NCBI GenBank assembly: GCA_034401795.1
Contig: CM067359.1
Location: forward strand, 140,133,923 to 140,197,922
Origin: Chaetoderma sp. LZ-2023a
Taxonomy: Eukaryota > Mollusca > Caudofoveata > Chaetodermatida > Chaetodermatidae
Direction: 5' to 3'
Length of the DNA: 64,000 nucleotides
Numbering within the stretch: the first letter of the stretch is position 1; every line of letters starts with the position of its first letter. Made by a program: the position numbers and the translations under genes. Positions 1-64,000 of the stretch are shown here, piece by piece. The notes under the pieces were generated by a model. The model worked only from the letters and a program-made list of their open reading frames with translations. It did not search any database and was not told where the DNA came from.

Positions 1-228
1 GTGATTACGACACCTCTGGGGATAGACATTCCCAGTTATCCGCAGTCTCCATCTCCACCAGAATTTACCATAGACGAAGGACCGGGACCGTCGCAGCCTG
101 TGACAATTAGTGTAACTCCGACCCGTGTTATTCAGCATCTGCCTCCTCGCCTTTCTGACCCCGCAATCAGGAAGAGAACCACGCCGGAACGTCCATACGT
201 GGGAAAGAGACGGATCGCCCACACATAG
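1..228 (+). CDS. C-terminal end of an unrecognised open frame (partial)
   Basis: The frame is open from the first base of the window to a TAG at 226-228, so the true start is upstream. The 75 visible residues are proline- and serine-rich in the first half (SPPEF, GPGPSQP) and basic at the end (RKRTTPERP, VGKRRIAHT). There is no recognisable domain, signal peptide or membrane segment. Base use is GC-richer than most of the window. It could be the tail of a protein carried by the unusual 1-7.7 kb block, or the last exon of a host gene. I do not recognise the family. Confidence 0.35.
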   Translation: MITTPLGIDIPSYPQSPSPPEFTIDEGPGPSQPVTISVTPTRVIQHLPPRLSDPAIRKRTTPERPYVGKRRIAHT

Positions 229-336
229 GATATCTATCCCGTACCTAACATTACTGCTAGTCGTCTACTAAAGTACGCTAAGTTCAGAAAGATGTCGTCT
301 CCTGCTGTATCCGCTCCTGCACCATGACTTCAGCCA

Positions 337-672
337 ATGATACAGCTCACCGGCGTCACCACGACAACTACAGCGACCACCACGCCAACTACAACCGCCA
401 TTATCACGTCAGCTACCATCACCACCACATCAGCAACATTAACAACTACTAGTATCGCCGCTGCTACACGGATGGATATCTTGGAACCAACGGTAACTGT
501 GAGAGACATATTGGACACGCATATTTCTGCCATCATCACTTCGAATATTTCAGACAGTGCCAATAATGATAATAATGAAAGCATTTCAGCAATGACAGTG
601 CATCCACCGCGACCCACCACCGTCAGTCGCGGGACCCAGACTCAATGGGGAATTTTCGCTGCAGCGGTGTGA
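337..672 (+). CDS. Threonine-rich low-complexity open frame
   Basis: An ATG-started frame of 111 codons. Residues 5-45 are nearly all Thr, Ala and Ile, encoded by ACN codons that form a CAN/ACC-type simple repeat. The rest (MDILEPTVTVRDILDTHI, then an Asn/Asp/Ser-rich stretch) is more protein-like. It lies just downstream of the frame ending at 228, on the same strand. A mucin-like O-glycosylation segment is possible, but so is translation of a simple repeat. The complementary strand is also open over 330-620, as expected for a low-complexity repeat. Confidence 0.2.
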   Translation: MIQLTGVTTTTTATTTPTTTAIITSATITTTSATLTTTSIAAATRMDILEPTVTVRDILDTHISAIITSNISDSANNDNNESISAMTVHPPRPTTVSRGTQTQWGIFAAAV

Positions 673-1300
673 TCATATGTAATTCAGCAGAAATATCAAT
701 AGGTGATTCGTGGCATTGTATTAATTATTACATTATTTTTAAAATACTTTTCTTCTTATTATATATTTTAGGTTAATTGAATCCCGTCCTTAGGATGACT
801 ATGGTTATCCAACACAGCTGCACACTTTAAGTGCCCAGTTGTGTCTCACATGGAATGAGCACTGCAGACTCTAATGTTGTAAGAACATTGTGTGCGACGT
901 AAAGAATACAACATCCAGCAGTGCAATAACGTCTCAATCCCATCATGCAGTCTCAGCCACGCTGAGGCTGCCTGATAAACCAGTTCTTAAGTTATTATTA
1001 TATATCTTATTTTTCTTATTATTTTTCTTCCTGTCTTAGACGTCAGGACGGATATGGGGCCAGCGAGAGCTGCCCGTTGCGGACCCGCAATAACGGGTCG
1101 CAAATAGATATTTTAGATATATATATATAGTGATAATACTAGGTGATACGTGTTGCGTGCCCCTTTATTTACCCGGGGTGCGCAAGTAATTCAGTGTGAT
1201 TAATAAAACCTACCTCATAAGGGTATGTTACATAGGTTATATCCATATACCTTGGGGTTTATAAAAAATTATTTTTATATATATTTGCAAACTTAAATTG
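673..1300. other. Spacer with a strong stem-loop at 1077-1103
   Basis: No gene seen. The sequence is AT-rich with a T-rich tract. TTGC-G-GACCCG, loop CAATAA, CGGGTC-GCAA at 1077-1103 forms a long stem-loop. TATA-like AT repeats follow at about 1114-1128. Confidence 0.4.
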
Positions 1301-1453
1301 TGGTACGTTGGAGCTTGGGTGTTCTCTGCGGAGATTATGATTATCCGCACTAGATGGGAACACATATGCGAGCTATTGTTTAGAATCATATACTAAATAA
1401 AGTTGTAGCACGCACCGTAATATTAATAATAAAAAGAACACAAAAAAGAAAGG

Positions 1454-1473
1454 CCTGGAAAAATAATTCCAGG
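1454..1473 (+). other. Hairpin conserved between repeat copies A and C
   Basis: CCTGGAA and TTCCAGG pair around a short A/T loop, about 55 bp downstream of AATAAA. Copy C keeps the same stem at 6592-6612 (CCTGGA / TCCAGG) with a different loop. Confidence 0.5.
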
Positions 1474-3002
1474 TCAAAAATTGAAAACTGAAAGTATGCC
1501 TCCCCCCCCCCCACACTCTTGGTACCCCTATGTGCTCTGTCTCTTGAATACGCGTCTATGCGTCACTACTCCTCTCTGGCCACGCGCCTTCTCGGGAAGT
1601 CTATAATTCCCGCCTAGCGTACGTCTGTGCACCCTGCCCGTCTAGGATTCGTTTCCTGAACACGCCCCTCTGGGTAGAGCTACAAGCGTATATAGGCCTA
1701 TGAGAGCGAGAGAGTGTCGAAAAATGACTGAGTTCATTAAAACGCATTATGCGCATGCGCGCACCGGCACACTGTTTCTATAGAGTGCATGGTTGTGACC
1801 TAGATAGGATGACGCTTTTAGTGTACTGAGCTGGTACTCTGTAATCCTTATTGATTGACTGTTCCCATTAACCAAGAGGGACAGGCTCCTCAAAGGTTGG
1901 CGGGAACAGGCGGCAGTGGGCCCGCGAGGGTCCGGGGATACATAAAACAATGGCTCATAGTGCAGAGGAGATACTGAAGGCCTCCGTGTCTAACAAAGGA
2001 TGAATTAACATTCGACTGTGGTACCGTCTAGTCGCTGCATTGTTCGGGCTGCTGAACTTGGTAATAGTAAGTGGACAATGTGTGGTACATGGATGATAGT
2101 CCACACCCAGGACATTTCTAGCAGACTAGAAGTTAGCCGGCTGTGTTTGCTAGAGATGGCCTGCAGGCAAGGCCGGAGAAAACGGTCAAAGTTCATACTC
2201 TGTTGGCAAATAGGTACGGATCAGACCGTCGGTTGCCCCTGAGCGTGAGCTCAGATGGTGATCGCTATCAACTGGGTCCCTGGCCGGTCATCTTGATCAT
2301 GTCAGTTCATCAACCCATTCTTGATTATGAGTGGTCAAGATGGCTCAATGTACAGTCAGGCCATGGCAAGCATTCGTATTGCACGTCATGCCTCCTGTGA
2401 TCAGAGAAACATGAAAATGCCGGACGAGTGGGACAGTCTGGCACCCAGGTACGCGTGGGGTGGATTATCTGTCTAAGTACGATCTGCACAGGGCTCAGCT
2501 AAAATGACGTCAAAGTACGATCTACGTGAGGGCCTTAGTTGCGATGCGTCTAGTGGACATCGCCTCCGTGGTACGGTCTATGCGGGGCTACAGCCCTTGC
2601 CAAGATGACCCTATTGGCGCCTAGTACTGTGTTCGCTCGGCTCAGGAGTCGTCAGTGTGCATCTTGACTCTGTCCCGGATTATGGCCCCATAACTTGGAC
2701 AGGTCTCAGGCATATATGGAAAGGTACCCAGCCTAGGCTGCACCCTGTGCGGGGAACTGGGCGTCCATCCGGCGTGGCGGGGACAGTGAACCACACCTGG
2801 AAGGCCAAATGGTACAAGTGAAATCTGGCATTAATCAAGATCAGAATTCGACGGGCTTTCCGAATCTGTAAACCATTTCAAAATCGGTTGAGAAATGGCT
2901 GAGTTATCCAGGAAAAACTCTTCATGATAATCGACTGTGCTATTATTAGCTGCGCGTTGATTAGCTGTTGCTCGAACGATGATTGGATGGAGTCTGCGCC
3001 TG

Positions 3003-3025
3003 TGACGTCACGGGGAGTATAAAAG
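3003..3025 (+). promoter_or_regulatory. CRE-like site plus TATA box, copy A
   Basis: TGACGTCA (3003-3010) is followed 8 bp later by TATAAAAG (3018-3025). The same arrangement occurs in copies B (inverted) and C, with the shared downstream word GAGAGCATC about where transcription would start. The order and spacing are those of an RNA polymerase II core promoter; activity is inferred. Confidence 0.55.
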
Positions 3026-3479
3026 GAGAAGCAATCCAGTGATCGAGAGCATCCTCAGCCAGGGGCCGAACAGGTTGGATCTGTACCAGCTACTACAAGC
3101 GCGACAGACATTACGCGTCTTCCTTCGCTATGCGTCAAGTTTTTATCCCGTAGCGTGCAGTTCTCCAACCCACCGCATTAAAACAATTTTGTAACTCCCC
3201 ATCTGCGGGAGTAATTTTGGAACATTTGATAATCGTTCACGAATAATACATCCACATTCGGAACACAAACTTGTGGTGAAGCCTTTGCGGCCCAAATATG
3301 TGAGTCTACAGATGTAGAGGTAGGATGGTCTTTGATGGATGACTCGCTGGATCTGCCGGCCATGCCTAAAAGTGGTATTTCAAACGTCTGCCGCACCAAT
3401 CGCCATGGCTTAAAGCGGGAGAAGAACAATAGGCAAAAATGGGCCCACTCTAATATTTCAAACAAAAATGATGTAGAAA

Positions 3480-5380
3480 GAAAAGACCATACCTAGTGAG
3501 ATTATGACTATAGTGGTGCGTACTGTTTTATATGAAGACGGAATGGAAGATTTCCGATGGATTCCCTTGTCACCGTCTTATGTGATTCTTAATATGTTGA
3601 ATTAGTAGTTTCCGCTGTATTTCTGCGGGCCTTCTGCTTTGCTTAATTCCTTTTAGTTATTTTCAGAACAAAAATTATTTTAGGCCGCAACTGGCTGATA
3701 TCTACCTAGCTATAAGACATGGCTCTCACGGAGAACAGATGCCCTAAGACATCAATACTGTAGACAGCGCTCAAACATGTTACTTAGTGGGATCTCCGAA
3801 CTGGGTAAGAATCTGGACATTCCGCTTCGTAACCACATAAAACATTACAAGACATGGGTTACATTTCATGAAAGCATTATTAGGCGATTTCTCTTATCGT
3901 TATGGGGGGGGGGGTAAGAGAGACGAATACCCACCGTAAATGTCCTTCCCGCAAGGGTGTGGCAGATCTAAATATCATGCCCAGATATTTTAACAGAATT
4001 CGGTGGGTATACGTATCTCGCTCATCACCGGGTCCTATGGAACTAACCGTTTACCCTGTCGATAGGTTTATATACAAGTTGCCAGTTTTGCACTGCAGTG
4101 CATGAGGATTGTCAGTAAATAAAATAATAATTAGTACATGTGTTTTCGCAGTGCTTTCCTACATTGGGTTAAAGTACTAGCTACTAAGTATCCGAAGATA
4201 CACGGGAGTGTGTGTGATGCCGCAATCTAGCCATCACCGCTCGGAAATCCCAATAGTTTCCCAGAGTCGGATCAGCCCATGGTATGGATAGGGACATCCA
4301 AACAATTAAGAAGCCACAAGGCTATGAGGAGCATAAAGAGAGACAAACTCTTACTTATGAGTCTTACCGGAGTGCGGGGCTAGATTATCGCACTACCGGA
4401 AGAGAAGAAGAATATATTACACAGTATGTAATGGAGACAGTGTCTCTGATCGTTTTGAACATATCTTATCAAGCTGTATATAGAACAGGTTAGTCGGTAG
4501 CATGCCGGGCTAAACAGAGTTATAGCACGGACAGCGACCTCAGTGTAAAAATGTTGTTGGTGGGCGAAAGTGCTGCATATATCAGTGTTGCTGTATAGTG
4601 TTTCTTACGTGCGCTGCAGTCCTATATTTTCTATAACTAAGCAAAACATGTGAACGGATGGCCACTGGCCATATATATACATAATCTAACCAGAACAAAC
4701 AATATGGTGTCAAACGATTACGATATATATGTTAATACAGGTTAATGAACCTACTATAGTGCGGTTAGCAACACATTGAGCAAAATGATAATAATTATTA
4801 ACAAATACAGAAATTATAACTATCGGTCCTAAGACCGTTGCGGTTCCTTTTAGTCATCGGGACCGTTTTTACGGATACAATATAATTAACAAAACCTATA
4901 TAGAGAAATAATTAAACTGTGAAGTATAGTTACTTGAATACTTGGTAGTCATTCCCAAGTTAGGCTACCATGTTACTGAAATTGATGCATCAATCCGTAG
5001 TCGACGTGAGATGATGCGCTCTCCGGAAGCTGTAAAGTTCCCGCAGGCTGGTTCCCGCAGGTTGGTTCCCGCAAGCTGTTGTCCGCAAACAAGATTCCCA
5101 CAAGAACACTCATGGCGGGTGAAGGACATCACTCAGCACTGTAAGCCTAATAGAATGTCTAACGAGCAGTCAGTAAAGGATACGATAGTACTACGTGGTG
5201 AAGAAAGTTCCCGTAAACCGATGGTACGGATGGAAGGTATAAACAACCTGATCACTAGCGGGGGTTGTTAGAGGCAAATGAAGATACAAAACAAAACTTC
5301 ACGGTGCTGGGTACGTCGGTCAGCTCTGAAGACGCACCGGGCAGAGTTTACTTGCTGCGGTAGAAAGTCGAAAGTACCTA
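3480..5380. other. Segment between inverted copies A and B; no recognised gene
   Basis: About 1.9 kb flanked by the inverted repeats. It holds a G run at 3904-3914 and short open frames at 4284-4493 (69 aa, basic/acidic mixed) and 4942-5271 (109 aa, basic). Neither resembles a family I know, and both could be chance. The position between inverted repeats is the only reason to look at them. Confidence 0.4.
5037..5092 (+). repeat. 14-bp tandem repeat, about four units
   Basis: GTTCCCGCAGGCTG, GTTCCCGCAGGTTG and GTTCCCGCAAGCTG follow head to tail, then a decayed fourth unit (TTGTCCGCAAACAA). Confidence 0.75.
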
Positions 5381-6240
5381 CACGATTGGTTCAGTGGCAT
5401 TTGAAATACCACCTTTAGGCGTGGCCGGCAGATCCGGCGAGTCATCCATCAAAGAACATCCTGCCTCTACATCTGTAGACACATATTCAGGCCACAAAGG
5501 CCTCACCACAAATTTGTGTTTCGAATGTGGATGTTAGTATTCGTGAACGATTATCAAAAGTTCCAAATTCTCCCGCAGATAGGGAGTTACAAAATTGTTT
5601 TAGTGTGGTGGGTTGGAAAACTGCACTCTACGGGATAAAAACCCTACATATAGCGAAAGAAGACGCGTATCATGCTTATTAGTAGTTGGTACAGATCCAA
5701 CCTGTTCGGCCCCTGGCCGAGGATGCTCTTGATCACTGGATCGCTTCTCCTTTTATACTTCCCGTGACGTCACAGGCGCAGGCTCCATCCAATCATCGTT
5801 CGAGCAACAGCCAATCAGCGTGTGGCTAATAATAGCGTAGTCGAACATTCTAGAAGCTTTACGTCCACGTGGTTATGACGTCACGGCAATATTTTGAAGA
5901 TAATCAAGAAGAGTTTTCCCTGGATAACTCAGCCATTTCTCAACCGATTTTGAAATGGTTTGCAGATTTGGAAAGCCCGTCGAATTCTGGTCTTGATTAA
6001 TGCCAGATTTAACGAGAACAGGCAATCAATAAGGATTACAGAGTACCATCTCGGTACACTAAAGGCGCCATCCTATCTAGGTCACAACTACGTGCTCCAT
6101 AGAAACAGAGTCCCGGCGCGCCCATGTGCATAATGTGTTTTAACGAACTTAGTCGTTTTTCGACACGCTCGCTCTCTCCATAGGCCTATATACGCTTATA
6201 GCCCTACCCAGAGGGACGTGTTCAGGAAACGAATTCAGGA
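5381..6240 (-). repeat. Repeat unit copy B, inverted relative to A and C
   Basis: Its reverse complement aligns with 1641-1880 plus 2823-3410 of copy A with scattered substitutions and small indels. It lacks the 940-bp internal stretch of copy A. Differences such as extra bases in the segment matching 3233-3400 break every shared reading frame, so the repeat is probably not conserved as protein. Confidence 0.75.
5750..5772 (-). promoter_or_regulatory. CRE-like site plus TATA box, copy B
   Basis: On the minus strand, TGACGTCA (5765-5772) precedes TATAAAAG (5750-5757), matching copy A in order and spacing but pointing leftwards. Confidence 0.5.
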
Positions 6241-6340
6241 TGGGCGGCGCGTACCCAGCTTAGCTGGCATGGCCGGTATCTGACTGGTCGATCTGAACTA
6301 CACCAGCTATCTGTGCAGACCGGCCAAAATGGGCTGCACT

Positions 6341-6373
6341 GTATGCATCCCTTTATATATCTGGGATGCATAC
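6341..6373. other. Perfect 11-bp stem-loop
   Basis: GTATGCATCCC (6341-6351) and GGGATGCATAC (6363-6373) form a perfect stem around an A/T-rich loop of 11 bases. It sits just outside the end of copy B. Confidence 0.6.
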
Positions 6374-6439
6374 CTAATTTATATTTAACTGTGATATTAC
6401 TGTACGCTTTAACATATATAAATTTTCTTATATTATTAT

Positions 6440-7660
6440 AACTATAATTGATTATGGTACTTGGGCATTCTCTACAGAAAAATAATCCGCAATCAAGAGC
6501 ACGCCCATGCAAGCTATTGTTTTAGCCGAATCAGGTATTAAGATAAAGAAACAGCACACACCATGTAATAAAACAAACAAAAAAGAAAAGACCTGGAAAA
6601 ATATTGTCCAGGGCAAAAATTAAAACTAAAAGTATGCCTCCCTCCCAAACTCTTTCGCATCTCTATGTGCACTTCTCTGATAATCTACGCGTCTCTCACG
6701 CCACTCTCCTCTCGGCTACGCACCTACTCGGGAAGTCTATAATTCCTGCCTAGCGTGCTCCAGTGCATTCGATTCGCGGTGTGTTGATCGTTTGTCACGG
6801 GTGTCAAACTAGTAGGGGGTGGTGTAGCACGGATCAACTGGACGGGTACGGACCATCCCAGCTAAGCTGGGTGTGGGACGACCATTCCGGATGCACTCCG
6901 GGCACGTCCAACTGAGTAGGATAGTATGCGTGTATAAAGCCCTATGAGTGTGGTTTCGTTAAAACGGTTAAATCCGTAAGCACGCGTAGCGCGCATGCGC
7001 ACACGTCAGAGCTTCCCTGACAATACATGTCAGTATTCGGAGAGAGTATATGCTTATAGTGTACCGAGTTGGTACTTGTGATTTTCTTAAATCGCACTAT
7101 TCTCGTCGTTCTTGGTACCGATCAGGACCAGAATGAAACGAGGATTACAGACCTATTTACTTTGTTAAAATCGCGTGTATGCATTAACTGAATGTGGAAT
7201 GGGCTGTTCACGTGATAGCCACGTCACCACTTCTAGCTGCACGCTGATTGGCTACTGCTCGCCCTCTGATTGGCTGGAGCATCTGCCTCTGATGTCACGA
7301 GTAGTATAAAAGGGACGAGAAACCGAGAATTGAGAGCATCATCGACGGGAAGCGGACATAGTCAGGAAGACATCGGGGTTGAGATTTCCTGCACGGGTAA
7401 CCAGTTTTAAGACTTTTCCGCAAAACAATTTTGGAAGCTCCTGGACAGCCATCCGGGGGGGGGGGGGGGGGGGGGGCAATAAACGAATTTAAGAACTCCC
7501 TTTTCGGAAATTTCTCAGAGGATGTTCCTGCGGAAGGGCCTTGCGGGCCCGATGTGATTCTACAGGATGTAGAGCTGATGGTGATTCTTGGTGGATAACT
7601 CGCCGGATCTTACGACCACGCTGAAAAGTGGTATCAAACTTCCACGCTGCATGTCGCGTG
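6440..7660 (+). repeat. Repeat unit copy C, direct relative to A
   Basis: 6440-6755 aligns with 1300-1640; parts of 6925-7130 with 1690-1860; and 7237-7345 plus about 7500-7650 with the promoter-to-leader part of copy A. It is more divergent than copy B. A 15-bp palindrome CCCAGCTAAGCTGGG lies at 6857-6871 and a G run at 7455-7476. Confidence 0.65.
7291..7312 (+). promoter_or_regulatory. Degenerate CRE plus TATA box, copy C
   Basis: TGATGTCAC replaces the perfect CRE of copy A, and TATAAAAG (7305-7312) is kept at the same spacing. GAGAGCATC follows as in copy A. Confidence 0.45.
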
Positions 7661-8170
7661 TGTTGATTAACTTTTAGACCACAGTCTGGTGGGACTCTGC
7701 TCGGTGCTCCGCAAGAGATATGTGACGTATCCCGCACCATGTACCCAGTTATTGTACATGCATATTTAATCTTAACTATAGCCTTCCCTGTTAATGGGCA
7801 ACTTTCAAACTGCCGTCGCTGGACGGAAACATTATAGCAACTGTTTAAATTATGTATCAGTTAATCTGACTATCTAATGGACATCCTTATTATCAGTTCT
7901 TCGCTGTCCTGAGAGTGAGTCGCATCAACAGTCTGCATGCGGAAATCTTCCCTGCATTCAAGATCGTGCCATCTCGCGCTACTCAACTGTAGTGTATCAA
8001 TTTCCGTGATTTATGAACTCTTACTGTACCGATGACCAATAGGTACTCACGTAGCTATACTATTGTGCATTTAATTATTTCTGCAAATGGTACTGAAGAC
8101 TAATAGGTACCTACCCGTCTTGTCACCCTTGATCTAATCGAGATTTGCCTGTTTTACCCATCTCTCCCAT
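7660..8170. other. Spacer, nothing recognised
   Basis: No open frame, repeat or RNA gene that I can support. Confidence 0.4.
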
Positions 8171-9120
8171 TTCATAGATACATTATTTGACCACTAGCCA
8201 CCTAAGTTTTGATAATTATCTGAACATTTTTCTTGTATTCGATCTTGACCCTGACATTGCCATTAATGTCAAGGTCAAACTAGGATTCAGTAGACGACTA
8301 GCAGAGGGGGGGGGGGGGGGGTCATCAGGCTCGCCTATGGCAGCAACAGCGCCCAGACAAATTAGTTTCAAAATATTCAACAGAATGTTTATTAAATAGT
8401 AAAGACACAATGCGCACAACAATGCTTAAGTCCGTTAGTAATTAAGGGGTTGTGACGAACTTATGGATGGCGTAATTGATTATGACGCCATCCTACGCGC
8501 CACGTAGTTTATTGTGACGTCATACGATTGTTGGATAAATTTAAATACCCACGCGCTCAAAACATGAGCGGAGCTTAGCTAGAAATGGGAGGGGCATCCG
8601 CAAAGCCAAAAATGGATCTCTATGTTGTCAGGTTCCAGAGCAAATTCCGTGAAATTGTTTGCACTGTTTTCTTTCGCAGAGATAATTCTACAAACAATTC
8701 ACGCTGATTTCTTAATATGACATCTTTACAATCAACCTTTCCAGTTTATCCATCTATCATCTGACATCATATGACGTCATAATCAAGTAAGTGACGTGTA
8801 GGATGTCGTCATAATTAATTATGGCATGAATGACTCGATTAATCCGTCTTTAACGCTTATATGCAGCAACAGCACCCAGTCAAATTGGTTTCAAAATATT
8901 TAACAGCTTACCCGTATAGGTTTCTGGAAATTGATAGTCAGAGAGTTCGGGGATCGATCGATCCCAATACGAGCGAGGTGTGGGTGGAGCTTGGTTAGAA
9001 AAGGACGGGGCATAGCTAAAATGGGAAAGGTGCAATAGTTTAAATTTGAAGTCTAGAAATGTCCAGAAAATAACTATGCACTATTTTTTTCTATGAAAGC
9101 TATCATTTCCTTTATCGTAT
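8170..9120. repeat. Two F3 fold-back copies in opposite orientation
   Basis: 8345-8560 reads outward from the core (CCCAGACAAATTAGTTTC) into CRE-like GTGACGTCATA sites. 8740-9020 reads inward through GACGTCATAATC to CACCCAGTCAAATTGG and a CGATCGATCC tail. The same order is found at 20,680-21,070 and 30,530-30,960. A G run at 8306-8321 precedes them. Confidence 0.65.
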
Positions 9121-11380
9121 TAATCAGTGCAAACGTGGACGAATGCTCTCCCTTAATTGTGACGTGGCCACAAGACAGAATTTATATTTCCAGATAGAAC
9201 CCACATGTAATTTGTAGTATTTTAATGGTCAATGCGACCAAATTGACATTTGCCGTGGTCTTAAGGAATGGCCATAAATTTGCAGGCCAAGAGAAAACTT
9301 TTTAAATTTAGCACTGGATTGATAGGCCTAATAGTGACAATCATTACAGTCGTAAATTCTCAAAAATATAACCTCTTTTAATTGTTCTACAAATGTATTC
9401 ACTAAGTAAAATTTTTTATTTTCTTGACAAATCTTGGCGATCACATGGTTAAATATTTTTCTGCAAGAAAGTTGAAGATAAGATTAGGGCCCTATGGATC
9501 GAATTGCTACGGAATGGGAATGCTTTGTATGACTGCGATAATGGAATTAGCGCTGTATATAAATTTATTAATGCGCAGTTTCGCACATGTAACATAGGCC
9601 CCTAGTGAACTACTAGCAGGATAACTACGGACATGGTTTCCTAGTTCTTTGTGCTATAGCAGAACTAATGTTAGAGATCGATCTGATGAAGAATAAAATA
9701 TGGAGTAAGACAGTCAGGCAATAGACAGATGAATGCATGTACGCTGTTGCGTGCATTATGCTCATTTCCATGTCGTATCTAGACGATATACGCACTTATC
9801 CATTAGTCGAATTAATGCTGTTCTGCTTAAAAGACGGTTGCTGTCTCAACTCTCAATTACGTTTTTAATTAATTAATTGCGTAGGTTACGTAATGAAATT
9901 ATGACATTAAAAAAAAAATTAAAAACGAGCCCGAGCTATATAGATTCTTATAAAGCTAGCATCAGCCCTGATAACGCTGGCTAATACGGCCTGGTTTTGT
10001 TTAAGTACCGGCCCCGTTACCCGCGCTATCAGCGTAGGAAAGGGTTAATAACTTAATATTAGACCCGTATAGCGCCATTTAGGCTTAACATCATATATAA
10101 ATATGTATATAGTCTCTTTGTTTAACATTATTTCTAAGTATTAAGTGCATGCTCATCTTGTTTTCAAGAGACATAGATTATACATGTACATATGAAAAAT
10201 ATAAAACATTGGTAGTTACCGCAGTATTTTGAAAGTAATTTGAAAAGCAATTTCAAATTCGTTGCTGGTTAAGGTAGCGGAGGCTGTTAAATTGATTTTA
10301 ACATATACCAGCGGACTCGTACGCGTGTACAGCCAGGAAAATGAGATTAAGTTAGCTATTAAGGTAGGCCTAATAAATAAGTAGGCCCAGCAGTGTGGGA
10401 AAACATATTGAGTCAGTCCGTCTATTTAATTGACGTTCATTAATCAGGATAAATAAAAACAGCTAGGGAGCGTCAGTCGTCGGCCAATCCTTTATTAAAC
10501 CTCTGAAAGGTACTTTGCGAGATTAGATTATATCATCGACACTTCCGTCCTTTAACGTCAACTATTTAAGCTGCTACGTGATGTAGTTAACATACATTTT
10601 TTTGATTAATGAAAATTAGCGATCACAAAAAATAAAATGATGGGCGAAATTCTTTACATTTTGGAATGTAACATGACTTGCCAAATTTTAGGCTTATCTG
10701 AATTTACTCTCATAGTTTTTATTCGCTGAAAGCATGGTTTCGTCATCAGCCACGCCGCCTCTGAAAAGTTTAACCCCCACCCGGAAGTGATTATGAATGA
10801 CAATAAAATGAGGGCAACCGATCGAGCCATACTTCATCGTTTATTTAGACTGATACTTTATTAGTAGCTGAAATTTATCCGAGTCCAATTTGTAGGACTC
10901 GTTGAGAATTAGGCTAAGAAAGTAATCGATGTAGGGTAGAATGGCATAAATAGAAACCATGGTATTCTGGACCACTGTGTGATCTGTGCCGATGAGGTCG
11001 ATGTGATGTTGGTGGATCCAATAAGATTAACGATCCTTGCATGGATTAGTGGCTTCATAGCTATCAGGATCATGATGAAGAACTTCGATGATTCTGTGTT
11101 GTCGAATGTACAGAATCCTTCTTCTTTTCTTCGACGGAATACACATTACTAGACTTTGAATAAAAAATTTAAAACTTCGACTCGGGTCCTGACCTGCCTG
11201 AAGCTTACTATGTTTTAGTAGAGTCTGGACGCTTGTTTGTCATTTGTAAACCAGCTTATATACTCTCCTGGTTCGGTTAATTAGGCTACCGCCGTCAACT
11301 AATTCTGGTTATGCAGTTAACCATGGTTAACCACATTTACTGCGGTGGCGGCTATTTTGTAATTGGCTGATTTGTAAAAA
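9120..11380. other. AT-rich spacer with one F1 fragment
   Basis: 9248-9305 is an arm of family F1 (GTGGTCTTAAGGAATG, then TTTGCAGGCCAAGAGAAAAC). Otherwise there is no gene or repeat that I recognise. Confidence 0.4.
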
Positions 11381-11389
11381 CGTCTTTAA

Positions 11390-12690
11390 AAATCTTCTTT
11401 GAAACTGCTTGGTGGATTGATTCCAAAATCATGAAATATCATCTAGCGCACAAGCTGAACCAAGTTTATTCAAGGGAACTTGATTGGCCAAATGGTTCGG
11501 GGATGACCTAGTTTTTGTGAAAACGACTTCTCCAGAACGGCTGAATAGATCGTGTCAAAATTGGAGAGATATGATTAGGGACAAAGTCTGAGTAAAGTAT
11601 GTTTGAGCGAAGACGATATGTAAAAAAAACATGGCCGTGGTGGACCAATCAAAATGTAGTGTGTTTGGCGATCATATTGGAATATTTTTATTTGATGGAC
11701 TTGTAGGCCTAAATTGGTTCTATATATTTTGGCTATTCTGGCTATTCTGTTTTCAAATTTGCTATGGTTGAAACAGTCAGATAAACGGTTTGATGACTAT
11801 CTTAGATCATTTTCCCGCCAGCAGCTCTCATACTAAAGCATACACATTTGTTCCAATGAAGCCCATTTGGCCGGCGCCCATCTTCGATTTTGGCAGATTT
11901 TTAGAAACATCTTTAAAGAACTCCGAAACCATTTGGGGGATCGATTAAAAACTTGAATACAGCATCATCTAGGGCAACAGTTTAACAAAGTTTTTCAAGG
12001 GAAGTTGTTTGACCAAATGTTATGGTGGCCATCTTGAATGGCATAGTTTTCATGAAAAGTACTTCTACACAACCACTTAATGGGGCGGGCCGAAATTTGA
12101 GAGATATGATTAGGGACTAAGGGCCATTGAGGTTTGTTCAAGGGAAGTTGATATACGTAAAACACATGGCCGCTGTGGGCCAATCAATATGTAGCGTGTT
12201 TGGTGGCCATATTGGACTTTTTTATTTATGAATTTTGAAGACGAAATGGCTCTATATCGATTTTTTTCTTATTCCGATTTCAAGTTTGGCATTTTCGAAA
12301 CTGTCGGATAAACGATTTGTGTCCATTTTGGAACCTTTCCCGCCAAATACTCCCATACTAAATCAATAGGAAATTTTAAATGTCTTCTTGAGAACCACTA
12401 GGCCAATTTCATTTATTTTGCTAGGACTCATCCAAGGAATAGAGATCCAAGTTTGCTCAAACGAAGCTGATCGACCAATTTGGCTGGTGGCCATATTGGA
12501 TTTTGACCATTGTTTAGAAACATCTTTTAAAATCTTTTTCTATGAAAGCACTTGGGCGATCGATTCAAAACATATAAAATATGATCTAGGGCAAGAGTTG
12601 AACCAATTTGTTGAAGGGAACTTGATTGGCTAAATGGTCCATTGGCAATCTTTGATTACCTAGTTTTCGCGTTTTCAAATCTGCTTTTTT
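11390..12690 (+). repeat. Divergent long tandem repeat, about 2.3 units of 520-620 bp
   Basis: The motif GAAAC..TTGG.GGAT.GATT recurs at about 11,400, 11,925 and 12,543. The words ATGATTAGGGACTAAGGGCC, GGCCAATCAAAATGTAG and GGTGGCCATATTGGA recur between them. Related sequence lies in the block at 34,447-35,290. This is a dispersed family, not coding; the open frames at 12,388-12,917 are repeat-derived. Confidence 0.65.
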
Positions 12691-12913
12691 CGAAACTGTG
12701 GGATAGGCATTTTGGCAACCACATATTCAGACTGAAGTATTGTGAATATAAAATGTACTGTGTTAATCTTTACTGTCAATTTTCATATATTGACGATGAG
12801 TATATAAGAAGCCTACAGAGAAAAATGTCTAAATGCCAATTTTCGAGAAGGCAGATATTTCATAAATTTTTGTCCGATCTAAGCCTCTTATCATCAAAAA
12901 ATGCAAATTTTGG

Positions 12914-12951
<38 letters not shown>

Positions 12952-13560
12952 TTACAAGAATTTATAATTGGCTAATACAATATTGCTATGGCTCTAAAGC
13001 GCAGAACATTAGCATAAAATAATAAATCTATTAAAAATCATGTTGTACACTATTTAATCAGTGAGAAAATCTGAAATTTATCTTTAAAATCTATGATAAA
13101 ATGCTAGTGGTACCTTGATTAAAATAGGTTTAAGAAAGATGGTTAATTAAAATTCCATACAAATTTTGAAATGCTATGTTATGAATTAATTATGAATACT
13201 TAATATTATTTATTGCTATTAAGAAATCTATCTGATAGACATAATTAAAATTCTATCAAATATTCAAATACATAATGGTATCAGGATTATTAGGTTGGTA
13301 GTCTAAGGCTGTGTCCTCACTAGAGACTTAACCGGCATAACATGAAGATTAACTCTCCAGTGAGATTACAACCTCAAAACCAATCAATAAAATTCCTTGT
13401 TGAAAAGATGTTTTTAACTCTGCGAAACATGTTTAACAAGGATAACATATCCATTGATTTGGTCAGAGAATACAAGTTTTTTTTCTCGTTTAAAATGCAG
13501 GAGATGCCATCTGAGACAATCTAGATTTCAAATTTTTTGGAGAGGACCTCCAACACCCCC
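12690..13560. other. AT-rich spacer with (ATA)n at 12,917-12,950
   Basis: A trinucleotide run of about 11 units, then AT-rich sequence with no recognised feature. Confidence 0.5.
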
Positions 13561-13619
13561 CACCCCACCACACCCCCTGACTGGTCGGACTAGTAAGCTC
13601 ATGCTGACCGATCCACATC

Positions 13620-13621
13620 TG

Positions 13622-13652
<31 letters not shown>

Positions 13653-13700
13653 CGCACACACGCACACACACACGCATGCATGCGCGCATGTGCACGCACA
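13620..13700. repeat. (CA)n/(CACG)n microsatellite
   Basis: Alternating CA with interspersed CG and GCATGCATGCGC. The short His/Thr frames across it are artefacts. Confidence 0.9.
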
Positions 13701-13799
13701 CACTCAGCATACTATACATATGCTACCATGTAGCAAGATGGTTGGTAATTACATTAGCGGTGTATTTTCACCACAAAGCCATGCCCCTATTATTAAATT

Positions 13800-14650
13800 G
13801 CTTTTTCTTAATGTGATCTGTTTCTGATTTCTGATAATGTAATGGCACTCTGTCTAATTATGTTTGCATCTGACTCTCTGGATGCCATTGCTCTTGATAC
13901 ATTTACACAATACCTGCCCAAATGCATTTCTATTTGGACCTAATGCCACCATTGTGATATATTAAGTAAATTCTATTTCAGTTAACCAGACTTATGACTT
14001 AATATTTATAAGCTATTAAAGCTAATTAATAATTTCTCACACCTAGGAATTTGAGATTGTACGCTATTTTTATCGAATGCAAACTTACTACATGTTAAAG
14101 CATTGACAGGGAATCTAGGGGTGTGGACACATTTGTTGTCTATGATGGTTGGTGCTTTTGCTGGTTGTGTTATCGCTTCCCTGTCAATGCCAAAATACTG
14201 TAATGCTACAACTACTTGAATAACATACATGCTAAAGAGGATTGTCAATAGCAATGCATTGCTTACATTTTCCTTGAGGCTCAAACCATAAGTCTGTATC
14301 TGAAAAATCTGTAAGAACCTCGCTCCGTATCAGAAAACGTCAACTCAATAAAATTTGCAAAATGGTACAAAAAATGTAATTAAGGTTTCACTGCCCTTAA
14401 TTGTAATGTTAAAATGTCCCCCACCCCACACTTAATCTGGTGTCGCTCCCAGTGTATTATGGGGAATTTGATTGTGATGACATCATCACGAACATATGAA
14501 TTGGGAATGATAATTTACTTTGGTGGCATGTTTCATCATAGCATTACATGGTAGAACGGCCAATCCACTCAACATTATCTTATTCTTCCAAATGCCGCCT
14601 ACAACCTGATAAAAATTATGCCTTATGTGAAAAATTGGTCGTCTACATTA
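13800..14650. other. Spacer upstream of the exon at 14,854
   Basis: No gene recognised. A minus-strand frame of 92 codons at 14,006-14,284 has no supporting feature. Some of this stretch may be promoter of the downstream exon, but no TATA box is placed convincingly. Confidence 0.35.
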
Positions 14651-14853
14651 CCCACAGTCTCGTTTGACTCCGCATTTCCCTAAATAGCGGGTACTCGAGT
14701 CATTATGCAGGAGTCGTTATGTTTAGAATTGAAACTCGTTTTTATTGGGGCCGAAGATGGCGAAGAAAAAGAAGCTTTAGTTTGGGAGCTTGAGAAAGTT
14801 ATTTTGAGACTGCAATATTCGTAGTAGTGTCTCTCTTTATGTGACAGAGAAAA

Positions 14854-15216
14854 ATGTACCTCATACGTGCTAAAAAGAATTATGAAAAGCAGGATGAGAA
14901 AGAGTTGCAGGAGAAACGGGAAAAGTTTAACGAGCGATATTCACAAAATTTGATTGACGCGAACGAACCCGTGTCAAATTCGCCGGCAGCTGGACCGTCT
15001 AATGTTGGCTTGCGAGTTTCTGATCAACAACAAAACTATAATCAGGTTCAAAAGTCTCAGAATATGTCTGATTCTAAAATTCAAAATGGAAAATCGCCGG
15101 AATTTAAACCTGAAGATTTACCAGATGGAACCTGCTATCGACCGAGAAGTCTTGTGGAATCGGACGAACCAAGCTGCTCATCTAAAGACGGTCAATCAGC
15201 TGTCAGAAAGGCCGAG
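14854..15216 (+). CDS. First coding exon of an unrecognised host gene
   Basis: An ATG at 14,854 opens 121 codons, up to a textbook splice donor (GAG|GTAAGA, GT at 15,217) in phase 0. Residues 1-35 are strongly charged with heptad-like Glu/Lys spacing (KNYEKQDEKELQEKREKF), fitting a short helix or coiled coil. Residues 36-121 are hydrophilic and Gln/Ser/Asn-rich, probably disordered. There is no signal peptide or membrane segment. The composition is far more protein-like than any other short frame here, and no repeat family covers it. Reading past the donor reaches a stop within ten codons, as expected in an intron. The function is unknown and downstream exons were not identified. Confidence 0.6.
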
Positions 15217-15222
15217 GTAAGA
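15217..15222 (+). other. Predicted 5' splice site (GTAAGA)
   Basis: GAG|GTAAGA matches the donor consensus and ends the coding exon in phase 0. Confidence 0.55.
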
Positions 15223-15652
15223 ATTTTAAAGGAGTTACCATTGTAATATTATGCAACAGCTTTATTAAACACATTATATACCTGAAATGTATATGACATT
15301 CACATTTTCAAGATTATTTATTGTTATATTATTGTCAGAGATTCATACACATTATGATTAGCGTTATTTTAATGGTTGAACTGTTAACCCTTTTACTGCT
15401 ACATTGTGAGATTGAACGTAACTTATTCAGTTCGCAGACCTGACTAAAACACATCCATGGCTCATGAATACTATATCAGAGTTAATAAGGATTTCCCTGT
15501 GCCCTAGTTGTTGCTAATTCTGAGAATAGTGTTGCTATATGTTGTTGCTGAATAGAGCAACAGTTTTAACCCTTTAATAGAACTCAAGCCAGTCACAAAT
15601 CGCTTCTACAGTTGTAGAAAATATAAATTTTCTTGAATATACTTGAGGTCCT

Positions 15653-15885
15653 TTAACTCTTTAACACTCATATCAGCCAAAAGCGGCTTCTGGAGTGGTC
15701 TTGGGAAATCTCCATTCGCAGACCAAGAGAATACTATGTATGAAAATTTACCACTCGAATGACTGGCTCGATAACCCAGCCAGTCATTCCAATGTTAAAA
15801 AATCATATTCTCTTGGTCTGCAAATAAACATTTTCTATGAGAAAATTGAAATTCTCTTGAACAAATCCTAACGAACTAAATTATA
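15653..15885. repeat. F1 fold-back element
   Basis: Starts TTAACTCTTTAACACTC. Both arms are present around CTCGATAACCCAGCC. The right terminus is worn, with no clear TTAA. Confidence 0.75.
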
Positions 15886-15904
15886 TCAAGAATGTTGAAA
15901 TTTG

Positions 15905-16112
15905 TGCTTAAGTGAATGGCCATTTGCAGGCCAAGAGAAGACCATTTTAAAAATTTTACCTCAGGAATGAATGGCTCGATCTACTGAAGCAGTCACGCCA
16001 ATATTAAAATTTCAAAAATGGTCTTCTCTTGGCTTGCAAGTGGACATTCCTCAAGACCTCCAGAGGCCGGATTTCGCCAGCTTGACCACTAAAGTGTTAA
16101 ACTAAAAGGGTT
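15905..16112. repeat. F1 fold-back element, variant
   Basis: Arms GGCCATTTGCAGGCCAAG and CTTGGCTTGCAAGTGGAC pair. The centre is decayed. The right end is AAAGTGTTAA with AAAAGGGTTAAG just beyond. Confidence 0.65.
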
Positions 16113-16164
16113 AAGAATGTACCTTTCATAACCGTATCCATTATAAGCATGAAAGCTGGCATTT

Positions 16165-16345
16165 AATAACCCCTTTAATGGTCAAGATTTCTCATGAAAA
16201 TCAAATTTCTTTCTTTGTTCAGTGTTCATTTGCAGGCAACCGAGCCAGTCATTCCAGTGGTGAATTAAAAAAAATAGTCTTCTCTTACCCTGCAAATGGA
16301 CATTCCGCAAGACGACTTCAGCGGCCGGTTTTAGTTCCGCCGCGA
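16165..16345. repeat. F1 partial copy
   Basis: The left arm is shortened and joins straight onto ACCGAGCCAGTCATTCCAG. The right arm with GGCCGGTTTTAG is complete. Confidence 0.6.
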
Positions 16346-16419
16346 AAATCCAATAGTCCCTCAAAAAAGTGTTTGAATTGTATGTCTTTGAGGATTTTAA
16401 CAATTTAATAAACATTCCG

Positions 16420-16500
16420 TTGAATATTTTGAAACTAATCTGACTGGGAGCTGTTGCTCACATAGACAGTATGCAGTATCATTTGTTGCAAAATATTCAA
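16420..16500. repeat. F3 core palindrome, short copy
   Basis: TTGAATATTTTGAAAC, CTGGGAGCTGTTGCT, then a partial return arm ending AAAATATTCAACGG. Confidence 0.55.
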
Positions 16501-16504
16501 CGGC

Positions 16505-16734
16505 TTTAACCGTTTAACCCTCGAATTTGTTGAAGAAAATTTCAATTTTCTTATAGAAAATATCTATTTACAGACCAAGAGCATACTATGTTTGAAAGCT
16601 TACCACTGGAATGACTCATCAAACCAATCATTCCAGTGGTAAATTAAAAAAAATAGTCTTCTCTTGGTCTGCAAATGGACATTTCTCGGGACGACTGCAG
16701 AATCCATTTTTGGTTGATGTGAGGGTAAAAGTTA
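16505..16734. repeat. F1 fold-back element
   Basis: TTAACCGTTTAACCCTCG at the left and AAAAGTTAA at the right. The orientation is opposite to the copy at 17,123. Confidence 0.75.
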
Positions 16735-17122
16735 AATTTTAATTTGGGGATGTCCGGTTTTAAAGTTTTAAATCGCTTCCAACACGTGATAGACTATATA
16801 TAAGCGGTGAGCGTAGCTTATGTGTACCCATAGCTAGAAATCAGTGGGGTATAGCTAGAAACTTATCCCTCTTGCTTGACTAAATTTAAATTAAACTCTT
16901 ACAACACTGTAGACTAGATTTAAGTAAAGTTCTCTCAATCCATTCTTTCCAATCTAGTTATGTATATGTACCCATCACTAAGTTAACTGAGCACTAGATA
17001 AATGCCCTATAATGAAGTTACGGTCAATAGCTTTTCAATCCATTGACTCATTATATTGCTTCAGGCTACCCTATGATCCCCCTGTGTATGAAGAATACAA
17101 GCGTTGACAACTCTAATGTACA

Positions 17123-17352
17123 TTAACCCTTTAACACTCATATCAGCCAAAAAATGGCTTCTGCAGTGGTCTTGAGAAATGTCCTTTTACAGACTGAAAG
17201 AAGACTATCTTTGAAAATTTACCACTGGAATGACTGGCTCGATAACCGAGCCAATCATTCCAGTGGTAAATTTTCAAAAATAGTCCTTGGTCTGCATATA
17301 GACATTTTCTATAAGAAAATTGAAATAAGGGTGGAAACAAATTCAATTTGAC
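17123..17352. repeat. F1 fold-back element
   Basis: Starts TTAACCCTTTAACACTC. The centre CTCGATAACCGAGCC is perfect. The right end is slightly decayed. Confidence 0.8.
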
Positions 17353-17359
17353 ACTGCAA

Positions 17360-18190
17360 AATCATTCAGTCGAAATATTTTCAAGATTATATCAATTCAA
17401 CAACATTATAATTTCTGTTAGATCTGACAATGATATATAGCAAATCGGCCTCCCCCCCCCCCCCCCCCCCCCCCAATGTTTCTCATGTCATCTAAATTCT
17501 GAATGTGCCAGTGACGTCACACCTAGAAATCTAGGGGTCCCAGACTAAAATCTTTGGGATTCCCATGTGCCAGTTTGTCTCATCCATGCTAAAATTAGAG
17601 AGTAACATTGGTGCACACTGCACAGCTATGAATTATGTGGGTTCCATGCTAGATTTTATGGGTGTGTTTCACAGTTTTGTGTAAAAACCTGTAAAACTAA
17701 TTAATATTTAACAATCATGCCAGATTTTCAGGGGTCCCATGTGATCCACTATCACAACATTCGGGGGTCCCCAGTTACATTTTGGGGGTCCATACCCTCA
17801 AAGGGAATCGTTTTAGCCCTCAAAAGGACCCTTTTCAGAAACCCTGTTCATCCCACCCACTGACAATTTATAAATGCATGTCAGGACCATAAGGTTGAAA
17901 GGATCACTATCTGAGTAAATATAAGTAAATTATGTATTGAATTTCTTTATGGATTCACTTTGTTGTTAATGGCACTACAGCCACACAGCTCACCACCACT
18001 CTCAGTCCTCTTGTATTTGTGCTTTTAATTTCGATCAATTCATGACTCACAAAGGATTCAAGTCTGCAGATGTACACGCTACCACAAATCCAAGCTACTA
18101 CAATAACATGTGTATAGCCTGGGATGAATGTGGCTGTCAATGAACCCATGCTACAAGCCAGTCACATCTGGAGAATACAACCGGGTACTT
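17360..18190. other. Spacer with a long C run at 17,452-17,474
   Basis: No gene. The C homopolymer is a likely assembly-error site. Several short GGGGTCC/TCCCATG repeats follow without clear structure. Confidence 0.45.
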
Positions 18191-18191
18191 T

Positions 18192-18273
18192 TGTGGGACA
18201 ATTTGATGGCAGTAATTTAAGATGGGTGGTCGTATGACCACCCATCTTAAAGCACTATCATCAAATGGCCCAC
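18192..18273. repeat. F6 near-perfect hairpin
   Basis: TTTAAGATGGGTGGTC and GACCACCCATCTTAAA meet at a 4-base centre. The outer arms GTGGGACAATTTGATGG and TCATCAAATGGCCCAC also pair. Related hairpins with GGTGGTTCTTTAAGAC lie near 40,430-40,530 and 53,850-53,930. Confidence 0.75.
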
Positions 18274-18289
18274 AGAAGATCTTTACTGT

Positions 18290-18990
18290 ATCTCGTAAGT
18301 TGTATTAAGCGGCCACAAGTCTTCAGTGGCCATGTCCTAAGATCCCATACAGGTTATTTTATAGACAGGTTTGACTGTAGTAATAAGTACTGTGTCTCTA
18401 CAACTGCCACATTGCCATAGCCCCATTGCAAGCCTTCCTGATTCTATTTCAGACTGTATGATCCTGTTGATTTTTTTGGTATTACATGGTTATGAAATAA
18501 ACTCTTCATCTCTCTCTCTCTCTCCAGTGCTTTATTCGATCAGTCAGTCTGTGATTGACACGCCAAGGTCCTCAACTTCATCTCTTCTGTAAGAAATTAG
18601 ATCTTGGCTTCTCTCAGGAGAGGGAACTGGTGGATAAACGGATGTAATCTAGCAAAATTGTACATCACCAATTTAATCAATGGAATACATTACTGGTGTT
18701 GTAAATTTTTTTTGCTAGGAAATTAATAAATTTGATCCTCAGGTCAGATGAATTGTGTTTATTAAGATAACTGGGAGGCAAAAGTTGATGAATTGGTGTG
18801 TTTATTTAATGGAGAAATGATATTAGTCAATCGGCTATCTATATAAATATTCCATTATTAATAACATTCTGTTAGGTTTGTGCACTGGTATTAATGTACA
18901 TGTCCAGTCAAATCTGGTATGAGTATGAAGAATATAACAAACCACAAAGGAAAGCCCGGGAAACTTAGAATTGGGAAGCGACATTCTGTC
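18290..18990. other. Spacer with a short (TC)n run
   Basis: A (TC) run of about 8 units at 18,510. Nothing else recognised. Confidence 0.4.
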
Positions 18991-18996
18991 AGTCAG

Positions 18997-19115
18997 ATTA
19001 AATGTCTTCCTGCAGAATTTTTGCAGACTACCAGTACATTTTCCATAGGGTTTAACTCTGGATATGCTGAATATTTTGAAAACAATTTGACTGAAATTTG
19101 TTTGTGGCTAAGCCC
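18997..19115. repeat. F4 half element
   Basis: Left arm only: TTTTTGCAGACTACC through GCTGAATATTTTGAAAAC and TTTGTGGCTAAGCC. The return arm is missing. Confidence 0.6.
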
Positions 19116-19174
19116 AGAGGTGTAGTGAGGTTGTCTGACATTCGGGGCGAACCAGGATTTTGCTCCCCTCCCTA

Positions 19175-19345
19175 CGTACACACGCACGCACGCATGCACG
19201 CACGCACGCACGCTCACACACACCAATGCTGGCACCCGGGGCCAATACCAGCCACAATGGCCCTTTTGGATCCCCTCTCCATATCCCAACAGTACACTGA
19301 AGTCTGCGGCCAGGACATACTGCCCTACTCCCCCCCCCCCCCCCA
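19175..19345. repeat. CACG/CACA microsatellite and a C run (19,330-19,344)
   Basis: Simple alternating repeats at about 19,175-19,225, and a homopolymer C run further right. Confidence 0.85.
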
Positions 19346-19429
19346 GTTAAATGTTCAAATTGAATATTCCATACAGTAGTAGACCCATGTTTGTATCAGT
19401 TGTGTGGTAATTAACCAGAGTGAGGCGGG

Positions 19430-19610
19430 TTAAGAAAATCTAAATCTGTGCCTAAGAAATGTCCATTGGCAATTTAAGTGAATACTAGTTTTTGAAAATT
19501 TGCCACTAGAGCGACTGGCTCTGTTAAATCGAGCCAGTAATCCCAGTGGTAGACGCATAGCAAAATTTTGTCTAGCAAATGGATATTTCTGAAGCCCTGG
19601 GACTGCAACC
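19430..19610. repeat. F1 degraded copy
   Basis: Both arms (TTTTTGAAAATTTGCCAC and CCAGTGGTAGACGC) are visible with indels; the centre reads GGCTCTGTTAAATCGAGCC. Confidence 0.55.
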
Positions 19611-19878
19611 ATGGGGTAAGCACTGAATTGTTTTAACGGAGGCTGAAAGGGATCCTGAAGTTTCGGAAGGGGGTCAGTGATTTCACATAAAAGTCGTCAA
19701 TCTGATGCTGGGAAGGCTGCTAACAGCTCACCAAGTCAAATGGGTGTTGCGGCCATGCACTGCAAAAGCTGGTTTGGGCCGTTTTGAAAGATTACCACAT
19801 ATTTTGTATAAATTATGTGTGGGAAATGAATACTGTAGAAATGCAAATTGTATGGACTAACAAATGAGCAGGTCTAAC

Positions 19879-20113
19879 TTAACTCTTTCACCGTGAATCT
19901 GGCCGAAACTTGCCTCTGCAATGATCTTGACATGTGTCCATTTTCAGACCGATAGATTATTTTTGAAAATTTACCACTGGAATGACTGGCTCGATAATCG
20001 AGCCAGTCATTCCAGTGGTAAATTTTCAAAAATAGTCTTCTTGGCCTGCAAATGCACATTCAATAAGCGAATATTTTGGTTTTCTTGACCAAATTTCGCC
20101 ATTAAATGGTTAA
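19879..20113. repeat. F1 fold-back element bounded by TTAA
   Basis: TTAA at 19,879-19,882 and 20,110-20,113. The centre CTCGATAATCGAGCC is perfect, and arms of about 80 bp are nearly complementary. Confidence 0.85.
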
Positions 20114-20519
20114 GAATACTGATTAATACAGATTCTAGCTTGTGGAATGATTGAGACAGATCTTTCCAGGAACATGTTCCACAGGGGAACAAGCTTTTCT
20201 CTGGTCAGATGCTTTCTGCTGACCATTGGTCATCTGGAAATATGCCTTGAGCTAGTAACTCTAGACATGTTTATAGTGCACAAAAGTGCTGAGATTTTCA
20301 GCTATTTCTGAACCCATGGTATTTTATCCTACCATACATGTCTGTACCACATGGTAGTGTGTTTTAAGTTATATCTTTAATGTGGGAGACTGGATTAACA
20401 AACATTAATTCCATATTACCCTTTCATTGCACCCCTCCTCCCCCACCCACCCCCGCCACTACAGCCATTAAACTACCTCAAAGGTTTAGCAGGGATTTAA
20501 AGGAAGAAAATAGAACTCT

Positions 20520-20650
20520 ACAGTTGTCTTGAGGATTGCCCCATTCACAGGCTAAGACATGGGCCTCGCAGCGAGTCATTCTCAAAATAGTCTTCTCAGG
20601 GCTTTTAAGTGAACATTCACTAAGTCTACATTGAAATTTTGGTCATTAAA
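20520..20650. repeat. F1 remnant
   Basis: CAGTTGTCTTGAGGATTG and CTCAAAATAGTCTTCTC identify degraded arms. Confidence 0.45.
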
Positions 20651-20679
20651 AAATAATACCAAATTGGTACATACATCTC

Positions 20680-21070
20680 CAAATTGATGAATCCAGTTTA
20701 TCGATCATCATAATGATGTCATAATCAACAACGTCACATGAAGGCTGACATCATAATCAATTACGTCTGGTCATGAATGATGTAATTTAGTCTGTCATAC
20801 ATGTAAATGCTTAATAGTCTGTCAAGTTGTACGAACAGCATGTCTTTACTATTTAATAAACATGCTGTTGAATATTTGATACTAATTTAACTGGGCACCA
20901 TAGGCAGCAACAGCACGCAGTAAAATTTGTTTCAAAATATTCAACAGCTTACCTGTGTAGTTTTTGAGAAATTGAGATTCAGGGAGTGCAGGGATCGAAT
21001 AATCCCATCACAGGCAAAGCATGGGTGGAGCTTAGCTAGAGATTGGCGGGGCATTGCTAAAACTGGATTC
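20680..21070. repeat. F3 fold-back element
   Basis: In order: ATAATGATGTCATAATC motifs, GTTGAATATTTGATAC, a centre with GGGCACCATAGGCAGC, TTCAAAATATTCAACAGC, and a tail GGGTGGAGCTTAGCTAG. It mirrors the copy at 30,530-30,960. Confidence 0.75.
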
Positions 21071-21119
21071 AAACATTGGTGCATAAATGTACATCCCCAA
21101 ATTGGTGCATATATCTTGC

Positions 21120-21530
21120 TGAGTTAATGAGAATATGATCATCAGTGATGGGGTGGCAAATCTTGAGGAATCAGAGCAGGCGTCAAGGTGCAGAAGGGCC
21201 ACATGAGGGGATACAATACTTTTCCTATGGGGCAGGTATGGGAGACGCTGAAGCGAAGCTCTGGTTCTCACCGTCAGCACCACTCCACTGCTGATCATTC
21301 GCATTTATCTTTTGAAACCTCATGAAATTCATTAATCTCACTTTTTACTTCATTCATTTTCCACTATCAAATATTCTGAAATTAATTTAACTAGTAGCAA
21401 TTGCTGCTCGATGTGTAAAGCTTTGAATTCAATTTTAAACGAAAACTACTTGTAGATTGATCGGTCGATGACACATCATCGCAAATCCCCATGTTCACCG
21501 CTTTAAACGTTTAACCTCACCTCACAACCC
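21120..21530. other. Spacer, nothing supported
   Basis: A minus-strand frame of 90 codons at 21,032-21,304 partly overlaps an F3 tail and has no splice or domain support. Confidence 0.35.
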
Positions 21531-21534
21531 ACCC

Positions 21535-22560
21535 CCGCGGGTGGAGCCAAATGTAAATGTCCTTTTGCACTCCACAACCATATGGGTAACTCACATACCA
21601 AATTTGGTTGAATTTCGTCCAACAATGTCAGAGGAGTTGCATTAAAATCAATTTCATGATGTTTTGACCCCATCCCCACCCCCTTGGGCAGGGCCAGTTG
21701 TAAATGTGCTCATCCATTCCACATCGATATTGGTAACTCACATACTAAATTTGGTTGAATTCTGTCCAGTGTTTTCGGAGGAATTTCATTATACAATCAA
21801 TTTCATGACACTTAGACTGCCCTGCCCCACCCATTCTTGGAGGTGGGGCCAAATCTAAATGTGCTCATGCACTCCACATTGATATGGGTAACTTATGTAC
21901 CAAATTTGGTTGAATTCCGTCAAACACTTTCGGAGGAGTTGCATTACAATTAATTTCTGGACCTGTTGACCCCCCATCCCCCATCCAAAGGGTTTGGGCA
22001 TCCCCCACATAGGGCCAAATATAAATGTGCTCATCCCCTCCACATTGATATGGGTAACTCACATACCAAATTTTGTTGAATTCCGCCCAATGGTTTCGGA
22101 GGAGTTGCATTACAATACATTTTTTTACTCCATCCCCCACTCTCTCCTGGGAGCGGGGGCAATTGTAAATGTACTCATGTACTCCACATTGATATGGGTA
22201 ACTCACATACCAAACTTCATTGAATTCTGTCCAACGTTTTAGGAGGAGATGCGCTACAATCAATTTCTGCAGGTTAAACTTTGACCTTTTAACCCCTCCC
22301 CACCCCCTAGGGACATGGCCAAATCTAAATGGCCTCGTGCACTCCGCAATCTTATGGGTAACTCACATATCAAATTTTGTTGAGTTCTGTCTAACGGTTT
22401 CACTCACACTACAAGTGATTTGACCTTATGACCCCTGCCCCGTCCCGCTGCTGGCGAAGCCAAATCTAAATATCGCCTTGCAAAGCGGAATCATATGGGT
22501 AACCCACTACCAAATTTGGTGAATTCCACCCAGTGGATTAGGAGGAGATAGCATGACTGA
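21535..22560 (+). repeat. About 150-bp tandem satellite, seven units
   Basis: The anchor ATGGGTAACTCACATACC recurs at about 21,581, 21,728, 21,883, 22,048, 22,193, 22,353 and 22,493, each followed by TTTGGTTGAATTC. The reverse complement of the same unit builds the arrays at 49.77-50.2 kb and 51.0-51.8 kb. The open frames here are repeat-derived. The array stops just before DIRS-A. Confidence 0.85.
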
Positions 22561-22604
22561 CGGACAGACAGATGGACAGAGGTGATTACAGTTTCTCCTT
22601 CGAT

Positions 22605-22770
22605 CAATACTCACCATTCTATTACTTCTGATACAAGCTATCCTGGATAGCTGGGCCCTAGGACTATAAACTTAGTAAGCTTTACCGGCTCCTGGAACCG
22701 GGTACTCGGCTCCCAACTGCCGAGTACCCGTTTGCCATGAAGCTCATTCTTGTTTGCATAGCAACAAAAG
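22605..22770 (+). repeat. DIRS-A left inverted terminal repeat
   Basis: TCACCATTCTATTACTTC, GATAGCTGGGCCCTAGGAC and CCGAGTACCCGTTTGCC match the reverse complement of 27,494-27,655 with few differences. Confidence 0.9.
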
Positions 22771-22872
22771 CTACATGTTTTTTTGCAGTTGGAGGTCTTA
22801 AAGTTTTCTAAGTCGTTTACCTTGATTGTGATAGCTTTGTGTTCGCTCTCTAAGGATTATTTGGATTACCAT

Positions 22873-22896
22873 GGAAGGAGCCGATGATAACCAGGT
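22873..22896 (+). CDS. Possible short first coding exon of DIRS-A
   Basis: ATG at 22,873 encodes eight residues (MEGADDNQ). If spliced after CAG to the acceptor at 23,678 it would join in phase 0 to the cysteine-rich segment starting at 23,679. The donor (CAG|GTCGTA) is weak, so this is only a proposal. Confidence 0.25.
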
Positions 22897-23031
22897 CGTA
22901 TATTTCCATGTTATTCCATAGTTAAAAGACTTAGGTCTTCAAAATTTCGTCTGTCGCATGTTCCAATTTCTGACCCCGAATCTGGGACGTGTGTTAACAG
23001 CGAAATATGCCAGATTGATCGCCTTCATTTA

Positions 23032-23047
23032 CCCCCCCCCCCCCCCC
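23032..23047. repeat. C homopolymer run
   Basis: Sixteen C in a row in the DIRS-A leader; the length is uncertain in any assembly. Confidence 0.9.
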
Positions 23048-23678
23048 ATCAGGCGATCGGCAGATATGAAATAAGGTGTTGGTTATACAGTGTTTAACAC
23101 GAAAATTGGCTGACGTCATTCTCCGTATGATCCGAGTGGGTGACGTCACACCCGAGTTGTCTCGGATTTTTATGTGAAGAAAATGTTTCATTAGTTCGCG
23201 CATCTGATTCTGGGTACTGCGTACTGTATTGGTACCAGAAAAACTTTTGAATTTTCAAGTTTTACGTGTTATCATGATCTGTTTGCAATGATCGGTGGTT
23301 TCAAAATTCTTGATTTAGATATGTGGTCTGCGGTTTTACCGTGTGCTACAGCAGTTTGTTTACATTTTGTTGTTTCTTCGTATATATCGTTTTGGCCTTC
23401 GTTAGGAGTATAGTTTATATTGATTAGTAAATATACCCTGAATGCTATGCGATATGGTTCCTGGTTCCGTTTATACATCCTGGAGGATCAGTTTATGGAT
23501 GTATCGTGCCCGCTTCGTTCTTGTCATCATAATCAATGCGATCTTTGCTGTGACATTGTGGGGTGGGGTGCGGGAGGGTTAACATTTAATTTATGATCAA
23601 ATTATTTAAAAACTATTTGTCTGCCTTCCATTCCTGTTTCGTTCCGCTTGCTTATTGTGGGTTTGTGCTTATTTATAG

Positions 23679-23816
23679 GCCAAGCCAGCCCCGCCATCAT
23701 GTGACGAGTGCCATAGGTTCGTGAGGGTTCTGTTTAAGAACCATGTCTGCTTTAGATGTACAAATTGTAGACTTGATAATAGGTTACCATTTGTGCAGCG
23801 TGGTCGTCCGATATGA
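23679..23816 (+). CDS. DIRS-A gag N-terminal cysteine/histidine-rich segment
   Basis: The frame opens just after a good 3' splice site (TTTGTGCTTATTTATAG|GCC) and runs 45 codons to TGA at 23,814. It encodes CDECH, then 12 residues, HVCFRC and TNC: a C-x2-CH ... HVC-x2-C array that looks metal-binding. A matching array (KCDCHH ... HVCAKC) follows a similar acceptor in DIRS-B at 43,061, so the segment is conserved between two separate elements. The next gag frame starts at 23,813 in another register, so one frameshift separates them here. Confidence 0.55.
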   Translation, partial: AKPAPPSCDECHRFVRVLFKNHVCFRCTNCRLDNRLPFVQRGRPI

Positions 23817-24232
23817 TGGTCAAGTTCCGTGCCCAGAAGGACTTGGCATGGTCTGATGCGGGATCAGGCGGTCCGAAAGTAAATCATGGAGCATCCGTTT
23901 CAGCCCCTGGGTGCGCTCCATGTCTACAACCAGAGGTTGCGGAGATGGCACCGCCGGCGTGGTTTGAACCTGCTATGCAAGGCTTCTTGCATAGCGTCCT
24001 GCCTACGCTAGTGTCGTCCCTGCTGCCAAAAGTTGTAGGACAGTTTCTTCCCGTGCTTGGTACTGACCCTGTCCTTGGACATGGTTCTGTTCTGGCCACC
24101 GAGGGAGCTGTCTCGTACGGCTCCCTGGCAGTCCTGTCGGGCTCTGGCCTGATGGGTTCTGTCTCTCTGCGGCCACCTCTGGGTGGTCCAGTAGCAGTGG
24201 CCGGTCCGTCAGGCATGGGAGCCGTCCGCTAG
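23813..24232 (+). CDS. DIRS-A gag-like ORF
   Basis: An ATG-started frame of 139 codons. Residues 40-75 form a possibly helical hydrophobic stretch (PAWFEPAMQGFLHSVLPTLV); the rest is Gly/Ser/Pro/Val-rich. By position, between the Cys/His segment and the RT frame, it should be the structural (gag) protein that packages the RNA, but no domain can be named. It ends TAG at 24,230-24,232, overlapping the next frame by one base. The acidic stretch SESEDEEAEEE just after the overlap is probably the rest of gag displaced by a frameshift. Confidence 0.55.
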   Translation: MMVKFRAQKDLAWSDAGSGGPKVNHGASVSAPGCAPCLQPEVAEMAPPAWFEPAMQGFLHSVLPTLVSSLLPKVVGQFLPVLGTDPVLGHGSVLATEGAVSYGSLAVLSGSGLMGSVSLRPPLGGPVAVAGPSGMGAVR

Positions 24233-25704
24233 TGTTTCCTTGTCTGGTGACGACTTCGGAGTCTGAAGATGAGGAGGCCGAGGAGGAGAGATTGCTGCGG
24301 CCTGAGATGGCGTGGGTAGAGAGCATGGAGGTCGATTCCGTCCTGGATGGCATCGCTTTCCATCTGTCTGGCTTGGCACAAGCCAGGACAGCGGCTCCGC
24401 CTGTGGTTAAGGCCACTCCGGTACCGGGCACCGGTCCCATGATGGTTGGTTTGCTGCCAACTGACACAGTGACCGGTGTCGCTGGCCAGGTGTGGTATAC
24501 ACCTATGCTTGGCCACTGTTCCTCAACCGTTACAGGTCTGCACGGTTTTCCGTGCAGGCCTACTCCATGGACTGGTGTTTTCCATGGGGTGGCGGTGGAA
24601 TCGACGGCTCCACAGGTTTTCACCAGAGTGGTCCTTGTGGTGACAGCGTTTCTCAGAAGAGAGAACGTGCCGCTTCACACCTACATAGACGATTGGTTTA
24701 CCAAAGCAGACATGCCAGCCAAGTTAGACGTGGATACTGCTCTGACTCTGAAGTTACTTTCAGATCTAGGCTGGATAGTCAACAAGGAGAAATCTGAGTT
24801 GACACCCACTCAACAGTTCGTTTATTTAGGGATGCGATTCGATCTCGAGGAGGGCAGGGTTTACCCGTCAGAGCCCAGAGTGGTGTCTCTGTTAGCCATC
24901 CTCAAGAGTTTTCAATTGGGAAACCACATTCAGGCGAGGCGGTTTCTTCAGATGCTGGCCATGATGGTCTCCATGGAGCAAGTAATCCCGTACGCTACTC
25001 TGATGCGAAGACCTATCCAGTTGTATCTGATGTCTCTGTGGAAACAGAGAACAGAACCCCTGTCAAAGCTGGTGCCAGTTTTGGAGCCATTAATGTCGCA
25101 TCTTGTATGGTGGAAAAAGTGTCAGAATCTCCTAGTAGGGGTTTCAATGCACCTAGCCCACCCCCAGCTGTCCGTGTACATGGATGCATCGCGGGAGGGA
25201 TGGGGGGGGGCCTGCCTGGGAGAACACCAGGTCTCGGGCACATGGACTCTCCAAGAGAGCCAGCTGCATATCAATCTGTTGGAAATGATGGCAGTGGAAC
25301 TGGCGCTGGAAAGGTTTCTTCCAAATGTCAGGGGCAAGGCGATATTGATACGGTCGGACAACTTGACAGTAGTATCATACATAAATCGCCAAGGCGGGAC
25401 CAAGTCACCCATACTATGTATGAAAGTGTGGCACTTGGTTCAATGGTGCAGGAATTACTCGGTTGTTTTGAAAGCAGCTCACATTCCTGGGCGATTGAAC
25501 ATTCTGGCGGAAGGTTTGTCTCGGAGACAGAGAATTCTGCCAACAGAATGGTCTCTCAACCCGTTCGCCAGAAAGGAAAATGTTCAAATCACGACTTATG
25601 TCTCGCCGATTCCAGATCCAAATGCCGTCGATACAGACGCTCTGGCGATAAGCTGGAGAGGGATGCACGCTTACGTGTACCCACCCACCATTCTTCTGCC
25701 ATAG
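24232..25704 (+). pseudogene. DIRS-A reverse transcriptase / RNase H, 5'-truncated and interrupted
   Basis: A 490-codon frame. Residues 1-130 look like gag C-terminus (acidic cluster at 10-20) plus low-complexity sequence. RT homology begins abruptly at STAPQVFTRVV (about 126-136). The RT catalytic box YIDD is at 151-154, followed by thumb-like sequence. RNase H follows: YMDAS (Asp 318), LLEMMAVELAL (Glu 351), RSDN (Asp 376) and HIPGRLN..AEGLSR, where the usual final Asp is Glu 427. The RT fingers and motif A are absent, so it cannot be a working polymerase. TAG at 25,702 stops the frame, but homology continues in the same frame to about 26,007 (APFWPSRVWFTDLL). The segment around the stop (YPPT ... 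APFWP) matches the methyltransferase-like region described for DIRS1 elements; that is my inference. Confidence 0.85.
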
Positions 25705-26849
25705 ATATTGGTGAAGATCAGGGAGGAACCGTGCATGGTCCTGCTAATTGCTCCATTTTGGCCCAGCAGGGTGTGGTTCACAGATCTTCTAGATCCACAC
25801 GAGCGTCCCGAAATGTTCAAATTGACTGCGTGGATGTTATCAAAGAACGTTCCACATCGAAAGGTTTTTCTCGACAAGCTGCGAAATTCATCGCAGCTGC
25901 GAGAAGGAGGGCAACCTTCAAGTCATATAACAACAAGGTTAACAGATTTGCAGACTGGTGTGAAGGAAAGGGTATTGATACCTTTCAATCCACTATTCAG
26001 CAAATAGCAGACTTTCTCTGTGAGCTGTTCTTTTCAGGACCAGCTCCTGTCACAATTGCTGGATACAAGTCAGCTTTGGCTTCAGTTATACCTTGTCTAG
26101 CCAACAGGGATAGTCCAGAGGTGGCCCAGTTAAATGTGATGGTGAAGGGAATGAGCAATCTCCGACTGAGACAACCGGTAGTCATTCCAGCCTGGGGTCT
26201 ATCTTTAGTGCTTGATGTACTGGCCATGCACACTTTCGAACCATTGTGTTTGGCTAGTCTAAAGCATTTGACTCTAATGGCGGGCTTTCTATTGGCAGCT
26301 TCGTCAGCTAGAAGGCGCAGTGAGATCCATGCACTTTCAGCAGAGAGGGACCGATTTATTGTCTCCGGAGAGGGTCTGCGTCTACTGCCAAGAGCAGAGT
26401 TTATGTCAAAGAATCAATCTTTGAAATATCCCGGCAAACCGATCATTATACCGAAACTAACTAGATTTGATCGTGATGCCAGTGTCTGGTGCCCAGTCCA
26501 TGCTTTGACTAAGTACAAAAGACGGACAGACTTGTTATGGTCGAATGATAGACATCTGTGGATCTGCCATAAGAAGCCATATGGCGCCGCATCCATGGAT
26601 TCTATCTCTCGTTGGGTAGTCGATTGCATTCAGACTACCCATGAGATTGCGACTGGGCACCAGGTGCAATGCGCAAGGGCACACAATGTTAGAGGAATAG
26701 CCGCCTCGACCGCCCTTTACAATGGTGTTCCGTTAGAGGATATCATGGCTGTTGCACAATGGCACTGTGAGTCCTCTTTCACGGATTACTATATGAGGGA
26801 TGTGTCAGACTCCGGCAATCCACTCGCTTTAGCTGTTTTGAAACGATAG
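25038..26849 (+). CDS. DIRS-A tyrosine recombinase (integrase)
   Basis: An open frame of 603 codons in a different register, overlapping the RT/RNase H frame. Residues 1 to about 280 are the shadow of that frame; the true start is unknown and may be near 25,800. Recombinase homology runs from about residue 275: an N-terminal DNA-binding part (ATFKSYNNKVNRFADWC, about 290-306), then the catalytic domain with Arg 426 (ARRRSEIHALS), His 549 and Arg 552 (RAHNVRG), Trp 575 (AQWHCESS) and the nucleophile Tyr 584 or 585 (FTDYYMRDV). This R-HxxR-W-Y set is that of DIRS/phage-type recombinases, which insert a circular DNA copy. No stop or frameshift was found in the domain, in contrast to the broken RT. 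Confidence 0.85.
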   Translation: METENRTPVKAGASFGAINVASCMVEKVSESPSRGFNAPSPPPAVRVHGCIAGGMGGGLPGRTPGLGHMDSPREPAAYQSVGNDGSGTGAGKVSSKCQGQGDIDTVGQLDSSIIHKSPRRDQVTHTMYESVALGSMVQELLGCFESSSHSWAIEHSGGRFVSETENSANRMVSQPVRQKGKCSNHDLCLADSRSKCRRYRRSGDKLERDARLRVPTHHSSAIDIGEDQGGTVHGPANCSILAQQGVVHRSSRSTRASRNVQIDCVDVIKERSTSKGFSRQAAKFIAAARRRATFKSYNNKVNRFADWCEGKGIDTFQSTIQQIADFLCELFFSGPAPVTIAGYKSALASVIPCLANRDSPEVAQLNVMVKGMSNLRLRQPVVIPAWGLSLVLDVLAMHTFEPLCLASLKHLTLMAGFLLAASSARRRSEIHALSAERDRFIVSGEGLRLLPRAEFMSKNQSLKYPGKPIIIPKLTRFDRDASVWCPVHALTKYKRRTDLLWSNDRHLWICHKKPYGAASMDSISRWVVDCIQTTHEIATGHQVQCARAHNVRGIAASTALYNGVPLEDIMAVAQWHCESSFTDYYMRDVSDSGNPLALAVLKR

Positions 26850-27350
26850 TTAAACAACCACACTGCTCTTCTTCATTTTTTGGCATTGTAAGAAAGAATT
26901 AAGAAGCAGACATGGTCAAGCGAGACGATATCAACCAGATTTTGTCACTGATGGCCGGACAAGTGAATGGTTGGAGGCTCCACGTCTGAAATCCAAATAT
27001 CATGAGGTAATTCAAGATTGAGAGTTTTTTGTATTATGTCTATATATCATGTTCATTCATCTTATATATTTATGCTCATTCCCAGGCTAATATATGCAAA
27101 GAGAAGTTAAACCTTTTGGCATATTTGTGTTTCAGGCGCGATGCATGTTCGTGAGTTATCTCCCTTTTCTTAGGAGAAAAAAGGGGAGTGGGGGGGGGCA
27201 GTGATGCGAATGTGATTCGGTCCCTTTAACTTGATGGTCCTTTTAGGGCTCCATTTGTCAAGTTTAAGTCTAAGCTCTTTCTCCAAGGGGCAAAAGTAGC
27301 AATTGATGGCTTGCCCCTTCCCACCAGGTTACTGTCTAAATCTGGTTTAT
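26850..27350 (+). other. DIRS-A 3' untranslated region
   Basis: Between the recombinase stop and the internal complementary region. It contains a G-rich run at 27,185 and no open frame of note. Confidence 0.5.
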
Positions 27351-27450
27351 ATCAGAAGTAATAGAATGGTGAGTATAGATCGAAGGAGAATGAAGGAAAT
27401 TTCCATTTCCCTTTCTCCGAGATCTAACATTATCCACCATTCTATTACGG
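27351..27450. repeat. DIRS-A internal complementary region
   Basis: 27,351-27,391 (AGAAGTAATAGAATGGTGAG, then ATCGAAGGAGAA) is the reverse complement of the left end from 22,593. 27,391-27,450 (TTTCTCCGAGATCTAAC, then CCACCATTCTATTAC) is the reverse complement of the right end to 27,697. Confidence 0.9.
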
Positions 27451-27493
27451 ACCCAGCCTCCCAGCCCCACGGAGGCAAGCCATGGGTATCTCT

Positions 27494-27655
27494 TGTTTGG
27501 TGGCTATCCAAACAATATTAGCTTCATGGCAAACGGGTACTCGGCAGTTGGCAGCCGAGTACCTGGTTCCTGGAGCCGGTAAATCTTACTAAGTCTATAG
27601 TCCTAGGGCCCAGCTATCCAGGATAGCTTGTATCAGAAGTAATAGAATGGTGATT
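27494..27655 (-). repeat. DIRS-A right inverted terminal repeat
   Basis: GGCAAACGGGTACTCGGCAG and CCTAGGGCCCAGCTATCC mirror the left copy. Confidence 0.9.
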
Positions 27656-27884
27656 ATTGTTAGATCTCGGAGAAAAGGGAAATTGAAATTTCATTCAATC
27701 CCAGACATTTTTTTTTTAAATGTGGGGAAAACTAACGTGTGTGCAATACATACAATACAGTCTTGACATCTAACAATTGAACAGTATATACTTTGTATCA
27801 TAAAGAATTTGTCATATAATGGTCTGCCGAGCTGAAAATCTTTATTGAGTCTAATTCTCAAAATGGCAAATTACCGACCTTGGC

Positions 27885-28085
27885 ACTGATCTTTAAGAAT
27901 ATCGATTTGCTGGTCTAGAGAATATTCTTAGAAATTTACCACTGGAATGACTGACTCGATAATGGAGGGATCCAGTTTTCTCTGGGCCCCATCCATCTCT
28001 AGCTAAACTCCACCGAAACTTCACCTGTGTTTGGATAGATCGATCCCTGAACTCCATGACTATCAACCTTTTACTGGTAGCCCTC
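27885..28085. repeat. F1 left arm fused to an F3 tail
   Basis: TTACCACTGGAATGACTGAC (F1) stops at about 27,962. It is followed by CATCTCTAGCTAAACTCC and ATAGATCGATCCCTG, the outer tail of F3, in place of the F1 return arm. Confidence 0.55.
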
Positions 28086-28223
28086 AAATATGTTCAAATT
28101 GAAGATCTTCATTTTCTCATAGAAGATCTGAACAATTCTTCAACGTCACTCCGTGACCCATTTTTGACATGCTTGGGTGTTAAAAGAGGTAATTATTTAA
28201 AATGGTATTTAAATTTTGATTCA

Positions 28224-28462
28224 TTAACCATTTAACCGTTGAATTTGTTTTTAAAAACTTCAATTTTCTCATAGAAAATGTCTATTTGCAGACCAAGAGA
28301 TGACCATTTTTGAAAATTTACCACTGGAATGACTGGCTCGGTATCGAGCCAGTCATTCCAGTGGTAAATTTCCATAAATGGTCTTCTCTTGGTCTGCAAA
28401 TGGACATTTCTCAAAACCACTGCAGAAGCCATTTTTGGCTGATATGAGTGTTAAATGGTTAA
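28224..28462. repeat. F1 fold-back element bounded by TTAA
   Basis: TTAA at 28,224 and at 28,459-28,462. The centre GGCTCGGTATCGAGCC is intact. Opposite orientation to the copy at 28,612. Confidence 0.85.
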
Positions 28463-28611
28463 CCAGTCTCAAACCCAGGACTCATTTCCCTCATAAAACT
28501 TAAATGAACAAATTTACAATTTATCTGTAATTTTTCTGTTGCGATCACTTGAGCGACATAAATTGAATATTTCACTAGTAGTTTGTATTTATGATTGATT
28601 ATATGATAACT

Positions 28612-28849
28612 TTAACCCTTTAACCCTCATATCAGCCGAAAATGGCTTCTGCAGTGGTCTTCAGAAATGTCCATTTGCAGACAAAGAGAAAACTATTTTT
28701 GAAAATTTACCACTGGAATGACTGGCTCGATAACCGAGCCAGTCATTCCAGTAGTAAATTAAAAAAAATAGTCTTCTCTTGGTCTGCAAATGGACATTTC
28801 TGTGAGAAAATTGAAATTTCTGTAACAAATTTTGGGCTTAAAGGGTTAA
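28612..28849. repeat. F1 fold-back element bounded by TTAA
   Basis: TTAACCCTTTAACCCTC at the left, AAAGGGTTAA at the right. One of the cleanest copies. Confidence 0.85.
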
Positions 28850-28984
28850 GCATGTCACTTAGGCTAATAACTTCAATGTTCAGATAAGTTATATAGTTTC
28901 TGCTGTATAAACAAATACTGGGTTAACCAGTTAGATACTGAATATTGATCATCTTAGTCGGCCATTAGTTAACTCTTTAACACG

Positions 28985-29190
28985 TTAACCCTCGAATTTG
29001 TTAAAAAAATAAACATTTTCTTATAGAAAATGTCCATTTGCAGACCAAGAGAAGACTATTTATTAAAATTTATCACTAGAATGACTGGCTCGGTTATAAC
29101 CGAGCCAGTCATTCCAGTGGTAAACTTTAAAAAATATTCTTGGCCTGCAAATGACATTTCTCAAAACCACTGCAGAAGCAAATGTACGTT
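28985..29190. repeat. F1 element truncated on the right
   Basis: Starts TTAACCCTCGAATTTG; ends inside the CACTGCAGAAGC part. Confidence 0.7.
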
Positions 29191-29199
29191 TTCTTATTA

Positions 29200-29510
29200 G
29201 AAAAAAAAAAAATTTCCTTGATCTAATTTGAGCCAGTTTTAATAATTAGGCACATTCAAATTTAATCCCGTTGATAATTTTAAGAGAACCCAAATACAAT
29301 GAAAAGTTTTCTAAAAATAATACGCATTGATTTAAATGCTCCAAATTTTAACTAATTAAAAATATTTTTTTAAAGAGTTAAGATTATCTAAGAAAACTGT
29401 ACTGTTGTTGTTTGGCTAACTGATAAGTCTCCATAGTGACCTATACCTATATGTATAATACTGTTTATTTAGCTGTCTGAGAATGTGTGCTTCTGGGTGG
29501 GTGGAGATTA
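29200..29510. other. AT-rich spacer, nothing recognised
   Basis: An A run and low-complexity AT sequence. Confidence 0.4.
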
Positions 29511-29515
29511 ACACT

Positions 29516-29745
29516 TTAACCCTCGAATTTGTTCAAGAAATTGTAATTTTCTCATAGAAAATGCACATTTTCAGATTAAGACTATTTAAAAAAATTTATG
29601 ACTTGAATGACGGGCTGGGCTCGGTTATTGAGCCAATCATTCCAGTGGTAAATTTAAAAAAAATAGTTTTCTTAGTCTGCAAAAGGGCATTATAGAAGAC
29701 CACTACAGAAGCTGTCTTGGGCAGGTTTGAGGTTTAAAGGGTTAA
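29516..29745. repeat. F1 element bounded by TTAA
   Basis: Left TTAACCCTCGAATTTG, right TTTAAAGGGTTAA. The right TTAA is shared with the start of an F2 half element. Confidence 0.75.
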
Positions 29746-29925
29746 CCCTTTCACAGCCCAGTATATCAATCTCAGGGCAAACAAACAGGAAAGCTGTTGA
29801 ATTCTTTGAAATTTATAATATGACCAGAAGCCATTGCAGATTTTAAATTAAAGGAGGAACTGGTGTACACTTTTCAACAAATTTGGTGGTTGAGGTTGAG
29901 GCTGTCATAGACAGCGATGCGTGGT
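29742..29925. repeat. F2 half element followed by an F5 half element
   Basis: TTAACCCTTTCACAGCC through GCTGTTGAATTCTTTG to AGAAGCCATTGCAG (F2), then AACTGGTGTACACTTTTC to GTCATAGACAGC (F5). Confidence 0.55.
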
Positions 29926-29929
29926 AAGT

Positions 29930-30520
29930 GTTTAAGACAGTAATGACTTCCACTCATATTAATTTCAAAATATTCAACAAAATATGCTTTGTACATAATT
30001 TACTTTTTCATTGATTGATGTTTGAAAGAGTTAATAGTTGGAGTTAGGGATGAGGAGCAAGAGATAGTCTGTGGCGTACAGTATATAGACTTAGATTAAG
30101 TCTGGGAGCATTTTCTGTGTGCATACAAGCCTGACTTATGGTCTAATTTGATGATTAAGCCTCAGTGTCCTGAGGTCAGTGGCTGTATAATGATGATTAA
30201 GGCTTGGTGCCCTGAGGCCAGCACTCAAGAGGTTATTCATACAGTTAGTGTATGATGATTGGCAATAATGATATCAGATGATCAGGGATAAACCACTGGC
30301 ATGGGGAGTTCCCCAGAATGTGTTTATATTAAGCCAAATGCTCTATAATTATAAAATTTGGTGAATATTTTGAAAACAAGTTGAGTGAAAGTTGTTGCTG
30401 TCGTAGAGCTTTCAGACTATTCAATCAATTATGTTCAAATTAATCATTGCAGTAGGTCTGCTTATAAATTTTATAAATATGCAATCTGTGAGATATACTG
30501 AAGGATAGCTTTAACTGCTT
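29930..30520. other. Spacer with an F4-like arm at 30,345-30,430
   Basis: GTGAATATTTTGAAAAC and TGAAAGTTGTTGCTG mark a partial F4. CCTGAGG(T/C)CAG(T/C) is duplicated at about 30,170 and 30,210. No gene. Confidence 0.4.
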
Positions 30521-30529
30521 CAGGGAGAC

Positions 30530-30960
30530 ATGATTTCAATTGATGAATCCATGCAGTTCTAGCATGACCTGCCAATCTCTAGTTGAGCTCCACCCACGCT
30601 TTGCCTGTGTTGAGATCGACCGATCCCTGCACTCCTTGAATCTCAATTTCCAGAAAGCTGTACAGGTAAGCTGTTGAATATTTTGAAACTAATTTGACTG
30701 GGTGCTGGTGCTAGGCAGCAACAACACCCAGTCGAATTAGTTTCAAAATATTCAACAGAACGTTTATTAAATAGAAAAGACATGCAATTCCTACAACTTG
30801 ACAGACTATTAAGCATTTATGGCGGACTTACTCAAGTCATTCATGATGTAATTGATTATGACGTCAGCCTTCACGTGACGTAGTTGATTATGATGTCATA
30901 TGATTGACTGAGAGACTGGATTCCTCAACATTACAGATGACTGATTCATCTTGATCTGCA
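30530..30960. repeat. F3 fold-back element
   Basis: Tail CTAGTTGAGCTCCACCC and ATCGACCGATCCCTGC, core CTGTTGAATATTTTGAAAC, centre GGTGCTGGTGCTAGGCAGC, return core, then ATTATGACGTCAGCC and ATTATGATGTCATATG. This is the most complete F3 copy. Confidence 0.8.
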
Positions 30961-30984
30961 TTTAAACATAAATTAATGCTAAAA

Positions 30985-31190
30985 TTTCTTCAAGAAAATT
31001 AAAAAAAAACTCATAGAAAATATCCATTTGCAGACCAAGAGAAGATTATCTTTGATAATTTATCACTGGAATGAATGGCTTGCATGGTTCTTGCTTATAA
31101 AATAGCCTTCTCTTGATCTGCAAATAGACATTTCGCGAGACTTAAATGTCGGCCGCTTTTTGATCAGTTTGGGTATTAAATGTTCAAATT
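30985..31190. repeat. F1 degraded copy
   Basis: TCATAGAAAATATCCATTTG to GACATTTCGCGAGAC; the centre is rearranged. Confidence 0.55.
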
Positions 31191-31369
31191 GGTCAAGTCG
31201 AGAAGAGACTATTTTGGAAATTGTGACATTAAAAGGACTCTGACAGCTCTGTTATGGTGATTTTATAGAAATAATCTTCTTGGCTTAACTATAAATGAAC
31301 CTTTCTCAAGACTACAGCAGAGCCTGTTTGTTTCTGGAGTACCCATTAACCATGGCTGGTGAAAAATAC

Positions 31370-31560
31370 TTTTTGCAATAGTCTGGAGAAATGTCCATTT
31401 GCAGACTAAGAGAATTAATTTTGAAAATTTTTCACTGGAATTACTGGTTCTGCTATCGGGCCAGTCATTATAGTGGTACATTAAAAAAAATAGTCTTTCT
31501 GGCTCTTAAAGGAACCTTTTCTCTGAAAAAATTGAAATTTTAAGTGTTAAAGGGTTAATT
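31370..31560. repeat. F1 degraded copy ending in TTAA
   Basis: CTGGAGAAATGTCCATTTG, centre CTGCTATCGGGCCAGTC, right end AAAGGGTTAA. Confidence 0.6.
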
Positions 31561-31671
31561 GTACTTAAAGTTTTATTGAATCCGAAATTATTTCTGCCCA
31601 AAGTATTTAAATCCTTTTAATCAGTGTAATGACATCTATTTTGGTCTAGCACTGGAGGCTGACAGGATCAA

Positions 31672-31890
31672 GATTAACAGTCTGACTGCTGATGAGTTTC
31701 TGCAGAAGACATGTTCCATGGCTTATACTTCTGGATCTGCTAAATATTTTGAAAACAATTTGGGTGAAAGTTGTTGTTGGCTAAGCCACGAATAACTTTC
31801 AGTCAAACTGTTTTCAAAATATTCAATACATCAAGAGTTTTTGCTCACTGGAATTGTTGTCTGGTGGTGTGCAGGAGCGAGACAGTTAAG
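31672..31890. repeat. F4 fold-back element
   Basis: TTAACAGTCTGACTGC at the left and GAGACAGTTAA at the right. The core AAATATTTTGAAAAC is mirrored by TTTTCAAAATATTC. Confidence 0.75.
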
Positions 31891-32390
31891 ATACTTGCAG
31901 TAATGATGTGGTTGATTCAAGCATTACTTTGTTATATAACATGTACTGAAAAAGTCAGCTGAGCTAAAAGATAGGGAACTGTGCAAAGAAAATGATCAAG
32001 GGTTTATCACTAAGTAGTGTTTGCTGGTGCTGCATCTAATTCTATGGCCACCCTTCAAGCATTTTAAAGTATTGCTACTGCTGATAGCTGTGTTATTATG
32101 ATTAATGAATGCCAATTGATTGGTTCTCGACTGGCCATATCATATTCCCCTTGTTCAGTGGTCAAGCGGTCAGTTGGTCAAGTTAGATATGAGTATAACT
32201 GGTGTAGTCAGGATCAATTCTTGTCCTCAGAAGCCTCCAGGGACAGTGTGTATGGTAATTGAATTGCTCTATGAAGTCAGGCGATCATGCAAACAAATAC
32301 TCATTACAACTCGTAAGCTAATTAATCCCACTGACCCTAATTAACTGGCTGAGTGTTGCGAGCCGCCAGTAATAATTTAAATGGGCTATA
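31890..32390. other. Spacer, nothing recognised
   Basis: Short frames at 31,771-31,962 and 32,120-32,344 lack support. Confidence 0.35.
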
Positions 32391-32860
32391 ACTCTGGACA
32401 TGCTGAATATTTAAAAAAACAATGATTTTTGAAAATTTACCACTAGAGCTTGGTTATTGAGCCAGTCATTCCAGTGGTAAAATTTCAAAGCAAATGGACA
32501 TTTCTCAAGACCATTGCAGAAGCCGTTTTTGGCTGATATAAGGGTTAAAGAGTTGAGGATCAATAGTACTATGCATGAAATTATTCTGCCATTTTTTATC
32601 CATTTAATGGCCATGATGTGAAAGGAAAATTGAAATCTTTATTCACTACGTGTTCATTTGCAGGCAGAAGACTATTTTTGGAATTTTACCACTGTAATGT
32701 CTGGCTTGGTTACCGAGCAGTGACTGGATCCGCTATCGAGCCACTCATTCTAGTGGTAAAAAATGTCTTCTCTTGGCTTGCAAATAGCCGTTAACTACAC
32801 GTAGAAATTTACCAGTGGTAAAATTTAGAAAACTAGTCCTTGCACAATATTTCCTTATTG
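32390..32860. repeat. Two degraded F1 copies with an F4 fragment
   Basis: ACTCTGGACATGCTGAATATT (F4), then an F1 with a short centre to 32,560, then a second F1 (TTTGCAGGCAGAAGACTA to CTCTTGGCTTGCAAATAG). Confidence 0.5.
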
Positions 32861-33019
32861 AATGTCCATAATTGTAAGCCAATAGACTATTTTTGAAAAT
32901 GTGCTACTGGAATGGCTGTCCAACCAAAAAAAAACTTGGATATTCTTGAATATCCAAGTTCTGTGGAGCTTGAATAAACCAGCTAATCCAAGCTTTTAAT
33001 AACTTGGAATAGCTTGGAT

Positions 33020-34020
33020 TAGCTTGCCGGTATGGGTCACATAAAATTCAAGATAATTCTAGAAAATCTAAGTAAGACCTAATTGAATTAAATCCAAGAA
33101 AATCCCAGCCAGCTTGAACATTCAAGATAATCCAGGCTAGCTTGAACATTCAAGATAATCCCAGCTAGCTTGAACATTCAAGATAATCCCAGCTAGCTTG
33201 AGCATTCAAGATAATCCCAGCTAGCTTGAACATTCAAGATAATCCCCAGCTAGCTTGAACATTCAAGATAATCCCAGCTGGCTTGAGCATTCAAGATAAT
33301 CCCAGCTAGCTTGAGCATTCAAGATAATCCCAGCTAGCTTGAGCATTCAAGATAATCCCAGCTAGCTTGAACATTCAAGATAATCCCAGCTAGCTTGAGC
33401 ATTCAAGATAATCCCAGCTAGCTTGAACATTCAAGATAATCCCAGCTAGCTTGAGCATTCAAGATAATCCCAGCTAGCTTGAGCATTCAAGATAATCCCA
33501 GCTAGCTTGAGCATTCAAGATAATCCCAGCTAGCTTGAGCATTCAAGATAATCCCAGCTAGCTTGAACATTCAAGATAATCCCAGCTAGCTTGAGCATTC
33601 ACGATAATCCCAGCTAGCTTGAGCATTCAAGATAATCTTGGCTACTTTGTAGCTTGAACATTCAAGATAATCGCAGCTAGGTTGAGCATTCAAGCTATTC
33701 CAAGATAGCTTGCCGGCATTGGCCACTTAATATCCAAGAAAATTCCAGATAGCTTGAATATTCAAGAAAATCACAGCTATCTTGAACTTCAAGATAATCT
33801 GAGTGAGCTTGCCGGTATTGGCTACTTAAAATCCAAGAAATTTCCATCTAGCTTGACCCTTCAAGAAAACCCAAGCTTGCTTGAGTGTCCAAGAAAATCC
33901 CAGCTAGCTTGGATTTTATTCCCGAAAGTCCCAGCTAACTTGAACTTTAAGATACAATGTAATCCGAGCATGATTGAATTTTATTCAAAAAAATCCCAGC
34001 TAATCCTAGCTCTTGAAATA
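33020..34020 (+). repeat. 28-bp tandem satellite with decayed flanks
   Basis: The unit AGCTAGCTTGAACATTCAAG + ATAATCCC repeats head to tail about 20 times between 33,110 and 33,700. GAAC/GAGC is the main variable site. More divergent units run to 34,020. The unit contains the near-palindromes AGCTAGCT and TTGAACATTCAA. The 94-codon frame at 33,754-34,038 is only this repeat translated. A detached decayed patch lies at 36,060-36,340. Confidence 0.9.
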
Positions 34021-34440
34021 GCTTGGACATTAACATAAAATGCATGCACGTATATGCACATAAATGCTGCCACACAGGGATTATTATATATATGTATATA
34101 AATATAATTATGCCCACAAACCAAAATCACCTTCACAGTAGTTCAGAGCTACATGTAATACTCAATAACAAATACAATTTCAGTGTGTCGTTAACAATGT
34201 ATGAGTTTCTGATTGATTTGTTTGTTATTCTTATAGACAGAGATTGTTCACAGAGTTCTCCTGTCTAACAGAGCCATTGCTCTGTGTCCCTAACACGCCT
34301 CTGCATAGTCAGACTGGTTTATTACACTGTAGTGAATCTGTTCAAGATAATACAAGCCGCTGTTTTTTAAAATTCCACCTAAATTATTTAACTAAGTACC
34401 ATAGTATGATTGCTACTGTTCCTGTAGCTATTTCCATTTC
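34020..34440. other. AT-rich spacer
   Basis: No feature recognised. Confidence 0.35.
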
Positions 34441-34446
34441 ATCGTT

Positions 34447-35290
34447 AGCTCACCTGTCCTGAAAGGCCAAGTGAGCTTATTCTATGGTGACTATCCGTCG
34501 TGTGTCCGCCATCCGTCCGTCTGTCCATCCATCCATCAATTTTTCCTTTAAACAACTTTTCAAGAACCACTAGGCTGATTTCAATTAGATTTGGCAGGAA
34601 GCATCCTTAGGGCATAGGGATCCAAGTTTGTTCAAATGAAACCGATCGGCCAATTTGCCCGGCAGCCATGTTGGATTTCGGCCGATTTAAGGAAGCATCT
34701 TTATGATTAGGGACTAAGGGCCACTAAAGTTTGTTCAAGTGAAATTGATCGGTTAAAAAACATGGCCGTTGTAGGCCAATCAAAATGTAGCGTGTTTGGC
34801 GGTCATATTGGATTTTTTGTATTTGATGGATTTTGAGGCCAAAATTGGTTATATATATGTTTTTGGGTGTTCTGAGCTCAAATTTGCCATTTTCGAAGCT
34901 GTTGGATAAACAGTTTGGCGGCCATCTTGGATTGTTTTCCGCTCCAAAGGCGCCCATACTAAAACAATGGGAACTTTAAAATGTCTTCCTCTCGAGAACT
35001 ACTAGGCCAATTATTTCAATTATATTTGGTAGGAAGCATCCTTAAGGCATAGGGATCCAAGTTTGTTCAAATGAAACCCACTTGGGTCAGTGGCCATCTT
35101 GGATATTCATGACTAAGGGCCATTAAAGTTTGTTCAAGAGAAGTTGATACATAAAAAACATGGTCTCTGTTTTCTTGTTACAAGTCTGCTCAGCTCATTA
35201 GAGTGCTACTTATTGTTAATGACCATTCTAGTTAAGATGTCTATGGTCCAGGTCAGTGATACAGGCCCCTTGGACCTCTTGTTATTTATC
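34447..35290 (+). mobile_element. Dispersed non-coding element of invertebrate type
   Basis: Begins AGCTCACCTGTCCTGAAAGG with a return AAGTGAGCTTATTCTATGG, then CCGTCC repeats. The body has the words AAGTTTGTTCAAATGAAACC and GCAGCCATGTTGGATTTC, partly duplicated, and it ends CCCCTTGGACCTCTTG. I recall this begin/end style from mollusc and annelid genomes, but have no search to prove it. Related body sequence occurs at 11.4-12.7 kb. Confidence 0.55.
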
Positions 35291-36060
35291 ATTGCTATTC
35301 CGCCACTCGATGTATTTATTGAATTGTACGGAATGTATGAGGGGTGGGATATGTTTACAGGACATAGCCTTATCATGCTCCCCTTTGATTAACAAATAAT
35401 TACGTTTAAACCAGACAGATTGTTAATGTACCATATTAATTAGAAAGTCATGATCACTACATTATTCCATAGAACTGAAAAAGTTAGACCAAAACTGGTA
35501 ATTCTGAATAAATCTCAGCAAATCAAGAGAATACATACCTCGAAATACAGTTTTGTTTCCACTTAAGGTTACTGATGCTAAGCATTCTATCTAATAGTAG
35601 TGTCAATGTTTCCAAACTACACTCAGGGCTTTAGATTTACCTCATTTGGCCACACCACCTATCTCTTCCGGGATCCATCAATGCTCCTAGAAACCAGAGA
35701 ATTTTGAAATCTGAGAGATTGATTTTGAGCCAAATTAGTTTTAATAGTACTTAAAGACCTCTGGGCCATAAAATGCCACAGCATCCATCCGTAAGTATTT
35801 AATTGACTGTAAATCAGTTAATTAGTATTCATAGCAGCCAGTGGGATTTTAATTTGGGCTCACTAATATGGGTGGATTTCATTTGGGCATGACTTGTAAA
35901 GTCATAGCTAATGGGTAATCTAAAGCCCTATTCTATATATCCATAGCTTGTAATGATCAATGCACTGTTTGCTTTTTTACAAAAGACTAAATTTCCCGCC
36001 AATTTACCAGGTCACGGTCACCCCTACATGACTACAGAACCTGTTCTTGCCTTAGTCCAA
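35290..36060. other. Spacer, nothing recognised
   Basis: No gene or structured repeat that I can support. Confidence 0.35.
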
Positions 36061-36340
36061 GTTATTTCAAGGTAATCCAAGGTAGCAAAAGTGAATATAC
36101 AAGTTCAAGAAATCCAAGTAGCTTGGATTCTATTATGTCTGACAAAACAAAGTATTAGAAAATCCAAGTTAGCTTGAATTCTGACAAATCAGAAAAGTCA
36201 GAGAGTCCAAGAGGCTTGTACTTTTTCATGATGACATCCAAAAGGCCTACAAAATTCAAGCTAGCTTGAATTCTGAGAGGTGGGATTTTAAGCTAACTCC
36301 TACAGAAAGTCCAAGCGAATTCAAGGAAATCCAAGCTCGG
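36060..36340. repeat. Decayed patch of the 28-bp satellite
   Basis: Repeated TCCAAG(T/C)TAGCTTGAATTC-type words with irregular spacing. Confidence 0.6.
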
Positions 36341-36390
36341 TTACTGAATCGAAATGCCAATGTATTAACTGACAAATGAGCAAGTCTAAC

Positions 36391-36630
36391 TTAACTCCTT
36401 TCATGATGAATCCGGCCAAAACCGGCCTCTGCAGTGATCTTGAGCAATATCCATTTGAAGACCAATAAAAGACCCTTTGAAAATTGACCACTGGAATGAC
36501 TGGCGCGGTGATCGAGCCAGTCATTCCAATGGTAAATTTTCAAAAGTAGTTTTCTCTTGGCCGGCAAATGGACATTCCTCAAGACCACTACAGAGGCCGG
36601 TTTTTGCCGGCTTCATCATGAAGGTGTTAA
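36391..36630. repeat. F1 fold-back element bounded by TTAA
   Basis: TTAACTCCTTTCATGATG at the left and AAGGTGTTAA at the right; the centre GCGGTGATCGAGCC has mismatches. Confidence 0.8.
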
Positions 36631-36639
36631 AGGCATTGG

Positions 36640-37310
36640 AAATACTCTGTTGTTTGGCTCTTAGAGAGGTGGCCTTTTGACCAGGTCTGCCTGACGCCGA
36701 TCAAGTGGTCCGCTCAGAGTATATACACTGATGGTCTCAATCACTTAATAATCAAACATGTTCTGCTACATTTCCCGATATCACACTTTTTGGCACCTGA
36801 GCCAAAATCCCCTCTGTCTCGCGATTAATTCTCACGGTTCTTCAAGTCGACTCCCCGTCTTCACACCTTCTCGTCGTGTTCAAAGCTGACATGGCTATCA
36901 ATTGCTAACATCTGTATTTGAACATATTTAGTTATTTATAGTTTATTCGAGTTAAATTGGTTGTAATTTTTTCGACTTATCTTGTGAGCTCTCATAGAAC
37001 AATGTTTGTTCCTATATGTTTATGCACATCAGTCATATTCCTGAATAATTGAGCGATTCCCTGGCACAGGATCATAGTCAAATGGTCAATCTTAACCATT
37101 TCAGTACTTAATACAAACCTGATACACCCACTTCTTTGCGACACAATATTCTGTATAAAATTTTTTCAAATTATAATTTGCCTACAAACATCAATGGCTT
37201 CCAGTCAAATTATTTTCAAACTCATCATCAACCTGAAATTGCGATAGATTTTATTGTTGACCCAGGATTACTTTCTGCACTGTAGCATATACATGTGCTA
37301 CCTGTCAGAA
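36640..37310. other. Spacer with a weak F6-like start
   Basis: TTTGGCTCTTAGAGAGGTGG at 36,652 resembles F6. Otherwise nothing is recognised. Confidence 0.35.
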
Positions 37311-37318
37311 CTTGCTGG

Positions 37319-37533
37319 TTAACTGTCTGCCCGGTGAATTTCTACAGACTACATTTTGTGTGTGGTTTAACTCTGGACATGGTGAATAGTTTGAAAACAA
37401 TTTGACTGAAAGTTGGTGGCAGCTATATCACCAACAACTTTCAGTCGAATTGTTTTCAAAATATTCAGCAGGTCCAGAGTTATTGCCAATTGAAATTATT
37501 GTCTGGGGGCTTACAGCAGTCAGACAGTTTAAC
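37319..37533. repeat. F4 fold-back element
   Basis: TTAACTGTCTGCCCGG at the left and CAGACAGTTTAA at the right. The core GAAAACAATTTGACTGAAAG is mirrored. Confidence 0.8.
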
Positions 37534-37539
37534 ATTCTT

Positions 37540-38220
37540 AACACTGAATATTTTCTGGTCCAATTTTTCGCTTCTCCATTGTCCATTAATTAATTAAATT
37601 AATGTCAATTTTCAAAAGTACATGCTTAATTCTCTTGACAGCATGTACTCCGAGTAGCACTTTCAAAATGTGCACACCTGGCAAGTTTGACCGGCAGCTC
37701 CTAGCAGTCATCTTTCTGGCAACAGTAATAACAATGGTCCAGAACATATGTATTGTTCCCAGCAATGTGGGAAACGTTCTTTCTTCCTGACCCAAACTTA
37801 ACTTAAAACAAATGTGTTTAGATTTCTACAGTCAGTTGAGCAGCTAAATTCACCCCCAATAACCTTCAGGAATGTAAACATCATCAATGCTAACACAGTA
37901 GATCTAGGATATATTCCCTGATTATAACTATAGGGTTACTGGAAGTTTATAATTTAACAGGTGAACTGTTTCCTCTGTACACTGGTCTGTTAAGGAGCTT
38001 AAAGTGGTCAATGTTATGTTATCTGATCTAAAAGTGACCACTGGTCACTGGTTTAAGTGGATGCGCTTGAGAGTGATATACAGGCCAGTTATGTACCTGT
38101 CAATCAAAAAATAATATTGCATGCCGAGCAAAATGACAGATGTAGATTACAGTTTATAGATAAGTTTAAATGTTTTGAAAACGCAAACCGACCCATGACG
38201 TTAGATAGAAAGAAATGTTC
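37540..38220. other. Spacer; short opposing frames without support
   Basis: 37,602-37,790 is open on both strands, which argues against coding. Confidence 0.35.
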
Positions 38221-38224
38221 TGTT

Positions 38225-38560
38225 TTGATATTTTGAGCATAATTTGATTGGAAGATATTGCTGGCCATAACCCTTTAACACTGATAACAGCCAAAAATGG
38301 CTTCTGCAGTAGTCTTGAGAAATGTCCATTTGCAGACCAAGAGAAGACTATTTTTGAAAATTTGCTACTGGAATGGCTGGCTCGATAACCGAGCCAGTCA
38401 TTCCAGTGGTAAATTTTCAAAAATAGTCCTCATGGTCTGCAAATGGACATTTTCTATGAGAAATCTGAAATTTATTTGAAGAAATTCGAGGGTTAATGTG
38501 TTAAGGCTGCTAAGGCATGTCTTCCAATCCAATTATATTCAAAATATTCAATAAGTGCGT
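38225..38560. repeat. F2-like palindrome split by an F1 insertion
   Basis: The left half (GATATTTTGAGCATAATTTG, ATTGGAAGATATTGC) ends at about 38,267. F1 occupies 38,268-38,504. The right half (GGCTGCTAAGGCATG, TTCCAATCCAATTATATTC, AAAATATTCAATAAG) resumes at once. Confidence 0.75.
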
Positions 38561-38954
38561 TTAACTTTGTCTTGGAAATATGTTAAACTATTTCTGAGGT
38601 GTACTAAATTTAAATCTCAGTGGCCTCGATTTTAACTTTAAATGACTTGATTTTATGAATCAAATGTTCTATATTTCACTGTCACCTATATCTGTCAAAT
38701 TGATTAAGAGCAGTTATCTCTATTTACCAGAGGTACCCTACACTGTTCATTTAGATTACTCGTACATAAAGTCAAAAGATATTTTCAATCATAATAAATA
38801 TGAAAAATGTTGAATATTTTGAGAAGGCGTTAATTCACTGGCTGCAGTAACAAATTTCATTCAAGATATTTTTACAAAATTAAATGAACGGAACTGTAAC
38901 AATTCATGGTTTAGATTTTCTAATATATAATTTATCACATACAGGAGGAAATGT

Positions 38955-39165
38955 GTTCACCTTTTCACCAACAAATCCAGGAAAAAATATATTTGATAGA
39001 AAATATTCTGTTGAATATTTTGAAATTAACTTCACTGGAAGCCATTGCTGCCTAAGGCAGCAATGGCTTCCAGTCAAATTAATTTCAAATTAATTTCAAA
39101 ATGTTCATTAGTTTTCCTGTCTGAATGCCTAGAAAGTGATATTGGGAATTCATCGGTGAATTAGG
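38955..39165. repeat. F2 fold-back element
   Basis: TTTTCACCAACAAATCC at the left, palindrome centre GCCATTGCTGCCTAAGGCAG, then TTCATCGGTGAATTAGGG. The word AAATTAATTTC is duplicated in the right arm. Confidence 0.8.
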
Positions 39166-39179
39166 GTTAATGTATGTTA

Positions 39180-39570
39180 AAGGTTGATTATTGAGCTGTC
39201 AGATAAAAGTGGCTGTCAATCATTATCAAAGCAGGGTGGGCTGTCAATCATTATCAAAGCGGGTTGATCATAGAGTTAATGAGATATTTGCCTAATTAGG
39301 TGTAATTAAGCGCTAAAATCTGGTAAATGGACCCGAGCTCTGCTTCCTGGGTATTTAATTGTGCATGCTGTATTACTTGTGCTTATAATGGATATTAACC
39401 TGCCAATTTCTGTCCAATGGAATAAGTATATGTGTACATCATGCATGCCCATTGTGATGGTGGTGATAGAGTGAGCAATGGAAGCCCTATATTTGCCTTG
39501 TATATAAGTAAACTTAACATGTGTCCAAGACCAATAGAGAAGGCCAAACCCTTCAATCTCAAAAGTAGAC
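39180..39570. other. Spacer with a short duplication
   Basis: GGCTGTCAATCATTATCAAA occurs twice (about 39,211 and 39,239), a 28-bp tandem pair. Confidence 0.5.
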
Positions 39571-39580
39571 ATGCTACTGA

Positions 39581-39819
39581 ATGGTGGAGTATTTAGATGA
39601 TGTAGAATTTGTTGATGAAGAAAACTGTCTCATTTATGAGCTGCTTCCATTATCTGCAAAACATGTGGAGGCAGTGATGCCACAAACCTCATCATAGATA
39701 AAGTCAAAACAGAGTTCACACATGTCATACACGAAGGCGAGATAGCCAGTAATAATGATGCTACCTTAGTTAGAGGGTGAGGAGACAAGGTGAAAGAGCA
39801 GAATCCGGGGATCACTTAA
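39581..39819 (+). pseudogene. Possible decayed coding fragment, unrecognised
   Basis: ATG at 39,581 opens 38 acidic codons (MVEYLDDVEFVDEENC) to TAG at 39,695. Shifting by one base continues a protein-like frame (DKVKTEFTHVIHEGEIASNN) through TGA at 39,778 to TAA at 39,817. One frameshift and one stop suggest an old gene or transposase fragment. The family is unknown and chance is not excluded. Confidence 0.25.
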
Positions 39820-40374
39820 TCCCTGCAGTTCAAGCGACAGTATAAATCATTGTGTATAATACTGTAAACATTGGTTTGCAGTGAATCTGAGGGTCTGACA
39901 TTCCCATGGCAGATGCGCAGATAAGATGCTACATGTGTCTAGACTCAATAGTGCTAAATATCTGTTACAGATGGTCCCTCTCCAAAGGCTCTCTTGAATT
40001 GAATGGATGCATGTCATCTTAAACAACTAAGAGCCATCACTTTTTGCTTCAGGCAACAACAATTCGCAGTCAAATTAGTTTCAAAATATAATGAATGTGT
40101 CATATTTGTGTTTACTTATAATTTGCACTAAGCTTCTAGCAGAATTAAGTTGCATAGTAATTTCTCCATGTAATAATTCATTCTCTATATAATCTATGAT
40201 ACTAGCGAATAAATTATTACTTTGTAAAATGCAACTTCTGATAATATACATGTATATTGCATCACAATGAAGCCAGTATCCTCACAATCAACCCCACATG
40301 ACCTTAATGTACTTGAAACTCCAGACATGTAATCTGCATTACAAATATATAAACTTGTGTTTCCTCAGTGGCAC

Positions 40375-40545
40375 ATATGTTACATGTAGAAGTGCAGATA
40401 GACCTGCTCAAGGGACCACTTTCCTTTTGGAGCCAAATGATGATGGCTCTTTAAGAGAGGTGGTCTGTAAGATAGGTGGTCTGAAAGACCTAACAGACTA
40501 GTTGTTTTAAAGAACCAGCCATTTTGTTGGCTCTAAATGCCATGT
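40375..40545. repeat. F6-like fold-back sequence
   Basis: GATGGCTCTTTAAGAGAGG pairs loosely with TTTAAAGAACCAGCC. A 67-codon frame at 40,298-40,501 lies over it and is discounted. Confidence 0.45.
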
Positions 40546-40634
40546 CTTATAAGATATGTATTGTTTTAATGCTTAGTTAAGCCATTCAATGATAAATCTC
40601 TGAAAAAGTAAATTCTTTACAGTGTATAACATAT

Positions 40635-40770
40635 TCTGTTGAATATTTTGAAATTAATATGACTTGACGACATTGCTGTAAGGAAGCAAGACATTGCTGC
40701 CTAAGGCAACAATGGCTTCCAGTCATGTTACAAGTGGTTTCAAAATATTCAACATCTTTCCTGTTTGTTT
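40635..40770. repeat. F2 core palindrome
   Basis: CTGTTGAATATTTTGAAATT, a centre with a duplicated ACATTGCTG, then AATGGCTTCCAGTCATG and TTTCAAAATATTCAAC. Confidence 0.7.
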
Positions 40771-40784
40771 ACCCTGAGATTGAG

Positions 40785-41015
40785 ATCTAGGGGAAATTTA
40801 TCAGTGGAATGGTCAAGCTGGCCAAAACTGGCCTCTGCAGTGGTTTTGAGAAATGTCCATTTGCAGACCATGAGAAGACTAATTTTGAAAATTTACCAGT
40901 AGAATGACTGGCTTGATAATTGAGCCAATTATTCCAGTGGTAAAGTTTCCAAAATAGTTTTCTCCTGACCTTCAAATGGAGATTTTCTATGAGAAAATTC
41001 TTAACAAAATTCGAC
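40785..41015. repeat. F1 fold-back element
   Basis: GTCAAGCTGGCCAAAACTGG, centre CTTGATAATTGAGCC, arms complete, ends worn. Confidence 0.7.
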
Positions 41016-41255
41016 CATTAGCCCTTTAATCCTCGAATTTATTCAAGAAAATTTCAATTTTATCATAGAAAATGTGCATTTGCAGACCAAGAGAAGAATA
41101 TTTTTGAAATTTTACCACTGGAATGACTGGCTTAGTTATCGAGCCAGTCATTCCAGTGGTAAATTTTCAAAAATAGTATTTTTGGGTCTGCAAATGGACA
41201 TTTCTCAAGACCACTGCAGAAGCTGTTTTTGGCTGATATGAGTGTTAAGGGTTAA
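41016..41255. repeat. F1 fold-back element, right end TTAA
   Basis: Abuts the previous copy. CCCTTTAATCCTCGAATT at the left, AGTGTTAAGGGTTAA at the right; opposite orientation. Confidence 0.75.
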
Positions 41256-41471
41256 AGGCTAAAGCGACTACCTGTCTATTGAGGTACATCATCTATTCTT
41301 CAGTAGTAGGTGGTTGCTAAGACAGGTATTACAGTATCTAACATCGACAAAGATTAAACCCTCATCCGTTTATCAATCAATCAATGGTGTGTTTATCCGT
41401 TTATCATGTTTGCACGATCATATGACCATCTGTGTTTGAGATATTATATACCTGAAATACCTGTATATTTG

Positions 41472-41711
41472 TTAACCCTGTCAATTGTCACGGCGGCTTA
41501 AATCAGACTCTGCAGTGGTCTTTGAGATGTTGATTTAAAGGGAAAGAGAAGACTATTTTTGATATTTTACTACTGGAATGACGAGGCTCGATAAACGAGC
41601 AAGTCAATCCAGTGGTAAAATTAAAAAAAATAGTCTTCTCTTGGGTTACAAATGGATGATTCTAAGCAGAATTTTGAATTTTATTTAGCATCTTGGCTAT
41701 TTCAGCGTTAA
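41472..41711. repeat. F1 element bounded by TTAA, variant arms
   Basis: TTAACCCTGTCAATTG at the left, GCGTTAA at the right; centre GGCTCGATAAACGAGC. Confidence 0.75.
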
Positions 41712-41963
41712 TAGTAATCTGACCCTGGGGTACACATATATACACAAGCGTATGGACATTGTGAGATGGAATTCTTCAAGATGCTATTTATAAATCCTTT
41801 ATCTGTGATTCTAATCTTAGTTTGTTCTTTGTATATGTATATCTATCGATATGACATGTACAGTCCAATTCCCACGAAGGACCAATTACTTTCCCCCCTC
41901 CCAGATCCATATATTGCGGTGGTGTTAAACGGCTACATATATCTTACTCCTTCCTTTACGATG

Positions 41964-42190
41964 TAATGGTCACATTGACAAAAGCCGGCTTCTCCAGTCA
42001 CCTTGAGTAATGTCCATTTGTGTGCCATTAGAAAATTATTTTGGAAAATTTACCACTGGAATGGCTGGCTCGTTTATCGAGCCAGCCATTCCAGTGGTAA
42101 ATTTTCAAAAATATTCTTTTTAGGATATAAATGGACATTCAGTAAGCAAAATGTTTCAATTTTCTAGACCAATCTTGACCTATAAAGGGT
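41964..42190. repeat. F1 fold-back element
   Basis: Centre GGCTGGCTCGTTTATCGAGC is perfect on both sides; terminal TTAA lost. Confidence 0.75.
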
Positions 42191-42351
42191 ACTTATATAA
42201 ACCTTCTGCTTCAGCGAACCCGGTGGTGGAGGGAGATAACGGTTAAGCACATGAACAAAGAAATTAATTGCCAATAATTCTGATTGGCTCTTTATATAAA
42301 AAGCTAATCCGCATCCTTAGTTGTTATTACACCACAAAAACATCCATTACC

Positions 42352-42605
42352 GTTCAATCACTACTTGCTAAATCAATTATTTGCATTTTGCTATCAGAAT
42401 AAGATTTCTATGCCTGCATACACACCTCCCCATGCCTAATCCTATTCCTATGGACCCTCAACCAGGCTACTGGTTGAGTCCCACCTCCAGCGTACCTTCA
42501 GGTATAGACTGGCACCAGTCTATACTCACCTCATAGTGACGCTTGTTGCTAAGCGCGCTCGCGCACGCGCATTAGAGCCCGAATAGGAAATCGATTCACT
42601 TTTCA
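42352..42605 (+). repeat. DIRS-B left inverted terminal repeat
   Basis: GTTCAATCACTACTTGC, CTCAACCAGGCTACTGG and CGAATAGGAAA mirror the right copy. It includes the small palindrome ACTGGCACCAGT. Confidence 0.88.
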
Positions 42606-43060
42606 ATTATTCTGCAGCAGAATAGTTGTCTAAAAATATTTATATAAGTTTTTGTGTTTTGCGCTGTGTCAGTGATACCTTTTGACTTTATATCTCGGAA
42701 GAATATGCCCAATATGAAGTCAATCCTCCCTAAGTTACGTCTAGGAAGTATAATTGTATTTATATGGTATCTTATAGACGAATTTATATACTACCGGTTT
42801 TCGCGAAGATCGTTTTGCTTCGTGGTATCTTGATTGTTATGCCTATCCTAAATCATCATCATCATTGATAATGTCCAGTCCATATATATATAGAGCCTGT
42901 AACGAAGTTATTTCGAGTGCATTATAAGGATTATCTTAAAATCCCTTGAAAGTTTCTGGTAAGGAAATTTGAATTTTCCCGCCGTTAGAACTGAGTTGAG
43001 GGTGTCTCTTGTTTGAGAGTTTGAGCGGTATGCTTCATTGTTACGTTTTTTCATTTGTAG

Positions 43061-43288
43061 GAGTCAGAGAATGGGTCAGATAAGACTAAATGTTCGTCGG
43101 CAAAATGTGATTGTCATCACTCGATCGAGTTCGCCGGGCACGTTTGTGCGAAGTGTCCTGTACTACTAATGCTATGTGTGGGATTTGTAAAGGGTGGCTG
43201 GTTTTCGGTAGCGAAAGCGTTCTTTAAAGATTTGTCAGTCATAACAATCGCTGCCCTCTGGTCGTCCTTCCCCTTCCTCCGTTGCTAG
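43061..43288 (+). CDS. DIRS-B gag N-terminal Cys/His-rich segment
   Basis: Opens directly after a strong acceptor (ACGTTTTTTCATTTGTAG|GAG) and runs 75 codons to TAG at 43,286. KCDCHHSIEFAGHVCAKC matches the DIRS-A segment at 23,679 in spacing of the second half. A one-base shift after CAKC would continue into MCGICKGW, so the array is already frameshifted. Confidence 0.5.
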   Translation, partial: ESENGSDKTKCSSAKCDCHHSIEFAGHVCAKCPVLLMLCVGFVKGGWFSVAKAFFKDLSVITIAALWSSFPFLRC

Positions 43289-43301
43289 CAAGGCAAAGGG
43301 G

Positions 43302-44369
43302 GTGTCCTTTGCTCAATCCTCTGTTCCGTTATCGGTAGCAACAGAGGGGGGAAACTCATCGGGAAATTCGGACGCCGTGATGGCGCTTTTTGCGAGATTT
43401 GAATCGTTTGCCACAGTGTTGACAAAATCGCTCGATGAACGAATTTCTTCTGCGATAAAAGAGGCCAAAAAGCAGGAAGGCTCGTCAAGTTCGGAGGATA
43501 GCCCGAAGGCTAGCGGGCATTCCCGCAAATGGGGGAAGCCGGTCCCTCTGACCTCTAGGCAGGTGTTGGTATCACCAAAGCAGAAGACAAGAGCATCCAG
43601 GCTCTTGAAGGTGTGCTCGGAGAGTGCATCAGATAAAATCCACTTAAGACTTGAGGGTGACGGGCATAATCCTCAAGCAGTGGTGGCGTCGGCTGAAACC
43701 GGCGTCCATGAGGCCAGTCCTTATGATAATGCCAATTTTACGGTGGTTCCGGTAGTTACAGTTGTCTCTAGAGCGCCTGTTTCTAAGAGGTCGATACCTA
43801 GTCTTGCTAGTTCCGGTTCCGTTGTGGTGGACTCGGGTTTACTTCCGTTTTCCGCATCTCAATCTTTTTCCGTACGAACTTCCGGTCTAGCAAGACATCC
43901 AGGTCTTCAAGATCCGGTTCCGTCTTCGGTGGTTTCCGTTTCCGGTAGGACTTCCGGTTTAGTGGGTAATCCAGGTCGGCAAGATCCGGTTACCACTTCC
44001 GTACCGGCCACTTCTGGTCTGTCTTCCATTTATGTAGGACATCCGGGTCCTAGAGATCTGGTACCTACTTCCGTTTCCGGTTCTATTAGCGCTTCCGGCC
44101 ATTCCGGATATTCGGAGTCTGAGGACTGCTTTTATTTTCGAATTCCAGTAGAGGCGTTTTCCGTTTCCGGTTTGGACGCTAGTCAGTACACTTCCGCTTC
44201 CGGTCTTAGGGGTGTACTTCCGGGTCGTCCAGACCTGGATAGACTTCCGTTTTCCATTTCTGGTTTCATGAGAGCTTCCGGAAGAATGCATATCCGGGTC
44301 TGTTGGACCCGGCATTGCATTGTTCATCAATTTCCGGTTCCGTTTTTTTCAGTTTCCTCTTCTGGTTAG
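43302..44369 (+). CDS. DIRS-B gag-like ORF with Ser/Gly repeats
   Basis: 355 codons. Residues 1-60 contain a probable helix (AVMALFARFESFATVLTKSL). Residues 60-110 are basic and Ser-rich. Residues 170-275 repeat a unit like TSGL.HPG.QDPV.TSVSG about three times, written in DNA as ACTTCCGG and CATCCGGG words that continue past the stop to about 44,640. Position and composition suggest the gag structural protein. It is the longest undisturbed frame in this element. The C-terminal residues after 320 look out of frame. Confidence 0.5.
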   Translation: MSFAQSSVPLSVATEGGNSSGNSDAVMALFARFESFATVLTKSLDERISSAIKEAKKQEGSSSSEDSPKASGHSRKWGKPVPLTSRQVLVSPKQKTRASRLLKVCSESASDKIHLRLEGDGHNPQAVVASAETGVHEASPYDNANFTVVPVVTVVSRAPVSKRSIPSLASSGSVVVDSGLLPFSASQSFSVRTSGLARHPGLQDPVPSSVVSVSGRTSGLVGNPGRQDPVTTSVPATSGLSSIYVGHPGPRDLVPTSVSGSISASGHSGYSESEDCFYFRIPVEAFSVSGLDASQYTSASGLRGVLPGRPDLDRLPFSISGFMRASGRMHIRVCWTRHCIVHQFPVPFFSVSSSG

Positions 44370-44640
44370 TCTGTACATCCGGATTGTAGGATCTTGATCA
44401 TTTCCGGTAGTCTACTTCCGGTTTTATCCATTTCTTTTTCCTTTTTTCCACATCCGGATTTCGTACAGCCGGGGATAGGGTCATTTCCGGTTTTACCCGG
44501 CATTACATTGTTCATCCATTTCCGGGTTTTCAGCTTCCTCTTCCGGTAATTCTGTACATCCGGGTTGTAGGATTTTGATCAGTTTCCGGTAGTATACTTC
44601 CGGGTTTATGCATTTCCGTTTCCCTTTTTCCATATCCGCT
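43800..44640 (+). repeat. TTCCGG-rich degenerate repeat within DIRS-B
   Basis: TTCCGGTTT, ATCCGGGT and related words recur every 15-40 bases through the gag C-terminus and beyond its stop. Confidence 0.7.
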
Positions 44641-46530
44641 TTCCTAGAATCTAGTCATCTTCTTGCCTAAGAATTAGTCTTATTTCCATTTTTGTTTAAT
44701 ATTGGGAATGTTTAATGGCTGAAAATAGTCATTCCAAGTCATTGCCAGTCTTGTAGTCTCTCTTGGAATTGTAGTCTATTCAGACATTTATTCGTTTATC
44801 AGCGACAATTTTCAGCGTAATTAAAGACTCCTGACTGGTTACCGTATGGGATTTTGTTGCAGATTATTTTCTATGCGCATTTCATAAGCCGATAAGTCAG
44901 GTGGTATTCTACGCATTATTTCGAGATACGATTTTTGCTTTCATCCAACTTTAGATGGCCAGTTGTCTTCGGGCCATTCAGCCTTTTTTCTCGCTCCTTT
45001 TACCTCTTATGTCGGCAGGTTGACATATTTATTTAACCAAAGGGAGTTTATTTGTGGAGGGGATAACCCTGATTCTTAAGTAAATCGTAGTATAATTTCG
45101 TCAGTCGCTGAAAAGAATTAGATTCAATAAAGGTTTCATAGGATCATTATGAGTACAGGATTAATGTCTACAAGTACATTATTCGCTTAGAAAGGATAAT
45201 CAATCGGATAAGGGGGCAGGAAGGAGGAATATGAGTCGGATTCTTCTGCGTTGACATAGTTTCGGTGAGTTCGTTTTGTTTTCATTTTTCCCAGATTTTT
45301 GTTTGGTTTTCCTTTTATAGCGTAAATTTTGCTCTATTTTGACTGGGTTGCTGCGGGCCTTCGGACGGGGGTTTCGGGGGGCGGGGCTCGGGATTTGCTG
45401 GGTATTTTGGGGGCAGTTTGGCTGAGGGTTGTTGGTGAGGCCACCGGCAATTTTCGGTCGGATTATTCCCGGACTATTCAGTGAGTCTTGGGTTTTTGCT
45501 CATTGAGGTTGTTGTCTGGGGGTTGGCGGCGGGCCGGTTGGAGTGGGGTTGGGGTTGCGCTGGAGGGGGGAAGAGCGGACGAGAATCTTTGGATTTAAGC
45601 ATCCACCAACTATTTCGGTCAAAATGTTTTCTAAATCTTTGCAAGTCCAGAGATATTACAGTTGTAATATGTCGTCTGCAAAATTCAGTATTCAATCAGT
45701 TAATATCTAGTATCAGTGTTCAATCTTTCCTTTCTTTGGGATTTCTAACACAATGTCATTTGTTAGTACAAAGATGAAATTATTGATGCTAAGACTATAA
45801 ATATAAGAATCAATAAATTTATTAAAATCTTTTAAGTTTCTGCCTCGTGGCATAAATATCGAATTGTTTAGGATATCTAATTTATCAGCAAGCCCGAGCG
45901 GCTAGGCAACCGTTGATGTATTCAATGCAATTTTTTATTAAATCTCCATTGTTATACGATGTTTAAATTAGATAGTCTAAGGTGGGCCATAGTTCTCTTA
46001 TCAGGACCTTGTGACTTGTCATGTATGCTATTCATAGAATTGTGATAACGGTCATCACTAGTGACTTTCCCGTAGTTCATGTAGATCTCGGGCACATGAT
46101 TTGGCTATATATTGACTCTAACACTCCCATAGACTTACTATGGGGTTTTGGTTTGCCACAATCTCTGGTTAAATCTCTGTAAATAATATTATCTATAATT
46201 TTTGCAGAGTCTTTAGCATTATTAATAAGTTAGGCTATACTGATATGACCCTTTTTGGTCTCCATTCAGAGTAAGCGGTATTATTAAAATATCCATAATA
46301 AACGTGAGTTACCTATTTAGTGAGGACTAAGCATTATGATATAGCCCAGGATTTTTGGCATATGTAATCTATGTGTTTTCTATGAGCACTCCTCTTTAGC
46401 ATATAGTAAGTTTGACTCTTCTTTAAGGGGGGGCCCTTATTAAAAGGGGCTAGATATTCTTGGATCTAGAATCCTTCTATGTAGTCTCCTCTTCCAAAAA
46501 GGTTTTCTGTTCCTTATTATTAGAAGCTAT
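44640..46530 (+). other. DIRS-B region expected to hold RT; none recognised
   Basis: By position this should encode RT and most of RNase H, but stops are dense in all frames and no YxDD box was found. 45,481-45,780 has a different composition (GGTTGTTGTCTGGGGGTTGG) and may be a separate insertion. Confidence 0.4.
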
Positions 46531-47000
46531 TAGCTTTAGAGGGGTTGTTGTTTGTCTATGATTGTCAGGGAGTCTATAGAAGAGGCTATTCATTGGAAAG
46601 TAGATCCAGGCTTCTGTGCATTGGTTGGATTGTCTGTTAGGCTTCTAAATCTCGATTCGTTCCGTCATGGCAATGGGGTTTTCTTTCATTTTTAGAAGGA
46701 GGAATGAGGTTTAGTCTTCTGGATTGTCCTCTAGTAGAGCTGTTCGCGGCCTCGCTGAATGCTCAGATCTTCTCTTACATGTCTCCTTTTCTGGACTGTC
46801 AACCCCTGGGGGGTGGATGCTCTGTCTCAAGAGTGGACAGGAATGTTCGCCTATGCCTTCTCTCGAACGATTTTGATTCAGTTAGTTTTGAAGAGGGTCA
46901 AGGATCAGGTTTGCGAAATTCTTCTGATAGCTCCCTGTTGGCCAAAGAGGATTTGGTTTTTAGACCTTCTAGATTTTCTCTTAAGTAAGAGGTCTTTGTG
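46530..47000 (+). pseudogene. DIRS-B RNase H end and RT-polyprotein tail, broken
   Basis: A degenerate counterpart of the RNase H tail (GTTGTTTGTCTATGATTG, cf. VVSYIN in DIRS-A) is followed by VELFAASLNAQIFSYMSPF in one frame. GVDALSQEWTGMFAYAF and EILLIAPCWPKRIWFLDLL follow in the next frame. The last words align with DIRS-A ISWRGMHAYVYPP and LIAPFWPSRVWFTDLL. At least one frameshift and several stops are present. Confidence 0.7.
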
Positions 47001-47099
47001 TGCATCCAAATCCAATAAATTTTAGTCTGTGTGTCTGGAGAATCTCGAGTCTGAAGTCCTCGAGAATAAGGTTTCTTCTGATATCAGGAAATGATTGAC

Positions 47100-48020
47100 T
47101 CTGCCAGAAGGGATTCGACCCGTTGAGTTTACAAGGGTCGATTTAAAAAATTTAGGTGAATGATGTTCAGACCAAGGTTTCGTGCCCGATTCTGGTTCGA
47201 TACCCACATTATTAGATTTTTTATCTTATCTGTTTGATTATTTTCATTTGTCAGTTATTACGGTCAGGGAGTATAGATTTTCTCTGGCGTCATCCCTTCC
47301 TTGTCTTCTGTATGCCGATGTCAAGGATACTAAGACTCTTAATAGCTTTATTAGAGGTCTAAGTAATATTCGTCCTCCGATTGCTAAGTCTTTTCCTTCC
47401 TGGAGTTGGGCTGTGGTTCTTCAAGTTTTGGCAGGTCGCCATTTTGAACCTATTTCTTCTACCAGTAGTAAGCTTGGTTTTGTTTTTAATTGCCAAAGCT
47501 GTTTTTTCTTGTTGCTACAGCCTCTGTTAGAAGGCGTTCAAGAGATTCATGCTCTTTCTGCTGAAAAGGAGAGATTTATAGTTTCAGGAGACGGCTTTGA
47601 TATCCCAGAAGGAATTTTTTATCTATAACTCGAACTAACCGCTATCCTGCTAGTCCGATCATTTTAAAATCTTTTTCGTCTGTCGCCATCCAAAAAATGT
47701 TGGTGTCCTATTAGGGCATTAGGGACCTTCAATCAGCGATCAGATGTTATAAGAATTGATCCATCTCATGTATGTTTTTCCTATGAGGAAGAGTTATCTA
47801 AGCCGGTCTCAAATTCTTCGATTGTCAGATGGATTTTGAGAGAATACTTAAGCCTTGTTATGAGATAGCCCTACCGGATCAAATTAATCTCTCCCTTATT
47901 AAAGCCGATGACGGTAGAGGTATGGCTACTTCTTTCGCTCTTTTTGAGGGATCGTCTTTAGATGAGATCATGCAGGTAGCAGGAGGGAAATGTGAATACA
48001 CCTTACATCCTTTTAGCTCA
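47100..48020 (+). pseudogene. DIRS-B tyrosine recombinase, inactivated
   Basis: 47,182-47,628 encodes a clear homologue of the DIRS-A recombinase middle (FIRGLSNIRPPIAKSFPSW, then EIHALSAEKERFIVSGDG). 47,829-48,010 matches its end (RGMATSFALFEGSSLDEIM). The catalytic positions are lost: the ARRRSE arginine is replaced (LEGVQE), the His of HxxR reads Asp (ADDGR), the Trp is Gly (VAGGKCE), and no Tyr stands at the nucleophile position. Stops and frameshifts separate the parts. Confidence 0.75.
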
Positions 48021-48040
48021 AAGATCAGAGTGCAGGCTAA

Positions 48041-48545
48041 TCATGGTGTGATTGAGCTAAATGCACTATTAGGTTACGTTATTAGCATTTGGATAAGATT
48101 GATTTAATTTTATCCTTGTTTGTTAACTAAAAAGCCGAAGACTATTTACCAAGCACTTCCCACCATTTTCGTTAGGACTATGCGTCTGTGAGATAGGGTG
48201 AGAGTCTTCTTTTGGTTTTTAGTTATTTCTTTAAGTTCAAGTTGTTCGTATTTGCTAATCACGGTGTGATTGAGCTAAATGCTATATTAGGTTATGTTGT
48301 TAACATTTGGATAAGAGTGATTTAATTTATCCTTGTTTGTTAACCAAAAAAGCCGAAGACTATTTACCAATCACTTTCCACCATTTTCGTTAAGACTCTG
48401 CGTTGGTGAGAAATGGTGAGTCTTCTTTTGGTTTTTATTTATTTCTTTAAGTTCAAGTTGTTCTTATTTGCTAATCACGGTGTGATTGAGCTAAATGCAC
48501 TAATATGTTATGTTATTAACATAGGGATAAGATTGGTTTGATTTT
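48041..48545 (+). repeat. About 218-bp tandem repeat in the DIRS-B 3' region
   Basis: GGTGTGATTGAGCTAAATGC recurs at about 48,045, 48,263 and 48,480, followed each time by GGATAAGA(T/G)TG and AAAGCCGAAGACTATTTACC. About 2.3 units. Confidence 0.85.
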
Positions 48546-48573
48546 TATCCTGGTTTATTGCCAAATCTACGGG

Positions 48574-48704
48574 TTTAGCAAGTAGTGATTGAACGGTAAT
48601 GGATGTTTTTGTGGTGTAATAACAACCCCCCACAGACCCCCCTTGCGGGTTGGTCTGTTGTTTTATTAACCACTATAAAAACATACTTACCATTCAATCA
48701 CTAC
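48574..48704. repeat. DIRS-B internal complementary region
   Basis: TAGCAAGTAGTGATTGAACG to GTGGTGTAATAACAAC equals the reverse complement of the left end. ACAGACCCCCCTTGCGGG to TTCAATCACTAC equals that of the right end. Confidence 0.9.
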
Positions 48705-48773
48705 GACCCGACCTCAACCACCCCGCATGGTAAGATTTGAGAATCAGAATTTAAATATTTTGCACTTAAATTT

Positions 48774-49027
48774 AGAAAAGTGAATCTGTTTCCTATTCGG
48801 GATCTGATGCGCATGCGCAAGCGCGCTTAGCGACAAGCGTCACTATGAGGTGAGTATAGACTGGTGCCAGTCTATACCTGACGGTAGGCTGGAGGTGGGA
48901 CTCAACCAGTAGCCTGGTTGAGGGTCCATAGGAATAGGATTAGGCATGGGGAGGTGTGTATGCAGGCATAAAAATCTTATTCTGATAGCAAAATGCAAAT
49001 AATTGATTTAGCAAGTAGTGATTGAAC
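48774..49027 (-). repeat. DIRS-B right inverted terminal repeat
   Basis: Mirror of 42,352-42,605, with a few substitutions. Confidence 0.88.
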
Positions 49028-49099
49028 AGTAAGTATGTTTTTATAGTCGTTAATAAAACAACAGACCAACCCGCAAGGGGGGTCTGTGGTTTTTTTAAA

Positions 49100-49390
49100 A
49101 GTTATTAAAACATTTCTTTTCCTATTTAATGGTTTGTTTATAAAGCACAGGTCATCTAGCTCCCTTGTGTGTATGCGGGACCAATATCCTGAATGGGTTA
49201 TGTATATATAATAATGATCCAGCTCACGCCATAATTAATAATAATAATGGCGTTTCTATGGTAACGCCAGCATGAGAATTGGCAAGTAAATGTCTTTATA
49301 TATTGGTTATTTTTCTTGGGTTCCAAGTGGTGTGTAGATTTAACAATTTCCACCATATAGCTCAAAGATACCGACAATATAAAAAAATAA
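49100..49390. other. AT-rich spacer
   Basis: No feature recognised. Confidence 0.35.
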
Positions 49391-49394
49391 ATGG

Positions 49395-49580
49395 TTAAAA
49401 ACGGCTTCTGCAGTTGTCTTGGGAAATGGCCATAGTTGCGGACCAAGAGAGGACATTGTTTGAAAATTTAGCATTGTGATGACTGGCTCGGTAACCGAGG
49501 CAGTCATTCCAGTGATAAATTTTCAAAAATACCTTGGTCTGCAGATGGACATTTTCTATGAGAAAAATACAATTTATTAA
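49395..49580. repeat. F1 element bounded by TTAA
   Basis: ACGGCTTCTGCAGTTG through CTCGGTAACCGAGGC to TTTATTAA; shorter than usual. Confidence 0.7.
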
Positions 49581-49735
49581 CCCTTACCACTCTGATGTCA
49601 CTATTTTGTCTTTTACCTGTCAATAGCAAAGAAACTGGTGTACATTTTTCAACAATTTTGGTGGATGATGTTGCTGTCTTTGACAGCACGATCTTCCACC
49701 AAATTTGTTGAAAAATGTACACCAGTTCATCTTTA
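49577..49735. repeat. F5 fold-back element
   Basis: TTAACCCTTACCACTCTG at the left; AACTGGTGTACATTTTTC and its mirror meet at GCTGTCTTTGACAGC. The right terminus (CAGAGTTGTAAGGGTTAA) is seen in another copy, at about 51,933-51,950. Confidence 0.7.
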
Positions 49736-50438
49736 TACCCACGTTTTGAAAAAATGTCAGGGATATTGTAATCGCCTCCGTCCGTCTGTTGGGTGGAATT
49801 CAACCAAATTTGGTAAGTAGGTTACCCATAGGAATGCAATTTGTACGACAATATTTAGATTAGGCTGTGCCCCCAAGGGGGCATGGCAAGGGTCAAAAGG
49901 TCAAATTGGTTATAATGCATCTCACCCCAAAGCGTTGGGCAGAATTCAACCAAATTTGGTATGTGGGTTACTAATAGGAATGCGCTTTGCAAGACGAGAT
50001 GTAGATTAGGCTCCGCCCTCAAGGGTGTGTGACAGAGGTCAAAAGGTCAAATTGATTGTATGTCTCACGTCCGTCATGCTAACTCCTCGCAAACTGTTTG
50101 GGTGGAGTTCAACCAAATTTCGTAACTAGGTTACACATAGGAATGCAATTTGCAAGACGATATTTAGATTAGGCTCGGCCCCCACCCCAAGGAATGTGGC
50201 AGGGGTAGTGCTGTGAGTCAGAAAATTTTCCCAAAAGAAAATTTTCCGGAAAATTTACCAACATATTTTCCCAGAAAATTTTCCGCTCACCTAAGGATGC
50301 AATTGCAAATTTTTATTTCCCTATTGCATTAATACCGATGCTTTTGCTACTAATATAAGTTAATAGATTTAGATTTGTATCATCTATTGCCATGGCTGAA
50401 ATGGCTTGCATCAGGTTACACTATCACTATAGTTCAGA

Positions 50439-50444
<6 letters not shown>

Positions 50445-50509
<65 letters not shown>

Positions 50510-50513
50510 GAAT
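50445..50513. repeat. (GAT)n microsatellite
   Basis: About 22 units with one GGT interruption. Confidence 0.95.
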
Positions 50514-50904
50514 GTAACATAATGATGATTGATGATCAGACAATTGAAAAGTAATGTGCATACATGACAGTACATGTAAGTCATTATATATTTCATGATG
50601 ATGATTTATTTGATCCCAACTGATATTTGATGGAATGTAAAAGATGACTTCTGATAGACACCAAAATAGGCCTGTAATGACAAAAATGAACTGTTGAGCT
50701 AAATATGAAACTTACTCACTTCAGTTAGTCACATGTTAATCAGGCGGTGTAAAGGGCATGTAATGTGACAGTTGCTTTAGTCATTAAGCTTTCAAAATAA
50801 TTTGTTTAAAAATAACCATTCGTTTTTTTCTTACACTTAAATTGGTAAAAATTAGCAGGCAGCCTGTCAAACAAATAATCAGACAGCCCTGCTGTGCCTG
50901 CACC

Positions 50905-50983
50905 CACCCACCCACCCACACGCATGCATGCACGCACGCACACATGCAGGCAGGCAGGCACGCACACACACACACACACACAT
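50905..50983. repeat. CACC/GCAT/CA microsatellite
   Basis: Mixed CACC, GCATGCAC, CAGG and CA runs at the right end of the hAT-like insert. Confidence 0.85.
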
Positions 50984-51849
50984 TACTAGGCAGGGGTCAA
51001 ATTAATTGTCCGTCTCAGTCACGCTAACTCCTCCCAAACTCGTGGGTGGAATTCAACCAAATTTGGTAAGTAGGTTACCCATAGGAATGCAATTTGCAAG
51101 ACGATATTTAGATTAGGCTCTGCCCCTAAGGGGTCAAAAGGTCAAATTGATTGTCCGTCACGCTAACTCTTCCCAAACTGTTGGGTGGAATTCAACCGAA
51201 TTCGGTATGTGGATTACCAATAGGAATGCGTTTTGCAAGATGAGATATAGATTAGGCTCCACCCTCAAGGTGGTGTGACAGGGGTCAAAAGGTCAAATCG
51301 ATTGGCCATCTGTCTGTCACGCTAACTCTTCCCAAACTGTTGCGCAGAATTCAACCAACTTTGGTATGTGGGTTACTAATAGGAATGCGCTTTGCAAGAT
51401 GAGATGTAGATTAGGCTCCGCCCTCAAGGTGGTATGACAGGGGTCAAAAGGTCAAATTGATTGGCCATCTGTCTGTCACACTAACTCCTCCCAAACCGTT
51501 GGGTGGAATTCTAGCAAAATTTGTATATGGGTTACCCATAGGAATGCGCTCTGCAAGGCGACATTTAGGTTAGGCTTTTTCCCCCATGGGGCCATGGCAG
51601 GGTTCAAAATGTCAAATTGATTATAATGCAAAAATAATAGTTTTTATTTTCCATGGCCACGAAAATCGAGTGCACTTTGACGGAAACTCAACCATTGTTT
51701 GCCTGTCCGTCCATCTGTCACTCTAACTCCTTCAAAACTGTTTTGGTGGAATTCAACCAAATTCTGTATACATGTGGGCTGCCCATAGAATTGCATTTCC
51801 ATTCGGCTCCACACCATGGGGGTGTCGCTGAGGGTCAAGATTCCAAAGT

Positions 51850-52500
51850 GGCGAATGTGGGGATATGCGATGATGCGTCATCGACCGAGAAATCTTGTTT
51901 AAATAATTTGAAAATTTCAAATTTTGACATCAGAGTTGTAAGGGTTAAACAAACAAAATTGAGGGTAGTATATATCTCAAAATTAATTCATCTGGACTCC
52001 ATAGCTCTCAACATCTTTGACGGCACAATTGTACATGTGTAGATACATGGTAGCGACCTGTCCTGAAGAGTCAATGATGAAATGATTATACTCAGTCCTA
52101 CCTGTAATTTAGCAAGTTGTAGTTGACATGGATAATATGAAATTTATTTTACTAAAATGTATACATTTTCATAAATGATATATGTGTATCAATAAATGCA
52201 AAGCTCCTGATGATTGTATTTCAGTGACAATTTAGCAGTGGGTGGTGGGGATGGGGGGAGGGTTTCCAAGAGCACATCAGAGGCGAGTTTTAGCTGGCTT
52301 GACCATTACGGTGTTAAATCATCTTTAAAACTAATCATTAGTCTATAACTAGAGCATAGCAGATTGATGACAGAAGTGACCCCCCCAGGCATATATAAAG
52401 TATTGTCATGTATGAAAATAACTAGCAGGTAGCTCTTGCTGGACCTGAGAGATGGTTCATAGATCTGGCCTTCAGTCTGACACTTTTACACCACAGCAAG
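51850..52500. other. Spacer with an F5 right end
   Basis: TGACATCAGAG to AAGGGTTAA at about 51,928-51,950 is an F5 terminus. No gene. Confidence 0.4.
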
Positions 52501-52504
52501 ATAA

Positions 52505-52610
52505 TTAATCATTTGATAATGGTCAAGACATGCCAGGCCATGATGACTATTTTTGAAAATTTTCCGTTTGAATAACTGGTTCATATTCCAGCGGTAAAAT
52601 TGAACAAATG
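52505..52610. repeat. F1 remnant
   Basis: GACTATTTTTGAAAATTTTCC with a short return TTCCAGCGGTAAAATTG. Confidence 0.45.
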
Positions 52611-52611
52611 C

Positions 52612-52822
52612 TTAACACTTTCACCCACAAATCCTGGAAAAGGTATATTCTTTACGATATAAAATCTATTCTGTTGAATATTTTGAAATTAATTTGCCTG
52701 GAAGCCATTGCTGTCTACGGCAGTAACGGCTTCGAGTCAAATTAATTAAAAAATATCCAACAATTTTCCTGTATGCTTGCCTTGAAAATGAGCTATGGGG
52801 AATTCATCAGTGAAAGGGTTAA
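52612..52822. repeat. F2 fold-back element bounded by TTAA
   Basis: TTAACACTTTCACCC at the left and GTGAAAGGGTTAA at the right (211 bp). Centre GCCATTGCTGTCTACGGCAG. Confidence 0.85.
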
Positions 52823-53017
52823 ATTTGAAAGGAAGATGCACACATCCCTGTATTAGAATGTCTAACATTTCCACCTGCAAGTGTTTTGCAGATGTGTCTT
52901 TAAGCTGAAGCACAATGGGAAGCCAGAGTATGTTTTGGCTCATATTCATGCATGGGAGGCATCATAGTTAATAGATGCTTCCCACAGTGGTTCTGACTCA
53001 CACACAGGGGGCACGCT

Positions 53018-53262
53018 TTAACCCTTAGAGGCTCAATCTGGCCAAAAAACAGCATCTGCAGTGATTTTGTGAAATGTCCATTTGCAGACCCAAGAGAAAA
53101 CTATTTTTGAAAGTTTACCACTGGAATAACTGGCTAGGTAACCGGGCCAGTCATTCCAGTGGTAAATTAAAAAAAACCCAGCCATCTCTTGGTCTACAAA
53201 TGAAGATTTTCTGGGAGTAAATTGAAATTTAGAAAAATTAATTTGATGATTTAAAGGGTAAA
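53018..53262. repeat. F1 fold-back element
   Basis: TTAACCCTTAGAGGC at the left, TTTAAAGGGTAA at the right; centre CTAGGTAACCGGGCC. Confidence 0.75.
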
Positions 53263-53434
53263 AAGCCATTATAATACACTTCATTCTACTGCCAGACCTG
53301 TCTTAAGCAACCACCTTTATCATGAGCGAAAAGTTACTCACGATACAGTACAGATCATAAATAAGTTATAATGTTTCCAAAACAAAAACATGTTTAAAAG
53401 TTGATACAATTTTGAACACAATCTAAGTAATGTT

Positions 53435-53780
53435 CTGTTGGCTATTTTGGACATAATTTAATTAGAAGCCTTTGAATGCTTCCAATCTAATTAACCATTT
53501 AATGGTCAAGCTGACCAAAACCAGCCTCTGTTATTCTCTTGTGGAATGTCCATTTACAGGCCAAGAGAATACAATTTTTGAAAATATACCACTGGAATGA
53601 CTGGCTCGATAACCGAACCAGTCATTCCAGTGATAAATTTTCAAAAATTGTATTCTCTTGGCCTGTAAATGGACTTTCAATAGGCAGATATTTAAATTTT
53701 GTTGACCAAATTTAACCATTAAAGGGTTAAATCCAGAATATTCAACAGTATGTTTTGTTTTGCTTTGAAAACAAGGTTAC
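53435..53780. repeat. F2 copy with an F1 inserted at a duplicated TTAA
   Basis: F2 left arm and centre at 53,435-53,490 (TTAGAAGCCTTTGAATGC, TTCCAATCTAA). F1 lies between TTAA at 53,491-53,494 and TTAA at 53,727-53,730. The F2 right arm resumes as ATCCAGAATATTCAACAG. Joining the flanks with one TTAA restores the usual F2 arm (AATTAATTTCAAAATATTC in other copies). Confidence 0.8.
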
Positions 53781-53839
53781 TTCTGAGCTGTACTTTATGC
53801 ACAGCTGGTCTGATTGTATTGTGATTAATCCTGTATGAT

Positions 53840-53935
53840 GTACCATCTGGACACAGATAATTGGTGGTTCTTTAAGACGGATGGTGAAGAGAACCACCTG
53901 CCTTAAAGAACAGCCATCTGTTGGCTCTTAAACCT
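53840..53935. repeat. F6-like fold-back sequence
   Basis: GGTGGTTCTTTAAGACGG against AACCACCTGCCTTAAAGAAC. Confidence 0.55.
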
Positions 53936-54059
53936 GTAACTGTCATTTCAGCCACAAACAGCTCTTGCAGTGGAAATTTCTTGAAAAAATTTGAGAGTTA
54001 AAGGGTTAATGTCAGCTGGTCTCTCTCACAGGATGCATGTACATCATCATCAAGAAATG

Positions 54060-54245
54060 TTCATTCTATTAAAAGATTCACTTTCTTTTGTTGCAAAAAC
54101 TGGAATTTGCAGTGGTTTTGAGAAATGGAAAGAATACTATATTTTAAATTTTACTATTGGAATGAGACTGGCACATAAATAGTCATCTCTTGGCCAGTAA
54201 AATGTTCATTTTGGCGAATAAAGAATTTGGGAACTGTCTTGACTG
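54060..54245. repeat. F1 remnant
   Basis: TTGCAGTGGTTTTGAGAAATG and a short return CATCTCTTGGCCAG. Confidence 0.45.
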
Positions 54246-54672
54246 GAGACTATTTTGGAAACAAATTAAATTTTGATGATAATTTGTTTGCTAACTACAT
54301 ATTCAGCATGCGTATATATGTACCATATTGTTAGTTTGAAGTTGAACTCATAGAGTGTTCAGGATTGAGCGGGTTAACTCTTCAGCCTAAATACATGAAA
54401 CAGTATTTCTGGAGCCCTACCGTGCTGTCTAATGAATTGGTTTCTATTTTTGTGAGAAAGAAGAATGTCTTTTATAGCTCGATCAGCTGACTTGTCAGTC
54501 ACCCCCAAATAAAAAATTACTTTGTCCGCCAATGGGCCTGGGTGTGCATGTTTTTGTATAATGGATGCATCATAGATGATAGGCATGTCATATATCAAAA
54601 TAGATCATCCTGACCTAGTTTTTATGGGCCCCTGATTATCATAGAAAATTGTGACATGTATTTGCGATGCAG

Positions 54673-54910
54673 TTTAACCCTTTAATGGTCAAGCTGGCCA
54701 AAAATGGCTTCGGCAGTGGTCTTGGAAAATGTCCGTTTGCAGACCAAGAGAATATTATTTTTGAAAATTTACCACAGGAATGAGTGGCTCGATAACCGAG
54801 CCAGTCATTCCAGTGGTAAATTTTCAAAAATAGTCTACACTTAGTCTGCAAATGGACATTTTCTATGAGAAAAGTGAAATTTTCTTGACAAAATTTGACC
54901 AGTAAAGGCG
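54673..54910. repeat. F1 fold-back element
   Basis: TTAACCCTTTAATGGTC at the left; centre CTCGATAACCGAGCC perfect; right end decayed (CCAGTAAAGGCG). Confidence 0.8.
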
Positions 54911-55149
54911 TACAGAGTTTTTCATGTACTATTTCCCAACTCTTTGTATGGATGCATTAACTAAGCGTGAACGCATCTTATATCAAAAGTAGGTCAATGT
55001 TTTCATGATTTTTCGCATCATGTAATCAAACATTCCAGCTTATAGGATAAATTGGTGTCCCACATACAAAGTAGGGCACCATGACCTACTTTTCATGTCT
55101 CACTGAGGCTCATACATAGAAAATGTTTGTGCATTGCTGCAGTTTCAAG

Positions 55150-55355
55150 TTTGATGAACATCGAAGAAATTCTGAATTATCGAGTGCTGTATTCTAATTC
55201 TGAAAATTTATTCACGGAATACCTGGCTATGCATAAAGTTATCGAGCCAGGCATTCTGGAGATAAATTAAAAAAAAAATTAATTTTCTCTTGTCCTTCAA
55301 ATGGATCTGCCAAATAGAGGCCAGTTTTGGCCGGCTTGACCGTTAGATGGTTAAT
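55150..55355. repeat. F1 variant, degraded
   Basis: Centre ATAAAGTTATCGAGCCAG; ends with GCCGGCTTGACCG and TTAGATGGTTAA. Confidence 0.55.
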
Positions 55356-55406
55356 ATCATTATACTTGTATGCAAGATTATAAACATAATTAAACCATGC
55401 CAGGTA

Positions 55407-55611
55407 TTAACCATTCAATGGTCAAATTTAATCAAGAAAATTAAAATATTTACTTTTTGGATTTTGATTCGCATGACAAGAGAAGACTATTTTTGAATAT
55501 TTCATTCTAGTGGTAAATTTTCAAAAATAGTCTTCTCTTGGTCTGCAAATGGACATTTCTCAAGACCGCTGCAGAAGCTATTTTTGGCTGATATGAGTAT
55601 TAAAGGGTTAA
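55407..55611. repeat. F1 element bounded by TTAA, left arm shortened
   Basis: TTAACCATTCAATGG at the left, AAAGGGTTAA at the right; the central palindrome is missing. Confidence 0.65.
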
Positions 55612-55819
55612 GAATATCATTGTTATTAAATGATATCTCTTGATATTTGTGCTTTTCCTATTGTTACTTTCATGCTATTTCTAGAGAGATAATATATTCC
55701 TTGGAATTTTGTAAGCTATGTTGACGGTTGTTGAGCAGTTGAGAGGCATAATGTAACTGTAAGCTATGCTGGCAGTTGTTGAGAAGTTGAAAGTGGCATT
55801 ATTTTGTTGCGATTACTGT

Positions 55820-56035
55820 TGTTTAACCCCGCCACAGATAAATCCCGGAAAAGGAGATTCTTTATGATATAAAAGTTATTCTGTTTAATATTTTGAAATT
55901 AATTTGACTGGAAGCCATTGCTGCCTTAGGCAGCAATGGCCTCCAGTCAAGTTAATTTCAAAATATTTAACCATTTTCCTGTATGTTTTCCCATGAAAAT
56001 AAAGCATGGGGGAATACATCGGTGAAAGGATTTTA
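55820..56035. repeat. F2 fold-back element
   Basis: TTTAACCCCGCCACAG, core TTTAATATTTTGAAATTAAT, perfect centre GCCATTGCTGCCTTAGGCAG, right end CATCGGTGAAAGG. Confidence 0.8.
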
Positions 56036-56039
56036 TATA

Positions 56040-56880
56040 TCACATATTTCTTCAGGCTATTATCATCATGTATTAAATGAACAATTCTTGTCTGGTTAAT
56101 ATCAACAAACCCTGGACTATCCTGAAGCTGATCTGTCAGAATTCCAAGACCTCTTCAATGAATCTTAACCTCAAATGGCAGATTACAAGTTCATCTCTGA
56201 CCCCTGCATGTAATGATTCAAGATTGAGATGCCCATTGTGTCTCAGTAGTGTAGGGCTTACCTTCTTTAATAGGCTGATTTATGGTCATATATGTATCCT
56301 ACCTGACCATGAAGATACTTCCACTAAGCACCTATAGTGGTTCAGTGTTACAAATAAACTGCAGTGTCTGTGGCCTTGAAGGGGGTGCTCAGACATCTAA
56401 ATATGCTATGAATGTATTGAGAGTTGGTGCTGAGATGATGTGGGATGGTAGTGAGTTCCTTGTGTTAATCACTCGCTGAGTGAAACTGTGGTGACTTGGA
56501 AAGCTTTAGTAAGCGTTCTGACAGGTACCCATAGTAGTTGATGTCATTAGAATGTTGATTATAATCAACACTCCTGTGTCATATAATAAATTCAGGGAGA
56601 ATCGTGTATATCAATCGAGCATTACCGGTATGTCATCATATGTAGGAATCTGTCTTATTGATTGACTCCATCTAAAAGTTCTACAAGGTTCCACAAATTT
56701 GAAAGTACTTGAATTTTGACACCAGTCCTTGAAAGTGCTTGTTTTTTAAAATTTGTCTTGAAAAGTACTTGAAAATGGTAATACGTTTATTAGGCCTTGA
56801 AAAGTAGTTAACCATTTAATCCTCGAATTTGTTCCAGAAAATTGGGTATATTGTATCAGTCTTGTGTTTTTATACTAAAC
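56040..56880. other. Spacer; overlapping short frames unsupported
   Basis: An 86-codon frame (56,077-56,337) has two CxxC-like cysteines but no splice sites or homology that I can recognise. AAAGTACTTGAA(A/T) is repeated at 56,700-56,800. Confidence 0.35.
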
Positions 56881-56884
56881 ACGT

Positions 56885-57080
56885 TGGGAAGTCCAATGAA
56901 AATTGAGATTCAGGAAATTCAGGATTCGATCGATTCCCACACGGACCAAGCTTGGGCAGACCGTATCTTGGAATGGGTGGGGCAGAGCTAAAGCTGGATT
57001 CATCCATTATGGGGATATCAGATCAGATATATACACGGTAACATCCACCCCCCACCCCCACACCCCCCACCCCATTCCTT
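56885..57080. repeat. F3 tail fragment and C/A-rich run
   Basis: GAGATTCAGGAAATTCAGG, TCGATCGATTCCCAC and GGGTGGGGCAGAGC are the F3 outer tail. CACCCC repeats follow. Confidence 0.55.
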
Positions 57081-57099
57081 ATACCCACAAAAGCTACAT

Positions 57100-57540
57100 T
57101 GCCATATAATACCGGCTTGACTGTACTAGATAACTAGATATATGTGAGTTACGTGTATTCTAATTTGCCCTCTCATTGTAATTGTATGTCTATGTTATTA
57201 AAGAGTAAGGAATCCAGGTAATATGCTCTAACAACACCTGTATAACTTTGCATGATGGAGATTAACAGTAAATGCCAAAGGTAAGTGCACTGACAGCTCA
57301 TAGACATTATCACATAACAGAAATAAAAACACAGAGTTACAAAGTAGCTGAGATCTTAGAACCTGTGAAAGATGTCTGTGCGCCAACTACTGCATGGGGT
57401 GGTGTTTATGATGATAAACACCATGTTGTTACATGGTCTGGGAGAGAGAGAGAGACGCATAAGAGAATAAACATTTGTATCATTTGCTCTTTTTAACTGT
57501 TTGCTCTCTCCTTTTGAGATAATAATAATAATCAGTGATA
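57100..57540. other. Spacer; weak exon-like frame at 57,272-57,496
   Basis: The frame (ILEPVKDVCAPTTAWGG) is plausible protein, but no acceptor with a pyrimidine tract precedes it and it runs into a GAGA repeat. Confidence 0.3.
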
Positions 57541-57554
57541 GCTTTAACTTTGTT

Positions 57555-57660
57555 CTGTGTGTGCGCGCGTGTGTGCATGCGTGCGCGCGCGCACACGCGC
57601 GCGTACGTGCGTGCGTGCATGCGCCTACATGCTTACGTGTGTGTTTGTGCAGGTGCTAAG
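57555..57660. repeat. Alternating purine-pyrimidine tract
   Basis: GTGTGCGCGCGTGTGTGC and GCGCGCGCACACGCGCGC; Z-DNA-prone. Confidence 0.9.
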
Positions 57661-57672
57661 TGCATGTGCGGT

Positions 57673-57837
57673 TGAGTGAGTAAGTGAGAGTGAGTGAGTG
57701 AGGGTGAGTGAGTGAGTGAGTGAGTGAGTGAGTGAGTGAGTGAGTGAGTGAGTGAGTGAGTGAGTGAGTGAGTGAGTGAGTGAGTGAGTGAGTGAGTGAG
57801 TGAGTGAGTGAGTGAGTGAGTGAGTGAGTGAGTGAGT

Positions 57838-57885
<48 letters not shown>

Positions 57886-58057
57886 GTGAGTGAGTGAGTG
57901 AGTGAGTGAGTGAGTGAGTGAGTGAGGGAGGGAGGGAGGGAGGGAGGGAGGGAGGGAGGGAGGGAGGGGAGGGATGGGAGGGAGGGAGGGAGGGAGGGAG
58001 GGAGGGAGGGAGGGAGGGAGGGAGGGAGGGAGGGAGGGAGGGAGGGAGGGAGGGAGG

Positions 58058-58149
<92 letters not shown>
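57673..58149 (+). repeat. Long purine tract: (TGAG)n, (GA)n, (GGGA)n, (GA)n
   Basis: GAGT repeats to about 57,842, GA to 57,881, GAGT to 57,924, GGGA to about 58,062 (one ATG interruption at about 57,974), then GA to 58,149. Long open frames on both strands here (up to 194 codons of Ser-Leu, Pro-Ser or Arg-Glu) are artefacts. Confidence 0.97.
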
Positions 58150-58244
58150 ATGTTTATGATGTGGGACTCTATTCCTATGCAATAGCACTCTAAAACTAAT
58201 CATAGTCAAATACTATATCAGTCTACCAAGTACTATAAAACTTG

Positions 58245-58300
58245 TTAACTATGGAAACTAACTATGGAAACTAGCTATGGAAACTAGCTATGGAAACTAG
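58245..58300 (+). repeat. 13-bp tandem repeat, four units
   Basis: TAACTATGGAAAC x2 then TAGCTATGGAAAC x2. Confidence 0.85.
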
Positions 58301-58326
58301 CTCTCCAATACTAAAATGAAAAACCG

Positions 58327-58542
58327 TTAACCCTTACAAACCCGACCTCTGCAGTGCTCTTGAGGAATGCCCATTTGCTGGCAAAGAGAAGACTATTTTT
58401 TGAAAATTTACTGCAGGAATATTTTACTGAGCCAGTCATTTCTGTAGTAAATTAAAAAATAGTCTACTCTTGGCGCGCAAATTGACATTCAATAATGAAA
58501 TATTTTGATTTTCCTGTCCAAATTTGGTCATTAAAGGGTTAA
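58327..58542. repeat. F1 element bounded by TTAA
   Basis: TTAACCCTTACAAACC at the left, ATTAAAGGGTTAA at the right; centre shortened. Confidence 0.75.
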
Positions 58543-58559
58543 GTTAGGTTTAGTGGCAT

Positions 58560-59570
58560 TCTTTGCAGGGTATCATTTAAAGCAACTTTTCAGAGCTCTT
58601 TCATGCTTTTACTATACGGTATGTAGTGTTTCAGTTCCAGGAGCTTAAATTAGCATGGGGTGAAATTCTGGAAATCCCATATGAAATAGCTTTTTTGCTT
58701 AGATTCCAGTAATGTGTGATCCTTGTTGTACATGTTGCAGCTCAGCATGTAAGTCTCTAATTTGCTGTTTCAAGTTGCCACACACACAGTTTCTGAAACA
58801 TAGCCTGTGTAGCAAAGTTTCATAAGCTCTTAATGCATGCCTCCACCTGCCTGGTCAGACAGTATGCCTGCCTCCCTGATCGATCGGTCAGTTGGCTCTA
58901 GTCTGGTCTTGTCCGATCCAATCCAATCCGGTCTGGTCCATAGTTCGGTCTGTCCCTCCAGCTGCGGAGCAGGTGTCTGTAAAGATAACTACTGAAGTTC
59001 TACTTAAAGTCTGTAAGCAAACACAATTTTAATAGCCAATTATACAATGTAGTTGAAGTACAATCAAAATCTGTCTCCCACATATAAATTGTGTGAGCAT
59101 ACAGTAAGAAATAAGCAAGAAATGCTACTGGTAATTTGAAAATGAGCAAAATGGAAATTCAACTTTTTTAAATCCGGCAGTCGATAGGCCAACTGTATAT
59201 TGCGTCAGTCCAGTCACGTTGAGCATACCCCTGCATTGGAATCAATAGTAAATAAGGCAGATATCGAAAGCTCTGTCGCGAAATTACCTTTAGTACACAC
59301 GATATTTGTAATCGGTTCTTGTACAGTTTTTCCTGCTGAATACGCTTGTGCATGCTTATTTTTTATTGAACAGACTGATTTCCTCTAAATTGATTATCAA
59401 AGAGGTTTTGGAAAATCACACAAATCTTGCCGATTTTCACTGAAATTAAGGTGAAAGAGGTAAAATGGTCTGGACAAGACTAGGATATCCTCAGAATATG
59501 TGTTATGCTTCAGTAGATGCCTAATGCAGAAGTCAGAATATGTCGGAAACAATTTCCCTGAAACTGAAAG
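58560..59570. other. Spacer, nothing supported
   Basis: GGTC-rich simple sequence at 58,880-58,950; short frames only. Confidence 0.35.
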
Positions 59571-59572
59571 CT

Positions 59573-59815
59573 TTAATTCCTTCATAGTGAAGCTGACCAA
59601 AGACGGCTTATTCAGTGCTCTTTAGTACAATGTCCATTTACAGGCCAAGAGATGTCTGTTTTTGAGAATTTACCACTGGAATGACTGGCTCAATTTCCGA
59701 TCCAGTCATTCCGGTGTAAAATTTTCAAAAATAGTCTTCTCTTAGTCTGCAAATAAACAATCTTCAAGACCACTGCAGAGGCCGGTTATGGCCGGCTTCA
59801 CCATTAAAGGGTTAA
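59573..59815. repeat. F1 element bounded by TTAA
   Basis: TTAATTCCTTCATAGTG at the left, ACCATTAAAGGGTTAA at the right. Confidence 0.8.
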
Positions 59816-59819
59816 GGAA

Positions 59820-59965
59820 GATCTATCTGCTGGCCAGGAGTCTGTGTAATTTTTGAAAATTTACCACTGAAATTCCTTGCTCGATGATCAAGATAGTGGT
59901 TCCATTGGTAAATTTTCAAAAGTATTCTTCTCGTGTCCTGTAAATGGACATTTATTGAGCAAATA
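59820..59965. repeat. F1 core remnant abutting the previous copy
   Basis: TTTTTGAAAATTTACCACTG and CCATTGGTAAATTTTC around GCTCGATGATCAAG. Confidence 0.55.
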
Positions 59966-59969
59966 TTAA

Positions 59970-60400
59970 AGTACTCAGAATCAAATGCGATACATAGCGC
60001 GTGACATAAACAATGTTATCCCAAAAAGGAACAAAGAGAAATTCACTGTGAGACTCATTCGCTTCCTCCTTGTCAATGTCGTTTTTTTGACAGAATACTG
60101 AAATTCCACAGTCTTGGCATTCAAAGTGGAAACCAGACTGACCTTGGCAGTCCTTAGCAGATGTTGTACAATAAAGAGTTATACTATTGTTATTTCTGGG
60201 TCAGTCGCTCTCTCTCTCTCTCATCTTGCGAACCGTTACATTCTTTTATTTTGTGGCTGACTGACTCATTGACAGACACCAGAAGGAAATGTCTGGGAAA
60301 GATTATCACAGAAATATATGAGTCAATTTTAGTCGCTGTGTAAACCCCATTTCATCCTAGCTTCTGAGAAATATGGTAATTTACAGTAGTATCCTAAGCT
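59970..60400. other. Spacer with (TC)n near 60,208
   Basis: No gene recognised. Confidence 0.35.
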
Positions 60401-60404
60401 TATA

Positions 60405-60500
60405 TCTAAAACTTGTTGAATATTTTGAATACAAATTGTCTGAAAGATGTTGCTGCAGCAACAACATTTAGTCAAATTGATTCAAATTTTAAACATTTTT
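60405..60500. repeat. F4-like core palindrome
   Basis: CTTGTTGAATATTTTGAATAC, TGTTGCTGCAGCAACA, then AGTCAAATTGATTC. Confidence 0.6.
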
Positions 60501-60552
60501 CCTAAAGTAGTACATTTATGAAGTACATCGTTTAAAAAGAGGGTCTAAATTA

Positions 60553-60748
60553 TTAACTCTTTCACCGACAAATCCATGAAAAACTAAATTCTTTATGTTA
60601 TAAAACTTATTCTATTGAATATTTTGGAATTAATTTAACTAAAAGCCGTTGCTGCCTAAGGTATCCAGTAAGATTAATTTCAAAATATTCAACGGTTTTC
60701 ATGTATGCTTGCCTTGAAAATGAGATATGGAGAAATCATTGGTAAACT
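60553..60748. repeat. F2 fold-back element
   Basis: TTAACTCTTTCACCGAC at the left; GCCGTTGCTGCCTAAGG with a shortened return; AAAATATTCAACGG. Confidence 0.7.
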
Positions 60749-60749
60749 C

Positions 60750-60980
60750 TGATTGTCAAGGCAGCCAAAGACAGGTTCTGCATAGTGGTCTTGAGAAATA
60801 CCCATTTGCATGACATTTAAGTACACTGACTCTTGTAGAAGACATACCGTGCTGATATGACTAACAGTCATTCCAGTATTGACTTTTCAAAAATTTGTCT
60901 AAATTGGCCTGCCAATGGACGGTTGGACACTCGAGCATTAAGCAAAAATTATGCTGATCAATCTTAACCAATATGGATTA
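60750..60980. repeat. F1 degraded copy
   Basis: TAGTGGTCTTGAGAAATACC and CTTTTCAAAAATTTGTC; the centre is replaced. Confidence 0.5.
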
Positions 60981-61034
60981 ACCCATATTGCCTTGAAATG
61001 CCACTCTCTCAGTTTTTCCAGACGACTATACAGG

Positions 61035-61140
61035 ACGGTTCATGAATATTTTGAAATTAATTCACTTGAAACCTGGTGCTGCCTTTGCTGCCATAGACAG
61101 TTCCATTCAAATTAGTTTCTTAATATTCAACAGAACATTG
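61035..61140. repeat. F2/F3-type core palindrome
   Basis: ATGAATATTTTGAAATTAAT, CTGGTGCTGCC, then CATTCAAATTAGTTTC and ATATTCAACAGAAC. Confidence 0.6.
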
Positions 61141-61171
61141 CATGATAACGAATGTATCATTTCTGGTGGTG

Positions 61172-61400
61172 ATTAAGCCTCTGACTGCTGAGTTTTTGCA
61201 GACAACATATAACAAGGGTTATATCTCGGGACCTGAAAAATATTTTGAAAACAATTTGACTGAAAGTTGTTGGTGGCTAAGCCACCAACAACTTTCAGTC
61301 AAATTGTTTTCAATATATTCAGCAAGTCAAGAGTTCTTGTTCGTTGAAATTATTGTCTCTTGGCTTACAGTTACAGCAGGGAGACAGGTAAAGGGTAGAA
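61172..61400. repeat. F4 fold-back element, well preserved
   Basis: TTAAGCCTCTGACTGC at the left; the centre AAAGTTGTTGGTGGCTAAGC returns perfectly; the right end carries GGGAGACAGGTAAAG. Confidence 0.85.
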
Positions 61401-62120
61401 ATGTGTCAATGACAAGGTGTGTAACAGTCTAGATATTTCTCTGAGACATGATAACTCATTATTCCAGAGATCAGCAGATAATAGCTGTATTGTGTGGGTG
61501 CTAGATGGATGGTAATGGTGTAATTTGTGACACCCAGTCATATTTTGTTCGATGTATATTTTATCCGGTGACACCATGCATACTAGAGTTATCTGCCGAG
61601 TAGAAAGTTTGGCGGAATATGGCCATGCATCTGAGAGCATATTTATTATCCCCACATGTTATTGCAATCGTCTCCATTTGCCTGTCCACCCGGCCAACTG
61701 TCCATCTGTCCGTACAGTTATCTCAATCTAATTTGTTATGCGAGTTACTAATATGATTGCTGAATGCATGACAACATTTTACATTACACTCAAGGTGGTG
61801 GGGTTGGGGAAGGTTTAGTCCGAGTCTGCTCTGACTCAACCCGGCCCTGTGACAGATATTTGGACTGACTGATGGGGGCAGGTTGAGAGGAGAAAATGGC
61901 AAAGGGTGGGGATTTGCGATGGCGTGCCATTGCCATCGACTGAACATTCTATTTATAAATTTATAATGGGTGTCAATGGAGGCATCCAATCTGTTACTCA
62001 AGTATCTGTTGTCATAGCCAAAATACGTTATACGCTAGCGTCACATTAAAAATGACATAGACTCGGTCACAAAAATCAAAAAGGTCTCAGTAAGTGTGCG
62101 ACTTGTATGTCTTTATGAAC
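61400..62120. other. Spacer with satellite-like remnants
   Basis: 61,640-61,990 keeps words of the 150-bp satellite (GCGAGTTACTAATATGATTG). No gene. Confidence 0.4.
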
Positions 62121-62139
62121 TTACAATTCAATAAACTTC

Positions 62140-62235
62140 TGTTGAATATTTTGAAACTAATTTGGCTGGAAGCTGTTGCTGCCAAAGTCAGCAATAACCC
62201 ACTAGTCAAATTAATTTCAAAATATTGAACAACAT
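62140..62235. repeat. F3-type core palindrome
   Basis: CTGTTGAATATTTTGAAAC, AAGCTGTTGCTGCC, then AATTTCAAAATATTGAAC. Confidence 0.65.
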
Positions 62236-62241
62236 ACTGTA

Positions 62242-62477
62242 TTAACCCTTTAACCTTTGAATTTGTTCAAGAAAATTTAAATTTTCTCTTAAGAAATGTC
62301 CATTTGCAGACCAGGAGACGACTGTGTTTGAAAATTTACCACTGGAATGACTAGCTCAGTTATCAAGCTAGTCATTTCAGTGGTAAATGTTCAAAAATTT
62401 TCTTTGGTCTGCAAATTTACATTTCTAAAGACCACTGCTTAGGCCGTTTTTTGCTGATATGAGTGTTAAAGGGTTAA
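62242..62477. repeat. F1 fold-back element bounded by TTAA
   Basis: TTAACCCTTTAACCTTTG at the left, TGTTAAAGGGTTAA at the right; centre AGCTCAGTTATCAAGCT keeps pairing through paired changes. Confidence 0.85.
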
Positions 62478-62719
62478 GTTACCGTCAAATTTCTGTTCCC
62501 AGAATTCAGGTTTCCAAATTGATTCTAACATACGTAAAAGGTGGCCGGACGTAAGATAAGAATTCTTCAGGGCATAACTAGAAATGAATACGTCAATTGG
62601 ATGAATGACCTCCCTGGATCAGATTTGTGAATAAATATTTTTCGAAAATGCAGAGCATTTATGGAAGGCTATGTCCTTCCTAAAATGTTAGGAATACATT
62701 TTAATTTCTTGAACCACCT

Positions 62720-63078
62720 TTTTATGCCCTGCCAAAAAATTGGTTGGGTGTTATGTCATGGCGCCATCTGGGCGGGCGCATGGTTGGACTATATCTAGGG
62801 AAGAAACCTATGTAAATTGTCAATGATCTGAAATCCAAGATGGCCACCTTCAAACTTCATAGGTGTTTAGCAGATCGCTTTGAACCTTCATAGAATGTGG
62901 ATTAAGTCTAAAGAAGAAACTTATCGAAATCCAATATGGCCGCCAGCCACGGGATTGCTTTGAAACTTCATAGGATGACTGGTCTAGGTTTGAGGAAGAA
63001 ATCGCTAGTTTGTGATAGCTCTCATTCATTGGTTTGTCATCATGGCGGGGTATTATGCACCGGTTGGAGAGATCTTGT
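62720..63078. repeat. Dispersed element ending GGCGGGGTATTATGC..TCTTGTT
   Basis: CCAAGATGGCC, CCAATATGGCCGCC and a terminal CATGGCGGGGTATTATGC recall a dispersed repeat of invertebrate genomes; the family assignment is from memory. Confidence 0.45.
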
Positions 63079-63100
63079 TCTGTTTTGCTGCATGTTCTAG

Positions 63101-63197
63101 CAAAGTTAACAACTGGTATCAATCACATCCTACTACTGATCAATCACCTCATCATGTCATTTATGGTTTTGTTGAGAACATATTAAATATGGTTCAG
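63101..63197 (+). CDS. Candidate internal exon of an unrecognised gene
   Basis: A good acceptor (TTGTTCTGTTTTGCTGCATG, TTCTAG|C) and donor (CAG|GTAAAT) bracket 97 bases with one open frame of 32 codons (KVNNWYQSH ... IYGFVENILNMVQ), entering with one base of a split codon and leaving in phase 0. The other two frames are closed. It follows directly after a dispersed repeat. It might belong to the gene starting at 14,854, but phase rules out a direct join and no link is shown. The function is unknown. Confidence 0.35.
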
Positions 63198-63451
63198 GTA
63201 AATTTAATATGAATTTTATGTCAGATTTATGTGATGAATACTGTATTTAGAGTTTTCTCTGTAATAATAAACTTCTACTATACATATAAACACCCGTCTC
63301 TCTATGTAAGAAGAATTATAAATAAATATGATGATAATATTTTTATTTTCAGATAAAACATTTTACAACACAGTTTAATTGCTCATTACTGGTGGTTTAT
63401 AACTCCTGATAAAGGTTCTAAGCTGTATGCTACTAAACCCCAAGTATTTTA

Positions 63452-63658
63452 TTAACGCTCATATCAGCCAAAAAAACAGCTTCGGCTGTGGTCTTGAGAA
63501 ATGTCCGTTTGCAGACCAAGAGAAGACTATTTTTGAAACTTTACCGCTGGTATAACTGGCTCGATAAACGAGCCAGTCATTCCAGCGGTAAATATTCAGA
63601 AATAGTCTTCTCATGGTCAGCAAAGGGACACTTTCTATTAGAAAATTTAGCATTTTAA
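63452..63658. repeat. F1 element bounded by TTAA
   Basis: TTAACGCTCATATCAGCC at the left, CATTTTAA at the right; centre CTCGATAAACGAGCC perfect. Confidence 0.8.
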
Positions 63659-63880
63659 CTCGCTAATGGCCAAAGCAGACAATGTTACTGGCATCTGTAG
63701 TTGTTGTGAGGGATATCCATTTGCAGGCCAAGAGAAGACTATTTAAAAAAATTTAACAACTTGAATGTCTGGTTCTATGATCGTGCCCGAGTCATCTCAG
63801 TGGTAAATTAAAAAACCTACAAACTTGGCCTGTAAATGAACATCAACTAAGAAGAAATTGCCATCAATCAAACCAGAGTG
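63655..63880. repeat. F1 variant sharing a TTAA with the previous copy
   Basis: CATTTGCAGGCCAAGAG and CTTGGCCTGTAAATGAAC arms; centre TATGATCGTGCCCGAG decayed. Confidence 0.65.
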
Positions 63881-63884
63881 ATCA

Positions 63885-64000
63885 ATGATTGGAGACCCTC
63901 ACCCCAAATCGGATCAGTAGTTTCCGAGATTGCGACTGACCGACTGACAAATCAACCGACTGACCAACAGACAGACACGTATTCCCTCACAGGGCAAGGG
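63885..64000. repeat. GACTGACC-type simple sequence at the window edge
   Basis: GACTGACCGACTGAC and CCAACAGACAGAC; probably the end of a further dispersed repeat cut by the window. Confidence 0.5.

Follow-up and report, generated by a model that had tools for sequence, protein, structure and literature searches.

A near-palindromic F1 repeat inserted at TTAA within an older F2 element suggests piggyBac-type mobilisation

The locus described here contains one repeat inside another. Within the window, i.e. the whole stretch of 64,000 nucleotides that was analysed, a 240-bp near-palindromic repeat, F1, occupies positions 53491-53730 (TTAA copies included) and splits a repeat of a second family, F2, exactly at the tetranucleotide TTAA. 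The F1 body is flanked by TTAA on both sides, at 53491-53494 and at 53727-53730, as the preliminary description of this DNA had claimed. That description was restricted to the interval 53435-53780, which covers F1 plus only parts of F2; the full extent of the interrupted F2 copy is about 53346-53795. The arrangement is an integration of F1 at TTAA in the right arm of an older element of the F2b type. The features of the locus, together with a neighboring F2 element, are as follows.

52612..52822, no strand assigned: F2a element with the hairpin core of F2b, but TTAA-flanked ends of the CCCTTTCAC type
53344..53345, no strand assigned: TA flanking the interrupted F2b on the left; of the 25 F2b copies fetched, 22 have a left end resembling TACAGTACAG with no more than 3 mismatches
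53346..53490, + strand: left part of F2b, up to the insertion point; the joined flanks match 39 other genomic places, 25 of them aligned
53491..53494, no strand assigned: TTAA, left copy of the duplicated target, from the sequence and the F1 end counts
53495..53726, + strand: body of the F1 MITE, near-palindromic, with ends CCATTTAATGGTC... and ...CCATTAAAGGG; F1 profile, 227 bits
53544..53678, no strand assigned: hairpin core of F1, two 65-nt arms, 94% complementary and 5 nt apart
53727..53730, no strand assigned: TTAA, right copy of the duplicated target, from the sequence and the F1 end counts
53731..53795, + strand: right part of F2b, from joined-flank matches and alignment
53796..53797, no strand assigned: TA flanking F2b on the right; of the 25 F2b copies fetched, 23 have a right end resembling CTGTACTGTA with no more than 3 mismatches

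The F1 body at 53495..53726 is devoid of any open reading frame of 150 amino acids or more. Elsewhere in the window, long overlapping reading frames at 24067-26846 probably belong to a retroelement; one of them matches RVT_1 at 28 bits, just below the Pfam cut-off of 29.6, and the other matches no Pfam family. Long simple repeats, which translate as SLSLSL/PPSL, lie at 57625-58209.

Removal of F1 together with one TTAA yielded a continuous F2 sequence. The joined sequence of 224 nt, which runs from the left flank (ending at 53490) through a single TTAA into the right flank (starting at 53731), found seven matches to other F2 copies in the window, all of them gap-free at the junction. When zero to eight retained bases were tried against 12 F2 arms of the window, one of which (38521) comes from an F2 copy with an interruption at another point, the sum of the scores was highest for four (510, compared to 498 for five and 474 for three). 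Two anchor motifs were 18 nt apart in eight of these 12 arms, matching the joined sequence; the remaining arms gave 16, 19 and 9 nt and, in one case, no match, and both the 9 nt and the missing match are artefacts of the motif search. In a search of the whole genome with the joined sequence, for which 40 of 2534 candidates were scored, at least 39 places besides the window crossed the junction as one match. The best 25 of these 39 uninterrupted places were fetched. Four retained bases fitted best in 22 of them, two in two and three in one, with summed scores of 2184 for four, 2113 for three and 2111 for five. The claim that excision of F1 plus one TTAA restores F2 is thus borne out by copies that lack F1 at this point. 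At the empty site, the 25 copies carried TTAA (10 copies), TTAT (11) or CTAC, TTAC, TAAA and TCAA (one each). Since TTAA or a close variant of it stands there in uninterrupted copies, the target belongs to the F2b family independently of F1.

F1 is an abundant family. A profile search (E up to 1e-3) returned 43 loci in the window, and another 28 in 11 of 20 nine-kilobase stretches from other places in the genome, which had been picked for the transposase domains they surround and are not a random sample. Altogether, the 328,603 bases examined contained 84 loci, 22 of them complete. A whole-genome search, in which 40 of 741 candidates were scored, returned at least 40 places on 17 contigs with 88-95% identity to the query. 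The consensus of 18 copies measures 240 nt, starts with TTAACCCTTTAA, ends with TTAAAGGGTTAA and is nearly all self-complementary, with a folding energy of −150 kcal/mol (RNA parameters). Outside this genome, a 17-letter F1 pattern led to 17 stretches of viral contigs, 15 of which were missed by the F1 profile. The profile touched the other two over 22-23 model positions around the query word (E 0.028 and 0.031), and we took these for chance matches.

In the 39 window ends of F1 that reach the edge of the profile, the seven positions from the outer T inwards are T (38), T (37), A (36), A (36), C (36), C (26) and C (28), and none of the 12 positions outside TTAA has a single letter in more than 18 of the 39. 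For 19 further ends, which lie outside the window in stretches surrounding transposase loci, the corresponding counts are T 18, T 17, A 17, A 18, C 16, C 17 and C 16. Conservation therefore sets in sharply with the outer T (38/39 in the window, 18/19 elsewhere), a letter that was mostly not selected for since profile matches usually begin at position 2. Exact TTAA is present at 31 of 39 ends in the window and at 13 of 19 elsewhere; its background is 0.9% of positions (574 starts in 64,000). Among the 22 complete copies, TTAA is intact on both sides in 10 and on one side in 11, while a single copy (41955) has it on neither. The commonest letters at the first four positions inside TTAA are CCCT in the 39 window ends, in agreement with the CC[C/T]T terminal motif of piggyBac-type elements; that F1 ends start with CCC, as had been proposed, is thus mostly so, the first C being present in 36 of 39. 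The focal copy itself starts with CCAT on one side and CCCT on the opposite side; when the first 16 letters of its two ends are compared by eye, 13 are in agreement.

More pairs of occupied and empty sites had been called for, and three other nested F1 copies in the window were compared with uninterrupted relatives.

38267..38504, + strand: F1 within a second F2b copy, in the centre of its palindrome, with tetramers ATAA and TTAA; nested according to the joined-flank match
41018..41255, − strand: F1 at a subterminal TTAA within a second F1 copy, which spans 40798-41017 and continues as a short remnant from 41256; picked by eye
62242..62477, − strand: F1 inside an F2c element, TTAA on both sides; 16 empty relatives compared

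The outcome was divided: the copy at 41018 gave a clean pair, but those at 38267 and 62242 fitted fewer than four retained bases best. At 41018, where the left tetramer is now TTAG and only 9 nt of right flank were usable, four bases gave the best sum (603, next 554 for five) and were the best choice for 11.7 of 22 F1 ends, ties being shared. The runner-up was eight (5.2 ends), probably because F1 ends themselves contain a second TTAA. A yardstick was available at the transposase locus L044, where an element with a piggyBac domain (2893-5396, ends CC..CAAGYGACC), likewise picked by eye, occupies the corresponding subterminal TTAA of an F1 copy; on the basis of 7 nt of right flank, four bases fitted best in 13.6 of 22 ends and eight in 4.6. 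Some piggyBac activity is therefore younger than that F1 copy. At 38267, an indel-rich stretch in the centre of the F2b palindrome, four bases were best in 0.4 of 25 empty copies (ties shared), zero to three took 18.6 of 25, and the best sum was obtained with two. At 62242, 16 empty copies were fetched from 24 places running past the joint; two bases fitted best in 10, three in three and four in three. Only two of the 16 carried exactly TTAA at the site, and the two-base TA was present in nine. We read this result as probable variation of the target between copies, since the flanks hold no TA repeat outside TTAA that would account for them, and not as clean evidence. Neither 38267 nor 62242 was therefore retained as further proof of a four-base duplication. 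An automatic screen of the joined flanks of the 22 complete F1 copies returned matches across the joint for 38267, 53491, 62242 and a copy at position 8726 of L034 only, the last of which was due to low complexity.

Further arrangements in the window look nested. An F1 copy at 29508-29745 and an F2a-like element (29742-29835 plus 29935-30034) have one TTAA in common, as if F1 had entered the TTAA flanking F2a. At 15566-16114, several F1-like ends are nested in each other, possibly as a nest in which an F1-like start at 15566 is interrupted at 15653.

The piggyBac transposase domain PF13843 (DDE_Tnp_1_7) had at least 119 matches in the genome, pieces of one gene being counted separately, with a best E of 8.9e-91; 14 control genomes gave none. 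Paired ends were looked for at 34 of these loci. Candidate ends had to have TTAA on one side or both, and those starting with C were slightly favoured in the scoring, so that TTAA and the C-start of the loci found are partly imposed by the search rules. Paired ends were present at 19 loci and not found at the other 15. Eighteen of the 19 had TTAA on both sides, and the remaining one (L026) TTAA and TTAG; 10 of 19 started with CCC at both ends. Seven (L026, L028, L029, L030, L035, L037, L061) had CACGTTGACTGCC ends, meaning that CCC is not universal among the piggyBac elements of this genome. The other types were CCCTATATTAAC at five loci (L041, L046, L048, L049, L050), CCCTTAGCACTC at three (L033, L034, L052), CCCTTATCCTGC at one (L032), CC..CAAGYGACC at L044, a weaker CCATCATCC/TCCTCATCC pair at L062 and CCCTTT[CA]GATCCC at L053, the nearest to F1 ends among the 34. 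Paired 'ends' at L031 were rejected as an artefact, being a copy of F2c. The exact ends of F1 were absent from all 34 loci examined out of the at least 119 matches. The transposase search suggested beforehand thus succeeded in so far as piggyBac domains are abundant, but not in providing one with F1's own termini among these loci.

Taken together, these data make it very probable that F1, as a palindromic MITE of the non-autonomous kind, owes its mobilisation to a piggyBac-type transposase. According to PMC7351741, piggyBac inserts at TTAA and is excised without a footprint. By analogy with piggyBac enzymology, such a transposase would bind the CCCTTTAA... ends of F1, cut the element out and insert it into a TTAA target opened with staggered ends, which would leave TTAA on both sides. 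The piggyBac-type integration put forward in the preliminary description is supported by the TTAA target and the CCC-starting ends, with reservations arising from 38267, 62242 and the transposase loci. F1 has TTAA on both sides, as is typical of the piggyBac superfamily, and the empty sites at 38267 and 62242 are the ones that do not fit four bases. Judged by its sequence, we file F1 as a putative new family of piggyBac-type MITEs, a well-known kind of element, with no matching transposase among the 34 loci examined.

Other origins were weighed against this reading. Membership in another TTAA-specific superfamily, Kolobok or Sola3, the latter having TTAA as its target, appears unlikely. Kolobok does make TTAA duplications and TTAA-flanked MITEs, for example T2-MITE of Xenopus (PMC6004289), so that the TTAA of F1 would suit it. 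Kolobok ends, however, are given as 5'-RR (PMC9587614), and as AGGRR in T2-MITE, while those of F1 are mostly CCC; we rejected Kolobok on these end letters (C in 36/39 and 26/39 at the first two positions). The occurrence of piggyBac transposase domains in this genome likewise argues against a Kolobok or Sola3 origin. A two-base TA duplication of the Tc1/mariner type, with the outer T and A of TTAA as a mere preference, is more difficult to address, because a four-base TTAA duplication and a TA duplication restricted to TTAA predict the same empty site and are inseparable by sequence. Two retained bases were indeed best in 10 of the 16 empty copies of 62242 and gave the best summed score at 38267. 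We nevertheless regard this explanation as very improbable: a bare TA target, with outer letters free to vary, would not keep the outermost T as constant as the letters further in (38/39 and 18/19), the flanks at 62242, where two of 16 empty copies have TTAA, are not accounted for by any TA repeat outside TTAA, and truly TA-flanked copies look as they do in the F2b family (TACAGTACAG), unlike F1.

Finally, F1 is adjacent to or within an F2 copy at several points of the window (16506, 38267, 53491, 62242), which might suggest that no insertion took place and that the two were copied together as one composite unit, or that the junction arose by assembly or recombination. We give this scarcely any credence. 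The position of F1 in F2 varies by copy (in the right arm, in the centre or outside the core), the F2b stretch occurs without F1 at that point in 39 genomic places, and the joined flanks of 18 of the 22 complete F1 copies match nothing across the joint in the DNA examined, so that F1 is not regularly tied to F2. Mobilisation of F1 by a piggyBac-type transposase thus remains our preferred explanation.

The F2 repeat deserves a comment of its own. Its hairpin core of about 90 bp was found inside about four otherwise different element frames; in the window it is seen at 52612-52822, 53346-53795, 30674-30759 and 31740-31826. F2a and its relatives have TTAA at seven of the 10 ends listed. F2b is flanked by TA and starts with CAGTACAG; with up to 3 mismatches, such ends were present in 22 of 25 copies on the left and in 23 of 25 on the right, the two missing right ends falling in stretches that match only part of the query. 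We take these CAGTACAG ends to resemble those of Tc1/mariner elements. F2c is a longer frame around the core, and F2d, with TTAA and CTGTCTG ends, is tentative, as it was read by eye from four copies on one side only. When 90 flanks of 51 core loci were compared, 31 matched no other, and the remaining ones clustered into F2a (5 copies), F2b (7), F2c (11) and F2d (4); the sample is enriched for F2b, five loci of which were fetched on purpose. These frames may represent modular MITEs, in which a hairpin was passed between families moved by different transposase superfamilies, either because the core is itself mobile or because the ends around it were replaced, a reading that we hold only tentatively. 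The nearest cases in the literature to a core common to frames of different superfamilies, as far as the sources consulted go, are the coral CMITEs, which involve TTAA/piggyBac only, and a conserved SINE domain spread within the DNA transposon MER6 (PMC6887750). With its common core, F2 gives an opportunity to test whether transposon families exchange hairpins.

The evidence from occupied and empty sites, with many empty relatives, indicates that an abundant palindromic MITE family uses TTAA as piggyBac does, in a host genome of 2.44 Gb that is rich in piggyBac transposase domains. Because a second TTAA lies within the F1 ends (TTAACCCTTTAA), every F1 copy adds new target sites, and these could help explain the nesting seen in the window.

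Among known elements, the Kolobok T2-MITE of Xenopus is, like F1, a TTAA-flanked MITE family, but has AGGRR instead of CCC at its ends (PMC6004289). The definition of piggyBac elements cited in PMC2872659 comprises a terminal CC[C/T]T motif in inverted repeats of 12-19 bp. The autonomous piggyBac element AmiPB2 of Acropora shares its terminal motif with F1, as seen in its left end, CCCTTTAACGCCC; AmiPB2 and the other autonomous Acropora piggyBac elements, however, encode a transposase and belong to a different animal, whereas F1 is gene-less (PMC2872659). The closest counterparts of F1 described there are the CMITE families of Acropora. They, too, are gene-less, make TTAA duplications and live in a genome with piggyBac transposases, and they share CCCTTT-type ends with F1, those of CMITE family II being CCCTTTAAGCCCTA (PMC2872659). 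CMITEs are about 100 bp long with another internal sequence, while F1 measures 240 bp and is almost wholly self-complementary; CMITE family I was matched to the piggyBac element AmiPB1, in contrast to F1, for which the 34 loci examined gave no match (PMC2872659). An internal region common to families with different ends, comparable to the F2 core, has been described for CMITEs as well. As for F1, an occupied and an empty site were paired at TTAA for CMITEs, in their case as a pair of alleles, and an insertion into the TTAA of another element was reported (PMC2872659).
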